Below are positions 1 to 42,090 of a stretch of DNA of 42,090 nt, in pieces. The position numbers and the translations under genes were made by a program. Source of the DNA: Candidatus Margulisiibacteriota bacterium (GTDB taxonomy: Bacteria > Margulisbacteria > Riflemargulisbacteria > GWF2-35-9); contig JAQURL010000016.1 in assembly GCA_028715625.1 (NCBI GenBank), forward strand, positions 1 to 42,090. Direction: 5' to 3'. The notes under the pieces are model-generated. The model did no database searches. It saw only the letters and a list, made by a program, of their open reading frames with translations, and was not told the origin of the DNA. The first letter of the stretch is position 1. Every line of letters begins with the position of its first letter.

Positions 1-1
1 A

Positions 2-103
2 ATAAAAAAATATTCCGGCCTGATTCAGTATGCCAGCGGAATAATTTTGATCCTTCTGGGAATTCTGTTGTTTTTGGGAAAATTAAGATTTACAGGAGTA
101 TAA
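2..103 (+). CDS. C-terminal tail of a CcdA-like cytochrome c biogenesis membrane protein (partial)
   Basis: An open frame enters from the left edge and stops at a TAA at 101-103. Its 33 visible residues contain one hydrophobic membrane segment (YASGIILILLGILLFLGK) and a short basic end. This resembles the last transmembrane helix of CcdA/DsbD-type thiol-electron carriers. The next gene, one base downstream, encodes a thioredoxin-like exported protein, the usual partner of CcdA. The family call rests on one helix and on this neighbour, so it is tentative. The start lies outside the window. Confidence 0.55.
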   Translation: MKKYSGLIQYASGIILILLGILLFLGKLRFTGV

Positions 104-104
104 G

Positions 105-593
105 ATGTTAAAAAAATATATGTTCATATTTATTATGTTGCTGACTTTTACCTGGACCATGGCAGACAAGCTGCCTGACTTCAAATTAACAAGCCTTGAA
201 AATAAACCTGTCAGTATCAGTAGTTTGATTAAAGAAAATGATTATACACTGGTCAGTTTTTTTGAGACATGGTGCCCTTATTGTCGCGAGGAGTTAAAAG
301 ATTTCGTGATTCTCAAGAAAAAATACGGGTATCAGAAAATCGGTCACCTGGCAGTCGCTTTTGACAGCAATCCGGACTTGGTGGTGCGGCTCATTAAACA
401 ACTGGGTATAAATTTTCCTGTAATCAGAGGCAGTGATGAAATCCGCGCGTATTTGTCAATTCGTGCATATCCTGTAACTCTGGTTCTGGATAAAAATCAG
501 AATATTATTCAAAATAATCTTGGGTACTATCCTTTGGATTATTATGAAAATTTAATCAAAGAGCTTAAAAAGGAAGGTAAAGGAGAGAAATAG
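105..593 (+). CDS. TlpA/ResA-like thioredoxin-fold protein, exported
   Basis: The 162-residue protein starts with a signal peptide or membrane anchor (residues 1-20). A thioredoxin/AhpC-TSA fold follows, with the active site WCPYC (C57, C60) and the expected cis-proline at P123 (AYPVTLV). The family reduces disulfides in exported or haem-binding proteins on the outer face of the inner membrane. The preceding frame looks like CcdA, which would supply electrons across the membrane, so the two probably form one redox relay. AGGAG at 93-97 precedes the ATG at normal spacing. The gene abuts the downstream FmdB gene. The exact client is unknown. Confidence 0.85.
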   Translation: MLKKYMFIFIMLLTFTWTMADKLPDFKLTSLENKPVSISSLIKENDYTLVSFFETWCPYCREELKDFVILKKKYGYQKIGHLAVAFDSNPDLVVRLIKQLGINFPVIRGSDEIRAYLSIRAYPVTLVLDKNQNIIQNNLGYYPLDYYENLIKELKKEGKGEK

Positions 594-836
594 ATGGCAA
601 AATACGAATATAAATGCCGGCACTGTCATTGCAGATTTTCCAAATCTGTAAAAATTGAAGAACGTAACCAGCCGCAAATGTGCCCGTCCTGCGGCAAAAC
701 CGATTCCGAAAAAGTTTTATCCAATATAGCTTTTAATAAAACAAATTTTCAGGATTCAGCTGACTGTGAATCTTGCGTAGAAGATTCAGGTCAGGCTGGC
801 TGTCATGGTGACGGCTGTGCCTGCTGTTCAAATTAG
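594..836 (+). CDS. FmdB-family zinc-ribbon protein
   Basis: This 80-residue protein begins with the typical FmdB/regulatory zinc ribbon. C8 and C11 (KCRHC) and C30 and C33 (CPSC) should bind one metal ion. The pattern MAKYEYKC at the start and the following KVLSNIAF segment are characteristic. The tail after residue 55 has six more cysteines (C58, C61, C70, C75, C77, C78), as in several family members. The family was named from a putative regulator of formamidase genes, but its general function is unsettled. The ATG directly follows the stop codon of the thioredoxin-like gene, so the two are co-transcribed and probably translationally coupled. Confidence 0.85.
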   Translation: MAKYEYKCRHCHCRFSKSVKIEERNQPQMCPSCGKTDSEKVLSNIAFNKTNFQDSADCESCVEDSGQAGCHGDGCACCSN

Positions 837-887
837 TATGGTTTTTTTTGTTTTTGCTCAGACCTTCAGGTATGATATACTTCTTCT

Positions 888-914
888 GTCACCCTGAGCC
901 TGACGAAGGGTGAA
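888..914 (+). repeat. 27-bp REP-like palindromic repeat, copy 1
   Basis: Arms GTCACCCT and AGGGTGAAC flank a GAGCCTGACGA centre, giving a small hairpin. The arms differ from copy 2 by paired changes (ACCCT/AGGGT against ATACT/AGTAT), so base pairing is kept. It lies between fmdB and purD. Confidence 0.8.
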
Positions 915-928
915 CAGTTTAATTTTTT

Positions 929-955
929 GTCATACTGAGCTTGACGAAGTATGAC
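929..955 (+). repeat. 27-bp REP-like palindromic repeat, copy 2
   Basis: GTCATACT and AGTATGAC form a perfect 8-bp stem around GAGCTTGACGA. This is the same family as the array at 24778-25038 and the copy at 8017-8044. It lies 59 bp upstream of purD. Confidence 0.85.
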
Positions 956-1013
956 AAAAAATTCTCAATACAGTTAATAACTAGAAGTTGTTAGCATTTT
1001 ATGGAGGTAAAGC

Positions 1014-2279
1014 GTGAATATACTGGTAATAGGCAGCGGGGGCAGAGAACATGCTATTGTCTGGAAATTAGCGCAGAGTAAAAAAGTAAAAAAAATTTAT
1101 GTAATGGCAGGTAATGGCGGCACTGCTCTTTTGGCTGAAAATTTGCCTGGAAGTGAAACCGATTTTCCCTTGATCCATAAATATATTTTAGATAAAAATA
1201 TTGATCGGGTTATTGTTGGCCCTGAAATACCTCTTGTTGAGGGAATAGTAGATTACTTTGAGCTTAAAGGTATAAGAGTATTCGGGCCCGCTAAACATGC
1301 CGCTCAGCTGGAAGGCAGCAAGATTTTTTCCAAAGAATTCATGCTTAAATATAATATTCCTACAGCACAGTATGAGCAGTTTTCAGATATGCACGCGGCC
1401 ATGAAATATTGCGACAGACAGGCGCGTTATCCTTTGGTAATCAAGGCAGACGGGCTGGCCTCCGGCAAAGGAGTATACATTGTTCAGGATGTGCGTGAAG
1501 CAGTAAAAACTCTGCAACAAATCATGCAGGACAAGATATTTGGTATTGCTGGCAATAAAGTAGTTATTGAGGAATTTTTGCAGGGTGAGGAAGCCTCAAT
1601 TCTGGCTTTTGTTGATACTAAAACTATTGTGCCGATGGTTCCTGCTCAGGACCATAAGGCAGCATTTGATGACGATAAAGGGCCGAATACCGGAGGTATG
1701 GGCGCTTATTCTCCGGCTCCGATTATCAATTCAAAATTAATGGAAAAAATTAATAAAGAGGTTTTTGCCAGAGTTTTGGAAGGATTTCAAAAAGAAGGTA
1801 TTATTTATCGTGGAGTTCTATATGCAGGGCTTATGATTTGCAAAGGCGAACCGAAAGTATTGGAATTCAATGCCAGATTTGGAGACCCGGAAACCCAGGT
1901 GGTTCTTCCCAGACTGGAAACAGACCTGGTAGATGTGGTGGAAGCGGTCTGCGAAGACAGGTTATCGGAATTGAACCTGAAATGGAAAGATGAATACGCG
2001 GTTTGCGTTGTTCTGGCAAGTGAGGGTTATCCTGGTTCTTATGAAAAAGGCAAGGAAATAAAAGGATTGGACAAGACCTCCCAACTGGTGTTTCACGCTG
2101 GTACAAAACTGGATAAGGACAAAGTAATAACTAATGGCGGACGGGTGCTGGGTGTGGTTGCTCTGGATAAGGATTTGAATAAAGCCATAAGAAAAGCATA
2201 TGCGGATGTAGAACTGATCGAGTTTGATAATAAAATGTTCCGTAAAGACATCGGACAAAAGGCTTTCAAACATCTCTAA
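1014..2279 (+). CDS. purD: Phosphoribosylamine-glycine ligase (GAR synthetase)
   Basis: The enzyme joins phosphoribosylamine and glycine with ATP hydrolysis, the second step of purine synthesis, in the cytoplasm. The 421 residues match the usual length. The N-terminal domain begins with VIGSGGREHA (residues 5-14). The central ATP-grasp domain contains IKADGLASGKGVY and the family signature GPNTGGMGAYSP, followed by LEFNARFGDPETQ. The start is a GTG at 1014, preceded by GGAGG at 1003-1007. No other pur genes are near. The gene heads an operon with rdgB, an LpxB-related gene and an ABC exporter, all packed within a few bases of each other. Confidence 0.97.
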   Translation: MNILVIGSGGREHAIVWKLAQSKKVKKIYVMAGNGGTALLAENLPGSETDFPLIHKYILDKNIDRVIVGPEIPLVEGIVDYFELKGIRVFGPAKHAAQLEGSKIFSKEFMLKYNIPTAQYEQFSDMHAAMKYCDRQARYPLVIKADGLASGKGVYIVQDVREAVKTLQQIMQDKIFGIAGNKVVIEEFLQGEEASILAFVDTKTIVPMVPAQDHKAAFDDDKGPNTGGMGAYSPAPIINSKLMEKINKEVFARVLEGFQKEGIIYRGVLYAGLMICKGEPKVLEFNARFGDPETQVVLPRLETDLVDVVEAVCEDRLSELNLKWKDEYAVCVVLASEGYPGSYEKGKEIKGLDKTSQLVFHAGTKLDKDKVITNGGRVLGVVALDKDLNKAIRKAYADVELIEFDNKMFRKDIGQKAFKHL

Positions 2280-2280
2280 A

Positions 2281-2877
2281 ATGGAAATTGTTCTTGCCAG
2301 TCATAATGCCCATAAGGTAAGGGAAGTAGCTGCTATTTTAAACTTCTGGAAGGTTTTGTCTTTAAAAGATATCGGATACTCTGCGGAGATTGAGGAAACC
2401 GGTAAAACTTTTGCCCAAAATGCGTTACTGAAAGCCGGGACCATTGCAGGCGCAATAAATAAAATAGTTCTGGCTGATGATTCCGGGTTGGAAATAAAAT
2501 GTTTACATGGCGCGCCAGGCATATATTCAGCACGGTACGCCGGTGTTGGCGCTACCAAAGAAATGCTTTGTAATAAGGTGTTAAAGGAGATGGAGCAAGC
2601 CACTGACAGAAGTGCCCAATTTCATTGTGTGATGGCGTTGGTAGACCCTCTGAAAAATATCAGTAAAACTTTCGAGGGAATAGTTAAGGGGCAGATTATC
2701 CATGAGATGAAAGGTCAGAATGGTTTCGGATATGATCCGATTTTTTTTGTGCCTTCAAAGAATAAGACAATGGCCGAGATGTCCGAACAAGAAAAAAATT
2801 TGCTCAGCCACAGATTTCGAGCACTGGAACAGGTCAAAATCTATATTCAGGAACATTATTTAGGCGATGACAAATAA
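2281..2877 (+). CDS. rdgB: XTP/dITP pyrophosphatase (HAM1/RdgB family)
   Basis: The enzyme hydrolyses non-canonical purine triphosphates (XTP, dITP) to monophosphates and keeps them out of DNA. The protein has 198 residues from the ATG at 2281, one base after the purD stop. A longer in-frame start at 2224 would overlap purD and add 19 residues before the conserved start MEIVLASHNAHKVREV, so I reject it. Family motifs are SHNAHK at 7-12, ADDSGLE around 65-71, NGFGYDPIF and SHRFRAL. The gene overlaps the next one by 11 bases. Confidence 0.95.
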   Translation: MEIVLASHNAHKVREVAAILNFWKVLSLKDIGYSAEIEETGKTFAQNALLKAGTIAGAINKIVLADDSGLEIKCLHGAPGIYSARYAGVGATKEMLCNKVLKEMEQATDRSAQFHCVMALVDPLKNISKTFEGIVKGQIIHEMKGQNGFGYDPIFFVPSKNKTMAEMSEQEKNLLSHRFRALEQVKIYIQEHYLGDDK

Positions 2878-3961
2878 ACATTCTAAAGTTTTATTTTTAT
2901 CAAATGGTCACGGCGAGGACCTGATTGCCTGCGCTGTCATAAAAGAGTTGCAAAAAAAAGGAAATGTTGACATTTATGCACTGCCACTTGTTGGCAGAGG
3001 ACTCGCATATTCAGCCCTAAAAGGAATAAAAATAATAGGCCCACAGAAAGAAATGCTGTCTGGAGGTTTTATTAAATCCGTGTCGGTATTCTTCAAAGAC
3101 ATTGTCAACGGTTTACTGTTTTTGCATTATAAGCAGGTAAAAAACGCCCGAAAAATTAAATATGATCTGGTCGTAAGTGTAGGTGATTTTTTCCCTTTTA
3201 TCCTATCGGCACTTTTTATAAAATCAGATAATAAAATACTGATCGCAACCGCCAAATCTGATCTGTTTGAGCCTCATTTCGCGATTGAAAAATGGTTTTT
3301 TAGAAAATATAAAGTTCGCGTTTTTGCAAGAGATCAGGTGACAGCTGATAACCTGTTGGCAGAAGGTGTGCTGGCTGAGTATGCCGGTAATGTAATGATG
3401 GACCTGATAGATATCAGCAAGAGGCAAGTAGATGATAGCGAAACTGTAGTCGGTATACTTCCCGGCAGCAGATTCGAAGCCTATCGCAATTACGAAACTG
3501 TTAAACAGGTTATAACACATTTTCCGAAAGAATGGACTTTTCATGTGGCTGTTTCTTCTCATCTGCAACCTGAGAGATTTAATAACAGTGGTGTTCGGCA
3601 GAAGATTATATTTACCGATTTCTCTGACATTATTAATAAAGCCTCCTGTGTAATCGGTCTGGCAGGTACGGCAAATGAACAATGTATCGGCTGCGGCATA
3701 CCTGTTTTTTGTTTTCCGGCAAAGGGACCTCAGACTACAAGGGAAAGATTTATTCAGCAAAGGAAGCTCCTTAAGGGATTAATTGAATTTGTAGACTCGC
3801 GGGATTCTGGTATAATAGCTAAGCAAATTCTGAAAAAAATGAAGGATTTCAAGTTTCTGCAGAAAGTACAAAAAGAGGGTCCGCTGGTAATGGGCAAGCA
3901 TGGAGCCGCAGGCAGGATAACCAGGGAGATAGAATGTATTTTAGAATCCTCAAATACATAA
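2867..3961 (+). CDS. Lipid-A-disaccharide synthase-related protein
   Basis: This 364-residue protein resembles a branch of LpxB-like GT-B glycosyltransferases known mainly from Cyanobacteria and relatives. The diagnostic N-terminal motif is LFLSNGHGEDLIA (SNGHGED at 12-18). The C-terminal half has VVGILPGSRFEAYRN and IGLAGTANEQCIGCGIP, equivalent to the nucleotide-sugar side of LpxB. The acceptor and the exact reaction of this branch are not established. It overlaps rdgB by 11 bases and the MsbA-like exporter by 28, which supports a role in making a glycolipid that the exporter flips. No canonical lpxA, lpxC or lpxD genes are visible here. Confidence 0.8.
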   Translation: MTNKHSKVLFLSNGHGEDLIACAVIKELQKKGNVDIYALPLVGRGLAYSALKGIKIIGPQKEMLSGGFIKSVSVFFKDIVNGLLFLHYKQVKNARKIKYDLVVSVGDFFPFILSALFIKSDNKILIATAKSDLFEPHFAIEKWFFRKYKVRVFARDQVTADNLLAEGVLAEYAGNVMMDLIDISKRQVDDSETVVGILPGSRFEAYRNYETVKQVITHFPKEWTFHVAVSSHLQPERFNNSGVRQKIIFTDFSDIINKASCVIGLAGTANEQCIGCGIPVFCFPAKGPQTTRERFIQQRKLLKGLIEFVDSRDSGIIAKQILKKMKDFKFLQKVQKEGPLVMGKHGAAGRITREIECILESSNT

Positions 3962-5670
3962 AACCATATTATAAAAAATTACTTGTAGCTATATTTTTTG
4001 CTTTTATTTTTTCAGCTACCAATGTTTATTTTATTGCTCTGGTCCGCGATATCTCAAAGGCCATAGCATCAAAGGATATCTGGCTTTTTAATATCTATAT
4101 CATAGACACTATAGGTTTATATATAGTGAGGCTTTTGTCCACTTATTTCCAGACCTACTGGATGGCCTATATTTCCAGCAGACTTACAATCGATTTAAGA
4201 GTTGAGCTTTATAAACACATACAGGGCCTTTCCCTGGATTTTTTTGAGAAATACAGACAAGGAGATATTATCAGTCGTGTGCTCAATGATATCGGGGCCA
4301 TAGAAAATGTCATTCGCCAGAGCTTTACCCAGATAATACCGCAAACTCTCACTTTGATCGGAGTTTTCATCTATCTTGTAATAATCAACTGGAAACTTAC
4401 TGTTTTAACCTTCATAGTTTTACCGGTTTTTATTTATCTTATCCAGATTTTCGCTAACCGTATCAGAAAAATCAGCAGTAAAATACAACGTAAAAATGCG
4501 GATATTATTTCCGTTTTGCAGGAATCCATAGCTGCCATAAGAATTGTTAAAGCTTTTGTCATGGAAAATTTCGAGACCAAAAGGTTTGTGCGGGAAAATG
4601 AAAGGAATTTCAAATTTACCATGCGTAATGTACGCATATCAGCTTTGCAGGAACCGGTTATAGGGTTCTTGCAATTCCTTTCTATAGTTCTTGTTATCTG
4701 GTATGGCGGTCAGCAGGTTGTTTTGAATGAAATGCCCGTTGAACAGCTTATAGCTTTTTTTACCGGGATACTGCTGTTAATAGACCCGGTAATTGCCTTA
4801 AGTAAAGTCTATACTCTCGTTGTCGGCGCCATGGCTTCCGCGGAAAGGGTTTTTAAAATCCTGGATATTATTCCTTCTGTAAAAGACAAGAAAAATGCGG
4901 TTATACTGGAAAACCTTCACGGAGATATAGAATTTAAAGATGTTTCTTTTGTTTATCCCGAGGGGCAGAACAAGGTCCTGGACAATATTAATGTCAAAAT
5001 AAAAAGCGGAGAAACTGTAGCTATCGTTGGGCCTAGCGGAGCTGGCAAAACTACCTTTGTGAATCTTATACCCAGATTCTATGATGTTAGTGAAGGGGCC
5101 ATTTTAATCGACGGGAAAGATGTAAGAGATCTTAATAGTAATTCTTATCGCAGCTATATTGGAATTGTTCCGCAGGAAACGATACTTTTCAGTGGTTCCG
5201 TGGAAAACAATATCGCCTACGGCAAAATAGGCGCCAGCAGAAAAGAAGTAATAGATGCCGCCAAACTCGCTAATGCCGATCAATTTATACTCAAAATGAA
5301 AAATGGTTATGTAACACGTATCGGAGAAAGGGGCATCAAGCTTTCCGGTGGACAGAAACAAAGAATAGCCATTGCCAGGGCTATTTTAAAGGACCCCAAA
5401 ATACTTATTTTGGACGAAGCTACTTCTTCCCTGGATAACGAATCGGAAAAGCTTGTTCAGGAAGCTCTGGACAGGCTGATGAAAAACAGGACAACTCTGG
5501 TAATCGCACATCGCTTATCAACAATTATAAATGCCGACAGGATTTTGGTTCTCGACGAGGGTAAAATTGTGGAGAGCGGATCTCATAAAGAGCTATTAAA
5601 GAAAAATGGCCTTTATAAAAAATTATATGATATGAATTTTCAGTTTACAGCTGTCAGCAAAAAAGATTAA
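3934..5670 (+). CDS. MsbA-like ABC exporter (fused permease and ATPase)
   Basis: A 578-residue half-transporter. An N-terminal six-helix exporter domain (about residues 1-310) is followed by a nucleotide-binding domain with Walker A GPSGAGKT (366-373), Q-loop PQETILFSG, signature LSGGQKQR (470-477), Walker B ILILDEA (490-496) and the H-loop VIAHRLST. It would act as a homodimer in the inner membrane. Its position directly after an LpxB-related glycosyltransferase suggests it flips a lipid A or other glycolipid, as MsbA does. Drug or peptide export cannot be excluded from sequence. The start overlaps the upstream gene by 28 bases. Confidence 0.85.
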   Translation: MYFRILKYIKPYYKKLLVAIFFAFIFSATNVYFIALVRDISKAIASKDIWLFNIYIIDTIGLYIVRLLSTYFQTYWMAYISSRLTIDLRVELYKHIQGLSLDFFEKYRQGDIISRVLNDIGAIENVIRQSFTQIIPQTLTLIGVFIYLVIINWKLTVLTFIVLPVFIYLIQIFANRIRKISSKIQRKNADIISVLQESIAAIRIVKAFVMENFETKRFVRENERNFKFTMRNVRISALQEPVIGFLQFLSIVLVIWYGGQQVVLNEMPVEQLIAFFTGILLLIDPVIALSKVYTLVVGAMASAERVFKILDIIPSVKDKKNAVILENLHGDIEFKDVSFVYPEGQNKVLDNINVKIKSGETVAIVGPSGAGKTTFVNLIPRFYDVSEGAILIDGKDVRDLNSNSYRSYIGIVPQETILFSGSVENNIAYGKIGASRKEVIDAAKLANADQFILKMKNGYVTRIGERGIKLSGGQKQRIAIARAILKDPKILILDEATSSLDNESEKLVQEALDRLMKNRTTLVIAHRLSTIINADRILVLDEGKIVESGSHKELLKKNGLYKKLYDMNFQFTAVSKKD

Positions 5671-5676
5671 TTCCGG

Positions 5677-6843
5677 TTAAGCCGCTTCCGTTTTATATAG
5701 GTCAACAGGAAGTTTGCCCTTTAGTGATGACGCTATGCTGTTCAGCTGAGTCCATCTTTCTTCCCAGACCTTTCGTACATTTTCCGGTAACTCGGTAAAT
5801 GACGAATAGGTGGTACCATGGTTTTTATTGTATCTGGATAGAGCTTCAGCCTTTTCCTGCTCCTGATTTTCATTGGCTTCCAGATTTACCCTGGTATTAA
5901 GTTTTTTCATGAAGGTGTTCATGGTGTTCTTGAATTCGCTGTCGGAAGCACTCAGTTCATTCATTTTTGTATAAAAAGAATTCCCGGAATTAGCCAGGTC
6001 CGAACCCCATGTCTCCAACACAGCCCTGTCCAACACCCAAACACACTTGTTGTTGGCATTATCTTTTACTGCGTCGGTAAACATACTTTTGATCGTGTCA
6101 TTATCCAGCTTGCTGAAAAGATCTCTGGCTACGCTGGAACCGGCCGTTGGATTGCTGGGATCGTTGGTGCAAAGAGCGATGTTCCTGAACATTAATCTCT
6201 GGTCATCGGCGTTAAGGGTTTTAAAGTAATCGGTAAATTCGCTGTTGTTTACCATTTTGCTCAACGCGTCATTAACTTTGCTCTGGGAGATTTTGCCGTT
6301 CGTGATCATTTTGTCTATCTGTTGGAAGAATTTTGCTGTCTGGTTTTTGTCAAAGGATTTGAGCTCGTCTAAATTTCCCTGTGCAATCGAATCCAGCAGG
6401 CCGTTCAGGAAATTCTGCATATTAGTTTTTAAAGTTGAGGTTTTTTTTATCTTATTCTGTTTTATTGTAATATCATAATCGTCAGATTCTCCGTTAGCTG
6501 TACCGTCCAGATCTATATTGAATGTGGTTATGCCTGTGCCGTCAAAGCCTTTTACATCGCCTATATCGTTTCCATCATGGCTGTAGATATTGTTATTTTT
6601 TATAAAGGCAAGCTCATCAACAGATATGCGATCATCTTTGTTCATATCCAGACAAATCAGATCCACAGTGCCGGTGCTGTCTGTGCCGTATGTCCAGGGC
6701 ATACCGGCACCGCTAAATGAACTGGCATCAAATTGTTCGTCTGCTTCAAATTTACCGTCTTTATCCAGGTCAAAACTTACTTTGCCTGTTTTACTGTCAT
6801 ACTGATAATTTGTGTTCATATCCATTAAATATTTAAAATCCAT
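5677..6843 (-). CDS. Unrecognised protein with N-terminal EF-hand/dockerin-like calcium loops
   Basis: I do not recognise the family. The 388-residue product has no clear signal peptide. Its first ~125 residues carry Asp-rich loops of the EF-hand/dockerin kind: DLDKDGKFEADE at 25-36, DMNKDDRISVDE at 66-77 and a weaker DLDGTANGESDD at about 111-122. The rest (about 135-388) is polar and looks helical, with no motif I can name. The start at 6843 is supported by GGGGGAG just upstream on the minus strand. It is convergent with the exporter gene, with six bases between the stops. Calcium binding is inferred from the loops only. Confidence 0.7.
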   Translation of the reverse strand: MDFKYLMDMNTNYQYDSKTGKVSFDLDKDGKFEADEQFDASSFSGAGMPWTYGTDSTGTVDLICLDMNKDDRISVDELAFIKNNNIYSHDGNDIGDVKGFDGTGITTFNIDLDGTANGESDDYDITIKQNKIKKTSTLKTNMQNFLNGLLDSIAQGNLDELKSFDKNQTAKFFQQIDKMITNGKISQSKVNDALSKMVNNSEFTDYFKTLNADDQRLMFRNIALCTNDPSNPTAGSSVARDLFSKLDNDTIKSMFTDAVKDNANNKCVWVLDRAVLETWGSDLANSGNSFYTKMNELSASDSEFKNTMNTFMKKLNTRVNLEANENQEQEKAEALSRYNKNHGTTYSSFTELPENVRKVWEERWTQLNSIASSLKGKLPVDLYKTEAA

Positions 6844-6935
6844 AATCTCCCCCTGTTAATTATTGTTTTCTAAATATAGATATCGGTAAAAATTTAAAAA
6901 GAATTGTAACGAAAAAAATTGATTTATTTATTTTG

Positions 6936-7880
6936 TCAGATTAAATAACCACCGGTTTTTATGAACTGATTATAGTATTTCTTTACCCCTTCTTCGACAG
7001 TGTTGAAGTTTTCGGTAAAGCCCGCCTTGCGCAGCCTGGTCAGGTCTGCTTCAGTGAAACCCTGATACTTGCCTATTAATTGGTCGGGGAAAGGAATATA
7101 TTTTATTTCAGTTTTAGGATTCATTTTCTGTAAAGCGAGTGCTATATCATTAAAGCTCTGAGCTTTGCCGGTGCCGCAGTTAAAAATTCCGTTTACTTTT
7201 TTTTCAAAGAAAAACAGATTTATTTTTACCGCGTCTTCGATAAATATAAAGTCACGTTTGAAGTTCTGACTTCCTTCAAAAAGTTTCATCGGTTCTTTGT
7301 CTTTAATCTGGTTCATTAAGTGAAAGGCAACAGAGGCCATTCTTCCTTTATGGTTTTCTTGATAGCCATAAACATTAAAATAACGAATCCCGCAAATTTG
7401 TGAGCTTAGGTTCTTTTTGTAATTAAAAATATTGCGTACATAATTATCGAACATGTATTTGGAAAAAGCATAGATATTCAAGGGATATTCGCAGGAAGGG
7501 TCTTCCTTGAAACCTGAGTCACCATTGCCGTACACGGAAGCGCTTGAAGCATAAATAAAGTCTATATTATGCAGTAAGGCAAAATCCAGTAATGCCTTGG
7601 AATATTCATAATTATTTTTCATCATGTACCGGCCGTCGGTTTCCATAGTATCCGAGCAGGCTCCAAGATGAAAAATGGTCCGAATATTTTTATATTGCCC
7701 CAGACTTTTTATGAAATCTTCTTTATCTACAAAGTCTTCAATTGTACAGCCGTTAAGATTAAGATGTTTGCTGGGATTCTTCAGGCTGTCTACAACTATA
7801 ATTTGTTTGATGCCTTTGGCATTAAGGGCTTTGACAATATTGCTCCCTATGAATCCTGCCCCTCCGGTAACGATTATCAT
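6936..7880 (-). CDS. hldD: ADP-L-glycero-D-manno-heptose 6-epimerase
   Basis: HldD converts ADP-D-glycero- to ADP-L-glycero-manno-heptose for the inner core of lipopolysaccharide. The 314 residues match the family. Features are the Rossmann motif TGGAGFIGS (5-13), ASSASVYG (111-118), the catalytic Y137-x3-K141 pair, and the strongly HldD-like RYFNVYG, KGRMASVAFHL and NFKRDFIF segments. AAGGAG lies 8 bases upstream of the ATG, and a promoter is proposed at 7911-7938. The rest of the heptose pathway (gmhA, hldE, gmhB) is not in the window. A related sugar-nucleotide epimerase is possible but less likely given these matches. Confidence 0.92.
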   Translation of the reverse strand: MIIVTGGAGFIGSNIVKALNAKGIKQIIVVDSLKNPSKHLNLNGCTIEDFVDKEDFIKSLGQYKNIRTIFHLGACSDTMETDGRYMMKNNYEYSKALLDFALLHNIDFIYASSASVYGNGDSGFKEDPSCEYPLNIYAFSKYMFDNYVRNIFNYKKNLSSQICGIRYFNVYGYQENHKGRMASVAFHLMNQIKDKEPMKLFEGSQNFKRDFIFIEDAVKINLFFFEKKVNGIFNCGTGKAQSFNDIALALQKMNPKTEIKYIPFPDQLIGKYQGFTEADLTRLRKAGFTENFNTVEEGVKKYYNQFIKTGGYLI

Positions 7881-7910
7881 GCATCCGCTCCTTATATTTA
7901 CTGCTCACAT

Positions 7911-7938
7911 TGTATATTTTTTCTATCAGTTTTGGCAA
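7911..7938 (-). promoter_or_regulatory. Candidate sigma-70 promoter of hldD
   Basis: Read on the minus strand: TTGCCA (7938-7933), a 16-base spacer, then TATACA (7916-7911), about 30 bases before the hldD ATG. The -35 matches consensus at 5 of 6 positions and the -10 at 4 of 6. Confidence 0.45.
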
Positions 7939-7955
7939 TGAGTAGTTCGAGCAAT

Positions 7956-8004
7956 GTCATCCTGAGATAGTTTACCCTGAGCTCCGCCGAAGGGAAGGAT
8001 TGAC
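7956..8004 (+). repeat. Nested REP-like palindromes
   Basis: The outer arms GTCATCCTGAG and AAGGATTGAC enclose a second hairpin of the same family (ACCCTGAGC...GCCGAAGGG, about 7974-7994). It looks like one repeat inserted inside another. It lies in the 190-bp gap between hldD and the radical-SAM-like gene. Confidence 0.6.
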
Positions 8005-8016
8005 ACTAGATATTCT

Positions 8017-8044
8017 GTCTACACTTCGTCAAGCTCAGCATGAC
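8017..8044 (-). repeat. REP-like palindromic repeat, minus orientation
   Basis: On the minus strand it begins GTCATGCTGAGCTTGACGA and ends AGTGTAGAC, the same family as 929-955 with one extra base in the right arm. Confidence 0.75.
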
Positions 8045-8070
8045 AGAATACATTAATTCGTCTACTGTTT

Positions 8071-9267
8071 TCATTTGATTTTCCTTAAAAATCGTTGATA
8101 TACTTCAGAACCCTGTAGCATATTATGATAATAATTATTAGCCTCAAACATATTGCATCCCTGCACACATTTCCGCCAGTCGGTAAAACATAGCATACCT
8201 TTCTGAGCTTTCAAAAAATACTCTCCGGGATTTTCAGGAAAAGTACTGCTGAGGATAAAAGGCTTGATATTTCCTTGGGAAATATCTTTGGTGTCGCAGC
8301 ACATAGCTGCTTGCCCCAGGCTGTTTATGTGCATTTTTAAAAGCGGTGCAAAACAGACCGGGAAGTTCATCCGATAATCGTATAGCAAGCGGTCCAGCCT
8401 GTTGGAATTAATTATAAATTGAGGGGTGCTGGAAGCTTCCTTATCTTTAATTATGCTGTAAAGAGCTTCATTTTTAAAAAATTTTCTGGTTTTTTGCTGT
8501 TCATCAAAAGAATATGCCGGTTTAAAAGAAGCCATGGCCGCGCCGTATTTTTTACTTTTTTTGAGGAAGTTATTTATTTCTGCTTTATTTGTATCAGGAT
8601 GCAAAAGCATTGATGTCCTGATTTTTAAAGGCAGGTTATATTTTTCTATAATTTTTCGTGTCTCTTGAACAACCTGAAAAATGTGTTCATTGTTTAGTTC
8701 ATGAATAGAAACATTGAACCATTGAATTGTGTTCTGATAATTCTTATAAAGTGCTTTTAGCTGGTTAGGCCTGATTTTATTGATCCTCATAAAAGCCGCG
8801 CCCCAGGAATTGAATTCGGTCAGTAAACCCTGTTTCAGAGCCATTTTAAATATTTGCGGGAATTCTTTATATTCTCCCGGTTCACCGCCTCCTGTCAGAA
8901 AAAGCTGTCGACCGCCAAAATGTGCAAAGGAATTGATTATTGACAGATTTTTTGTGATTGGTAAATGAGTGTGTAAGTCAGCCTGTTTATATGAACAGTT
9001 TAGGCAATCTTTCGGAGGTTGTTTGCCGGTTTTGTGTTGTTTGAAGTTTTGTACCTGTTTTTTATAACTGCAATAACCTGTCAGATCAAGCTGCAGTTCT
9101 GAAGGAAAAAAAGAAGGCAGGGTATTTTTAAGAAATATGCTTGTAATTATGTCCATGGCAACCTGATTACTACGCTGCAAAAAGGCATTGTCAAAGACAG
9201 AACTGTTTATTTTATTGTTATTATCAGCGATAATTTTTGTTCGCATTTCATTATTTCTTAATGTCAT
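8071..9267 (-). CDS. Radical-SAM/SPASM-like protein with a non-canonical cysteine motif
   Basis: The 398-residue protein has the layout of a radical SAM enzyme with a C-terminal SPASM-like region. The strand-1 text LQLDLTGYC (58-66) and the LTGGGEP motif (124-130) are typical. The cluster cysteines are not: the normal CxxxCxxC is replaced by C66-x21-C88-x2-C91. The C-terminal region has C305, INSLGQAAMCC (C323, C324), GNIK and C360, C367, C371, as in auxiliary-cluster domains. No substrate can be named. The ATG at 9267 lies inside a palindromic repeat and lacks a ribosome site; the ATG at 9246 (residue 8) is a plausible alternative start. Confidence 0.7.
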   Translation of the reverse strand: MTLRNNEMRTKIIADNNNKINSSVFDNAFLQRSNQVAMDIITSIFLKNTLPSFFPSELQLDLTGYCSYKKQVQNFKQHKTGKQPPKDCLNCSYKQADLHTHLPITKNLSIINSFAHFGGRQLFLTGGGEPGEYKEFPQIFKMALKQGLLTEFNSWGAAFMRINKIRPNQLKALYKNYQNTIQWFNVSIHELNNEHIFQVVQETRKIIEKYNLPLKIRTSMLLHPDTNKAEINNFLKKSKKYGAAMASFKPAYSFDEQQKTRKFFKNEALYSIIKDKEASSTPQFIINSNRLDRLLYDYRMNFPVCFAPLLKMHINSLGQAAMCCDTKDISQGNIKPFILSSTFPENPGEYFLKAQKGMLCFTDWRKCVQGCNMFEANNYYHNMLQGSEVYQRFLRKIK

Positions 9268-9342
9268 CCCGACCGAAGTGGAGGGATATGCATTTCCTTA
9301 TTATTATTAAAAGTCAGATTTCTCGACTACGCTCGAAATGAC
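9264..9342. repeat. Inverted pair of REP-like elements
   Basis: The left unit begins GTCATCCCGACCGAAG and closes with GGAGGGAT. The right unit (9316-9342) begins AGATTTCTCGACTACG and ends CGAAATGAC, an inverted member of a widespread GTCATTTCGAG-type family. The outer ends GTCAT and ATGAC are inverted. The pair separates the divergent radical-SAM-like and lacI-like genes. Confidence 0.7.
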
Positions 9343-9371
9343 GTTTATTGCTGGCTCATGCTAAGCATATA

Positions 9372-9400
9372 TTGTTAATATTCGTGAAATATTTCATAAA
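9372..9400 (+). promoter_or_regulatory. Candidate promoter of the LacI-family gene
   Basis: TTGTTA (9372-9377), a 17-base spacer and CATAAA (9395-9400), each 4 of 6 to consensus. The first palindrome (9385-9396) sits across the spacer and the start of the -10, as expected for a repressed promoter. Confidence 0.4.
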
Positions 9401-9421
9401 AATTCGTGAAAATTTCATAAA
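9380..9421. promoter_or_regulatory. Two tandem palindromic operator candidates
   Basis: Two adjacent 21-bp direct repeats (9380-9400 and 9401-9421) share the core ATTCGTGAAA...TTTCATAAA. Each holds a palindrome: TGAAATATTTCA (9385-9396) and TGAAAATTTCA (9407-9417), centred about 21 bp or two helical turns apart. They lie 20-60 bp upstream of a LacI-type gene and suit autoregulation by a dimer pair. No binding evidence is available. Confidence 0.55.
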
Positions 9422-9440
9422 GCTTGTTCGATAAATTGGC

Positions 9441-10424
9441 ATGGTGAATTTAAAAGCTATTGCGGGCAGTTGTGGTGTGGGTATCTCAACCGTTTCCACA
9501 GCCCTTAATCATCCGCAAAAAATTTCCAGGACACTGCGTGAAAAAATTCTGACCAGCGCCAGGAATATGGGATACTTTGAAAAGAATAACAAGAATGTTC
9601 TGACAAAGGTTATTATTGTCGCGGATAATTATAAAAATTATTTCTATGGAGAATATTATCAGGACGTTATTTTTGGTATTCAGCAGCAATTATCATCCAT
9701 GAAAATACCTCTGCTTATTCTTTCTGATTTTTCAATTGATTATTCAGAGATTTATGATTACAGCGGTATAATATTTGTAGGCAGAACGCCAGAGGAATAT
9801 ATTTCCAAAGCCGTTAAATACAAAATACCTTTTATTCTTGCCGGGCATCCCTTTCATAATAATCAGTTCACCTGCGTTTATCAAAATACAGTGAGCGGTA
9901 TTCAGGACTTGCTGGAATATGTCGTTAGTTGCGGCCATAAAAATATTGCTCTTTTAAAGGGCGAGACAGACCCGCTGGACTGGGCCTGGGGGAATTTTAA
10001 CTCCACCTTCCTGGATGTCCTTAAGGACAGACGGATAGACTTTTCGGACAAAGATATTTTTCAGGCCAGTTATCACAAAGTAGAACTGGTTGAAATAGCG
10101 GTAAATAAATTGCTGTCTGCCGGAAAGAAGTATTCGGTGGTAATGTGCTCAAATGATTTGTTGGCCTGCTATGTCTATAAAGTGGCTGAAAAATATAAGA
10201 TAAGAATTCCAGCCGAAATTTCTATAACCGGATTTGATGGTATAAACTTTCCCCGCCATACAAGAAGATATGAGCCGGAATTAACAACAATGGTAGCGGA
10301 CAGGATTTTGATTGGTACCGAAGCGGTAAAAGGCTTAATCCTGATTATTAAGAAAGACGAAAAATATAAAGGCGCGGTAATTGATATGGTGCCCCATATA
10401 GGCAACAGTGTAATAAGAGTTTAA
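9441..10424 (+). CDS. LacI/GalR-family transcriptional regulator
   Basis: The 327-residue protein begins with a LacI-type helix-turn-helix: MVNLKAIAGSCGVGISTVS, then ALNHP and the hinge-type segment REKILTSARNMGYFEKN. A periplasmic-binding-protein-like effector domain follows (about 55-327), including GHKNIALLKG, VVMCSNDLLA and ISITGFDGINFPR. Such proteins usually bind a sugar and repress nearby genes. No sugar uptake or catabolic genes are adjacent, so the effector and targets are unknown; two palindromes just upstream suggest self-regulation. The ATG at 9441 lacks a clear ribosome site but fits the family start exactly. Confidence 0.92.
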   Translation: MVNLKAIAGSCGVGISTVSTALNHPQKISRTLREKILTSARNMGYFEKNNKNVLTKVIIVADNYKNYFYGEYYQDVIFGIQQQLSSMKIPLLILSDFSIDYSEIYDYSGIIFVGRTPEEYISKAVKYKIPFILAGHPFHNNQFTCVYQNTVSGIQDLLEYVVSCGHKNIALLKGETDPLDWAWGNFNSTFLDVLKDRRIDFSDKDIFQASYHKVELVEIAVNKLLSAGKKYSVVMCSNDLLACYVYKVAEKYKIRIPAEISITGFDGINFPRHTRRYEPELTTMVADRILIGTEAVKGLILIIKKDEKYKGAVIDMVPHIGNSVIRV

Positions 10425-10456
10425 TACTGCCCTAGTACATGCATTCAGCTAATTTT

Positions 10457-10486
10457 TTGACAGAGCCCATATAAATAAAGTAATAT
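10457..10486 (+). promoter_or_regulatory. Candidate promoter of the NIL-ferredoxin operon
   Basis: A perfect TTGACA (10457-10462) is followed after 18 bases by TAATAT (10481-10486). Transcription would begin within a few bases of the ATG at 10496, making the messenger leaderless or nearly so. No Shine-Dalgarno sequence is visible there. Confidence 0.4.
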
Positions 10487-10495
10487 ATACTCACT

Positions 10496-10918
10496 ATGGT
10501 AGACAAAGTCAGAAAAAAACTGGTACTACATTTTCCCTCCAATTTAATAAATAAACCGATTGCTTATCATCTGGTAAAAGACTTTAATCTGGTCATCAAT
10601 ATCCTGCAGGCCAGCGCCATGGAAGAAAAGGATTCGTTTCTTATTCTGGAAGTAATGGGCAAAAAAAAGGATTTGGATAACGCTATAACTTTCCTCAAAA
10701 CACAAGATATCGAAGTAGAAGACATGGAAAAGGGAATCAATCTTAATTTCAATAAATGTATCCATTGCGGTCTATGTGTAGGCTTATGTCCTACTGAGGC
10801 CCTGACCATCAATCAGAAGAATTACGAAGTGTGTTTTGATAAAAGTCAATGCATTGTATGTGATTTGTGCCTTAAGTATTGCCCGGTTAACGCCATCGAA
10901 ATGGAGTTTTTAAAATGA
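10496..10918 (+). CDS. NIL-domain ferredoxin (L-aspartate semialdehyde sulfurtransferase ferredoxin-like)
   Basis: This 140-residue protein has an N-terminal NIL domain (about 1-80) and two [4Fe-4S] ferredoxin motifs: C88-x2-C91-x2-C94-x3-C98P and C119-x2-C122-x2-C125-x3-C129P. In methanogens and some anaerobic bacteria this architecture is the electron-transfer partner of the DUF39/HcyBio protein that makes homocysteine from aspartate semialdehyde and sulfide. The next gene, overlapping by four bases, is such a DUF39 homologue, which supports the assignment. The pair would act in the cytoplasm under anaerobic conditions. The partner lacks the expected cysteines, so the reaction here may differ. 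Confidence 0.85.
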   Translation: MVDKVRKKLVLHFPSNLINKPIAYHLVKDFNLVINILQASAMEEKDSFLILEVMGKKKDLDNAITFLKTQDIEVEDMEKGINLNFNKCIHCGLCVGLCPTEALTINQKNYEVCFDKSQCIVCDLCLKYCPVNAIEMEFLK

Positions 10919-11865
10919 TAGTTACCAATCATCAGTTACTGAATATGGTAAACAAGGATGGTCTTAAAAAGACTGCCGCCAAAGTGGACAAAGTGTCCCT
11001 TGGTGTTTTTGAACCGCTGGACCATATCTATTTAAGGTTCGCTGTAAAAGACCTTGATGTGAAGCCTTTTTCAGCAAAACTTCAAAATGTTCCGCTGCAT
11101 ATCGAAAATAATGATCATTTTCTGGTAGGTTCACAAACTCTGGCCCAGGATGATCCGATGAATTCACATTTCCCCGGTGAGTTTACCTATGGCGGAGCGT
11201 TCCTAATTGAGGACTTGATCAATAAAAAGCATTTGGATTTGCGCGTGAACGGTTACATTAATGATGTTTTTGAAAAACATGAAATACGTAAAAATATAAC
11301 CATGAAGGATATCAGCGAGGCCGAGTTGATCGCCGATATTTATCCGTACCAGGGCTTTAAAGCCTATGTAAATTCATCTGAGCACTTTAAGTTTACCGAG
11401 AACGGTATGGTCAAAAATAACTTCAGTACAATCAATTTTCGCAGTAGCGGCATACTTCAGCTTATCATAGAACTTCGTAAAAATATCGATAAAATATTTT
11501 TTGGTGGGACCAACGCTGAATATATATTTTCCAATAACGGACATTTAAAAATTACCGGTAATTTCCTGAAAATGGATACACTGTATATCAGCGGACTTAG
11601 TCTAAAGGGCTTTGGCGTTTATTTGGCAGTAGGTATAGGAGCCTTGATAAACGTTAATAAAAAACAGGACATCATTGAAAAAATTGTTGATAATGAAAAC
11701 CGCTGCTTCAATGTTTTTGACATTGCAGCAAAAAAAGAACTGGAAAAAACCACATTTAAAGACCTGAAAAAACCTATTTTTACTTATAAGAAAAACAAAA
11801 TGAAAACAGCCTCCCTTACCAGTTTGTACCTGTCCGAAAAAATAGCGGAAAAGATACAGAAGTAG
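10915..11865 (+). CDS. DUF39/HcyBio-family protein (homocysteine biosynthesis-like), catalytic cysteines apparently missing
   Basis: The 316-residue protein matches the DUF39 (COG1900) pattern: GGAFLIEDL (93-101), RVNGYINDVFEKHEI (110-124), FRSSGILQLI, KIFFGGTNAEYIF and GLSLKGFGVYLAVGIGALI. Characterised methanogen members turn aspartate semialdehyde and sulfide into homocysteine with a NIL-ferredoxin, encoded here immediately upstream with a four-base overlap (ATGATAG). From memory, those enzymes use two conserved cysteines, one near the N-terminus and one in a GYGTDCY-like segment. Here the corresponding places read LGVFEPLD (29-36) and GYINDVFE (113-120), and the only cysteine in the protein is C264. 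It may be a divergent subfamily with changed chemistry. Confidence 0.8.
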   Translation: MIVTNHQLLNMVNKDGLKKTAAKVDKVSLGVFEPLDHIYLRFAVKDLDVKPFSAKLQNVPLHIENNDHFLVGSQTLAQDDPMNSHFPGEFTYGGAFLIEDLINKKHLDLRVNGYINDVFEKHEIRKNITMKDISEAELIADIYPYQGFKAYVNSSEHFKFTENGMVKNNFSTINFRSSGILQLIIELRKNIDKIFFGGTNAEYIFSNNGHLKITGNFLKMDTLYISGLSLKGFGVYLAVGIGALINVNKKQDIIEKIVDNENRCFNVFDIAAKKELEKTTFKDLKKPIFTYKKNKMKTASLTSLYLSEKIAEKIQK

Positions 11866-11905
11866 TTTTACCAGACTCGGATTTCACAAGTCGTTAAGAT
11901 TACTG

Positions 11906-13882
11906 TTATAAATTGCCTGATAATTTTGATGCGCGTGCCAGCAGATCACTTATTAAATTGAAAATTTCCTCGCTGCAATCTTTTTTTACTTGTAAACCTT
12001 GACTTATCGATTCAAGTTGTCGTTTCACGTTTTCCAGATAGATTATGGACCTGTCTCTTTGTTTCGGGCTGGGATGGTTGCAGGTAATTTCCATAAGAGC
12101 TTCGATGTGATTTACTATGGAATATGCTTCATCCACAACCTCCGCGTCATAATATCCTCTTGAATTGGTAAAGAAATTTTTGTCGAGATAGTCAGCATCA
12201 TATACGCGTAAAACAGTTTTATAAAAATGTCTTGTTAGAGACCCCATTGTTTCTCTAAGTTTGATGTGGCCCAAAGCCTCATGGGCAATGACTTCTATTA
12301 TATGTTCCAAACTGCCGTCCAGCCGGTCTAAAAAAATACCGATTCGTCGGGAGCTGGTGTAAGCTTCTCCTAATTTGTCTTTTTCTGACGATGTAGTTAA
12401 AAGATCAATGTAACTGATGTGTTTTATTATTTCATCATATATTTTTAAGGATGTATGCTTTACTTGTGTCATTGCTTGTTCTATTTTAGCGACATCTTTA
12501 AATACTCCGGCAACAGTTATGGAAGTGTCTTCCAAAACAGGCCATAAATATTCCCTGAACAGGTTTCTGTTTTTATCCATATGCTGCACAACCGTATTGC
12601 TTCTTAGATATTCCAGGCTGCGGGAAAACAATATTTCATCGGCTGCTTTAAATACTACATTTTGTTTATCAACTTCAATAATAATATCCGTATTTTTCAG
12701 GCCGTTTGAGAATTGCCAGTATCTGGGCAGTCCGCTGATAAACAATCTGCCTTGTTCATCAGTCTGCGTAATAAATGTTCCGCGAAGATCAGCCATATAG
12801 GCAATTGCCTCAATACCGCCATATACACCTGAAGCGTAAGGATACTGTCCGATTTGTTTATCGTTGGAGTAGATGAAATTATCTTTTACAGTGATATCCG
12901 CATGGGTTTCTTCATATTCTCTGGAACGGGCGACATTAATAATGGACAAACGCAGGTCAGGAATAGTCAGTTTGTTTCTTTTAAAAGTGACATCAACGGT
13001 GTATTTGCCAGAGCTTATAATACCGGTGTTATGTGGTAGAGATTGCATCATGGTATCCGTACTGTTGAAGATTACCCTGCCATTGTTGTCCAGAAGACTG
13101 AGGAGAGCAGGAAGGTCTTCCATATAGCCTTCCATGTCATAATAATATTCGGAAAGTATCCATTCGGCGTTATGCATACCCGGAACAGATTCTCCGGGAG
13201 TAGTTTCCAGTACATCATAAAAATTTATGCCCGGACATCTCAGCAAACTGCTGAAGCGGCTGATACATGGTTCTCTCCTTAAGGCTTTGTTGCCTGTAAT
13301 AGTTGAAGTTATTATTATTATTTCCAAAATATTCAGAGATGTCAGTAATTCAATATATTTTGCTTCATAGTTTTCCGAAGATCGGCCAAAACGTCCTGTG
13401 ATTACCTTGTCTTGTTTTACAGTGGTGTCAGGGTTACGCAATTGTTCGATAATGGATTCTCTTTCTTTGATACTGGCACTGGATAAATTTTTAATACTTA
13501 AATGAGCGGGCGCAATATTATTTTTCGCGTTGTTAATGAAAACATCAAATATCCTGGTATACAACGCGCTAAGGTATTCTATTTCATAAGATAGCTCAGG
13601 GACAACGTTTATAAGCACATAATGATCTTCCTGATCGCGCAACATATCCAGTTTTTTGATAAGGGGTCCTATCCAAGGTTCAATAGCCCACAGTTTGGAG
13701 ATGAGTTCTTCTTTTTTTTCTTTTAGATAATATTCGTTCGCTTCCAACGCATAGCGCATTGTTTTTAGAATTTGTTCGAACTCTTTATCTACTTTGCTGA
13801 TCATGGTTGAAAGTTTTTCATATTCATCCTTAAAATCAGCCATAGTATAGGTGTTTGTAATGCTAACTATTTTTTTGTTCAT
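11906..13882 (-). CDS. Unrecognised 658-residue protein with an HExxxH metallopeptidase-like motif
   Basis: I do not recognise the family. No signal peptide is visible. The N-terminal ~110 residues are helical and charged. The middle has beta-rich segments (for example GKYTVDVTFKRNKLTIPDLR and GRLFISGLPRYWQFSNG). Near the C-terminus IEVIAHEALGHIKLRE gives H534-E535-x3-H539. This is the spaced HExxxH form known from M49 dipeptidyl peptidase III, not the common HExxH. A glutamate-bearing segment, EVVDEAYSIVNH (E585), follows 51 residues after H534, a plausible third zinc ligand region. Zinc peptidase activity is an inference. It is convergent with the DUF39 gene; AAGGA precedes the ATG. Confidence 0.65.
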   Translation of the reverse strand: MNKKIVSITNTYTMADFKDEYEKLSTMISKVDKEFEQILKTMRYALEANEYYLKEKKEELISKLWAIEPWIGPLIKKLDMLRDQEDHYVLINVVPELSYEIEYLSALYTRIFDVFINNAKNNIAPAHLSIKNLSSASIKERESIIEQLRNPDTTVKQDKVITGRFGRSSENYEAKYIELLTSLNILEIIIITSTITGNKALRREPCISRFSSLLRCPGINFYDVLETTPGESVPGMHNAEWILSEYYYDMEGYMEDLPALLSLLDNNGRVIFNSTDTMMQSLPHNTGIISSGKYTVDVTFKRNKLTIPDLRLSIINVARSREYEETHADITVKDNFIYSNDKQIGQYPYASGVYGGIEAIAYMADLRGTFITQTDEQGRLFISGLPRYWQFSNGLKNTDIIIEVDKQNVVFKAADEILFSRSLEYLRSNTVVQHMDKNRNLFREYLWPVLEDTSITVAGVFKDVAKIEQAMTQVKHTSLKIYDEIIKHISYIDLLTTSSEKDKLGEAYTSSRRIGIFLDRLDGSLEHIIEVIAHEALGHIKLRETMGSLTRHFYKTVLRVYDADYLDKNFFTNSRGYYDAEVVDEAYSIVNHIEALMEITCNHPSPKQRDRSIIYLENVKRQLESISQGLQVKKDCSEEIFNLISDLLARASKLSGNL

Positions 13883-13921
13883 GGATTTAAATTCCTTGCC
13901 TTAGTAAAATATCGGCAAAAA

Positions 13922-13945
13922 ACAAATCCGATTTCAAAGATTTGT
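13922..13945. promoter_or_regulatory. Inverted repeat upstream of the HExxxH protein gene
   Basis: ACAAATC (13922-13928) and GATTTGT (13939-13945) are perfect inverted arms separated by 10 bases, 40-63 bp upstream of the minus-strand ATG at 13882. It could be an operator or a 5'-leader hairpin. Nothing else is recognisable in the 266-bp gap except the rplU promoter. Confidence 0.3.
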
Positions 13946-14076
13946 AAAACATTTTGGAGAATGTGGATTTTGTGCCATTCGGCGTTGTTTTATACATGAC
14001 AAAAAAAAGCGGATGTGGTTTAATTTTTTCTAAAGAATTAAGCCCAGTTTTGTAAGGAATTAATAAAAAAGATTAA

Positions 14077-14105
14077 TTGACATAAAACAGCAATAATGGT
14101 ATCTT
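14077..14105 (+). promoter_or_regulatory. Sigma-70 promoter of rplU-rpmA(-obg)
   Basis: TTGACA (14077-14082), a 17-base spacer, and TATCTT (14100-14105). The predicted start leaves a leader of about 35 bases with an AAGGAG ribosome site before the rplU ATG. Confidence 0.65.
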
Positions 14106-14148
14106 TCCTTACTGTGCAAAAATTTGGGAATTATAAGGAGATTTAAGC

Positions 14149-14724
14149 ATGTATGCGATTGTGGAAGTAGCGGGAAAACAATACAAGGTCACAAAAGGCC
14201 TTAAGCTTTATGTAGATCTGCTCAATGAAGATGTTGATAAGGCAGTCAGTCTTGATAAAGTTTTATTCGTTAAAATGGAAAATGATATTAAAGTAGGAAT
14301 GCCTTATGTGGAAGGCGCAAGTGTTGAAGCAGTTGTAAAAGACCCTACTTTTAAAGACAAGAAGGTTATTGTTTTTAAATTCAAAAATAAAACCGGTTAT
14401 CATAAAACACAGGGGCACAGACAGAAATATACCATGCTGGAAATCCTGGATATTTTAACCGAAGGCAAGAAAATTAAAAAAGCAGCCAAAGCAGAAAAAG
14501 AAGTTATTACCGAACAGATTGGGGAAAAGCCGGAAATAGTAGAAGCTGCTAAAGAAGCTGTTGAAGCAAAATCCGATACGAAAAAAGAAAGCGTGAAAGT
14601 TAAAAAAACAGAGGAAGTCGCTGAAGTGAAAACTGAAGAAAAGAAAAAGAAAAAAGTAGAAGAGACTAAAGCAACCGACTCTGAAAAACCGGTTCGTAAA
14701 AAAGCTAAAGCCAAAGAAGAATAA
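14149..14724 (+). CDS. rplU: 50S ribosomal protein L21 with a long charged C-terminal extension
   Basis: The first ~103 residues are ordinary bL21: [14 protein letters not shown] at the start and the RNA-binding segment [18 protein letters not shown]21 binds 23S rRNA in the large subunit. The protein is 191 residues long, nearly twice the normal length. Residues ~105-191 are almost entirely Lys, Glu, Ala and Val, a low-complexity alternating-charge tail, probably disordered or helical. The tail keeps its frame and stops 15 bases before rpmA, so it is not a read-through artefact. AAGGAG is well placed before the ATG, and the usual partner rpmA follows. Confidence 0.95.
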
Positions 14725-14739
14725 TTTAAGGAGACCATT

Positions 14740-14994
14740 ATGGCACATAAAAAAGGTAAAGGTAGTTCAACAAACGGCAGAGACAGTAATCCCAAATATC
14801 TCGGTGTAAAAAAATTCGGCGGTCAGCAGGTTGTAGCCGGCAATATTATCGTGCGTCAGCGCGGTACTCAGATTAAACCCGGAAGTAATGTAGGTTTGGG
14901 TCGTGATTTCACCATTTATTCTCTTATTAACGGTATTGTAAAGTTCGGAACGGTTAAAGGTGATCGTAAGATAGTCAGCGTTTTTGAAAAATAA
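14740..14994 (+). CDS. rpmA: 50S ribosomal protein L27
   Basis: The 84-residue bL27 protein ([19 protein letters not shown], then [11 protein letters not shown] and [10 protein letters not shown]) is complete. Its N-terminus reaches the peptidyl-transferase centre. The sequence begins directly with MAHKKG, so it lacks the cleavable N-terminal extension seen in Firmicutes, and no Prp protease gene lies between rplU and rpmA. AAGGAGA precedes the ATG. A strong terminator follows 26 bases after the stop. Confidence 0.98.
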
Positions 14995-15020
14995 CAAGCT
15001 GGTTTTCAGATATAGAATTT

Positions 15021-15048
15021 AAAAAGCGGACACATAGTCCGCTTTTTT
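15021..15048 (+). terminator. Rho-independent terminator after rpmA
   Basis: AAAAAGCGGAC (15021-15031) pairs perfectly with GTCCGCTTTTT (15037-15047) around a five-base loop. The T run forms the tail. It ends the rplU-rpmA transcript, so obg may need its own promoter. Confidence 0.9.
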
Positions 15049-15056
15049 ATTTTATA

Positions 15057-15225
15057 CTCTTTCAAAATTGGTTTTCGGCTTTGCTCGCCTCGGCGAAGCC
15101 TCCGGCGTAGCGTGGGTTGTCTGCGTCGCCATGTGCTCGACGTATGTTTGAATACACCTCCGCGCTTGGCTCCTGGGCGCCTTGCCGAATTCCCAATTTT
15201 GTGCGAGTATGCCTTAAACCAGTTT
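15057..15225. repeat. GC-rich dispersed repeat, copy A (with a nested insert)
   Basis: This ~169-bp block between rpmA and obg is clearly richer in GC than its surroundings. It matches the reverse complement of 35074-35211 over almost its whole length (shared runs include CCATGTGCTCG, GCCGAATTCC and TTGTGCGAGTAT). Copy A holds about 31 extra bases near 15079-15114 (CGCCTCGGCGAAGCCTCCGG...), which look like a second repeat type nested inside. Confidence 0.85.
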
Positions 15226-15264
15226 AAATTATGTATATATTCCGGTTTAGTTGAAAGGATTTAT

Positions 15265-16251
15265 ATGTTTGTTGATTACGCGGAAATAAAAATTAAAGCA
15301 GGACATGGCGGAGCGGGCAGTGTACATTTCCATCGCGAAAAATATGTCCCCAAAGGCGGTCCTGACGGTGGAGACGGTGGTAAAGGCGGGGATGTGATAT
15401 TTCAGTCCGATCATAATTTAAAAAGTCTTATGGACTTTAATTATCAAAAAGAATATTTAGCCGGTGACGGTATGCCGGGAGGGGGTAGGGACTGCTACGG
15501 AAAAGCGGCTATCGACCTGCATGTAAAAGTTCCTGTGGGTACCATCGTTAAAAATAAAGAAACGGGCGAGACAATAATCGATTTTAACGCAGACAATATG
15601 GTCCATGTCATGGCCAAAGGAGGGTTGGGCGGCAAGGGTAATGCCCGATTTGCCAGCAGCACCAATCAGACACCTTTTTATGCTCAGAAGGGCCTGCCGG
15701 GACAGGAAATGGAAATAATATTGGAACTGAAACTCATAGCGGATGTAGGAATAATCGGTCTGCCGAATGTCGGTAAATCTTCACTCATTTCTCAGATGAC
15801 ACATTGTAAGCCCAAGATTGCCAATTATCCTTTTACAACACTGGTGCCCAATCTGGGAGTGGTCAAGTATAAAAACGAAAAAGAATTTATTATTGCGGAC
15901 ATGCCCGGCCTTATAGAAGACGCGCATCATGGACATGGTCTGGGCATTCAATTCCTCAGACATATTGAAAGAACCACAATCCTTGTGCATGTTCTGGATA
16001 TTTCCGATTTCTATAATCGTGATGTCCTGGATGATTTTCAGGTAATAAATAACGAACTTGAGCTATATAATCCGGATATAAAGAAAAAAGAACAGATTGT
16101 CGTTTTTAATAAGATAGATGCTGTAGCAGATAGAAAAAAAATTACTCAGCTTAAAAAAAAGTTTAAGAAATATCAGGTACTGGCTTTGTCCGCTGCAACC
16201 GGGGAAGGTGTCGCCGAACTTATCGACCGGCTGGCTTCTAAAGTAACATAA
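15265..16251 (+). CDS. obg: Obg/CgtA GTPase
   Basis: Obg is an essential GTPase of large-subunit assembly and stress signalling. From the ATG at 15265 it has 328 residues beginning MFVDYAEIKIKAGHGGAGS, the exact family start, with GAAAGGAT upstream. An in-frame ATG at 15112 would add 51 residues encoded by the dispersed repeat and is rejected. The glycine-rich Obg fold covers ~1-158 (GGPDGGDGGKGGDV). The G domain follows, with GLPNVGKSS (G1), DMPGLIEDAHHGHGLG (G3) and FNKID (G4). There is no extra C-terminal OCT domain. The order rplU-rpmA-obg is widely conserved. Confidence 0.97.
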   Translation: MFVDYAEIKIKAGHGGAGSVHFHREKYVPKGGPDGGDGGKGGDVIFQSDHNLKSLMDFNYQKEYLAGDGMPGGGRDCYGKAAIDLHVKVPVGTIVKNKETGETIIDFNADNMVHVMAKGGLGGKGNARFASSTNQTPFYAQKGLPGQEMEIILELKLIADVGIIGLPNVGKSSLISQMTHCKPKIANYPFTTLVPNLGVVKYKNEKEFIIADMPGLIEDAHHGHGLGIQFLRHIERTTILVHVLDISDFYNRDVLDDFQVINNELELYNPDIKKKEQIVVFNKIDAVADRKKITQLKKKFKKYQVLALSAATGEGVAELIDRLASKVT

Positions 16252-16268
16252 AAAATAAATATATAGAG

Positions 16269-16277
16269 TTATCCACA
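16269..16277 (+). promoter_or_regulatory. Single consensus DnaA box
   Basis: TTATCCACA is a perfect match to the consensus DnaA box, 18 bases after the obg stop. Only one such site was noticed, with no AT-rich unwinding region or dnaA/dnaN genes nearby. A replication or regulatory role is therefore uncertain and chance is possible. Confidence 0.3.
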
Positions 16278-16292
16278 GGTAAAACGTGAAAA

Positions 16293-16427
16293 GTGGTCAA
16301 TCGTTAACCTCATCCCCCTTCAGGAAACATCGATACAGGCAGTTGCATACGACTGTTTCTTCTTGTCCCTTCACTTTTCACCTTTCACTTTTCAGGATTT
16401 TGACTACTCATTGTGGTCAATCGGTAA
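16293..16427. repeat. Short direct repeats bracketing an inverted pair
   Basis: GTGGTCAATCGTTAA (16293-16307) recurs as GTGGTCAATCGGTAA (16413-16427), 120 bp apart with one mismatch. Between and beside them GTGAAAAGTG (16286-16295) and CACTTTTCAC (16372-16381) are inverted. This is most of the content of the 245-bp gap before the flagellar operon; it could be the remnant of a small inserted element. Confidence 0.4.
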
Positions 16428-16496
16428 AATTTGCAGAATTTTCAATTTTCATCTTTAATTGACTTTCAAAATTTTCTTTGTTAGTTTTTAATTACT

Positions 16497-17000
16497 ATGG
16501 ATTTTTTTAGCGACCCCAATTTGTTAAATGTTAATCTGCAAAACGCTGTCGCTAATAGTAGCAATACCAATTTGTTCAGCGCGCCAAATCCCAATGACCC
16601 AAATCAGACAGCTTTATATTTTCAACAGAAATTTTCGGATATATTCAGCGATTTTTTAACCACCTCTTCTGTAGATAGTGGTGACTTAACCGGCTCCAAT
16701 AGCTCGGACCTTGATTCTTTGCTGGGCAGTTCTACAACAGACTCCTTGCTAACTAACTCCAATTATGAGCTGGTCCAGTTGATGATGGCCCAGAACGGAC
16801 TGAATGCTTTTACTAATATTGACCAGCTAAACAAAACCTCAGCTCTGATCGGCGAAACAGCTTCATATAGTTATAACGGCGCCAGATTAACCGGAATTAT
16901 TCAAAGCGTGGTAAATAATAATAATCAGATTTTTCTGAAAATAGATGACAATCTTGTCGCTCTGGATCAAATTGCAGAGATTAAAAAAGGTACAGTTTAA
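16497..17000 (+). CDS. flgD: FlgD-like hook-capping protein, short form
   Basis: FlgD caps the growing hook. This 167-residue protein is weakly conserved. Its N-terminal ~85 residues are Asn/Ser-rich, like a substrate of the flagellar export gate. Residues ~88-167 (YELVQLMMAQNGLNAFTNID, then LIGETASYSYNGARLTGIIQ and VALDQIAEI) match the helical and small beta part of FlgD. The Fn3/tudor domains of larger FlgD proteins are missing. The next gene is a hook-family protein, the order found in Bacillus and relatives. A one-base TAATG overlap links them. No ribosome site is clear before this ATG. Confidence 0.7.
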   Translation: MDFFSDPNLLNVNLQNAVANSSNTNLFSAPNPNDPNQTALYFQQKFSDIFSDFLTTSSVDSGDLTGSNSSDLDSLLGSSTTDSLLTNSNYELVQLMMAQNGLNAFTNIDQLNKTSALIGETASYSYNGARLTGIIQSVVNNNNQIFLKIDDNLVALDQIAEIKKGTV

Positions 17001-17863
17001 TGCTTGATATTATGAAAAATGGCGAAAATGCCATGAGAGCTTTTGAAACTGCTCTCAGAATACAGACAGCCAATATGGGCAATATGAGCACAGTTGGCTA
17101 CAAATCTCTCAAATATTCTTTCAAAACCATATTCAACAAAGTTTTAAATACGGGTTCGGCCGGAACGATCGATACCGGAGGTACCAATCCCAATCAGGAA
17201 GGTTCCACAGTCGGTCTTGCCAATATATGGGTTGATTTTTCCCAGGGAGAAATCGGCAGCGGGGGTAAATTGGACCTTGCTTTACAGGGCAACGGTATGT
17301 TTATGGTTTCTCCGGATAATGGCAGAACTTTTTTATATACCAGGTCTGGTAATTTCAAATTCAGCCAGGACGGATTTTTACTGGATAATTCCGGGAGGCA
17401 GGTTTATGGCTTCAAATATCTGGGGAATGGACAATACGATACTACCAATATTTCACCGATAAAAGCTAATGATTCCGCTACAGCCGGATGGCAATATCAG
17501 GGACGCAGCGGAATATTGGTAAATGATTATGATGCATCACAGAAAAATGTGGGTGATCTGGAAAACGCCAAGCCATTATATAAAGTTGCGCTTACGGATT
17601 TTCCCAACAGCGCGGCTCTTATCCAGCATGACGGTACAACATACAGAGCAACTCCCGCAGCCGGCATCCCGTTCAGTCCGGCAGTATCCGGAGAAAACGG
17701 TATGGCTGAGGCTATTTCACAGGCTGTTGAAAAGTCTAATGTGTTTTTTATAGGTGAAACGGTTGATGCCATGGAAGTTCAGCGAGCTATGTCTGCGAGT
17801 TTGACCGCAGTAAAAATAGCAAGTCAGCAAATACAAAATATTATTCAGCAGTTAGGATCATAA
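17000..17863 (+). CDS. flgE: Flagellar hook/basal-body rod-family protein, probably FlgE
   Basis: The 287 residues match the FlgE/F/G family. The N-terminal rod helix (LRIQTANMGNMSTVGYKSLK) has the usual ANxxNxxTxGYK pattern, the middle has FSQGEIGSGGKLDLALQGNG and FLYTRSGNFKFSQDG, and the C-terminal helix is AMEVQRAMSASLTAVKIASQ. The length is near that of FlgG or the short Bacillus FlgE, well below enterobacterial FlgE. Position after flgD and before fliM argues for the hook protein; FlgF or FlgG cannot be excluded. It would assemble outside the cell, exported by the FliPQR-FlhB gate encoded downstream. Confidence 0.82.
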   Translation: MLDIMKNGENAMRAFETALRIQTANMGNMSTVGYKSLKYSFKTIFNKVLNTGSAGTIDTGGTNPNQEGSTVGLANIWVDFSQGEIGSGGKLDLALQGNGMFMVSPDNGRTFLYTRSGNFKFSQDGFLLDNSGRQVYGFKYLGNGQYDTTNISPIKANDSATAGWQYQGRSGILVNDYDASQKNVGDLENAKPLYKVALTDFPNSAALIQHDGTTYRATPAAGIPFSPAVSGENGMAEAISQAVEKSNVFFIGETVDAMEVQRAMSASLTAVKIASQQIQNIIQQLGS

Positions 17864-17883
17864 AATAATTAATAGTTTTATTT

Positions 17884-18978
17884 ATGAAATCTAATATCAG
17901 CATAAATTATCAGGTGCATCATGAAGACTGGCATATATATAACCCGGTCAAGGACGAAGTTGTCAACGTAACACAGCCGGCGCCGTCATTTTCCAGAAAG
18001 GACATTGTCGGCTTTCAAAATCAGTTCAGAAAATTACTGGAGCTCTGGAGGGCTTCGCTGGAAGCTCTTTTTTCGGTATCGTTTGTGGTTACAGGATTCC
18101 AGTTTGATCAGCTTTCCTTTAAAGATTATTTTTCCATGGAAAATCATATAATTTATAGCATCAGGGAAAAAGACATGTTTTTTTCCATCTATATCGAGGA
18201 CAGGATTGCCAAGTATTTGATCAATCAGTCATTCGGTGTCACAGAACTAGCTGTGGACAAGTTATCTTTTTCCGATATGGAGCAGCTGTTTTTCAGTCAG
18301 TTGTTCCAGGACCTGTTTATCCCGTTATTTGGGAAGACCGGTATTATTTCCGGACAACCGGATTATGAGTTTATTTATGGCAAAAAAGAAAAAAATACTT
18401 TAATCAATGATTCTGAGACCTATTATTTATTTACTTTCCATATGCAGCTACCGAATATTCACGAGAAGACCAAGGTTATTTTCGCTCTCACGAAGAAAAA
18501 TCTGGAACAGTTTATGAGCCGGTTAAAATTTCCCGGAGAATCATTTTCCAGGATAATTCTTAATCCAATGGTGCAAAAGAAATTTAACACGGAAGTTGAT
18601 GTGATTTTTGATGAGGTGACAATTAATTTGTCGGAATTACAGGCCTTACGTGGCGGTGATGTTTTATTGACTGGTAAAAAAATAGGTGATCAGGTCGAGG
18701 TGATTATAGGCAATGATCTGAAATTTTCAGCACTTCCTGGAATAATAAACGGTAAAATGGGTGTTCAGCTTAAGCATAAACTTGCCGATAATTCGAAAAA
18801 AGAAGATAATATTGAAGAAAAATTAACATTAAGTATGTCTGATGATCAAAACTCAGAGGATGAGGAATGGTTTGAGAAATCAGAGGAAGAGGAAGCCGAC
18901 AGCCAGGATGAGGCATTTGTTTCCAAACTTGATGAAGAGGATAATTCTGAAAATGAATTTGATTGGGAGAATGTTTAA
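17884..18978 (+). CDS. fliM: Flagellar motor switch protein FliM, divergent
   Basis: FliM forms the C-ring and normally binds CheY-P to set rotation direction. This 364-residue protein has a CheC-like middle domain (about 40-225) and a SpoA-type C-terminal domain (about 235-295: VDVIFDEVTINLSELQALRG, then VLLTGKKIGDQVEVIIG). Two things are unusual. The N-terminal CheY-binding motif (LSQxEIDALL in typical FliM) is absent. A ~65-residue acidic tail (about 300-364) follows the SpoA domain. The stop overlaps the fliN start (TAATG). Identity is supported by order and by the SpoA domain. Confidence 0.85.
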   Translation: MKSNISINYQVHHEDWHIYNPVKDEVVNVTQPAPSFSRKDIVGFQNQFRKLLELWRASLEALFSVSFVVTGFQFDQLSFKDYFSMENHIIYSIREKDMFFSIYIEDRIAKYLINQSFGVTELAVDKLSFSDMEQLFFSQLFQDLFIPLFGKTGIISGQPDYEFIYGKKEKNTLINDSETYYLFTFHMQLPNIHEKTKVIFALTKKNLEQFMSRLKFPGESFSRIILNPMVQKKFNTEVDVIFDEVTINLSELQALRGGDVLLTGKKIGDQVEVIIGNDLKFSALPGIINGKMGVQLKHKLADNSKKEDNIEEKLTLSMSDDQNSEDEEWFEKSEEEEADSQDEAFVSKLDEEDNSENEFDWENV

Positions 18979-19859
18979 TGAGCGTGGATAAAGAAGGTTT
19001 GCGGGAGCTGATAGAAAATAATTTATTCGGTGAAGGCGAGGAGAACTTTTCTCTGGATGATTTGCTTAGTAACGACAAAGAAGGTACTGGTGACGGTGAA
19101 CTGTCATTAGAACCACAGGAAGAACAGATTCTAAATAAAAGTTTGGATATTGAGGACTCTTTTGATGACACGCTGGGTATGCTTAATGAAGCCATGGATG
19201 TCGGTACTGTTAGCTCAGCTGAACAACTCAGTGATAAAAACGATTACGACAATCTGGACTTGTCATTCGAATCTGCTGATAGCGAACCTCAGCCCGCAGC
19301 AACAATTGATGAGCATGATGAGGAAGAAGTAATGTTCGAGGATGAGTTCCATATACCCGATGGTCAGTCACCGGATATGAAGTTAGGACCGCTGGAAGAA
19401 GAAGAAAAAATTGTTGATGATTATATTAACAAAGTTGAAAAGGAAGTTGAGGAAACCCTGGTTATTAATGAACCTGTTTATGACGTCCCCAAAGTTGAAC
19501 CCAAAATAATCGAGGAACCTGTTGCTCCTCCGGTAAGGGAAAGAACCGAACAGGAAGAATATGTTAATATCAGGCCTATAGAATTTCCTGAACTGGACGC
19601 GAAAATAACCGGAAAGAATTTTGACCTGGATTTTTTTGCCAATATTCCCGTAAAAATTGATGTTTATCTGGGAAATACTACCATTTCACTGCGCGAAATT
19701 TATGAGTTGACCGAAGGATCGGTTATTGAACTGAACAAACTCTTCGGAGAGCCTCTGGAGCTGAAAATCGGTGGACAGATCATAGCAGTCGGAGAAGTAG
19801 TTGCGGTAGACAATAACTATGGTATTATGCTAAAAGAAATTGTAAACGCGAAAAAATGA
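18978..19859 (+). CDS. fliN: Flagellar motor switch protein FliN with a long acidic N-terminal region
   Basis: FliN is the lowest C-ring component and contacts the export ATPase complex. The C-terminal ~90 residues form a SpoA domain: NIPVKIDVYLGNTTISLREI, SVIELNKLFGEPLELKIGG and VGEVVAVDNNYGIML. The preceding ~200 residues are highly acidic and low in complexity, with Pro-rich runs near 165-185 (VPKVEPKIIEEPVAPPV). No CheC-like phosphatase domain is seen, so it is not a typical FliY. The ATG at 18978 overlaps the fliM stop; a TTG five codons upstream is rejected. Total length 293 residues. Confidence 0.9.
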   Translation: MSVDKEGLRELIENNLFGEGEENFSLDDLLSNDKEGTGDGELSLEPQEEQILNKSLDIEDSFDDTLGMLNEAMDVGTVSSAEQLSDKNDYDNLDLSFESADSEPQPAATIDEHDEEEVMFEDEFHIPDGQSPDMKLGPLEEEEKIVDDYINKVEKEVEETLVINEPVYDVPKVEPKIIEEPVAPPVRERTEQEEYVNIRPIEFPELDAKITGKNFDLDFFANIPVKIDVYLGNTTISLREIYELTEGSVIELNKLFGEPLELKIGGQIIAVGEVVAVDNNYGIMLKEIVNAKK

Positions 19860-20152
19860 ACTTGAGTATTTTTTATTTTATTAATATATTTGTTGTACTG
19901 CTGCTTATATTCGCCCTGATTTATGCAGGTTCCTTCGTTTTGAACTATATTCCGGGACGAAAAAGAAAGAACAGCAGGCTCAAACTTGTAGAGTATCTTC
20001 CCTTACAACCACAGATCGGGGTATATATAGTTTCTTTGGATGGCGATGAATATCTGGTTTCAGTGAGCAACAGGTCAATTCAGCAACTCGTCAAAATCGA
20101 AAAAAAAGATTTTGCCGGAGAACTGAAAAAGAAACAAGACACAAAGCAATGA
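19856..20152 (+). CDS. fliO: Flagellar biosynthesis protein FliO
   Basis: The 98-residue protein has one N-terminal membrane helix (about 8-32) and a short cytoplasmic domain with LKLVEYLPLQPQIGVYIVSL and the FliO-like EYLVSVSNRSIQQLVKIE. FliO helps assemble the FliP ring of the export gate. It overlaps both neighbours by four bases (ATGA-type junctions), so translation is coupled. The family is poorly conserved, and the call rests on topology, this domain and its place between fliN and fliP. Confidence 0.85.
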   Translation: MNLSIFYFINIFVVLLLIFALIYAGSFVLNYIPGRKRKNSRLKLVEYLPLQPQIGVYIVSLDGDEYLVSVSNRSIQQLVKIEKKDFAGELKKKQDTKQ

Positions 20153-20847
20153 TACTCGCCGCTCCCGTAATGAACCTGGATTATAATACTTTACTCACAG
20201 GAACGCCGATACAGTTCAGCAATTCCATTTCTCTGATAATTTTTTTGTCATTACTTTCGGTTATTCCTTTTTTTCTGATCTCTGTTACTTCATTTTTGCG
20301 CATTACTGTAGTTTTGGGTATGCTGCGCAGCGCAATGGGTACACAGCAGTCGCCTCCGAATATGGTAATTATTTCGTTGGCCTTATTTATGACTATATTT
20401 ATTATGGCCCCTGTCTGGCAGGATATTAAAGTAAATGCGCTTGATCCTTTTAATAAAGGCAAGATTACACAGGAACAGGCGCTGGTTAAAACCATAGAAC
20501 CGATCAGACAGTTTATGTTTAAACAGGTCAGCGAGAAAGACCTGGCCCTGTTTTCGGAATTTGCCAAACTTGATCTTAAAAAAATTAAATCCCGTGATGA
20601 TATTCCTACTTATGTTTTAATACCTGCCTTTATGATCAGCGAACTGAAAAAAGCTTTTATGATTTCCTTTGTAATTTTTTTGCCGTTCGTACTTATCGAT
20701 TTGCTGGTGTCCAACATTTTGCTCTCTCTGGGCATGATGATGCTTTCACCGGTTATGATCTCGCTGCCATTCAAAATACTTTTCTTTGTTTTGGTGGACG
20801 GTTTTAACCTCATTGTTAAGGGGCTGATGGAAAGTTATTCTCGCTAG
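20149..20847 (+). CDS. fliP: Flagellar export gate protein FliP
   Basis: FliP forms the core of the type III export gate with FliQ and FliR. The 232 residues include LLSVIPFFLISVTSFLRITV, VLGMLRSAMGTQQSPPNMV, YVLIPAFMISELKKAF and the C-terminal GMMMLSPVMISLPFKILFF, all typical. The periplasmic loop is present. The N-terminus is short, with little sign of the cleavable signal peptide of some FliP proteins. It overlaps fliO by four bases. The next gene is not fliQ but an unrelated exported protein. Confidence 0.97.
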   Translation: MILAAPVMNLDYNTLLTGTPIQFSNSISLIIFLSLLSVIPFFLISVTSFLRITVVLGMLRSAMGTQQSPPNMVIISLALFMTIFIMAPVWQDIKVNALDPFNKGKITQEQALVKTIEPIRQFMFKQVSEKDLALFSEFAKLDLKKIKSRDDIPTYVLIPAFMISELKKAFMISFVIFLPFVLIDLLVSNILLSLGMMMLSPVMISLPFKILFFVLVDGFNLIVKGLMESYSR

Positions 20848-20869
20848 ATTATTTCTGCTGACCGGCTTT

Positions 20870-21898
20870 TTGCTGGCCGCTGTTTATCAGGTTGATTATT
20901 ATGGAAATTTATCTCCACAGCTTTTAAGGGCAGTGCCGTTTGACCTAAAGCTCGACCAGGACGAGACAGGTGCTCTCAAATATTGGAGCCGGCAGGCAGA
21001 TAATTTTATTCTCTATAATAATGATGAAACGGATAATTGGCAGCAAGTGTCTTTTCGCAGGGTTCCAGCTCCTGCCAAAAGCCCTGTAAAACTATTGCTT
21101 TACAGCAACAAACCTGAGAGCATCAGCCAATCGGGAGTTTTATACAAAAGAGATAATGTCAGCGGTAACTTCAGATTGCTGTTTTATCATATGAACGCGG
21201 GTGATGATGACGGGGTCTTGTATGTCAGTATAAAGCCCGGTCAAAACCGGCCATTTTATTATACTGCTGGCATCGGAGGCCCGGACCCGTCAGGGATTTA
21301 TGTAGGGCGGGTAATTGCCAGAACATTGTTCAAAGAACCCAATTGCGGTTATTTGATGAACCAAAACCTGGAAAGATCTTATGAAATTAAAAAGAGTTAT
21401 GTATTCGGAGGCATTATTGATGTTTTCCCTTTAAACGAATCCGTGACATATGATGTCAGTGTTACATTTTGCTTTAACAATGATATGAAAGATGAGGCAG
21501 AGAAAAAATACAATAGACAGTCAGGAGATCTGTACCGCTATCATGAAATTGTTACCGGTGTTCCGCTTACCAATGGAAACAAACTCTATAATATTGTTAT
21601 CGGGCAGGACAAATTTCTTCAGCACAATACCAAAACTCTTGATGGAAATTATGGTGTAAATCATCGTTATGAAATATTTTTTCCATCCGCAGGTATTTAC
21701 GGAATGTATTTGACCCCGAACGGAGGACCAGCCGGCCTGGTCTTCAAACTTGACGAAAAAGTTTATGAATATTACGCCAGTCAGGACATTTTTTTGATGG
21801 ATATAATAGTTGATTTCCCGCAAACAAAAGTATTGGAAACTTTCCCGCTTCCGGGTTCAAATTATCCCGTTACTATTACTCTTAAAAAGAAAAAGTAG
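20870..21898 (+). CDS. Unrecognised exported protein between fliP and fliQ
   Basis: I do not recognise the family. The frame from the TTG at 20870 gives 342 residues. The same frame stays open back to 20828 and encodes a hydrophobic run (ILARLFLLTGFLLAAVYQ) that would be a good signal peptide. No ATG, GTG or TTG precedes it, so either the TTG is used with a truncated leader or a rare ATT at 20837 starts translation. The mature part is rich in Tyr, Gly and Asp and looks beta-sheet, without repeats or catalytic motifs I can name. It follows fliP by 22 bases and fliQ starts 13 bases later, so it is part of the operon. A periplasmic or surface role is inferred. Confidence 0.75.
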   Translation: MLAAVYQVDYYGNLSPQLLRAVPFDLKLDQDETGALKYWSRQADNFILYNNDETDNWQQVSFRRVPAPAKSPVKLLLYSNKPESISQSGVLYKRDNVSGNFRLLFYHMNAGDDDGVLYVSIKPGQNRPFYYTAGIGGPDPSGIYVGRVIARTLFKEPNCGYLMNQNLERSYEIKKSYVFGGIIDVFPLNESVTYDVSVTFCFNNDMKDEAEKKYNRQSGDLYRYHEIVTGVPLTNGNKLYNIVIGQDKFLQHNTKTLDGNYGVNHRYEIFFPSAGIYGMYLTPNGGPAGLVFKLDEKVYEYYASQDIFLMDIIVDFPQTKVLETFPLPGSNYPVTITLKKKK

Positions 21899-21911
21899 TA
21901 TACTATTTTTC

Positions 21912-22175
21912 ATGACAATAGGTATAGCTACAGATTATCTGCGTCAGGGTATAAATTTACTGCTTCTTCTGGTCTTGCCATCTGTAGGTGCCGGCTTGGC
22001 TGTGGGTCTGCTGATCTCATTGTTTCAGGCAGTTACTCAAATTCAGGAACAGACGCTTACCTTTGTACCCAAAATGATAGTGGTTTTCATTGTCATTTCC
22101 ATTACTTTTCCCTGGATGGCATCAAGTATAATATCCTGGACTACTTCTCTGTGGTCTAATATTCCCAAGTTTTAG
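21912..22175 (+). CDS. fliQ: Flagellar export gate protein FliQ
   Basis: The 87-residue protein has the two FliQ membrane helices. Motifs include LLVLPSVGAGLAVGLLISLF, QAVTQIQEQTLTFVPKMI and ITFPWMASSIISW. It packs around the FliP-FliR core. An in-frame start 34 codons upstream (21810) would overlap the previous gene and add non-conserved residues; the ATG at 21912 gives the standard length. No ribosome site is obvious. TATACT at 21899-21904 would make a leaderless internal start possible, but this is weak. Confidence 0.95.
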   Translation: MTIGIATDYLRQGINLLLLLVLPSVGAGLAVGLLISLFQAVTQIQEQTLTFVPKMIVVFIVISITFPWMASSIISWTTSLWSNIPKF

Positions 22176-22946
22176 ATGATTCTTAACATTTCCAAAATTC
22201 TTTTCATGCTGCTGATGACAGCCAGAATTTTCGGTTTGTTCCTCAGTGTCCCGGTACTCAGCGACAGGTCCATACCTCAAATGATAAAACTGGTGCTGGC
22301 CTTGTGGATAGGACTTTTGTTGGGTATGGCCACCCCTATGCCGAGCGATATACCTCAAATACCGCTGGTCTTTGTAATAGCTCTGGTAAATGAGCTTTTT
22401 GTGGGGTTCCTAACCGGTTTTATTTGTCGTATTATTTTTGTAGGGATAGAAATGGCCGGTGCCATGATGGACATGCAGATGGGGCTAAGCGTGGCTGCCA
22501 CCTTTGACCCGGCAAACGGAGGTCAGGTTACCATTATGGAACGTATTATGTTTACTCTGGCTACTTTTCTGGTGTTGGCAACCAATACACACCATCTGTT
22601 TCTGGTATCTATTTATGAAAGTTTCAAGGTCATACCCGTGGCACATTTTGTCGAATATCAGGGAATTTTGCAACAGTTGGGAAGCTTGGCTTCCAAGCTG
22701 TTTATGACTGCCCTGGATTTGTCCATACCATTGCTGATCATTATTTTTTTACTGGATTTTTCCCTTGGTCTTCTGGCCAGGTTGGCACCGCAGGTTAATG
22801 TTTTTTTCCTTGGGTTTCAGATAAAACCCATGCTCGGATTATGGATATTTGTTTTTATTATTCCGGTTTTGGCTAATGACATCAGCAACATTTTTAACGA
22901 GACTATGGTGGAAATTTATAAATTTTTTTCCAATGTAAAGGTGTAG
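22176..22946 (+). CDS. fliR: Flagellar export gate protein FliR
   Basis: FliR is the single-copy member of the export gate. The 256 residues are hydrophobic, with about six membrane segments. Conserved parts include MTARIFGLFLSVPVLSDRSI at the start, GFICRIIFVGIEMAGAMMDM, then QMGLSVAATFDPANGGQ, and LLARLAPQVNVFFLGFQIKP near the end. The ATG directly follows the fliQ stop, and flhB follows one base after its own stop. Confidence 0.97.
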   Translation: MILNISKILFMLLMTARIFGLFLSVPVLSDRSIPQMIKLVLALWIGLLLGMATPMPSDIPQIPLVFVIALVNELFVGFLTGFICRIIFVGIEMAGAMMDMQMGLSVAATFDPANGGQVTIMERIMFTLATFLVLATNTHHLFLVSIYESFKVIPVAHFVEYQGILQQLGSLASKLFMTALDLSIPLLIIIFLLDFSLGLLARLAPQVNVFFLGFQIKPMLGLWIFVFIIPVLANDISNIFNETMVEIYKFFSNVKV

Positions 22947-22947
22947 T

Positions 22948-24015
22948 ATGGGCGATCAGGGCGACAAAACAGAAGAACCCACGCCGCACAAGCTCAGGGA
23001 GGCGGCCAAAAAAGGGCAGGTTGTAAAAAGCAGGGAAATCACGACTGCTTTTCTGTTTTTTGCTTCTTACTATGTGCTGGCCTGGAGCCTACCCTATATG
23101 TGGAAAAGCGTGACCAATTTTTTTCTGTTAACCTTTTCTATGATTTCTCATGATATCGAATTTGCGCAGGTACTCAGAATTTTAAAGGAACTTCTAACAG
23201 TCATGCTTTTAACCTTGCTACCTTTAATGCTTACCAATGTGATCATAGCTATAATCGTGGAGTCATTACAATCCGGCTTCAATATGTCTATGGAACCGCT
23301 AATGCCGAAACTGAACAAATTGAATCCTTTGGAAGGGTTTAAACGAATATTTTCTTTAAAAGGTTTGGTAGAACTTGCCAAATCTATAGCCAAGATGGGC
23401 ATTATATTTTACATCATGTATAAAGCCTTACTGCCTGTGTTGCCTGTCCTGTTACGTGCCGGCGCACTGCCTATACTGGCCGCTATTGCCTTGACCGGTG
23501 ATATCGCCATGAAAGTAGCTATACGTGTTGGTATGTTTTACGCTTTTATCGCCATTCTTGATTACTTTTGGCAACGTCAGCAGTTTATGAAACAAATGCG
23601 CATGACCAAGCAGGAAGTAAAGGATGAATATAAAAAACTGGAAGGCGATCCCATGGTCAAGCAGCGGCAAAGAGATATGGCCAGATCATTATCGTCAGGA
23701 CGCAGAGGTGGTGGGGTGGCCGGAGCTGACGCTGTTGTTACTAACCCTACACATATAGCTGTGGCCCTTAAATATGATAGCGATGTGATGCAGGCACCTC
23801 AGGTAGTAGCCAAGGGAAAACTTCTTATTGCCGAAGAAATCAAACGAATTGCCGACGAGAACAATATTCTTATTACGGAAAACAAGGAGCTGGCCTGGGC
23901 CCTTTTTAACGCTGTGGAAGTAGGGCAGGAAATAACTCCGGAACTTTATACTGAGGTAGCCGGTATCCTGGCTATTGTATACGAGATCAGGAATAAAAGA
24001 AAAAAGGCGGCGTGA
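22948..24015 (+). CDS. flhB: Flagellar export switch protein FlhB
   Basis: FlhB sets export specificity, switching from rod/hook to filament substrates after self-cleavage. The 355-residue protein starts with the typical GDKTEEPTPHKLREAAKKGQ, then VVKSREI, followed by four membrane helices. The cytoplasmic domain carries the autocleavage site N266-P-T-H (VVTNPTHIAVAL), followed by APQVVAKGKLLIAEEIKRIA and the terminal helix. The usual next gene, flhA, is absent; the flagellar run ends here and comEA follows after a repeat-filled gap. Confidence 0.97.
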   Translation: MGDQGDKTEEPTPHKLREAAKKGQVVKSREITTAFLFFASYYVLAWSLPYMWKSVTNFFLLTFSMISHDIEFAQVLRILKELLTVMLLTLLPLMLTNVIIAIIVESLQSGFNMSMEPLMPKLNKLNPLEGFKRIFSLKGLVELAKSIAKMGIIFYIMYKALLPVLPVLLRAGALPILAAIALTGDIAMKVAIRVGMFYAFIAILDYFWQRQQFMKQMRMTKQEVKDEYKKLEGDPMVKQRQRDMARSLSSGRRGGGVAGADAVVTNPTHIAVALKYDSDVMQAPQVVAKGKLLIAEEIKRIADENNILITENKELAWALFNAVEVGQEITPELYTEVAGILAIVYEIRNKRKKAA

Positions 24016-24055
24016 ATAAGAGATAAGAGATAAGAGATAAGAGATAAGAGATAAG
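24016..24055. repeat. 7-bp tandem repeat (ATAAGAG)
   Basis: Five full copies of ATAAGAG plus ATAAG begin immediately after the flhB stop. Such a run can change length by slippage; its location outside any gene makes a coding effect unlikely. Confidence 0.9.
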
Positions 24056-24086
24056 TGGCAGGTGGAATGTTGAAGGGTTGAATTGA

Positions 24087-24101
24087 GTCATACTGAGCTT
24101 G
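24087..24101 (+). repeat. Half copy of the REP-like palindrome
   Basis: GTCATACTGAGCTTG equals the left arm and half the centre of the 929-955 repeat, then homology stops. It is a truncated copy without the right arm. Confidence 0.55.
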
Positions 24102-24135
24102 CTGCTTAAGTTTAAAAAGATCATAGGGATGAAAA

Positions 24136-24720
24136 GTGTTATATAATTTATTTAAAAACAAGTCATTTCAGATATCTGTTTTGCTGGTTATTTTTTCCAT
24201 TGCGGGTTTAATGATTTACGAAAGAGGCAAAGACAAGGCCAATGAACTTTCGTTGCCCAAACCTGTAAGCAAGATTGAACCGGCTGCTACAAATAATATT
24301 ACGGTACATATCGAAGGCGCTGTTAAAAATCCGGGAGTTTATATAATTTCACCCGACATGCATACCTATGAACTGGTTTTACTGGCCGGTGGAATTTTAC
24401 CCGAGGCCTCCTTAAAAAAAGTTAATTTGGCCAAAATATTGATCGACGGAGATAAAATAATGATTGCCGCTGAAAAACAAAAAAACTCTAAATCAGCGGC
24501 CAAAGTTGCAGCTGTTAGGGAAAAGTTAAATATGGTAAATATCAATTACGCCAACAAAGAACAGTTGATGAGCCTCCCGGGTGTAGGAGAAAAAACAGCA
24601 TCGGATATTATCGCCCTCAGACAGAAAAACGGAATTTTTAAAGAAATAAATGATTTGTTAGTCATCAAAGGTATGGGCAAAAGCAAACTGGAAAAAATTA
24701 AAAAGTATTTGTATCTCTAA
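24136..24720 (+). CDS. comEA: ComEA-like DNA-uptake protein (SLBB plus helix-hairpin-helix)
   Basis: ComEA binds double-stranded DNA on the outer face of the inner membrane during transformation. The 194-residue protein has an N-terminal membrane anchor (about 14-31), an SLBB domain (ITVHIEGAVKNPGVYIIS, 55-72, to about 112), and a C-terminal double helix-hairpin-helix (NINYANKEQLMSLPGVGEKT, then LLVIKGMGKSKLEKIKKYL). The start is a GTG at 24136. No comEC or comF is adjacent, so competence is suggested but not shown. The gene follows the flagellar operon after a 120-bp repeat-bearing gap. Confidence 0.9.
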   Translation: MLYNLFKNKSFQISVLLVIFSIAGLMIYERGKDKANELSLPKPVSKIEPAATNNITVHIEGAVKNPGVYIISPDMHTYELVLLAGGILPEASLKKVNLAKILIDGDKIMIAAEKQKNSKSAAKVAAVREKLNMVNINYANKEQLMSLPGVGEKTASDIIALRQKNGIFKEINDLLVIKGMGKSKLEKIKKYLYL

Positions 24721-24777
24721 AAGTACATTCCAGTTATTTCCATGAAGCGGCTTTGTTTAGGGACATGAAGATATATT

Positions 24778-25038
24778 GTCACACTGAGCTTGACGAAGTG
24801 TGACGATATACGTTTTGTCATGCTGAGCCTGACGAAGTGTGACGATATACTTTTTGTCATGCTGAGCCTGACGAAGTGTGACGATATACTTTTTGTCATG
24901 CTGAGCCTGACGAAGTGTGACGATATACGTTTTGTCATGCTGAGCCTGACGAAGTGTGACGATATACGTTTTGTCATGCTGAGCCTGACGAAGTGTGACG
25001 ATATACGTTTTGTCATGCTGAGCCTGACGAAGTGTGAC
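24778..25038 (+). repeat. Tandem array of seven 27-bp palindromes with 12-bp spacers
   Basis: Seven 27-bp units start at 24778, 24817, 24856, 24895, 24934, 24973 and 25012, a strict 39-bp period. The six spacers are GATATACGTTTT or GATATACTTTTT. Unit 1 has perfect arms (GTCACACT/AGTGTGAC). Units 2-7 have GTCATGCT/AGTGTGAC, where the two changed positions form G-U pairs only in the plus-strand RNA. The array fills most of the 432-bp gap between comEA and the KH-S1 gene. It opens long spurious frames on both strands because 39 is a multiple of three. Confidence 0.97.
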
Positions 25039-25152
25039 GATATAAGTTTTAGCGTGAGCTGGTTTACATTGTTAGTTGATGGAACTTTTTCATTGCAATC
25101 TTCCTGTGGAGTATCCGATATATGTGAAGACATTTCATGAAGGAGGCAGTAG

Positions 25153-25617
25153 ATGCTATTAAAAATAATTTCTTTAATCCAAAATCGTGTTAATTTTAGA
25201 GTAGGGACGAATAAAAGAATAATGGAGCTTCCTAAAGATATGGTAGGTTATATAATCGGCAATAAAGGAAACAGAATAAAAGTTTTACAAAAAGAGTCTG
25301 GCGCTGATATTCAGATAAGAAGAGGTGACCATTTTGCTATTATAACAGGGAATCCTGGTGCTGTTGCTTTGGCATCAACAGCCATCCATTTGTTGCTGGC
25401 TAGAGAAAACGTAGGGGATATTTTGACAGGTCGGGTTAAGCAAATCACTGATTTTTGCGCCTTCATTGATTTGGGTAATGAAACCCGGGGTTTCCTGCAT
25501 GTATCTCGTGTGGTCAAAGGTAGGCTGGAACAATTAAGCACAGGCCAGGTATTAACTGTTCGTGTTTTGGAAAAGGACAGCAGATATAGGTTAGTCCTTG
25601 ATGAAAAAATCGATTAG
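25153..25617 (+). CDS. Free-standing KH-S1 RNA-binding protein (PNPase C-terminus-like)
   Basis: The 154-residue protein has a KH domain (about 22-82) with the GxxG loop at G36-N-K-G39 (VGYIIGNKGNRIKVLQKESG) and an S1 domain (about 87-151: GDILTGRVKQITDFCAFIDL, then GFLHVSRV). This is the order at the end of polynucleotide phosphorylase, but the two RNase PH domains are absent and no remnants are seen upstream, where the palindrome array lies. A full-strength ribosome site, AAGGAGG (25140-25146), precedes the ATG, so it is probably expressed as a real small RNA-binding protein. Function in RNA decay or translation is unknown. Confidence 0.85.
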   Translation: MLLKIISLIQNRVNFRVGTNKRIMELPKDMVGYIIGNKGNRIKVLQKESGADIQIRRGDHFAIITGNPGAVALASTAIHLLLARENVGDILTGRVKQITDFCAFIDLGNETRGFLHVSRVVKGRLEQLSTGQVLTVRVLEKDSRYRLVLDEKID

Positions 25618-25720
25618 TTTTATTATTAAAAAATAATAATTGTTTGTTAAAAAACTTACAGTTTAGGCTTTTTACTCAATAAATATGAGATACTCAGTAG
25701 TTCGGCATAATACAAACAAA

Positions 25721-25749
25721 TTGAGGTTATACGCTGCTGAATATATAAT
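25721..25749 (+). promoter_or_regulatory. Sigma-70 promoter of the ClC gene
   Basis: TTGAGG (25721-25726), 17 bases, then a perfect TATAAT (25744-25749), giving a leader of about 27 bases before the ATG at 25783. Confidence 0.65.
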
Positions 25750-25782
25750 TAGCTGTCTATTATTTTAAACAAAGGTTAATTA

Positions 25783-27132
25783 ATGAAAAAAAGAATAACT
25801 GAAGAAACGGTATTGTTTTTCAGTATAATCAAATGGGTTTTTTTTGCTACCATCATAGGGGGTATCGTAGGATTATCCACTACATTTTTTCTTTATATTT
25901 TGAGTTGGGGGATAAGTACAACCCATAGGTATCCGCTATATTTTATATTATTACCGTTAGCTTTATTTTGCAGTGCCATACTTATTAAATATCTGGCTCC
26001 TGATGCTGAGGGGCACGGTACGGAACGGGTTATTGAAGCTATCCATAAAAATTTCGGGAAAATTAAAGCTATAGTAGTACCGGTAAAATTAGTCGCCACC
26101 GTTATAACCCTGGCTTTTGGTGGTTCGGCAGGGAAGGAGGGCCCAAGTGCGCAAATTGGTGCGGGCTTATCTTCAGTTTTCGCAGATCTGTTCAAGTTTT
26201 CTGACGAAGACCGTAAGAAACTTGTAATTTGCGGTATCAGTGCCGGTTTTGCCGCGGTTTTTGGTACTCCAATAGCCGGTTCCATATTTGGGGTAGAAGT
26301 TCTTTTTGTCGGAGGTATTTTGTATGAGGTATTGCTTCCTTCGTTTATTGCCGGAATTACCAGTTATCAAATCTCATCCAGGTTAGGTATAGTTTATTTC
26401 TATCACCCTACCAATATATTGAGCGGTTTTACAGAATTATTTTTTATTAAAATAATTCTCGCCGGCATTTTTTTTGGTATTTGTTCATTTATTTTTATTG
26501 AAATATTAAAATACGGGAAAAAAATTTCTCAAAAAATGAAAATATGGAGTCCGTTAAAAGGTCTTTTTGGCGGAGCATTGCTTGTTTGTTTATCATTCAT
26601 ATTCACTACAAAATATTTAGGACTGGGGTTAGAAAGTATAGAAACGTTTCTCAACGGAAATTTTGCTGATTGGGGTGCTTTTATTTTAAAACCTGTATTT
26701 ACCAGTATTACTTTAAACTTTGAGGGAAGCGGGGGTGTAATAACCCCGATATTTTTTTCAGGGGCTGCGGCCGGTACATTATTTGCTCGGGTTTTACATC
26801 TGAATGTAGCAAATTTTGCCGCTATCGGAATGGTCAGTATGCTTGCAGGCTGCGCCAATACTCCTATAGCTGCAAGTATTATGGCAGTAGAACTTTTTGG
26901 CCCCAAAATAGCACCTTATGCCACAGTAGCATGTATAATAAGTTTTCTCATGACCGGGCACAGAAGTGTTTATCCCTCGCAAATATTGTCTGTTACCAAA
27001 TCACAATCAATACAGGTAGATATAGGTAATGAAATCAAAAATATAAAGCCGGTCTGTATTTCTGCAGGAGAAGACTTCAATAGCAGATTACGTCAGGTTT
27101 TTATTTCTATACGGAATTTATTCAGGCTATAA
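25783..27132 (+). CDS. ClC-family chloride channel or H+/Cl- antiporter
   Basis: This 449-residue membrane protein matches the ClC family. Conserved parts are EGHGTERVIEAI (76-87), at the place of the GSGIPE selectivity loop, and GSAGKEGPSAQIGAG (114-128). E119 is the gating glutamate that marks both antiporters and gated channels. GVITPIFFSGAAAG lies in the second half and CANTPIAASIMAVELF later. The first loop differs from GSGIP, so anion selectivity is uncertain. No CBS domains follow. It has its own promoter and seems to be a single-gene unit. Confidence 0.9.
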   Translation: MKKRITEETVLFFSIIKWVFFATIIGGIVGLSTTFFLYILSWGISTTHRYPLYFILLPLALFCSAILIKYLAPDAEGHGTERVIEAIHKNFGKIKAIVVPVKLVATVITLAFGGSAGKEGPSAQIGAGLSSVFADLFKFSDEDRKKLVICGISAGFAAVFGTPIAGSIFGVEVLFVGGILYEVLLPSFIAGITSYQISSRLGIVYFYHPTNILSGFTELFFIKIILAGIFFGICSFIFIEILKYGKKISQKMKIWSPLKGLFGGALLVCLSFIFTTKYLGLGLESIETFLNGNFADWGAFILKPVFTSITLNFEGSGGVITPIFFSGAAAGTLFARVLHLNVANFAAIGMVSMLAGCANTPIAASIMAVELFGPKIAPYATVACIISFLMTGHRSVYPSQILSVTKSQSIQVDIGNEIKNIKPVCISAGEDFNSRLRQVFISIRNLFRL

Positions 27133-27188
27133 ATATTTTTTTCCATAATCAGCAGCATAAATAGGTTTTTAAGGGTTACTCTTCATGA

Positions 27189-27194
27189 TATAAT
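27189..27194 (+). promoter_or_regulatory. Candidate -10 element directly upstream of ligA
   Basis: A perfect TATAAT ends 13 bases before the ligA ATG. The place of the -35 box is T-rich (TTTTTA) and poor. If used, the leader would be about seven bases, and no Shine-Dalgarno site is seen. Confidence 0.4.
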
Positions 27195-27207
27195 CAATGT
27201 CTGCTGT

Positions 27208-29214
27208 ATGCTTAACGAAGCCAAAATTAAAAAACGCATCAGGCAACTGCAAGAACAAATTAATTATCATAATAATCGATATTACAATCTGGATACTCCG
27301 GAAATATCCGATTTTGATTATGATGTTCTGGTCAAAGAACTGGAATATTTGGAACAACAGTACCCTCAGCTAAAACAGCCCGATTCACCCACATCCGTAA
27401 TCGGAGCCGGAGCATCTGAAAATTTTGCCAAAGTTCGCCATATTATTCCCATGATCAGTTTATCCAACTGCTATTCTTTGCAGGAGGTCACCGAGTTTGA
27501 CACCAGAATAAAGAATCTGCTGGTTAAAGATGTCAGTAATTTAAAGCCTGTTGAGTATTTTTGTGAACTGAAAATCGATGGACTGGCTGTCAGTCTTGTA
27601 TACATAAATGGTACATTGGAGAGAGGTATAACCCGCGGAGATGGAGAAATTGGTGAGGATGTCACGCAGAATATTAAAACAATAAAAGATATTCCTTTAA
27701 AAATAACATATAAAGAACCTTTGGAAATCAGAGGTGAAGTATATCTGGAAAAGCAGCAATTGGAAAATATTAATAAAGAGCGTGAAAAGATTGATCTACC
27801 CTTGTTTGCCAATACTAGAAACGCAGCGGCCGGTTCATTGCGTCAGCTTGATCCCGAGGTCGTAGCAGTCAGAAATCTGCGTTTTTTCGGATATTATGTT
27901 GTTAATGCCGGATCGATCGGTATCGATAGCCAGGAGCAATCCTTTGCTTTTTTAAAAAAATATAATTTTAAGACAAACCCACAGGTTTTGTTGTGTCGGG
28001 ATTTACCTCAGGTTTTTGCTTTTTGTAATGAATGGGCTGAAAAAAAAGATGATCTGCGTTATGAAATTGACGGTGTAGTTGTAAAAGTTAACAATTTGCA
28101 GTATCAGGATGTATTGGGTATGACAGCCAAGTCCCCGCGCTGGGCAATCGCTTATAAATTTACTGCCGAGCAGGCAAAAACCATCATCAAGGATATTGTT
28201 TTTCAGGTTGGCAGGCAGGGTACTATTACGCCGGTTGCCATGTTTGATCCTGTAAAAATAGCCGGAGCAACTGTTTCCAAGGCCACTTTGCATAATCAGG
28301 ATTTTATTGAGGAAAAAGGTGTAAGTATAGGTGACGAGGTGGTGGTTAAACGCGCAGGAGAGGTTATTCCGGAAGTAGTTATGGTTTCACACAAGAATAA
28401 GGCAGGCAAGGCAGTGCATTTTCCTCATAAATGTCCTGTTTGTTCTACACCGCTGATAAGTCCGGAAGATCAGGTTGCTATCATATGTCCCAATGAAGAA
28501 TGCCCGGGCAGGGTAAAAGCACAGATACTGCATGCTGTATCCAGGGATGCCCTGAACGTTGACGGTCTTGGTGAAAAAATGGTAGAACAGCTAATTCGCA
28601 GTCATCTTATCGGGAAATGGCCCGATCTTTTTAAACTGACTGAAAAGGACCTGCTTGGTCTGGAACGTGTCGGCGACAAAACAATAGCCAATCTTTTGCA
28701 GGAACTGAATAAAGCAAAAAAAATGCCGCTAAAGAAAGTGTTGTATGCAATGGGTATTAAATTTATCGGTGAAAAAACCGCGGATATTATTGTAGAACAC
28801 ATTTCAGATTACACAGACCTTTTCAGGATGACTGTTGAGGAATATCTGCATATTGAGGGAATTGGAGAGAAAACCGCCCGCTCGCTTTATGATTTTTTTC
28901 AAGATCAGCATAACCGGCAGTTGTTCGAACTTTTAAAAGAAAGAGGTTTTACTCTGCAGAAAGTTTCACAGCGGCTGGGCAACCAGTTGGCCGGGCTAAC
29001 TTTTGTCTTGACCGGATCACTGGAAAATTATTCACGATCGCAAATAGAACTTGCTGTTAAAAATCACGGTGGGAAAGTGGGGAACAGCGTTTCCAAAAAA
29101 ACCGACTACGTTTTGGTGGGGACCGAACCAGGTTCAAAGTATGATAAAGCCAAAAAATTAAATGTAAAGATTATCAGTGAGAAGGATTTTGAGGCTCTGC
29201 TCAAAACATCATGA
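27208..29214 (+). CDS. ligA: NAD-dependent DNA ligase
   Basis: LigA seals nicks in replication and repair using NAD+. The 668 residues have the full domain set: Ia/NAD-binding (EISDFDYDVLVKELEYLE), adenylation with K122-I-D-G, an OB fold, a four-cysteine zinc finger (CPVCSTP and CPNEECPG), helix-hairpin-helix repeats (VDGLGEKMVEQL, GIGEKTARSLYDF) and a C-terminal BRCT domain (GLTFVLTGSLENYSRSQIEL). The ATG at 27208 gives the normal N-terminus. The stop overlaps the ATG of the next gene (ATGA). Confidence 0.98.
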   Translation: MLNEAKIKKRIRQLQEQINYHNNRYYNLDTPEISDFDYDVLVKELEYLEQQYPQLKQPDSPTSVIGAGASENFAKVRHIIPMISLSNCYSLQEVTEFDTRIKNLLVKDVSNLKPVEYFCELKIDGLAVSLVYINGTLERGITRGDGEIGEDVTQNIKTIKDIPLKITYKEPLEIRGEVYLEKQQLENINKEREKIDLPLFANTRNAAAGSLRQLDPEVVAVRNLRFFGYYVVNAGSIGIDSQEQSFAFLKKYNFKTNPQVLLCRDLPQVFAFCNEWAEKKDDLRYEIDGVVVKVNNLQYQDVLGMTAKSPRWAIAYKFTAEQAKTIIKDIVFQVGRQGTITPVAMFDPVKIAGATVSKATLHNQDFIEEKGVSIGDEVVVKRAGEVIPEVVMVSHKNKAGKAVHFPHKCPVCSTPLISPEDQVAIICPNEECPGRVKAQILHAVSRDALNVDGLGEKMVEQLIRSHLIGKWPDLFKLTEKDLLGLERVGDKTIANLLQELNKAKKMPLKKVLYAMGIKFIGEKTADIIVEHISDYTDLFRMTVEEYLHIEGIGEKTARSLYDFFQDQHNRQLFELLKERGFTLQKVSQRLGNQLAGLTFVLTGSLENYSRSQIELAVKNHGGKVGNSVSKKTDYVLVGTEPGSKYDKAKKLNVKIISEKDFEALLKTS

Positions 29215-29993
29215 ATTTTATTGGTATAGATTTAGGAAGCCGTAATATCAAACTTGTGACCATCAGTGTCCAGGGGCAGCTTTTATCTAAGAAAATGTTC
29301 GATTCGGTTCATTTTTATAAGCATTATGGAGAATTGAGTAACGGTCAGTTTAAGCTTAATCTGAAAAAACTGGATATCCAGCCCGAAGACAAGATTGTTT
29401 CCACAGGTTACGGCAAGCATCAGGTCAATATTCAGCAAGCCGAAAAAATATCAGAGCAAAAGGCCCATGTTTTCGGCGCTATTCATCAGACGAGCCTTAA
29501 ATCCTTTATTTTACTGGATATAGGTGGTCAGGATACTAAAATTGTACAGGTAGAAAATAAACATATCTTGGATATTTATATGAATGACAAATGCGGAGCT
29601 TGTTCCGGCCGTTATTTGGAAAACATGGCTAACATTCTGCAGATGTCCATAGAAGAGCTGGGACAATATGCTGAGGATTTTGTGCCTGTCAGCAATACCT
29701 GCGCCATATTCGGCGAATCTGAGCTTCTAGGCAAAATTTTTGAAGGTATTGCCATACCCAGGCTGGCAGCGGGAATAAACTATAGTATTTTTTCTAGGAT
29801 AAAATCGAATCTCATTCGATATATAGATTATGGTGTGCCGATTATATTTACCGGAGGTGTAGCTTTAAACAAAGCACTGCAAAATATCATTCATAAAGAA
29901 ACAGGACTGGAAGTGATAATACCTAAAGAGCCACAATTTAATGGAGCTCTGGGTGCGGCAGTGAGCAAAATTAGTTTGCAAACAAAGGCATGA
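29211..29993 (+). CDS. BadF/HgdC-type ATPase (acyl-CoA dehydratase activator-like)
   Basis: The 260-residue protein belongs to the ASKHA family of one-electron activators for 2-hydroxyacyl-CoA dehydratases and benzoyl-CoA reductases. It has the phosphate loop IGIDLGSRNIKLV, LLDIGGQDTKIV, and the cluster cysteines in NDKCGACSGRYLEN (C128, with an extra C131) and SNTCAIFGESEL (C164). These should bridge one [4Fe-4S] in the dimer. FTGGVALN and LGAAVSK close the fold. No dehydratase subunits are adjacent; it overlaps ligA by four bases. Orphan activators of this kind occur widely in anaerobes and their partners are often unknown. Confidence 0.87.
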   Translation: MNFIGIDLGSRNIKLVTISVQGQLLSKKMFDSVHFYKHYGELSNGQFKLNLKKLDIQPEDKIVSTGYGKHQVNIQQAEKISEQKAHVFGAIHQTSLKSFILLDIGGQDTKIVQVENKHILDIYMNDKCGACSGRYLENMANILQMSIEELGQYAEDFVPVSNTCAIFGESELLGKIFEGIAIPRLAAGINYSIFSRIKSNLIRYIDYGVPIIFTGGVALNKALQNIIHKETGLEVIIPKEPQFNGALGAAVSKISLQTKA

Positions 29994-30031
29994 ATCGTTA
30001 TAATGAGTTCAATAATATTCGGAGGTTAACT

Positions 30032-30715
30032 ATGATAAAAAAAGCGCTGGTAGTTCTGATTTTCATGACATGTTTTCTAATCGCGGAAGAAGCTAACACG
30101 CCTTGGAACGGCAAGATTGATGATTTTGAAAACGGTAATATTACCGAAAAACCTGCTTGGTGGACATTTGGTAATAGTGAACAGAAAGTTGTTGAATCCG
30201 ATGTGTTTTCCAAAGATCCGTTGTTTAAATATCTTGGTCGTTATGTACTGGAAGTAAAAGGTAACGCCAAAGATTGGTATGTGGGAGGCATGGGATGTTA
30301 CCTGGGAGTTGACGCTACTCCATTTACCCACGTTAAGCTTTATGTTTACGGGACAGGTCCGGACAGCGGTAAATTAACTCTTCAGTTATATGATGACGAT
30401 AACGGCAATTACCAGCTGGAACAGGATGTAAATAAAAATTACGAACCGATTAATGATGACAGGTTTGAATACAGCGCGAATATCAACTGGAAAGGCTGGA
30501 AAGTCTTGTTGATCCCTATATCCTCCTTTAAAGATACCAATAAAACAGTCGGTGACAACACTTGGAACCCGGACCATAAAAACGGCTCGGGCGGTCTGCT
30601 TCATTTTCAGTTTATCTTTTTGGCCAATACCAAAACAGGCAGCGTAAATTTTAGTATTGATAACATAAAATTAATTGATATGAGGGGTAAAAAAGGGGAT
30701 AGCGATGAAAAGTAA
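30032..30715 (+). CDS. Exported carbohydrate-binding-like beta-sandwich protein
   Basis: The 227-residue protein has a signal peptide (about 1-19) and a single beta-sandwich resembling CBM11/CIA30-type domains: KIDDFENGNI at the start, VGGMGCYLGVDATPFTHVKL, then WKGWKVLLIPISSF and a closing SVNFSIDNIKLID. Such folds bind glycans in other proteins; binding is not shown here. The ATG at 30032 follows GGAGG (30021-30025); a start at 29990 would add 14 unlikely residues. It overlaps the next gene by 11 bases and heads the presumed surface-fibre operon. It could be a tip or accessory component, or unrelated cargo. Confidence 0.7.
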   Translation: MIKKALVVLIFMTCFLIAEEANTPWNGKIDDFENGNITEKPAWWTFGNSEQKVVESDVFSKDPLFKYLGRYVLEVKGNAKDWYVGGMGCYLGVDATPFTHVKLYVYGTGPDSGKLTLQLYDDDNGNYQLEQDVNKNYEPINDDRFEYSANINWKGWKVLLIPISSFKDTNKTVGDNTWNPDHKNGSGGLLHFQFIFLANTKTGSVNFSIDNIKLIDMRGKKGDSDEK

Positions 30716-31220
30716 AACTCTATTTTTATTGATACTTTTATCCGGTTTTATGTTTTCTGCTACTCAGCAGACCAGCGTGCAGGTTATGGTAAATGTGAAA
30801 AGTTTTTTTGAGCTGGCTGTAGACCGCAATTTAATTGACTTTAAAACCATGAATCCCGGTGAGATGAAAAGAGATATGCCGGATAACGAGGGTGTTAAGG
30901 TCAATATAAAAAGTAACAGCGGAACTCCCTGGTTTCTTAAAATCAGCGATATGTACGAATTAACCAATGGAAAGGACGTAATCTCCAACGGCAATTTTGT
31001 ATGGTACGGATATCCGTCCAAAACAGCTTTAGGCACCTGGTACGGTAATGGCGAAGACAAGATCAGTCTCAGCCCGGCGCTGGCTTATTCCAGTAATACC
31101 AGCGAGTATAACAATTTGCCCAACGGGACGGATTTGTTTTTCAAATTTGCCTTAAAGATCCCACCCAAGCAGAATAGCGGATTATACAGATCTATTGTTG
31201 CTTTTACTTTAACGGAATAA
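30705..31220 (+). CDS. Exported pilin-like beta-sandwich subunit, paralogue 1
   Basis: The 171-residue protein has a signal peptide ending near FMFSA (residue 19). It shares three marks with the next gene: F-x-x-M/L-NP (IDFKTMNPGE), NSGTPWFLKI, and the C-terminal strand SGLYRSIVAFTLTE. These look like a conserved beta-sandwich whose last strand is under constraint, as in subunits assembled by strand exchange. No fimbrial family is securely recognised. Its position just before a PapD-like chaperone and a beta-barrel supports a structural subunit role. It overlaps the upstream gene by 11 bases. Confidence 0.65.
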   Translation: MKSKTLFLLILLSGFMFSATQQTSVQVMVNVKSFFELAVDRNLIDFKTMNPGEMKRDMPDNEGVKVNIKSNSGTPWFLKISDMYELTNGKDVISNGNFVWYGYPSKTALGTWYGNGEDKISLSPALAYSSNTSEYNNLPNGTDLFFKFALKIPPKQNSGLYRSIVAFTLTE

Positions 31221-31224
31221 TTTT

Positions 31225-31704
31225 ATGAAGAAGATAATTCTCTTCATATTCTGTGCAGGATTACTGCAAGTTGGTTTTGCCAATTTCAGCCTGACCATAA
31301 CCCAAAACCCGGTAGTTAATTTTGGAAGTTTGAATCCTAACGAGGGAGAATGGGTCACCTTTGGAAGCAGTTATCCGAATACTGTTGTGCAATTCGAAGT
31401 AAACAGCGGCGCTCCCTGGAGCCTTGATATTAAAGCTGATCCCTTTAACGGCCCTGCTGCAATGGGCGTGGAAAACATGCAGTGGGACCTGGTCTATGCT
31501 CAGGAAGGTTCTACTTCCATAACATCAGCTATACCTAATGCCAATCAGAAAAAGACTTTTACTACAACCGGAGAAACCGTATACAGTAAGACTCCGGTAA
31601 GTAACGTTACCAATTTGTTCAACTTTATCTGGTTTCTAAGGATACCGGTTAATCAGACAGCCGGGAACTACTATAGTACTATAGTGTTTACCCTAACTCA
31701 GTGA
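31225..31704 (+). CDS. Exported pilin-like beta-sandwich subunit, paralogue 2
   Basis: The 159-residue protein has a signal peptide ending at VGFA (residue 19). It repeats the marks of the preceding protein: VNFGSLNPNEGEW, NSGAPWSLDI, and the C-terminal AGNYYSTIVFTLTQ. The similarity suggests tandem duplication of an exported subunit gene. The mature domain is about 140 residues, close to chaperone-usher pilin size. No cysteine pair is present, unlike classical type 1 pilins. The gene begins four bases after the previous stop. Confidence 0.65.
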   Translation: MKKIILFIFCAGLLQVGFANFSLTITQNPVVNFGSLNPNEGEWVTFGSSYPNTVVQFEVNSGAPWSLDIKADPFNGPAAMGVENMQWDLVYAQEGSTSITSAIPNANQKKTFTTTGETVYSKTPVSNVTNLFNFIWFLRIPVNQTAGNYYSTIVFTLTQ

Positions 31705-31714
31705 GGTGTAAAAA

Positions 31715-32491
31715 ATGAAACGAATTATAATACTTTTAAGTCTACTTTGCGGTTTCAATGTTTTTGCTTTGCAGATCAGTCTGGACCCGCCTCATTATAA
31801 TGTCCTTATGAAACAAGGCTCTGCCGTGCGCAAAACACTGACATTAACTAATCAGGGCAAGGAAAACCTGAACGTTAAAGTTTATCTGAACGACTGGTAT
31901 ATGCAGGATGGCAAAAAAGTATTTATTCAGTCCGGAATGACGGCTTATTCTTTAAAAAATTCCTGTCTGATTTTCCCTTCATCCTTTTCCTTGAAGGCTA
32001 AAGAAAGCAGAACTGTAATCCTGACCCTTACCTCTGCTGCTAATGAAACCGGCGGTCAGTACGGTGTAATTTTCTTCGAAGCCTATCCGCTTGTTAGTAT
32101 AAAAAATTCCGGTGTATCGTTTGGTGGTCGCATCGGCAGCATGATCTATAAAGAGATCGATGGCCAGGTTTCCAAAGTTTATAATTTAAAAAATCTTAAA
32201 ACGAGTCTTGTTGGCAACAAACTTTATTATGAATATGCTCTGACCAATGAAGGTAACGTGTTATTGCAACCCAAATGTACCATCGTACTTATGGATAATA
32301 AAACAAATGAAGTATATTTAAAGGAAGACCTTAAAGACGTTGTTATTGCTTTGCCCAAGGATACTTTCACCAAAAAGGGCTTTACAGTTTTAAATAAAGT
32401 ACCTGAAAAGAAAGATAATTTATCTTTGTTGCTTACTCTGGATTTCGGTGACGATAATATTATTATAAAAGAAATCAAAGTGAATGAATAA
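31715..32491 (+). CDS. PapD-like periplasmic chaperone
   Basis: This 258-residue exported protein has the two-domain layout of pilus chaperones. A signal peptide (about 1-18) is followed by an Ig-like domain starting QISLDPPHYNVLMKQGSAVR, then KTLTLTNQGKENLNVKVYL, and ending GGQYGVIFFEAYP at the place of the G1 strand. The second Ig-like domain contains YEYALTNEGNVLLQPKCTIV. Chaperones of this type hold pilin subunits by donating a strand until the outer-membrane usher takes them. Two subunit-like genes precede it and a large barrel protein follows directly, so role and order agree. GAGGTG precedes the ATG. Confidence 0.75.
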   Translation: MKRIIILLSLLCGFNVFALQISLDPPHYNVLMKQGSAVRKTLTLTNQGKENLNVKVYLNDWYMQDGKKVFIQSGMTAYSLKNSCLIFPSSFSLKAKESRTVILTLTSAANETGGQYGVIFFEAYPLVSIKNSGVSFGGRIGSMIYKEIDGQVSKVYNLKNLKTSLVGNKLYYEYALTNEGNVLLQPKCTIVLMDNKTNEVYLKEDLKDVVIALPKDTFTKKGFTVLNKVPEKKDNLSLLLTLDFGDDNIIIKEIKVNE

Positions 32492-35056
32492 ATGTTAAAA
32501 AAATTAGTAATATTATCCCTTGTTTTTACTTTTTCTCTGGCCGGGCTCATTGAGCTTACCTATGATGAAGAAAAACAGGTGGTCATTAACGGAATTACGG
32601 GCTTTATAATTATCGATAATAAGGATGTTATTCAGGCTAATACCAAAACCAATCTTTTACTTTTAAAAGGCTTAAAGCCCGGTGAAGCTTCCATTATAGT
32701 GCTTACAGATAAAAACAAGACAGCTTACAAAATCAAAGTCAAGCCGCAGGAGCTTGTGGCTACGGCCAAATCGGAAGTAGATTACAGCGGCAAACGTTTT
32801 ATTAGCAATATCAGCATGGGATACGGTGCAGGCTCATCAAAATCAGATTATTCTCAGAACGTTTGGGACTACGGATATACTTATTATAAATTTAATACTC
32901 AGGGTGAAACACCCTGGGGTTTTCTGACAAATTATACATATTTCAAAAATACTGCTGCAGCCCAGGGACTGAACAGCTTTACTACCTCACTGAAAAACAG
33001 TTACGGTTTATTTACCATAGGAGATCAGTTTTATGAAGAGATATCTTCTATTGTTTTTCCATCGCAACCCTTGCAGGGCATTAGCTATCAGGGTGCTTAC
33101 AGCAACCTGGATATACTTTTATTTTATGGCCGTAACAATTTCGGGAATTGGGGCAGTACCGCCGAACGTGAAGAGCGTGATACCCAGACATTGTCTTTTT
33201 CCAGGTTGGGTTACAGACTTAACCGAGATTCCAGTGTGGGGTTAAATCTCAGCAATTTCAGCAGCAGTTTGTTTTATAAAACTTTTATTTATCTTTTTGA
33301 TGTTAACGCGGAGGTGGGTCAGGATAAAAATTCCAGAATGGCAAGAGATTTTACTCTGGCCTATAATAATCATCTTGATTTGAATGCCAAACTGAACTAT
33401 AAAGATTTCGCTGAAGGCTTTGAACTGCCCTTCGGTATGGTGGACTACAGAGGGTTCAGAGGTTTCAATTATAATCTTAATTATTTTATTAATAACCTGA
33501 CAGATTTAAGTTATTACGGTGAAAATTATAGAAGGTCTATTAATGCTCAGGACTTGGGAACAAATAAAAACAATTTGGTGTTCAACTGGAGACTGGAAAA
33601 GTCCGATAACAGACTACCAGACATCACAGTATATTACTGGGACCAGCGCGATGAGTCGGTTACCAACTCTTATTCTGTGGTAACAGCTATTTCTCCGACT
33701 GCCTCAGTGACATCCAATTTTATTAATAATTATCAGTATGCCCAGCAGGGTATGTATTATCAGGCCAGGAAAAAAATATGGTTACTTGATTTGTGGGCCA
33801 AATATTCACCGATCCATTATGAAAACGTGGGAAATCCGGCGGCCGGTTATGATCAGAAGAATTATACTTATGGATTCATAGTCCCGGTGATCAAAGGTCT
33901 TTTATCGTATCAGGGTGAATATACTCTGGAAGATAATCAGCTGACTACTTCCAGTTACCAGCAAGATATTTACAGGTCGTTTATTATGTTGACACCTATA
34001 CCGGTTTACAAAACAGCACTATTTTTTAATGCTTTTTACCAATATGATACGCGAAAAAACAGATCTACCGATGAAGTATTTTCTAAACATTTTGCCAAAC
34101 TGGAACTTATTTACTATCCGAATCCTGATGGTAATTTAACCTTTGGTTTTTACAGGACAATCGACGATGCTCCGGTTGCGTTTCAAGTATCCAGAGTTCT
34201 GGATGAAATTCGTCTGGAATATTCCCAGAATTTCAATTATCTGGCACAGTTCGGTAAGGGTAGAGCTGTATTGACCGGTATGGTTTACTTGGACGATAAT
34301 GCAAACGGCCAACTGGACGAAGCGGAAAAACCTGTTCCGAATATCAGGGTGAAAATTTCCGATGGTCAGGTATCGACTACCAATCAATATGGTGTGTATA
34401 AATTTGACAACGTATATGAGGGCTCCACTACCATTGAGTTGGAAGAAGGAACCCAGAAACTTTCTGCCACAGAAGATTATCCCAAATTTGTACAGGTCCA
34501 GCCCGGTCAGAGAATGGTTGTAAATTTTGGCGTACTTCTGGCCAACAGGATTTATGGCAATGTTTTCAGGGATGACAATCAGAACGGTACTAAAGAAGAA
34601 TTTGAAAAAGGTTTTTCTGGAGTTCGTATAATAATTGGGGAAACTGTTATAAAAACCGACGAAGACGGATATTATGAATATGTGACTGAAGGTATCGGTC
34701 AGGAATTTCCAGTAGAACTGGATTTATCATCTGTTCCTGACGGATATAAACTTAGTGGAGAACGTAAAACTACTGTAATCGGCAACGGTAAAGTTAATTT
34801 TGTCCTGGAAAAAGTAAACAAAAGTACCTATAAAGATGATTACGTGGAAATAACCGGGATAAAAAAGTTGAACAAGAAGGAATTAATGGTATCCGGAAAG
34901 ATTTTAAAACCGGTACAATACGCGATTATTAATGACCGGAAATTCAATATAGAATCAGGCGAGTTTCAGGTCAAAGTACCTGTTTCCGGGAATAAAGTTA
35001 AGGTAAAATTGTATACCCGAGATCGAAACTATTGGATAAAGTTTTTTAGTTATTGA
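32492..35056 (+). CDS. Outer-membrane beta-barrel, usher-like, with C-terminal SdrD-like domains
   Basis: The 854-residue protein has a signal peptide (about 1-17). A small N-terminal domain (about 20-88) resembles the pilus-assembly N-terminal domain of secretins (GFIIIDNKDVIQANTKTNLL, then LKGLKPGEASIIVLTD). A long Tyr/Phe/Asn-rich region (about 95-590) fits a transmembrane beta-barrel. Two SdrD/CNA-B-like domains follow: GMVYLDDNANGQLDEAEKPV (about 596) and GNVFRDDNQNGTKEEFEKGF (about 688), each with an Asp-rich calcium loop. A last small beta domain ends at 854. The plan N-domain, barrel, two C-terminal beta-sandwiches parallels FimD/PapC ushers, though I see no direct sequence match. It starts right after the chaperone stop. 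Confidence 0.7.
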   Translation: MLKKLVILSLVFTFSLAGLIELTYDEEKQVVINGITGFIIIDNKDVIQANTKTNLLLLKGLKPGEASIIVLTDKNKTAYKIKVKPQELVATAKSEVDYSGKRFISNISMGYGAGSSKSDYSQNVWDYGYTYYKFNTQGETPWGFLTNYTYFKNTAAAQGLNSFTTSLKNSYGLFTIGDQFYEEISSIVFPSQPLQGISYQGAYSNLDILLFYGRNNFGNWGSTAEREERDTQTLSFSRLGYRLNRDSSVGLNLSNFSSSLFYKTFIYLFDVNAEVGQDKNSRMARDFTLAYNNHLDLNAKLNYKDFAEGFELPFGMVDYRGFRGFNYNLNYFINNLTDLSYYGENYRRSINAQDLGTNKNNLVFNWRLEKSDNRLPDITVYYWDQRDESVTNSYSVVTAISPTASVTSNFINNYQYAQQGMYYQARKKIWLLDLWAKYSPIHYENVGNPAAGYDQKNYTYGFIVPVIKGLLSYQGEYTLEDNQLTTSSYQQDIYRSFIMLTPIPVYKTALFFNAFYQYDTRKNRSTDEVFSKHFAKLELIYYPNPDGNLTFGFYRTIDDAPVAFQVSRVLDEIRLEYSQNFNYLAQFGKGRAVLTGMVYLDDNANGQLDEAEKPVPNIRVKISDGQVSTTNQYGVYKFDNVYEGSTTIELEEGTQKLSATEDYPKFVQVQPGQRMVVNFGVLLANRIYGNVFRDDNQNGTKEEFEKGFSGVRIIIGETVIKTDEDGYYEYVTEGIGQEFPVELDLSSVPDGYKLSGERKTTVIGNGKVNFVLEKVNKSTYKDDYVEITGIKKLNKKELMVSGKILKPVQYAIINDRKFNIESGEFQVKVPVSGNKVKVKLYTRDRNYWIKFFSY

Positions 35057-35073
35057 TGGATTATACCTCAACC

Positions 35074-35211
35074 AAGTTGGTTTACGGTATACTCGCACAA
35101 ATTTCGGAATTCGGCGAGGCGTCAAGGAGCCAGACGCGCAGGCGTATTTAAATATACGACGAGCACATGGTGACGTAGACAACAAAGCCCCGAAAACCAA
35201 ATTTGAAAGAG
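35074..35211. repeat. GC-rich dispersed repeat, copy B
   Basis: This ~138-bp block matches the reverse complement of 15057-15225, without the nested ~31-bp insert. It fills the 165-bp gap between the barrel gene and ugd, ending just before the ugd ribosome site. Orientation relative to the downstream gene is opposite to copy A. Confidence 0.85.
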
Positions 35212-35221
35212 GGAGTTTACA

Positions 35222-36544
35222 ATGAAAATAGCTGTTGTGGGTACGGGTTATGTAGGCTTGGTAGCGGGTAATTGTTTTGCCGATTCCGGTAATCAGGTAA
35301 TCTGTGTAGATATAGACAAAGCTAAGATAGATAAACTGAAAAAAGGGATCCCTGTTATTTATGAACCCGGTTTGGAAGACCTTCTGGCCAGGAACCTCAA
35401 AGAAAAAAGGATCAGCTTTATAACCGATATCAGGGAAGCTGTTGAGCAATGCGAAATTATTTTCGTAGCTGTCGGAACACCTCAGGGAGAAGACGGCTCA
35501 GCGGATTTAAAATATGTTTTGAACGTGGCTGCGGATGTAGGGTTATTTATGAACTCCGATAAAATTATCGTTAACAAATCCACAGTGCCGGTAGGTACTG
35601 CCGAGAAAGTACAGAAAACAGTTGAAAAAGAATTGCATAAACGTAAAGCCAGATTTAAAGTTTATGTTATCAGTAACCCGGAGTTTTTAAAGGAAGGCAC
35701 TGCTATTGACGATTTTATGCGCCCTGACCGTATCATTATCGGTGGTAGTTCTGAATATGCTTTAAATATGATGCAGAAATTGTATTCACCATTTTTGAGA
35801 ACAGACAATCGGATATATTTTATGGACAATAAAAGCGCGGAGATTACCAAATACGCGGCTAATTCTTTACTGGCTACCAAAATTTCATTTATGAATGAAA
35901 TCGCGACATTGTGTGATAAAGTCGGCGCCAATATCGATAAAGTAAGAGTAGGAATAGGTTCGGACATCAGGATCGGGCAGAAGTTTTTATTCCCCGGAAT
36001 CGGTTACGGCGGTTCCTGTTTCCCTAAAGATGTTAAAGCACTTATAAAAACCGGACATCATCATGAAGTGCCTATGGATATTTTGCGATCCGTAGAGGAA
36101 GTTAATCATAGACAGAAAAAATTTCTCTTTGAAAAAATTAAAAAGTATTTCAGCTTAAAAAAGCAGTCTCTAAAAGGAAAGACTTTTGCCGTTTGGGGTT
36201 TGGCCTTTAAACCCAAAACCGATGATATGAGGGAGGCTCCTTCCATAGTTGTTATCAATCATCTCCTGGAACACGGGGCCAAAGTCCAGGCCTATGATCC
36301 TGTGGCTATGGATAATTGCAGGTCCATTTGGGATGAGACTGTATTTTTCGGGAAAAACGCTTACGAGGTACTGAAAGGGGCAGATGCTTTAATTATTCAT
36401 ACTGAGTGGAACGAATTTCGTACCCCTGATTTTTTGAAAATTAAAAAGCTCCTAAAAAGTCCTCTGATATTTGACGGACGTAATATTTATAATCCGGACG
36501 AAATGTTGCAAATGGATTTCGAATATTTCTCCATTGGACGATAA
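35222..36544 (+). CDS. ugd: UDP-glucose 6-dehydrogenase family
   Basis: The enzyme oxidises UDP-glucose to UDP-glucuronate with two NAD+. The 440 residues include the Rossmann start MKIAVVGTGYVGLVAG, VGTPQGEDGSADL, the catalytic-cysteine motif GIGYGGSCFPKDVKAL, and the C-terminal WGLAFKPKTDDMREAPS. A UDP-N-acetylmannosamine or GDP-mannose dehydrogenase is less likely given these segments. GGGAG precedes the ATG. It heads an envelope-polymer operon with lptC, lptA, csaB and tagA. Confidence 0.93.
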   Translation: MKIAVVGTGYVGLVAGNCFADSGNQVICVDIDKAKIDKLKKGIPVIYEPGLEDLLARNLKEKRISFITDIREAVEQCEIIFVAVGTPQGEDGSADLKYVLNVAADVGLFMNSDKIIVNKSTVPVGTAEKVQKTVEKELHKRKARFKVYVISNPEFLKEGTAIDDFMRPDRIIIGGSSEYALNMMQKLYSPFLRTDNRIYFMDNKSAEITKYAANSLLATKISFMNEIATLCDKVGANIDKVRVGIGSDIRIGQKFLFPGIGYGGSCFPKDVKALIKTGHHHEVPMDILRSVEEVNHRQKKFLFEKIKKYFSLKKQSLKGKTFAVWGLAFKPKTDDMREAPSIVVINHLLEHGAKVQAYDPVAMDNCRSIWDETVFFGKNAYEVLKGADALIIHTEWNEFRTPDFLKIKKLLKSPLIFDGRNIYNPDEMLQMDFEYFSIGR

Positions 36545-37192
36545 ATGTATATAAAAAAAATTGTCTTGATCTGTTTCCTGCTATTTTTAACGGTTGTCGC
36601 TAACGCCGCAATCAGTGATGAAAACTGGGAGAAATTGAGTAAATACTATTATCTGGCCAAAACAGCGAGCGCTGATCCCCAGGCTCATTTTAATCTGGCC
36701 ATGGCCTATGCTTATACGGGTTTCGTTGAGGAAGGGTTCAGGGAACTGTCGGTTATACCTTCACTGGACAAAGAATTCGCTAAAAAAGTTCTGAGCAAAT
36801 ATCAAAAAAAAGTAGCTCAAAATAAAACCAACTGGGAAAATCATTTCTATTATGCTTTTGCTTTATACTTTAATGATATGAAGGATAAGGCTCAGGAAGA
36901 ATTCAGAAAAGTCATTCAATACGCCGGAGATAATGCGGTTAAAGGTTGGGCATATGGCTATATTGCTTATATATATGGAGAAAAGAAAGACTGGAATAAA
37001 GCTCTGGACTCTATTACAACAGCGGTAAAATTTGAACCTGACGGCGCAGCTCTTTATTTTGCCATGAGTATTGCTAAAAAAGAGAATGGGGATGCTGTGG
37101 GAGCTACAGGAGCAATACTTAAGGCCAGCACTCTGCAGGCCAGGCAAATGGTTGGCAAACGATCGCTTCAGCGGTTAAAGAATGAAAAGTAA
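36545..37192 (+). CDS. Exported TPR-repeat protein
   Basis: The 215-residue protein has a signal peptide (about 1-21, ending VVANA). Helical repeat pairs of the tetratricopeptide kind follow, such as PQAHFNLAMAYAYTGFVEEG (about 44-63), NWENHFYYAFALYFNDMKDK, and AYIYGEKKDWNKALDSITTA. TPR proteins are protein-interaction scaffolds. Its start directly after the ugd stop and its 11-base overlap with lptC suggest an envelope-assembly role in the periplasm. No specific family is recognised. Confidence 0.8.
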   Translation: MYIKKIVLICFLLFLTVVANAAISDENWEKLSKYYYLAKTASADPQAHFNLAMAYAYTGFVEEGFRELSVIPSLDKEFAKKVLSKYQKKVAQNKTNWENHFYYAFALYFNDMKDKAQEEFRKVIQYAGDNAVKGWAYGYIAYIYGEKKDWNKALDSITTAVKFEPDGAALYFAMSIAKKENGDAVGATGAILKASTLQARQMVGKRSLQRLKNEK

Positions 37193-37610
37193 ATTACTTT
37201 TATTTTTACTATTCCTGGTAGTTCTTTTTTTTATTTTTAGTCAGATTCAAATTAAAAACACAGGGCCGGCCAAGAAAAACGAACCTGATTTTATCTTGGA
37301 AAACAGTACTACCAAACACTATATTAACGGACAGCTTAAATTTAAAGTACAGGCAAGAAGAATAGAAATCCAGAAAAAAAAATTTCTACTTACAGATGCG
37401 ATAGTTAGTTTTAATAACGGGGTTACCATTGAAGCCGACCAAATGGAGGCGGACCTGAAAAAATCACAGATTATAGCCCGCGATCATGTGATTTTGTTAT
37501 CTAACAACTTGCAGTATACTGGAAGTTTGATAACATATTTGATTACCGAAAAAAAATTTTTTGGTTATAATGATGGCAAGATAACAATAAAGCCAAGAAA
37601 GAAATTATGA
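37182..37610 (+). CDS. lptC: LptC-like lipopolysaccharide export protein
   Basis: LptC takes lipopolysaccharide from the LptBFG transporter and passes it to LptA. The 142-residue protein has one N-terminal membrane anchor (about 4-20) and a short beta-jellyroll: FILENSTTKHYINGQLKFKV, then ARRIEIQKKKFLLTDAIVSF and GVTIEADQMEADLKKSQIIA. It is a little shorter than typical LptC. It overlaps both neighbours slightly, and lptA follows, the normal order. LptB, LptF, LptG and LptD are not in the window. Confidence 0.82.
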   Translation: MKSKLLLFLLFLVVLFFIFSQIQIKNTGPAKKNEPDFILENSTTKHYINGQLKFKVQARRIEIQKKKFLLTDAIVSFNNGVTIEADQMEADLKKSQIIARDHVILLSNNLQYTGSLITYLITEKKFFGYNDGKITIKPRKKL

Positions 37611-38143
37611 ACAAACAACTTGTATTGTATTTAATTTCAGCTGTCTTTTCGTTAACAGTTGCCGCTGTCAACACTGAAAAAGTAATTACACAGGACCAGT
37701 TGGAAATTTCAGCGGGTCATTTTGAGGTAGACATTTCCAATAATTATTTTACTGCAGAAAATAATATACTTATTGTACAGGGGCCTTTACGAATTACCGC
37801 TGATAAAGCCATGTATACTGACAAAAAAGATGTTATTACTTTGTATGACAATATCATCATGCTTTATAAAAAATTAAAAATCAATTGTAATCACCTGATT
37901 TATAACCGAAAGATAGACTCTATAACTGCTTATGATCAACTGTTTGTGACTTACAATGATTTTTTTATACAAGCCGATCAATTAACCTATGATATGAAAA
38001 AGAATGAGGTTTTTTTCGCCGGCCCTACTGTAATTCGTCGCGGGAAAAATGTAATCAAAAGCAAGGATATTATTTTTGATGTCAATAATCAGAAGCTGTT
38101 ATCCAAAGAAAAAACCAGGGCTGTTCTGGATGAAGTGAAGTAA
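37607..38143 (+). CDS. lptA: LptA/OstA-like periplasmic lipopolysaccharide transport protein
   Basis: LptA forms the periplasmic bridge for lipopolysaccharide. The 178-residue protein has a signal peptide (about 1-20) and repeated OstA-type beta strands: ISAGHFEVDISNNYFTAENN, GPLRITADKAMYTDKKDVIT, FIQADQLTYDMKKNEVFFAG. It overlaps lptC by four bases. The sequence is divergent but pattern and context agree. The protein could act on another lipid-linked polymer made in this operon. Confidence 0.82.
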   Translation: MNKQLVLYLISAVFSLTVAAVNTEKVITQDQLEISAGHFEVDISNNYFTAENNILIVQGPLRITADKAMYTDKKDVITLYDNIIMLYKKLKINCNHLIYNRKIDSITAYDQLFVTYNDFFIQADQLTYDMKKNEVFFAGPTVIRRGKNVIKSKDIIFDVNNQKLLSKEKTRAVLDEVK

Positions 38144-38144
38144 G

Positions 38145-39131
38145 ATGTCATCAACCGAATTTCAAACCAAAAAGGATACTATACAGGCAGATCCTAAGAC
38201 AATAATGGACATTATTATAATCGGAGGAGGGCCTGCAGGTATTAGTGCCGCGCTAATGGCTGAAAGTCGAGGCTTGAATGTTCTTCTAATTGAAGAAGCG
38301 GTATTATGCAGCAATTTATTCAATGTCCCCTATATTGAGGATCTCCCTTATTTCGACGAGGAAAAACTGGTCGGACATAAGCTTTCCGACCTTCTCATTG
38401 CCAAAGTTAACGAACATAAATTGCATGTAGTCTATGAAAAGGTAACGGATTTGGATGTGTTGGAAAATAACAGAAAAAAGATAATCACCGATAAACATGT
38501 TTATTACTCAAAAGCAGTTATCATCGCCTGCGGTTTCAAAAATAAGAAAATACCGATAAAGGATGATCAGAAATTCTATGGTAACGGTTTGTCTTATTGT
38601 GCTCCCTGTGATTATATGTACTATCTGAATAGCCCTGTTCTTCTGGCAGGGAGCTCGGAATATGCTGCCAAGATGGCTTTATATTTGACGTCTTTTGTCA
38701 GCCAGCTTTATTTTGTAGTAAATAATAATAAATTTACGGCAACTGAGTTCATCAAAAAAGAAATCTATAAAAATAAAAAAATCAGGATTTTTTTTCAACA
38801 TGAGCTATTATCCCTGGATGGTAAGAGTAAATTGGAAGCCGTTCGCATCAAATCCCTGGGAAATAATAGAGAAGTATCTTTAAATGTAGCCGCGGCTTTT
38901 ATTTATATGGACATAGAGGGTAACATCGAGTTTTTATCGAACAAAAAAAACGGGATAAACCTTTCTGATGATCAATTTATCATTACTGACAATCTGACCG
39001 AAACTTCGGTCGCAGGCATATATGCCATAGGTACTGTCCGGCACGGAACTATGAAGCGGATAACCGCTGCCACGACTGACGCTCTTACTGCCGTAAATGA
39101 AATCCAACATTACCTATATTTTTTGAAATGA
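38145..39131 (+). CDS. Thioredoxin reductase-like flavoprotein with atypical cofactor motifs
   Basis: The 328-residue protein has an FAD motif IIIGGGPAGISAALMAE (about 24-40) and a redox-active C152-A-P-C155, at the place of CATC in thioredoxin reductase. Two usual features are altered. The NADPH motif GxGxxA is replaced by LLAGSSEYAAK (166-176). The C-terminal FAD motif GD is GT in GIYAIGTVRHGTMKRIT. It may use another electron donor such as ferredoxin, as in some anaerobic thioredoxin reductases. The first ~20 residues are extra; the ATG at 38205 would give a conventional start. It follows lptA by one base. Confidence 0.75.
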   Translation: MSSTEFQTKKDTIQADPKTIMDIIIIGGGPAGISAALMAESRGLNVLLIEEAVLCSNLFNVPYIEDLPYFDEEKLVGHKLSDLLIAKVNEHKLHVVYEKVTDLDVLENNRKKIITDKHVYYSKAVIIACGFKNKKIPIKDDQKFYGNGLSYCAPCDYMYYLNSPVLLAGSSEYAAKMALYLTSFVSQLYFVVNNNKFTATEFIKKEIYKNKKIRIFFQHELLSLDGKSKLEAVRIKSLGNNREVSLNVAAAFIYMDIEGNIEFLSNKKNGINLSDDQFIITDNLTETSVAGIYAIGTVRHGTMKRITAATTDALTAVNEIQHYLYFLK

Positions 39132-40180
39132 ATATCGCGCTGGTAGGCTATTTCGGACATGACAATCTTGGCGACGAAGCCATTTTACAAAGTGTTTTGC
39201 AGCAATTAAAAAAATATCATGTTCCTCTGAGGATCATTGTATTTACCCAGACTCCGCAGGAAACGTCCAGGCGTTATAAAGTTATTGCCTTTCGAAGAAA
39301 ATCATGGCCTGATCTATTAGCCGGTATCACCATGACTGATGTGGTTGTTTTTGCAGGAGGCTCACTTTTACAGGACAAAACAAGTTTTAAAAGCCTGCTC
39401 TATTATTTGTCGATTATTTTTTTGGCGAGAATTTTCAAGAAAAAAATCATTCTTTACGCACAGGGTATAGAAGATTTTCGTTATCCGCTAAGTAAATGGC
39501 TGGTAAAAACGTTTTTAGGCTATACACATTTCATCAGCGTCAGAGATGAAGAAAGTTATAAATATCTTAAAGATGTACTGAAAATAAAAAAACCGGTCCA
39601 TTATACTGTGGATTCCGCTCTGATGCTTTGCCCTTTACAAACGGATAACCGTTATCTGGGCTATATCGGATTGAATTTTATCGATATAGAAAATTTCCCG
39701 TACAAGAATGTGTCTGACACCTTGGTTAAATTTTCCCGGGAACATAATAAAAAATATGTGTATATTCCTTTTCATGAGGAAGATTTGAAAATAGCCGGCA
39801 CCTTGCAGCAGCTCATACCCAGTCAGTATTTTGAAGTTTTGCAACCGCAGGAGAATATATCCATGCTGATAGGGATTATGCAGCAGCTGGACATGGTAAT
39901 CGGCACCAGATTACATAGCTTGATCCTTAGCGCGGCAGCTTATACTCCATTCATGGGCATACATTATCATGATAAAGTGGAAAGTTTTGCCAAAGAAGTT
40001 AAGCAAAAATATATGTTGTTTGATAATTTACAAAACGGTCATTTCTATAGTAATCTGGTAGATGTTTTTTCTCAAAAGGAAAGTTATAAAAATCAGCTGA
40101 AGTTTTTGGTGGAAGACCTGAAAACAAAATCAAAAAACAACCTGATTAATAATATCATAATTAAATATGACAAAACGTGA
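39128..40180 (+). CDS. csaB: Polysaccharide pyruvyl transferase CsaB
   Basis: CsaB adds pyruvate ketals to a cell-wall polysaccharide, which lets SLH-domain S-layer proteins bind. The 350 residues match: ALVGYFGHDNLGDEAILQSV at the start, VVVFAGGSLLQDKTS, KIILYAQGIEDFRYPLSKWL, and MVIGTRLHSLILSAAAYTPF. It overlaps the upstream flavoprotein gene by four bases and the downstream tagA by 14. csaB followed by tagA is a common arrangement. No SLH-domain protein is visible in the window. Confidence 0.9.
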   Translation: MNIALVGYFGHDNLGDEAILQSVLQQLKKYHVPLRIIVFTQTPQETSRRYKVIAFRRKSWPDLLAGITMTDVVVFAGGSLLQDKTSFKSLLYYLSIIFLARIFKKKIILYAQGIEDFRYPLSKWLVKTFLGYTHFISVRDEESYKYLKDVLKIKKPVHYTVDSALMLCPLQTDNRYLGYIGLNFIDIENFPYKNVSDTLVKFSREHNKKYVYIPFHEEDLKIAGTLQQLIPSQYFEVLQPQENISMLIGIMQQLDMVIGTRLHSLILSAAAYTPFMGIHYHDKVESFAKEVKQKYMLFDNLQNGHFYSNLVDVFSQKESYKNQLKFLVEDLKTKSKNNLINNIIIKYDKT

Positions 40181-40916
40181 AAATAAACTGCTGGGCCTTC
40201 TTTTTTTTAACCAGGGGTATACTAACTTAATTCTGCAGATTAACGAAGCTATAACTGCCAAAAAAAGTTGTTCGATAATTACTCCTACAACCGAGATTTT
40301 AGGGGCGTGCCTTGATGATCAGGCAATTTACGGGATAATATCTGAGGCACAGATACTTTTACCCGATAGTGTAACGCTTATTCTTTTATCACGTTTACTG
40401 CGCAAAGCAATAACACGAAGGCTTACCGGTATCGATACCATCTATGAGCTTGGCAGGCAAACAACAAGGCAATACAAAGTGTACCTGCTGGGAGCGCAAC
40501 AATCTGTATTGGACCAGACTGTAAAACGTGCCGGGGAATTATTTCCGGCCTTCAAAATTGTCGGCTGCCAGCATGGTTATTTTGACGCAAAGACTGAAAC
40601 CGATAAAGTTATCAAACATATTAACGACTCCGGCGCTGAAATATTGTTCATAGGCATGGGTTTCCCTCGTCAGGAGAGGTTTATCAGTGAGTATGGCAAG
40701 CAAATACTGGCCCCGGTTAAAATTACAGTAGGCGGCAGCTATGATGTGATTTCCGGTCATTTGAAAAGAGCTCCCAGATGGATGCAAAACAGCGGCTTGG
40801 AATGGCTGTTCCGTCTGCTGCAAGAGCCTACACGTATTTTTAGAATGTCGCTTATTCCCTGGTATTTGCTCAAACTGCTCTCAGCGGAGATACAACACAA
40901 ATATGATCGGCATTGA
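40167..40916 (+). CDS. tagA: WecG/TagA/CpsF-family glycosyltransferase
   Basis: Family members add N-acetylmannosamine or a related sugar to a lipid-linked sugar at the membrane, an early step of wall or surface polymers. The 249 residues include TPTTEILGACLDD (with the Thr seen at the active site of TagA), the aspartate in ILLPDSVTLI, VYLLGAQQSVLDQTVKRAGE, GYFDAKTETDKVIKHI, LFIGMGFPRQERFI and VGGSYDVISGHLKRAPRWMQ. It overlaps csaB and acpS. The exact sugar cannot be read from sequence. Confidence 0.92.
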   Translation: MTKRENKLLGLLFFNQGYTNLILQINEAITAKKSCSIITPTTEILGACLDDQAIYGIISEAQILLPDSVTLILLSRLLRKAITRRLTGIDTIYELGRQTTRQYKVYLLGAQQSVLDQTVKRAGELFPAFKIVGCQHGYFDAKTETDKVIKHINDSGAEILFIGMGFPRQERFISEYGKQILAPVKITVGGSYDVISGHLKRAPRWMQNSGLEWLFRLLQEPTRIFRMSLIPWYLLKLLSAEIQHKYDRH

Positions 40917-41268
40917 TATCGTAGAAATTAGTCGTTTGAAGGCCCTCATTAAGGACAGAGGCTTTCTGGACAAGGTTTATACTGATGAAGAAATTGAATA
41001 TTGCGGCTCAGCCAAATCCGATCATTTAAAAGCCTCACGTTTTGCCAACCGTTTTGCTGCCAAGGAAGCTATTTTTAAGGCGGTGGACAAGCTGGACGCT
41101 TTATATTGGAAAGAAATTCAAATACTTAATGAGCCCAGTGGAAAACCAGTGGTTACATTTAGCGGTAAAACAAAAAAAGTAATGCAGGAAAATAAGTTGA
41201 ATATTGAATTGTCTTTATCTCATAGCCGTCAGTTCGCGGTTGCTGCCGCTATGTGCGTTCGCGGCTGA
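40903..41268 (+). CDS. acpS: Holo-[acyl-carrier-protein] synthase
   Basis: AcpS transfers 4'-phosphopantetheine from CoA to acyl carrier protein. The 121-residue protein has both magnesium-binding motifs: MIGIDIVEISRL (D5) and RFAAKEAIFKA (E55), plus LSLSHSRQFAVAAAM near the end. It overlaps tagA by 14 bases and closes the envelope operon. Its stop lies three bases from the stop of the convergent STAS gene. Confidence 0.96.
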   Translation: MIGIDIVEISRLKALIKDRGFLDKVYTDEEIEYCGSAKSDHLKASRFANRFAAKEAIFKAVDKLDALYWKEIQILNEPSGKPVVTFSGKTKKVMQENKLNIELSLSHSRQFAVAAAMCVRG

Positions 41269-41271
41269 TTT

Positions 41272-41610
41272 TCAGTTCATACACTGTACGTATTCTTCCA
41301 TACTTTCAAAGATTTTAATTTTTTGATAAATATAAGTAGGAGTTATAATTTCTCGGCAGTCATCGGATATGCTGCAAATCGAGAACTGTTTTTGGTTTTT
41401 TTCCGATTCTTTTTGCCCCCTTAGCAACGTTCCCAGACCTGAAAAATCAATATAATGACAATCTTCCAGGTTCAGTGCTATATTTTTCTTTTTGTGATAG
41501 AGAATGTCTTCAAAGGTATCGGTCAACTTTTTAGAATCATCAAATTCAACATCACCTTCAATAAAAATAAATGACGTATTACCTTTATCTTCAGTCTTTA
41601 TATTTCGCAT
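41272..41610 (-). CDS. STAS-domain protein (anti-sigma-factor antagonist-like)
   Basis: The 112-residue protein is a single STAS domain: FIFIEGDVEFDDSKKL, NIALNLEDCHYIDFSGLGTL with S57 at the place of the phosphorylated serine of SpoIIAA/RsbV, and a C-terminal helix (KIFESMEEYVQC). Such proteins control anti-sigma kinases by reversible phosphorylation. No kinase or sigma factor gene is adjacent, so the partner is unknown. AGGGGGG lies about 8 bases upstream of the minus-strand ATG. Confidence 0.85.
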   Translation of the reverse strand: MRNIKTEDKGNTSFIFIEGDVEFDDSKKLTDTFEDILYHKKKNIALNLEDCHYIDFSGLGTLLRGQKESEKNQKQFSICSISDDCREIITPTYIYQKIKIFESMEEYVQCMN

Positions 41611-41685
41611 ATTGTTGCCCCCCTGTACATAACTAACCCCATTAATAAAATATCAAATTTTATTAATAAATGCAAATTTACTAGT

Positions 41686-42090
41686 TTATTTTTTTTTCAG
41701 GTTTGCCCCGGAGCAGCAAATATCTATTGCTGACTTCATAAAAGCAGCCAGTCCGGACTTCACTTTATCAATATTTTCAGCAAAACGTTGATCAGAAATA
41801 TACAGGTTACCCAGCCCCGCAAAAATTTCGTCGGTGCAGTTATAGAAGTATTTACTGATATGTTGCTGCCATTCCTTGATTGCCTGCTGGGCCAGCGGAT
41901 GCCCAGGCCCTTTATCCATCAGATCGGCCAGTTTTTGATGAATTTTGGCTGATTCTGAGTTAATCTTAGCCCAATCTTCGGCTTTGTAACCCTTTGTTTT
42001 CAGCTGACTTTCCTTGTAGGCATCAGTATGCCCATATTTCTTTTTTGTTTCCTCTGCGTACTTTTCCCGATGTATATTGATTTCACTCAT
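41686..42090 (-). CDS. TipAS-domain protein, probably incomplete at the window edge
   Basis: The visible 134 residues are a TipAS ligand-binding domain: KKKYGHTDAYKESQLKTKGY, SAKIHQKLADLMDKGPGHPL, and FAGLGNLYISDQRFAENIDK. In TipA-type regulators this domain follows a MerR DNA-binding domain and a coiled-coil linker, and it binds thiopeptides and other ligands. The first residues (MSEINIHREKYAEETK) look like the linker, and the ATG sits exactly at the window edge (42088-42090). The frame therefore probably continues upstream into a MerR domain. A free-standing TipAS protein is the alternative. Confidence 0.75.
   Translation of the reverse strand: MSEINIHREKYAEETKKKYGHTDAYKESQLKTKGYKAEDWAKINSESAKIHQKLADLMDKGPGHPLAQQAIKEWQQHISKYFYNCTDEIFAGLGNLYISDQRFAENIDKVKSGLAAFMKSAIDICCSGANLKKK

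Follow-up and report, generated by a model that had tools for sequence, protein, structure and literature searches.

Few bacterial adhesion machines have been studied as thoroughly as chaperone-usher pili, and nearly all knowledge of these pili comes from Proteobacteria. Besides the classical Fim/Pap pathway they include the archaic pathway (Csu; spore coat U type) and the alternative or alpha pathway, to which the Escherichia coli common pilus (EcpA-E) and CFA/I belong. Mutants of the EcpB chaperone define the donor residues that we use for comparison of the G1 strand (PMC4654587). The WxL/WxLIP (DUF916-DUF3324) clusters of Gram-positive bacteria have been described separately; the commonest comprises one WxLIP and two WxL genes, and AF2 prediction has a strand of WxLIP complete the WxL domain (PMC10599100). 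The words 'chaperone' and 'usher' are both absent from that paper, which does not connect the two systems.

Here we describe a five-gene cassette in a window of 42,090 nucleotides (the whole stretch of DNA analysed; contig JAQURL010000016.1) from Margulisbacteria, a little-studied phylum in which parts of the cassette are missed by standard family models. Our comparisons indicate that it probably builds a fibre by donor-strand assembly, with a divergent usher, in a chaperone-usher-like manner. If it works, the known range of donor-strand assembly would be broadened by a branch that belongs to an uncultured phylum, uses a different usher and escapes detection by PF00577, PF00345 and NCBIfam.

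Gene layout and conservation

Five ORFs, P1 to P5, lie head to tail on the + strand at 30032-35056 (ORF calls), each with a signal-peptide-like segment at its N-terminus, and are joined by an 11-base overlap followed by gaps of 4, 10 and 0 bases. A sequence-only reading of the window had placed five consecutive genes for exported proteins here, with overlaps or gaps under 15 bases, and both points hold. Its start at 30032 is likely the true one, being where the Met-Lys-Lys of relatives aligns, although the first ORF (29990-30715) opens upstream, at 29990. The features are as follows.

30032..30715, + strand: P1, exported carbohydrate-binding-module-like beta-sandwich, first in the cassette (Pfam matches of homologues)
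30705..31220, + strand: P2, pilin-like, extended at its N-terminus and predicted to be the polymerising subunit (AF2, Foldseek)
30762..30806, + strand: P2 N-terminal extension TQQTSVQVMVNVKSF, residues 20-34, candidate donor strand (alternating valines)
31225..31704, + strand: P3, pilin-like, lacking the extension and predicted to be the tip or initiating subunit (paralogy to P2)
31715..32491, + strand: P4, two-domain Ig-like periplasmic chaperone (hhalign profile matches)
32114..32146, + strand: P4 G1 strand V134-SFGGRIGSM-I144, candidate donor strand for subunits (alignment to EcpB)
32492..35056, + strand: P5, outer-membrane barrel protein of 854 aa, predicted usher-like exit pore (AF2, Foldseek)
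32549..32746, + strand: P5 N-terminal secretin-type domain, PF13629-like, residues 20-85 (E 0.13)
34259..34786, + strand: two SdrD_B-like domains of P5, about residues 590-765 (Pfam, PDB)
34814..35053, + strand: third C-terminal beta-domain of P5, about residues 775-854 (model strands 785-853)

The order CBM-like protein, pilin-like subunits, chaperone, barrel was found in seven Margulisbacteria families, between which the flanking genes vary. Where the contig is long enough to read, the CBM gene comes first (16 of 16 loci) and the barrel gene lies directly 3' of the chaperone gene (17 of 17). Chance arrangement is implausible because this order is conserved in seven families. Linkage of subunit, two-domain chaperone and outer-membrane barrel genes is the arrangement of a chaperone-usher pathway, and the subunit-chaperone-barrel order that had been likened to such operons is repeated throughout the seven families, the genes being linked in every relative with a sufficiently long contig. 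Absence from one genome, G006, is only apparent, its contig stopping within P3 at an assembly break. A profile scan of genome contigs with the closer rows of the chaperone alignment returned matches in Margulisbacteria only, and tblastn of P4 and P2 against plasmids gave none. No Pfam or NCBIfam usher or pilin assignment was obtained for the cassette, as the earlier reading had anticipated, and elsewhere in the phylum the canonical usher (PF00577) and PapD models find matches in three genomes only. A UDP-glucose dehydrogenase gene adjoins the cassette, with CsaB- and WecG/TagA-like genes further along.

The chaperone P4

Profile comparisons of P4 (hhalign) were made with signal peptides removed and with reversed-sequence controls, which scored 0.04 or weaker. 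P4 matched a Deinococcus chaperone (E 1.5e-30), Gram-positive WxLIP over both domains (1.2e-8), EcpB/EcpE (6.1e-7) and a Sphingobium archaic-type chaperone (4.2e-6); a profile search of the PDB likewise returned WxLIP and EcpB. Homology to known pilus chaperones hence extends to EcpB/EcpE and the archaic type but not to the FimC type (0.075), an untrimmed match to FimC (0.006) having disappeared on signal-peptide trimming. PF06030 was found in 9 of 15 members of the chaperone family, P4 itself falling below the cut-off.

The G1 strand of P4 aligns with AVATASARIGTIL of EcpB, placing V134, F136, G138 and I140 against the donor residues Ala111, Ala113, Ala115 and Ile117; the register-shifted donor residues P0 to P3, typical of alternative and archaic chaperones, would accordingly be I140, G138, F136 and V134. 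Position 139 is basic in all 15 homologues, and a T-N-x-G-N motif in domain 2 is common to P4 and EcpB. The alternative pathway differs in its Arg89 of EcpB, the domain-1 anchor of the subunit's C-terminal carboxylate, which is not conserved but replaced by Gly117 in P4, in an alignment that may be off by a few residues.

The cassette had been proposed to be an independent or very distant branch. Because P4 is detectably related to EcpB, to archaic-type chaperones and to WxLIP, 'independent' is dropped for the chaperone, and on these profile matches the relation to chaperone-usher pili should be narrowed to a distant one, at least for this component. Invention of donor-strand assembly without common descent with chaperone-usher pili would suit the want of a Pfam or NCBIfam usher or pilin assignment and the different usher modules (a PF13629-like N-domain and SdrD_B C-domains); against the matches of P4 to EcpB/EcpE and to the archaic-type chaperone, the common G1 motif, and the match of a phylum member with a PapD_N domain (L085) to the P4 model (E 2e-5), it is very improbable. 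Convergence could still apply to the P5 barrel alone.

Subunits, barrel and predicted assembly

The claim that P2 and P3 are paralogous pilin-like domains is borne out (profile-profile E 7e-24). The AF2 model of P2 (pLDDT 91) has eight strands with residues 20-34 extended, and its best Foldseek matches in the PDB are CfaB, CsuA/B and FimA/F/G, at modest E-values (1.4e-3) and with other beta-sandwiches among the matches; by model and fold matches, P2-type proteins are incomplete Ig-like subunits with an N-terminal extension. CfaB, the best match, belongs to the alternative pathway, and CsuA/B (TMt 0.52-0.56) to the archaic one. The extension has the form V-x-V-x-V-x-V (V25/V27/V29/V31); in every cassette an equivalent is present in all P2-type and absent from P3-type subunits, mature P3 starting directly at strand A, and the P3-type gene is always the subunit gene adjoining the chaperone gene. 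Because the extension is present in P2 and missing in chaperone-adjacent P3, the sequences suggest that P2 is the polymerising and P3 the tip subunit. Matches of the pilin profile to IL-18 (E 0.05) and unrelated Pfam matches at E > 0.01 were judged to be chance.

P1 alone has no Pfam match; of 14 homologues, 10 match CBM_11 (best 6.4e-5) and 8 match SGBP_B_XBD (best 1.5e-7), in keeping with the CBM-like beta-sandwich described earlier, and P1 is predicted to be an associated glycan-binding component.

P5 is, as reported, an 854-residue barrel protein. AF2 gives a weak model of it (pLDDT 62, pTM 0.37), whose superposition on ushers is poor (TM about 0.2). FimD and PapC top a Foldseek search with this model, which contains 22 strands of at least six residues in 117-579, with a region possibly holding two more, a count that, in so weak a model, is not too low for a subunit pore. 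The secretin-type N-domain of the earlier reading is sub-threshold in P5 (PF13629, E 0.13 in Pfam), but homologous barrels from another family score above the cut-off for it (1.3e-9, 4.7e-5 and 2.3e-6). Its two C-terminal sandwiches are upheld as SdrD_B (Pfam 5.6e-13, two stretches; PDB SdrD 5.8e-11), but a third beta-domain follows, which G003, G007 and G032 lack in their homologues. The layout of N-domain, barrel and C-domains resembles that of Fim/Pap ushers. Profile-profile comparison found no homology to ushers over the barrel, PF00577 has no match in P5, and the weak model gives no sign of a plug domain of the usher type (80-90 residues).

A classical usher system is rejected for the cassette because its defining tests failed. 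There is no FimC-type chaperone match and no usher or pilin family match, and the weak P5 model shows no clear plug. From the archaic pathway the cassette differs in having no PF00577/PF00345 match, SCPU pilin match or usher sequence homology. The alternative pathway has the same gene set of subunit, chaperone and outer-membrane barrel, but P5 has no detectable sequence homology to EcpC, the P2 profile does not match EcpA, and the cassette has its own N- and C-domains on the barrel and a CBM gene in front.

P5 might instead be a porin-like or polysaccharide-export channel without usher function, co-transcribed by chance with surface beta-sandwich proteins. Porins do match the P5 model, P5 is without usher sequence homology, and polysaccharide-related genes lie nearby; usher chains nonetheless outrank porins in the fold search, and in other families those genes are not conserved near the cassette while chaperone and pilins are, making such a channel improbable.

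Under the preferred reading, the cassette would serve a diderm host with LPS, building a thin surface fibre and secreting it by a route like that of chaperone-usher pili. Signal peptides would bring P1-P5 into the periplasm, where P2 and P3, as Ig-like domains without a last strand, would borrow the G1 strand of P4 (V134/F136/G138/I140) and so be kept soluble and unpolymerised. The predicted contacts continue with P4-subunit complexes being taken up by P5 through its N- and/or C-terminal beta-domains. P3, with no extension to donate, would begin the fibre as tip or initiator, and P2 would be added as its extension enters the groove of the preceding subunit and displaces P4; the fibre would leave through the predicted P5 pore. 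Strand donation by P4 is favoured indirectly by the G1 motif in common with EcpB, the incomplete pilin fold with its extension, and the homology to WxLIP.

Relation to WxL/WxLIP clusters and Deinococcus operons

The profiles make P4 detectably related to the WxL-binding protein WxLIP, a link missing from the sequence-only reading. Like a WxL/WxLIP cluster, the cassette pairs one putative donor protein with two subunits, and the first W-x-L motif is kept in P2 and in 18 of 20 P2 homologues. Of the two motifs of the WxL domain, however, only this first one is W-x-L in P2, the domain itself (PF13731) has no match in the subunits or elsewhere in 74 genomes of the phylum, and the pilin profile scores weakly against WxL (1.2e-3 after signal-peptide trimming, used in place of an untrimmed E of 5e-5 that was partly signal peptide).

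The cassette might thus be a diderm version of WxL/WxLIP, in which P4 permanently complements P2 and P3, the three forming a complex that does not polymerise and lies at the surface or in association with the wall; P5 would then serve as outer-membrane anchor or exporter, with no fibre usher. The match over both domains, PF06030 in the chaperone family, the retained motif and the commonest WxL cluster composition (PMC10599100) speak for it. We consider it unlikely in view of the weak WxL scores, the polymerisation-type extension on P2, the barrel gene that is always next in the cassette, and the C-terminus of P4, where no hydrophobic segment follows domain 2, as for a soluble chaperone, while WxLIP has a transmembrane helix there.

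Uncharacterised Deinococcus plasmid operons (L094, L097, L102, L103) encode, besides the chaperone matched by P4, a pilin-like protein (E 2.7e-5 to P3) and a large barrel with an SdrD/CarboxypepD domain (E 1.2e-17 over 218 columns). They differ in having one pilin-like gene between chaperone and barrel and a first gene not recognisably pilin, and no CBM gene was found in them.

With donor-strand fibre assembly as the preferred function, the cassette possibly bridges chaperone-usher pili and WxL/WxLIP clusters. Tentatively, and with the balance somewhat against it, both could descend from one ancestral strand-donation pair of an incomplete Ig subunit and a two-domain donor chaperone, the Margulisbacteria/Deinococcus cassette being a surviving intermediate with its own barrel type as exit pore. 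The P4-WxLIP link offers a possible common origin of the two systems and a testable account of WxL protein retention on Gram-positive cells, and family models built from cassette sequences would annotate the Deinococcus operons, presently labelled hypothetical.

The five-gene cassette and its distribution

The cassette is a chaperone-usher (CU)-like system whose chaperone is related both to non-classical CU chaperones and to WxLIP, the binding protein (DUF916-DUF3324) of Gram-positive WxL surface proteins, and whose barrel is of uncertain ancestry; we consider it fairly likely that it also works like chaperone-usher. All five consecutive reading frames named by the sequence-only reading were found; their junctions lie between an overlap of 11 bases and a gap of 10, within the 15 bases it had given.

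30032-35056, + strand: genes for a CBM-like protein (P1), a pilin-like subunit with an N-terminal extension (P2), its paralogue lacking the extension (P3), a chaperone (P4) and a barrel (P5)
39128-40180: CsaB-type polysaccharide pyruvyl transferase gene, 3' of the cassette

The window is the complete contig G000:C16, from a source genome that is 97% complete. The P1 reading frame opens at 29990, and alignment with relatives favours the Met at 30032 as start. Immediately 3' lie a UDP-glucose dehydrogenase gene and one for a TPR protein, then LptC- and LptA-like genes, from which the host reads as an LPS-type diderm. The CsaB-type gene, in a diderm that has LptA/LptC-like genes, may indicate that a wall polymer is pyruvylated and that the outer membrane is attached in the SLH-type manner.

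Searching with the barrel recovered the cassette in all four further genomes of the family, in an order-level relative (G005) and in a class-level one (G007), and the chaperone profile matches 20 of the 74 genomes of the phylum; genome G006 gave no match because its contig stops inside P3. Co-occurrence in related genomes had been proposed as a check, and a CBM gene followed by two or three pilin genes, the chaperone and the barrel is the arrangement kept in seven Margulisbacteria families (f1, f2, f3, f4, f15, f23 and f29), read as far as each contig extends. The CBM gene leads in all 16 loci with enough contig, and the barrel directly follows the chaperone in 17 of 17. The neighbourhoods vary by group: LigA, a BadF-type ATPase and UDP-glucose dehydrogenase flank the cassette in f1/f2, an AMIN/amidase-type protein in f4, and a transporter-permease-like gene in f15/f29. 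Numerous unrelated assemblies break within or at the edge of the cassette (loci L045, L046, L049, L050, L053, L055, L106 and L111), which may reflect strain-level variation or repeats in its genes.

Because the PF00577 and PF00345 tests failed, membership in the systems of those families was rejected. Within the phylum these canonical families occur in only three genomes, none carrying the cassette; their usher or PapD_N proteins are at L084 (G060), L085 (G025) and L086-L087 (G064), and the L085 chaperone matches both PapD_N and the P4 model.

Relationships of the chaperone

No family model matched P4 above cut-off. A profile of 15 homologues, compared with PDB sequences, gave EfmWxLIP1 (E 0.015) and EcpB of the alternative CU pathway (5dfk, E 0.035) as best matches, and nine of its 15 members match PF06030 (WxLIP_PGBD; best 2.5e-5). 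In pairwise hhalign comparisons with signal peptides removed, P4 aligned with Deinococcus homologues (E 1.5e-30), WxLIP (1.2e-8, both domains covered), EcpB/EcpE (6.1e-7) and an archaic-type chaperone (4.2e-6); these values lack database calibration, and their weight rests on the contrast with reversed-sequence and unrelated-protein controls (0.04 or weaker). The classical FimC-type chaperone gave 0.075. WxLIP and EcpB hardly match each other directly (0.03), so that P4 ties together families nearly unmatched on their own. The P4 segment VSFGGRIGSMI aligns with EcpB AVATASARIGTIL, a strand whose mature Ala111, Ala115 and Ile117 are required for holding the pilin (PMC4654587); the EcpB anchor Arg89 (PMC4654587) falls opposite Gly117 of P4 in this alignment.

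The WxLIP hairpin strand is predicted to complete the WxL sandwich, and the commonest WxL cluster has one WxLIP and two WxL proteins (PMC10599100), in a text containing neither "chaperone" nor "usher". The open-access literature searched gave no link between WxL and donor-strand pili and no description of a Margulisbacteria usher system, absences that are no proof of novelty.

When homologous chaperones were searched against plasmids with tblastn, they matched Deinococcus operons annotated as hypothetical (L094, L097, L102, L103), ordered as unknown protein, chaperone, pilin-like protein and large barrel-type protein, the last of SdrD/CarboxypepD type and named CarboxypepD in one record. Their first gene (~290 aa) has no recognisable relatives among the sequences compared. 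Weak matches in the same search (E 0.04-0.07) were to a fimbrial chaperone from Sphingobium and a DUF916 protein from Enterococcus.

Subunits and barrel

The P2 model (pLDDT 91, from 23 sequences) has eight strands, with residues 20-34 extended outside any strand. Its top PDB fold match is CfaB (E 1.4e-3, probability 1.00), followed by an archaeal bundling pilin and the archaic CU pilin CsuA/B (TMt 0.52-0.56), then FimA, FimF, FimG, PapE and SafA; the E-values are modest by themselves because glycosidase and cohesin sandwiches also match. Across cassettes, subunits away from the chaperone carry an alternating hydrophobic segment N-terminal to strand A that the chaperone-adjacent one lacks, and we infer that the former may polymerise and the latter may form a tip. 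A central W-x-[LF] motif is present in 18 of 20 P2-type subunits, most of which carry a conserved Tyr and then finish in T-[LM]-T-E; both motifs run colinear with the W-x-L pair of WxL domains, with a weak profile score (1.2e-3).

For P5, a secretin-type N-domain and two SdrD-like C-domains had been proposed; the N-domain (PF13629 in f4 homologues) and two SdrD_B domains stand, but the C-terminal beta-domains number three. In the f4 homologues the chain ends at the barrel (LVYRF or LVYKF), and the C-terminal domains are therefore dispensable in some lineages. At f4 loci L047, L048, L051, L057 and L106-L108 the barrel has ~580 residues, ends in this outer-membrane signal, lacks SdrD and precedes another exported protein, with AMIN and Amidase_3 domains in L047. 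A strand count, suggested earlier as a check, gave 22 strands of at least six residues in P5 117-579, with room for two more, in a weak model (pLDDT 62, pTM 0.37). Chains of FimD and PapC top the Foldseek matches (3e-11 to 1e-6), mostly above porins, a ranking that may be helped simply by the presence of a barrel together with Ig-like domains. Given the weak model, poor superposition on ushers (TM about 0.2) and a barrel region without usher homology at sequence level, the usher role is the weakest link of the reading.

Divergent and enlarged variants

Three genomes that carry the cassette also have, next to small exported proteins, a second homologue of the chaperone that is more divergent (E 1e-8 to 1e-11; L053, G000:C97 5725-7309; L055, G001:C160; L054, G002:C23). 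At L055 it is preceded by a protein of 487 residues bearing a CBM_11-like domain. Of the three contigs, two stop right after the chaperone, so a barrel could not be seen there. The loci of G043 and G027 are more distant, with other subunits. The G043 operon (L056, C67) has a weak homologue of the chaperone together with two pilin-like DUF4402 proteins. It also encodes an SdrD_B protein of 1001 residues that matches an EFR1-type ferredoxin model at its C-terminus; this reading frame is perhaps fused or misassembled. In G027 (L052, C38), three chaperone homologues, two of ~490-500 residues, adjoin a protein of 1332 residues that combines FlgD_ig, DUF11 and SdrD_B domains; this locus is an enlarged form of the system.
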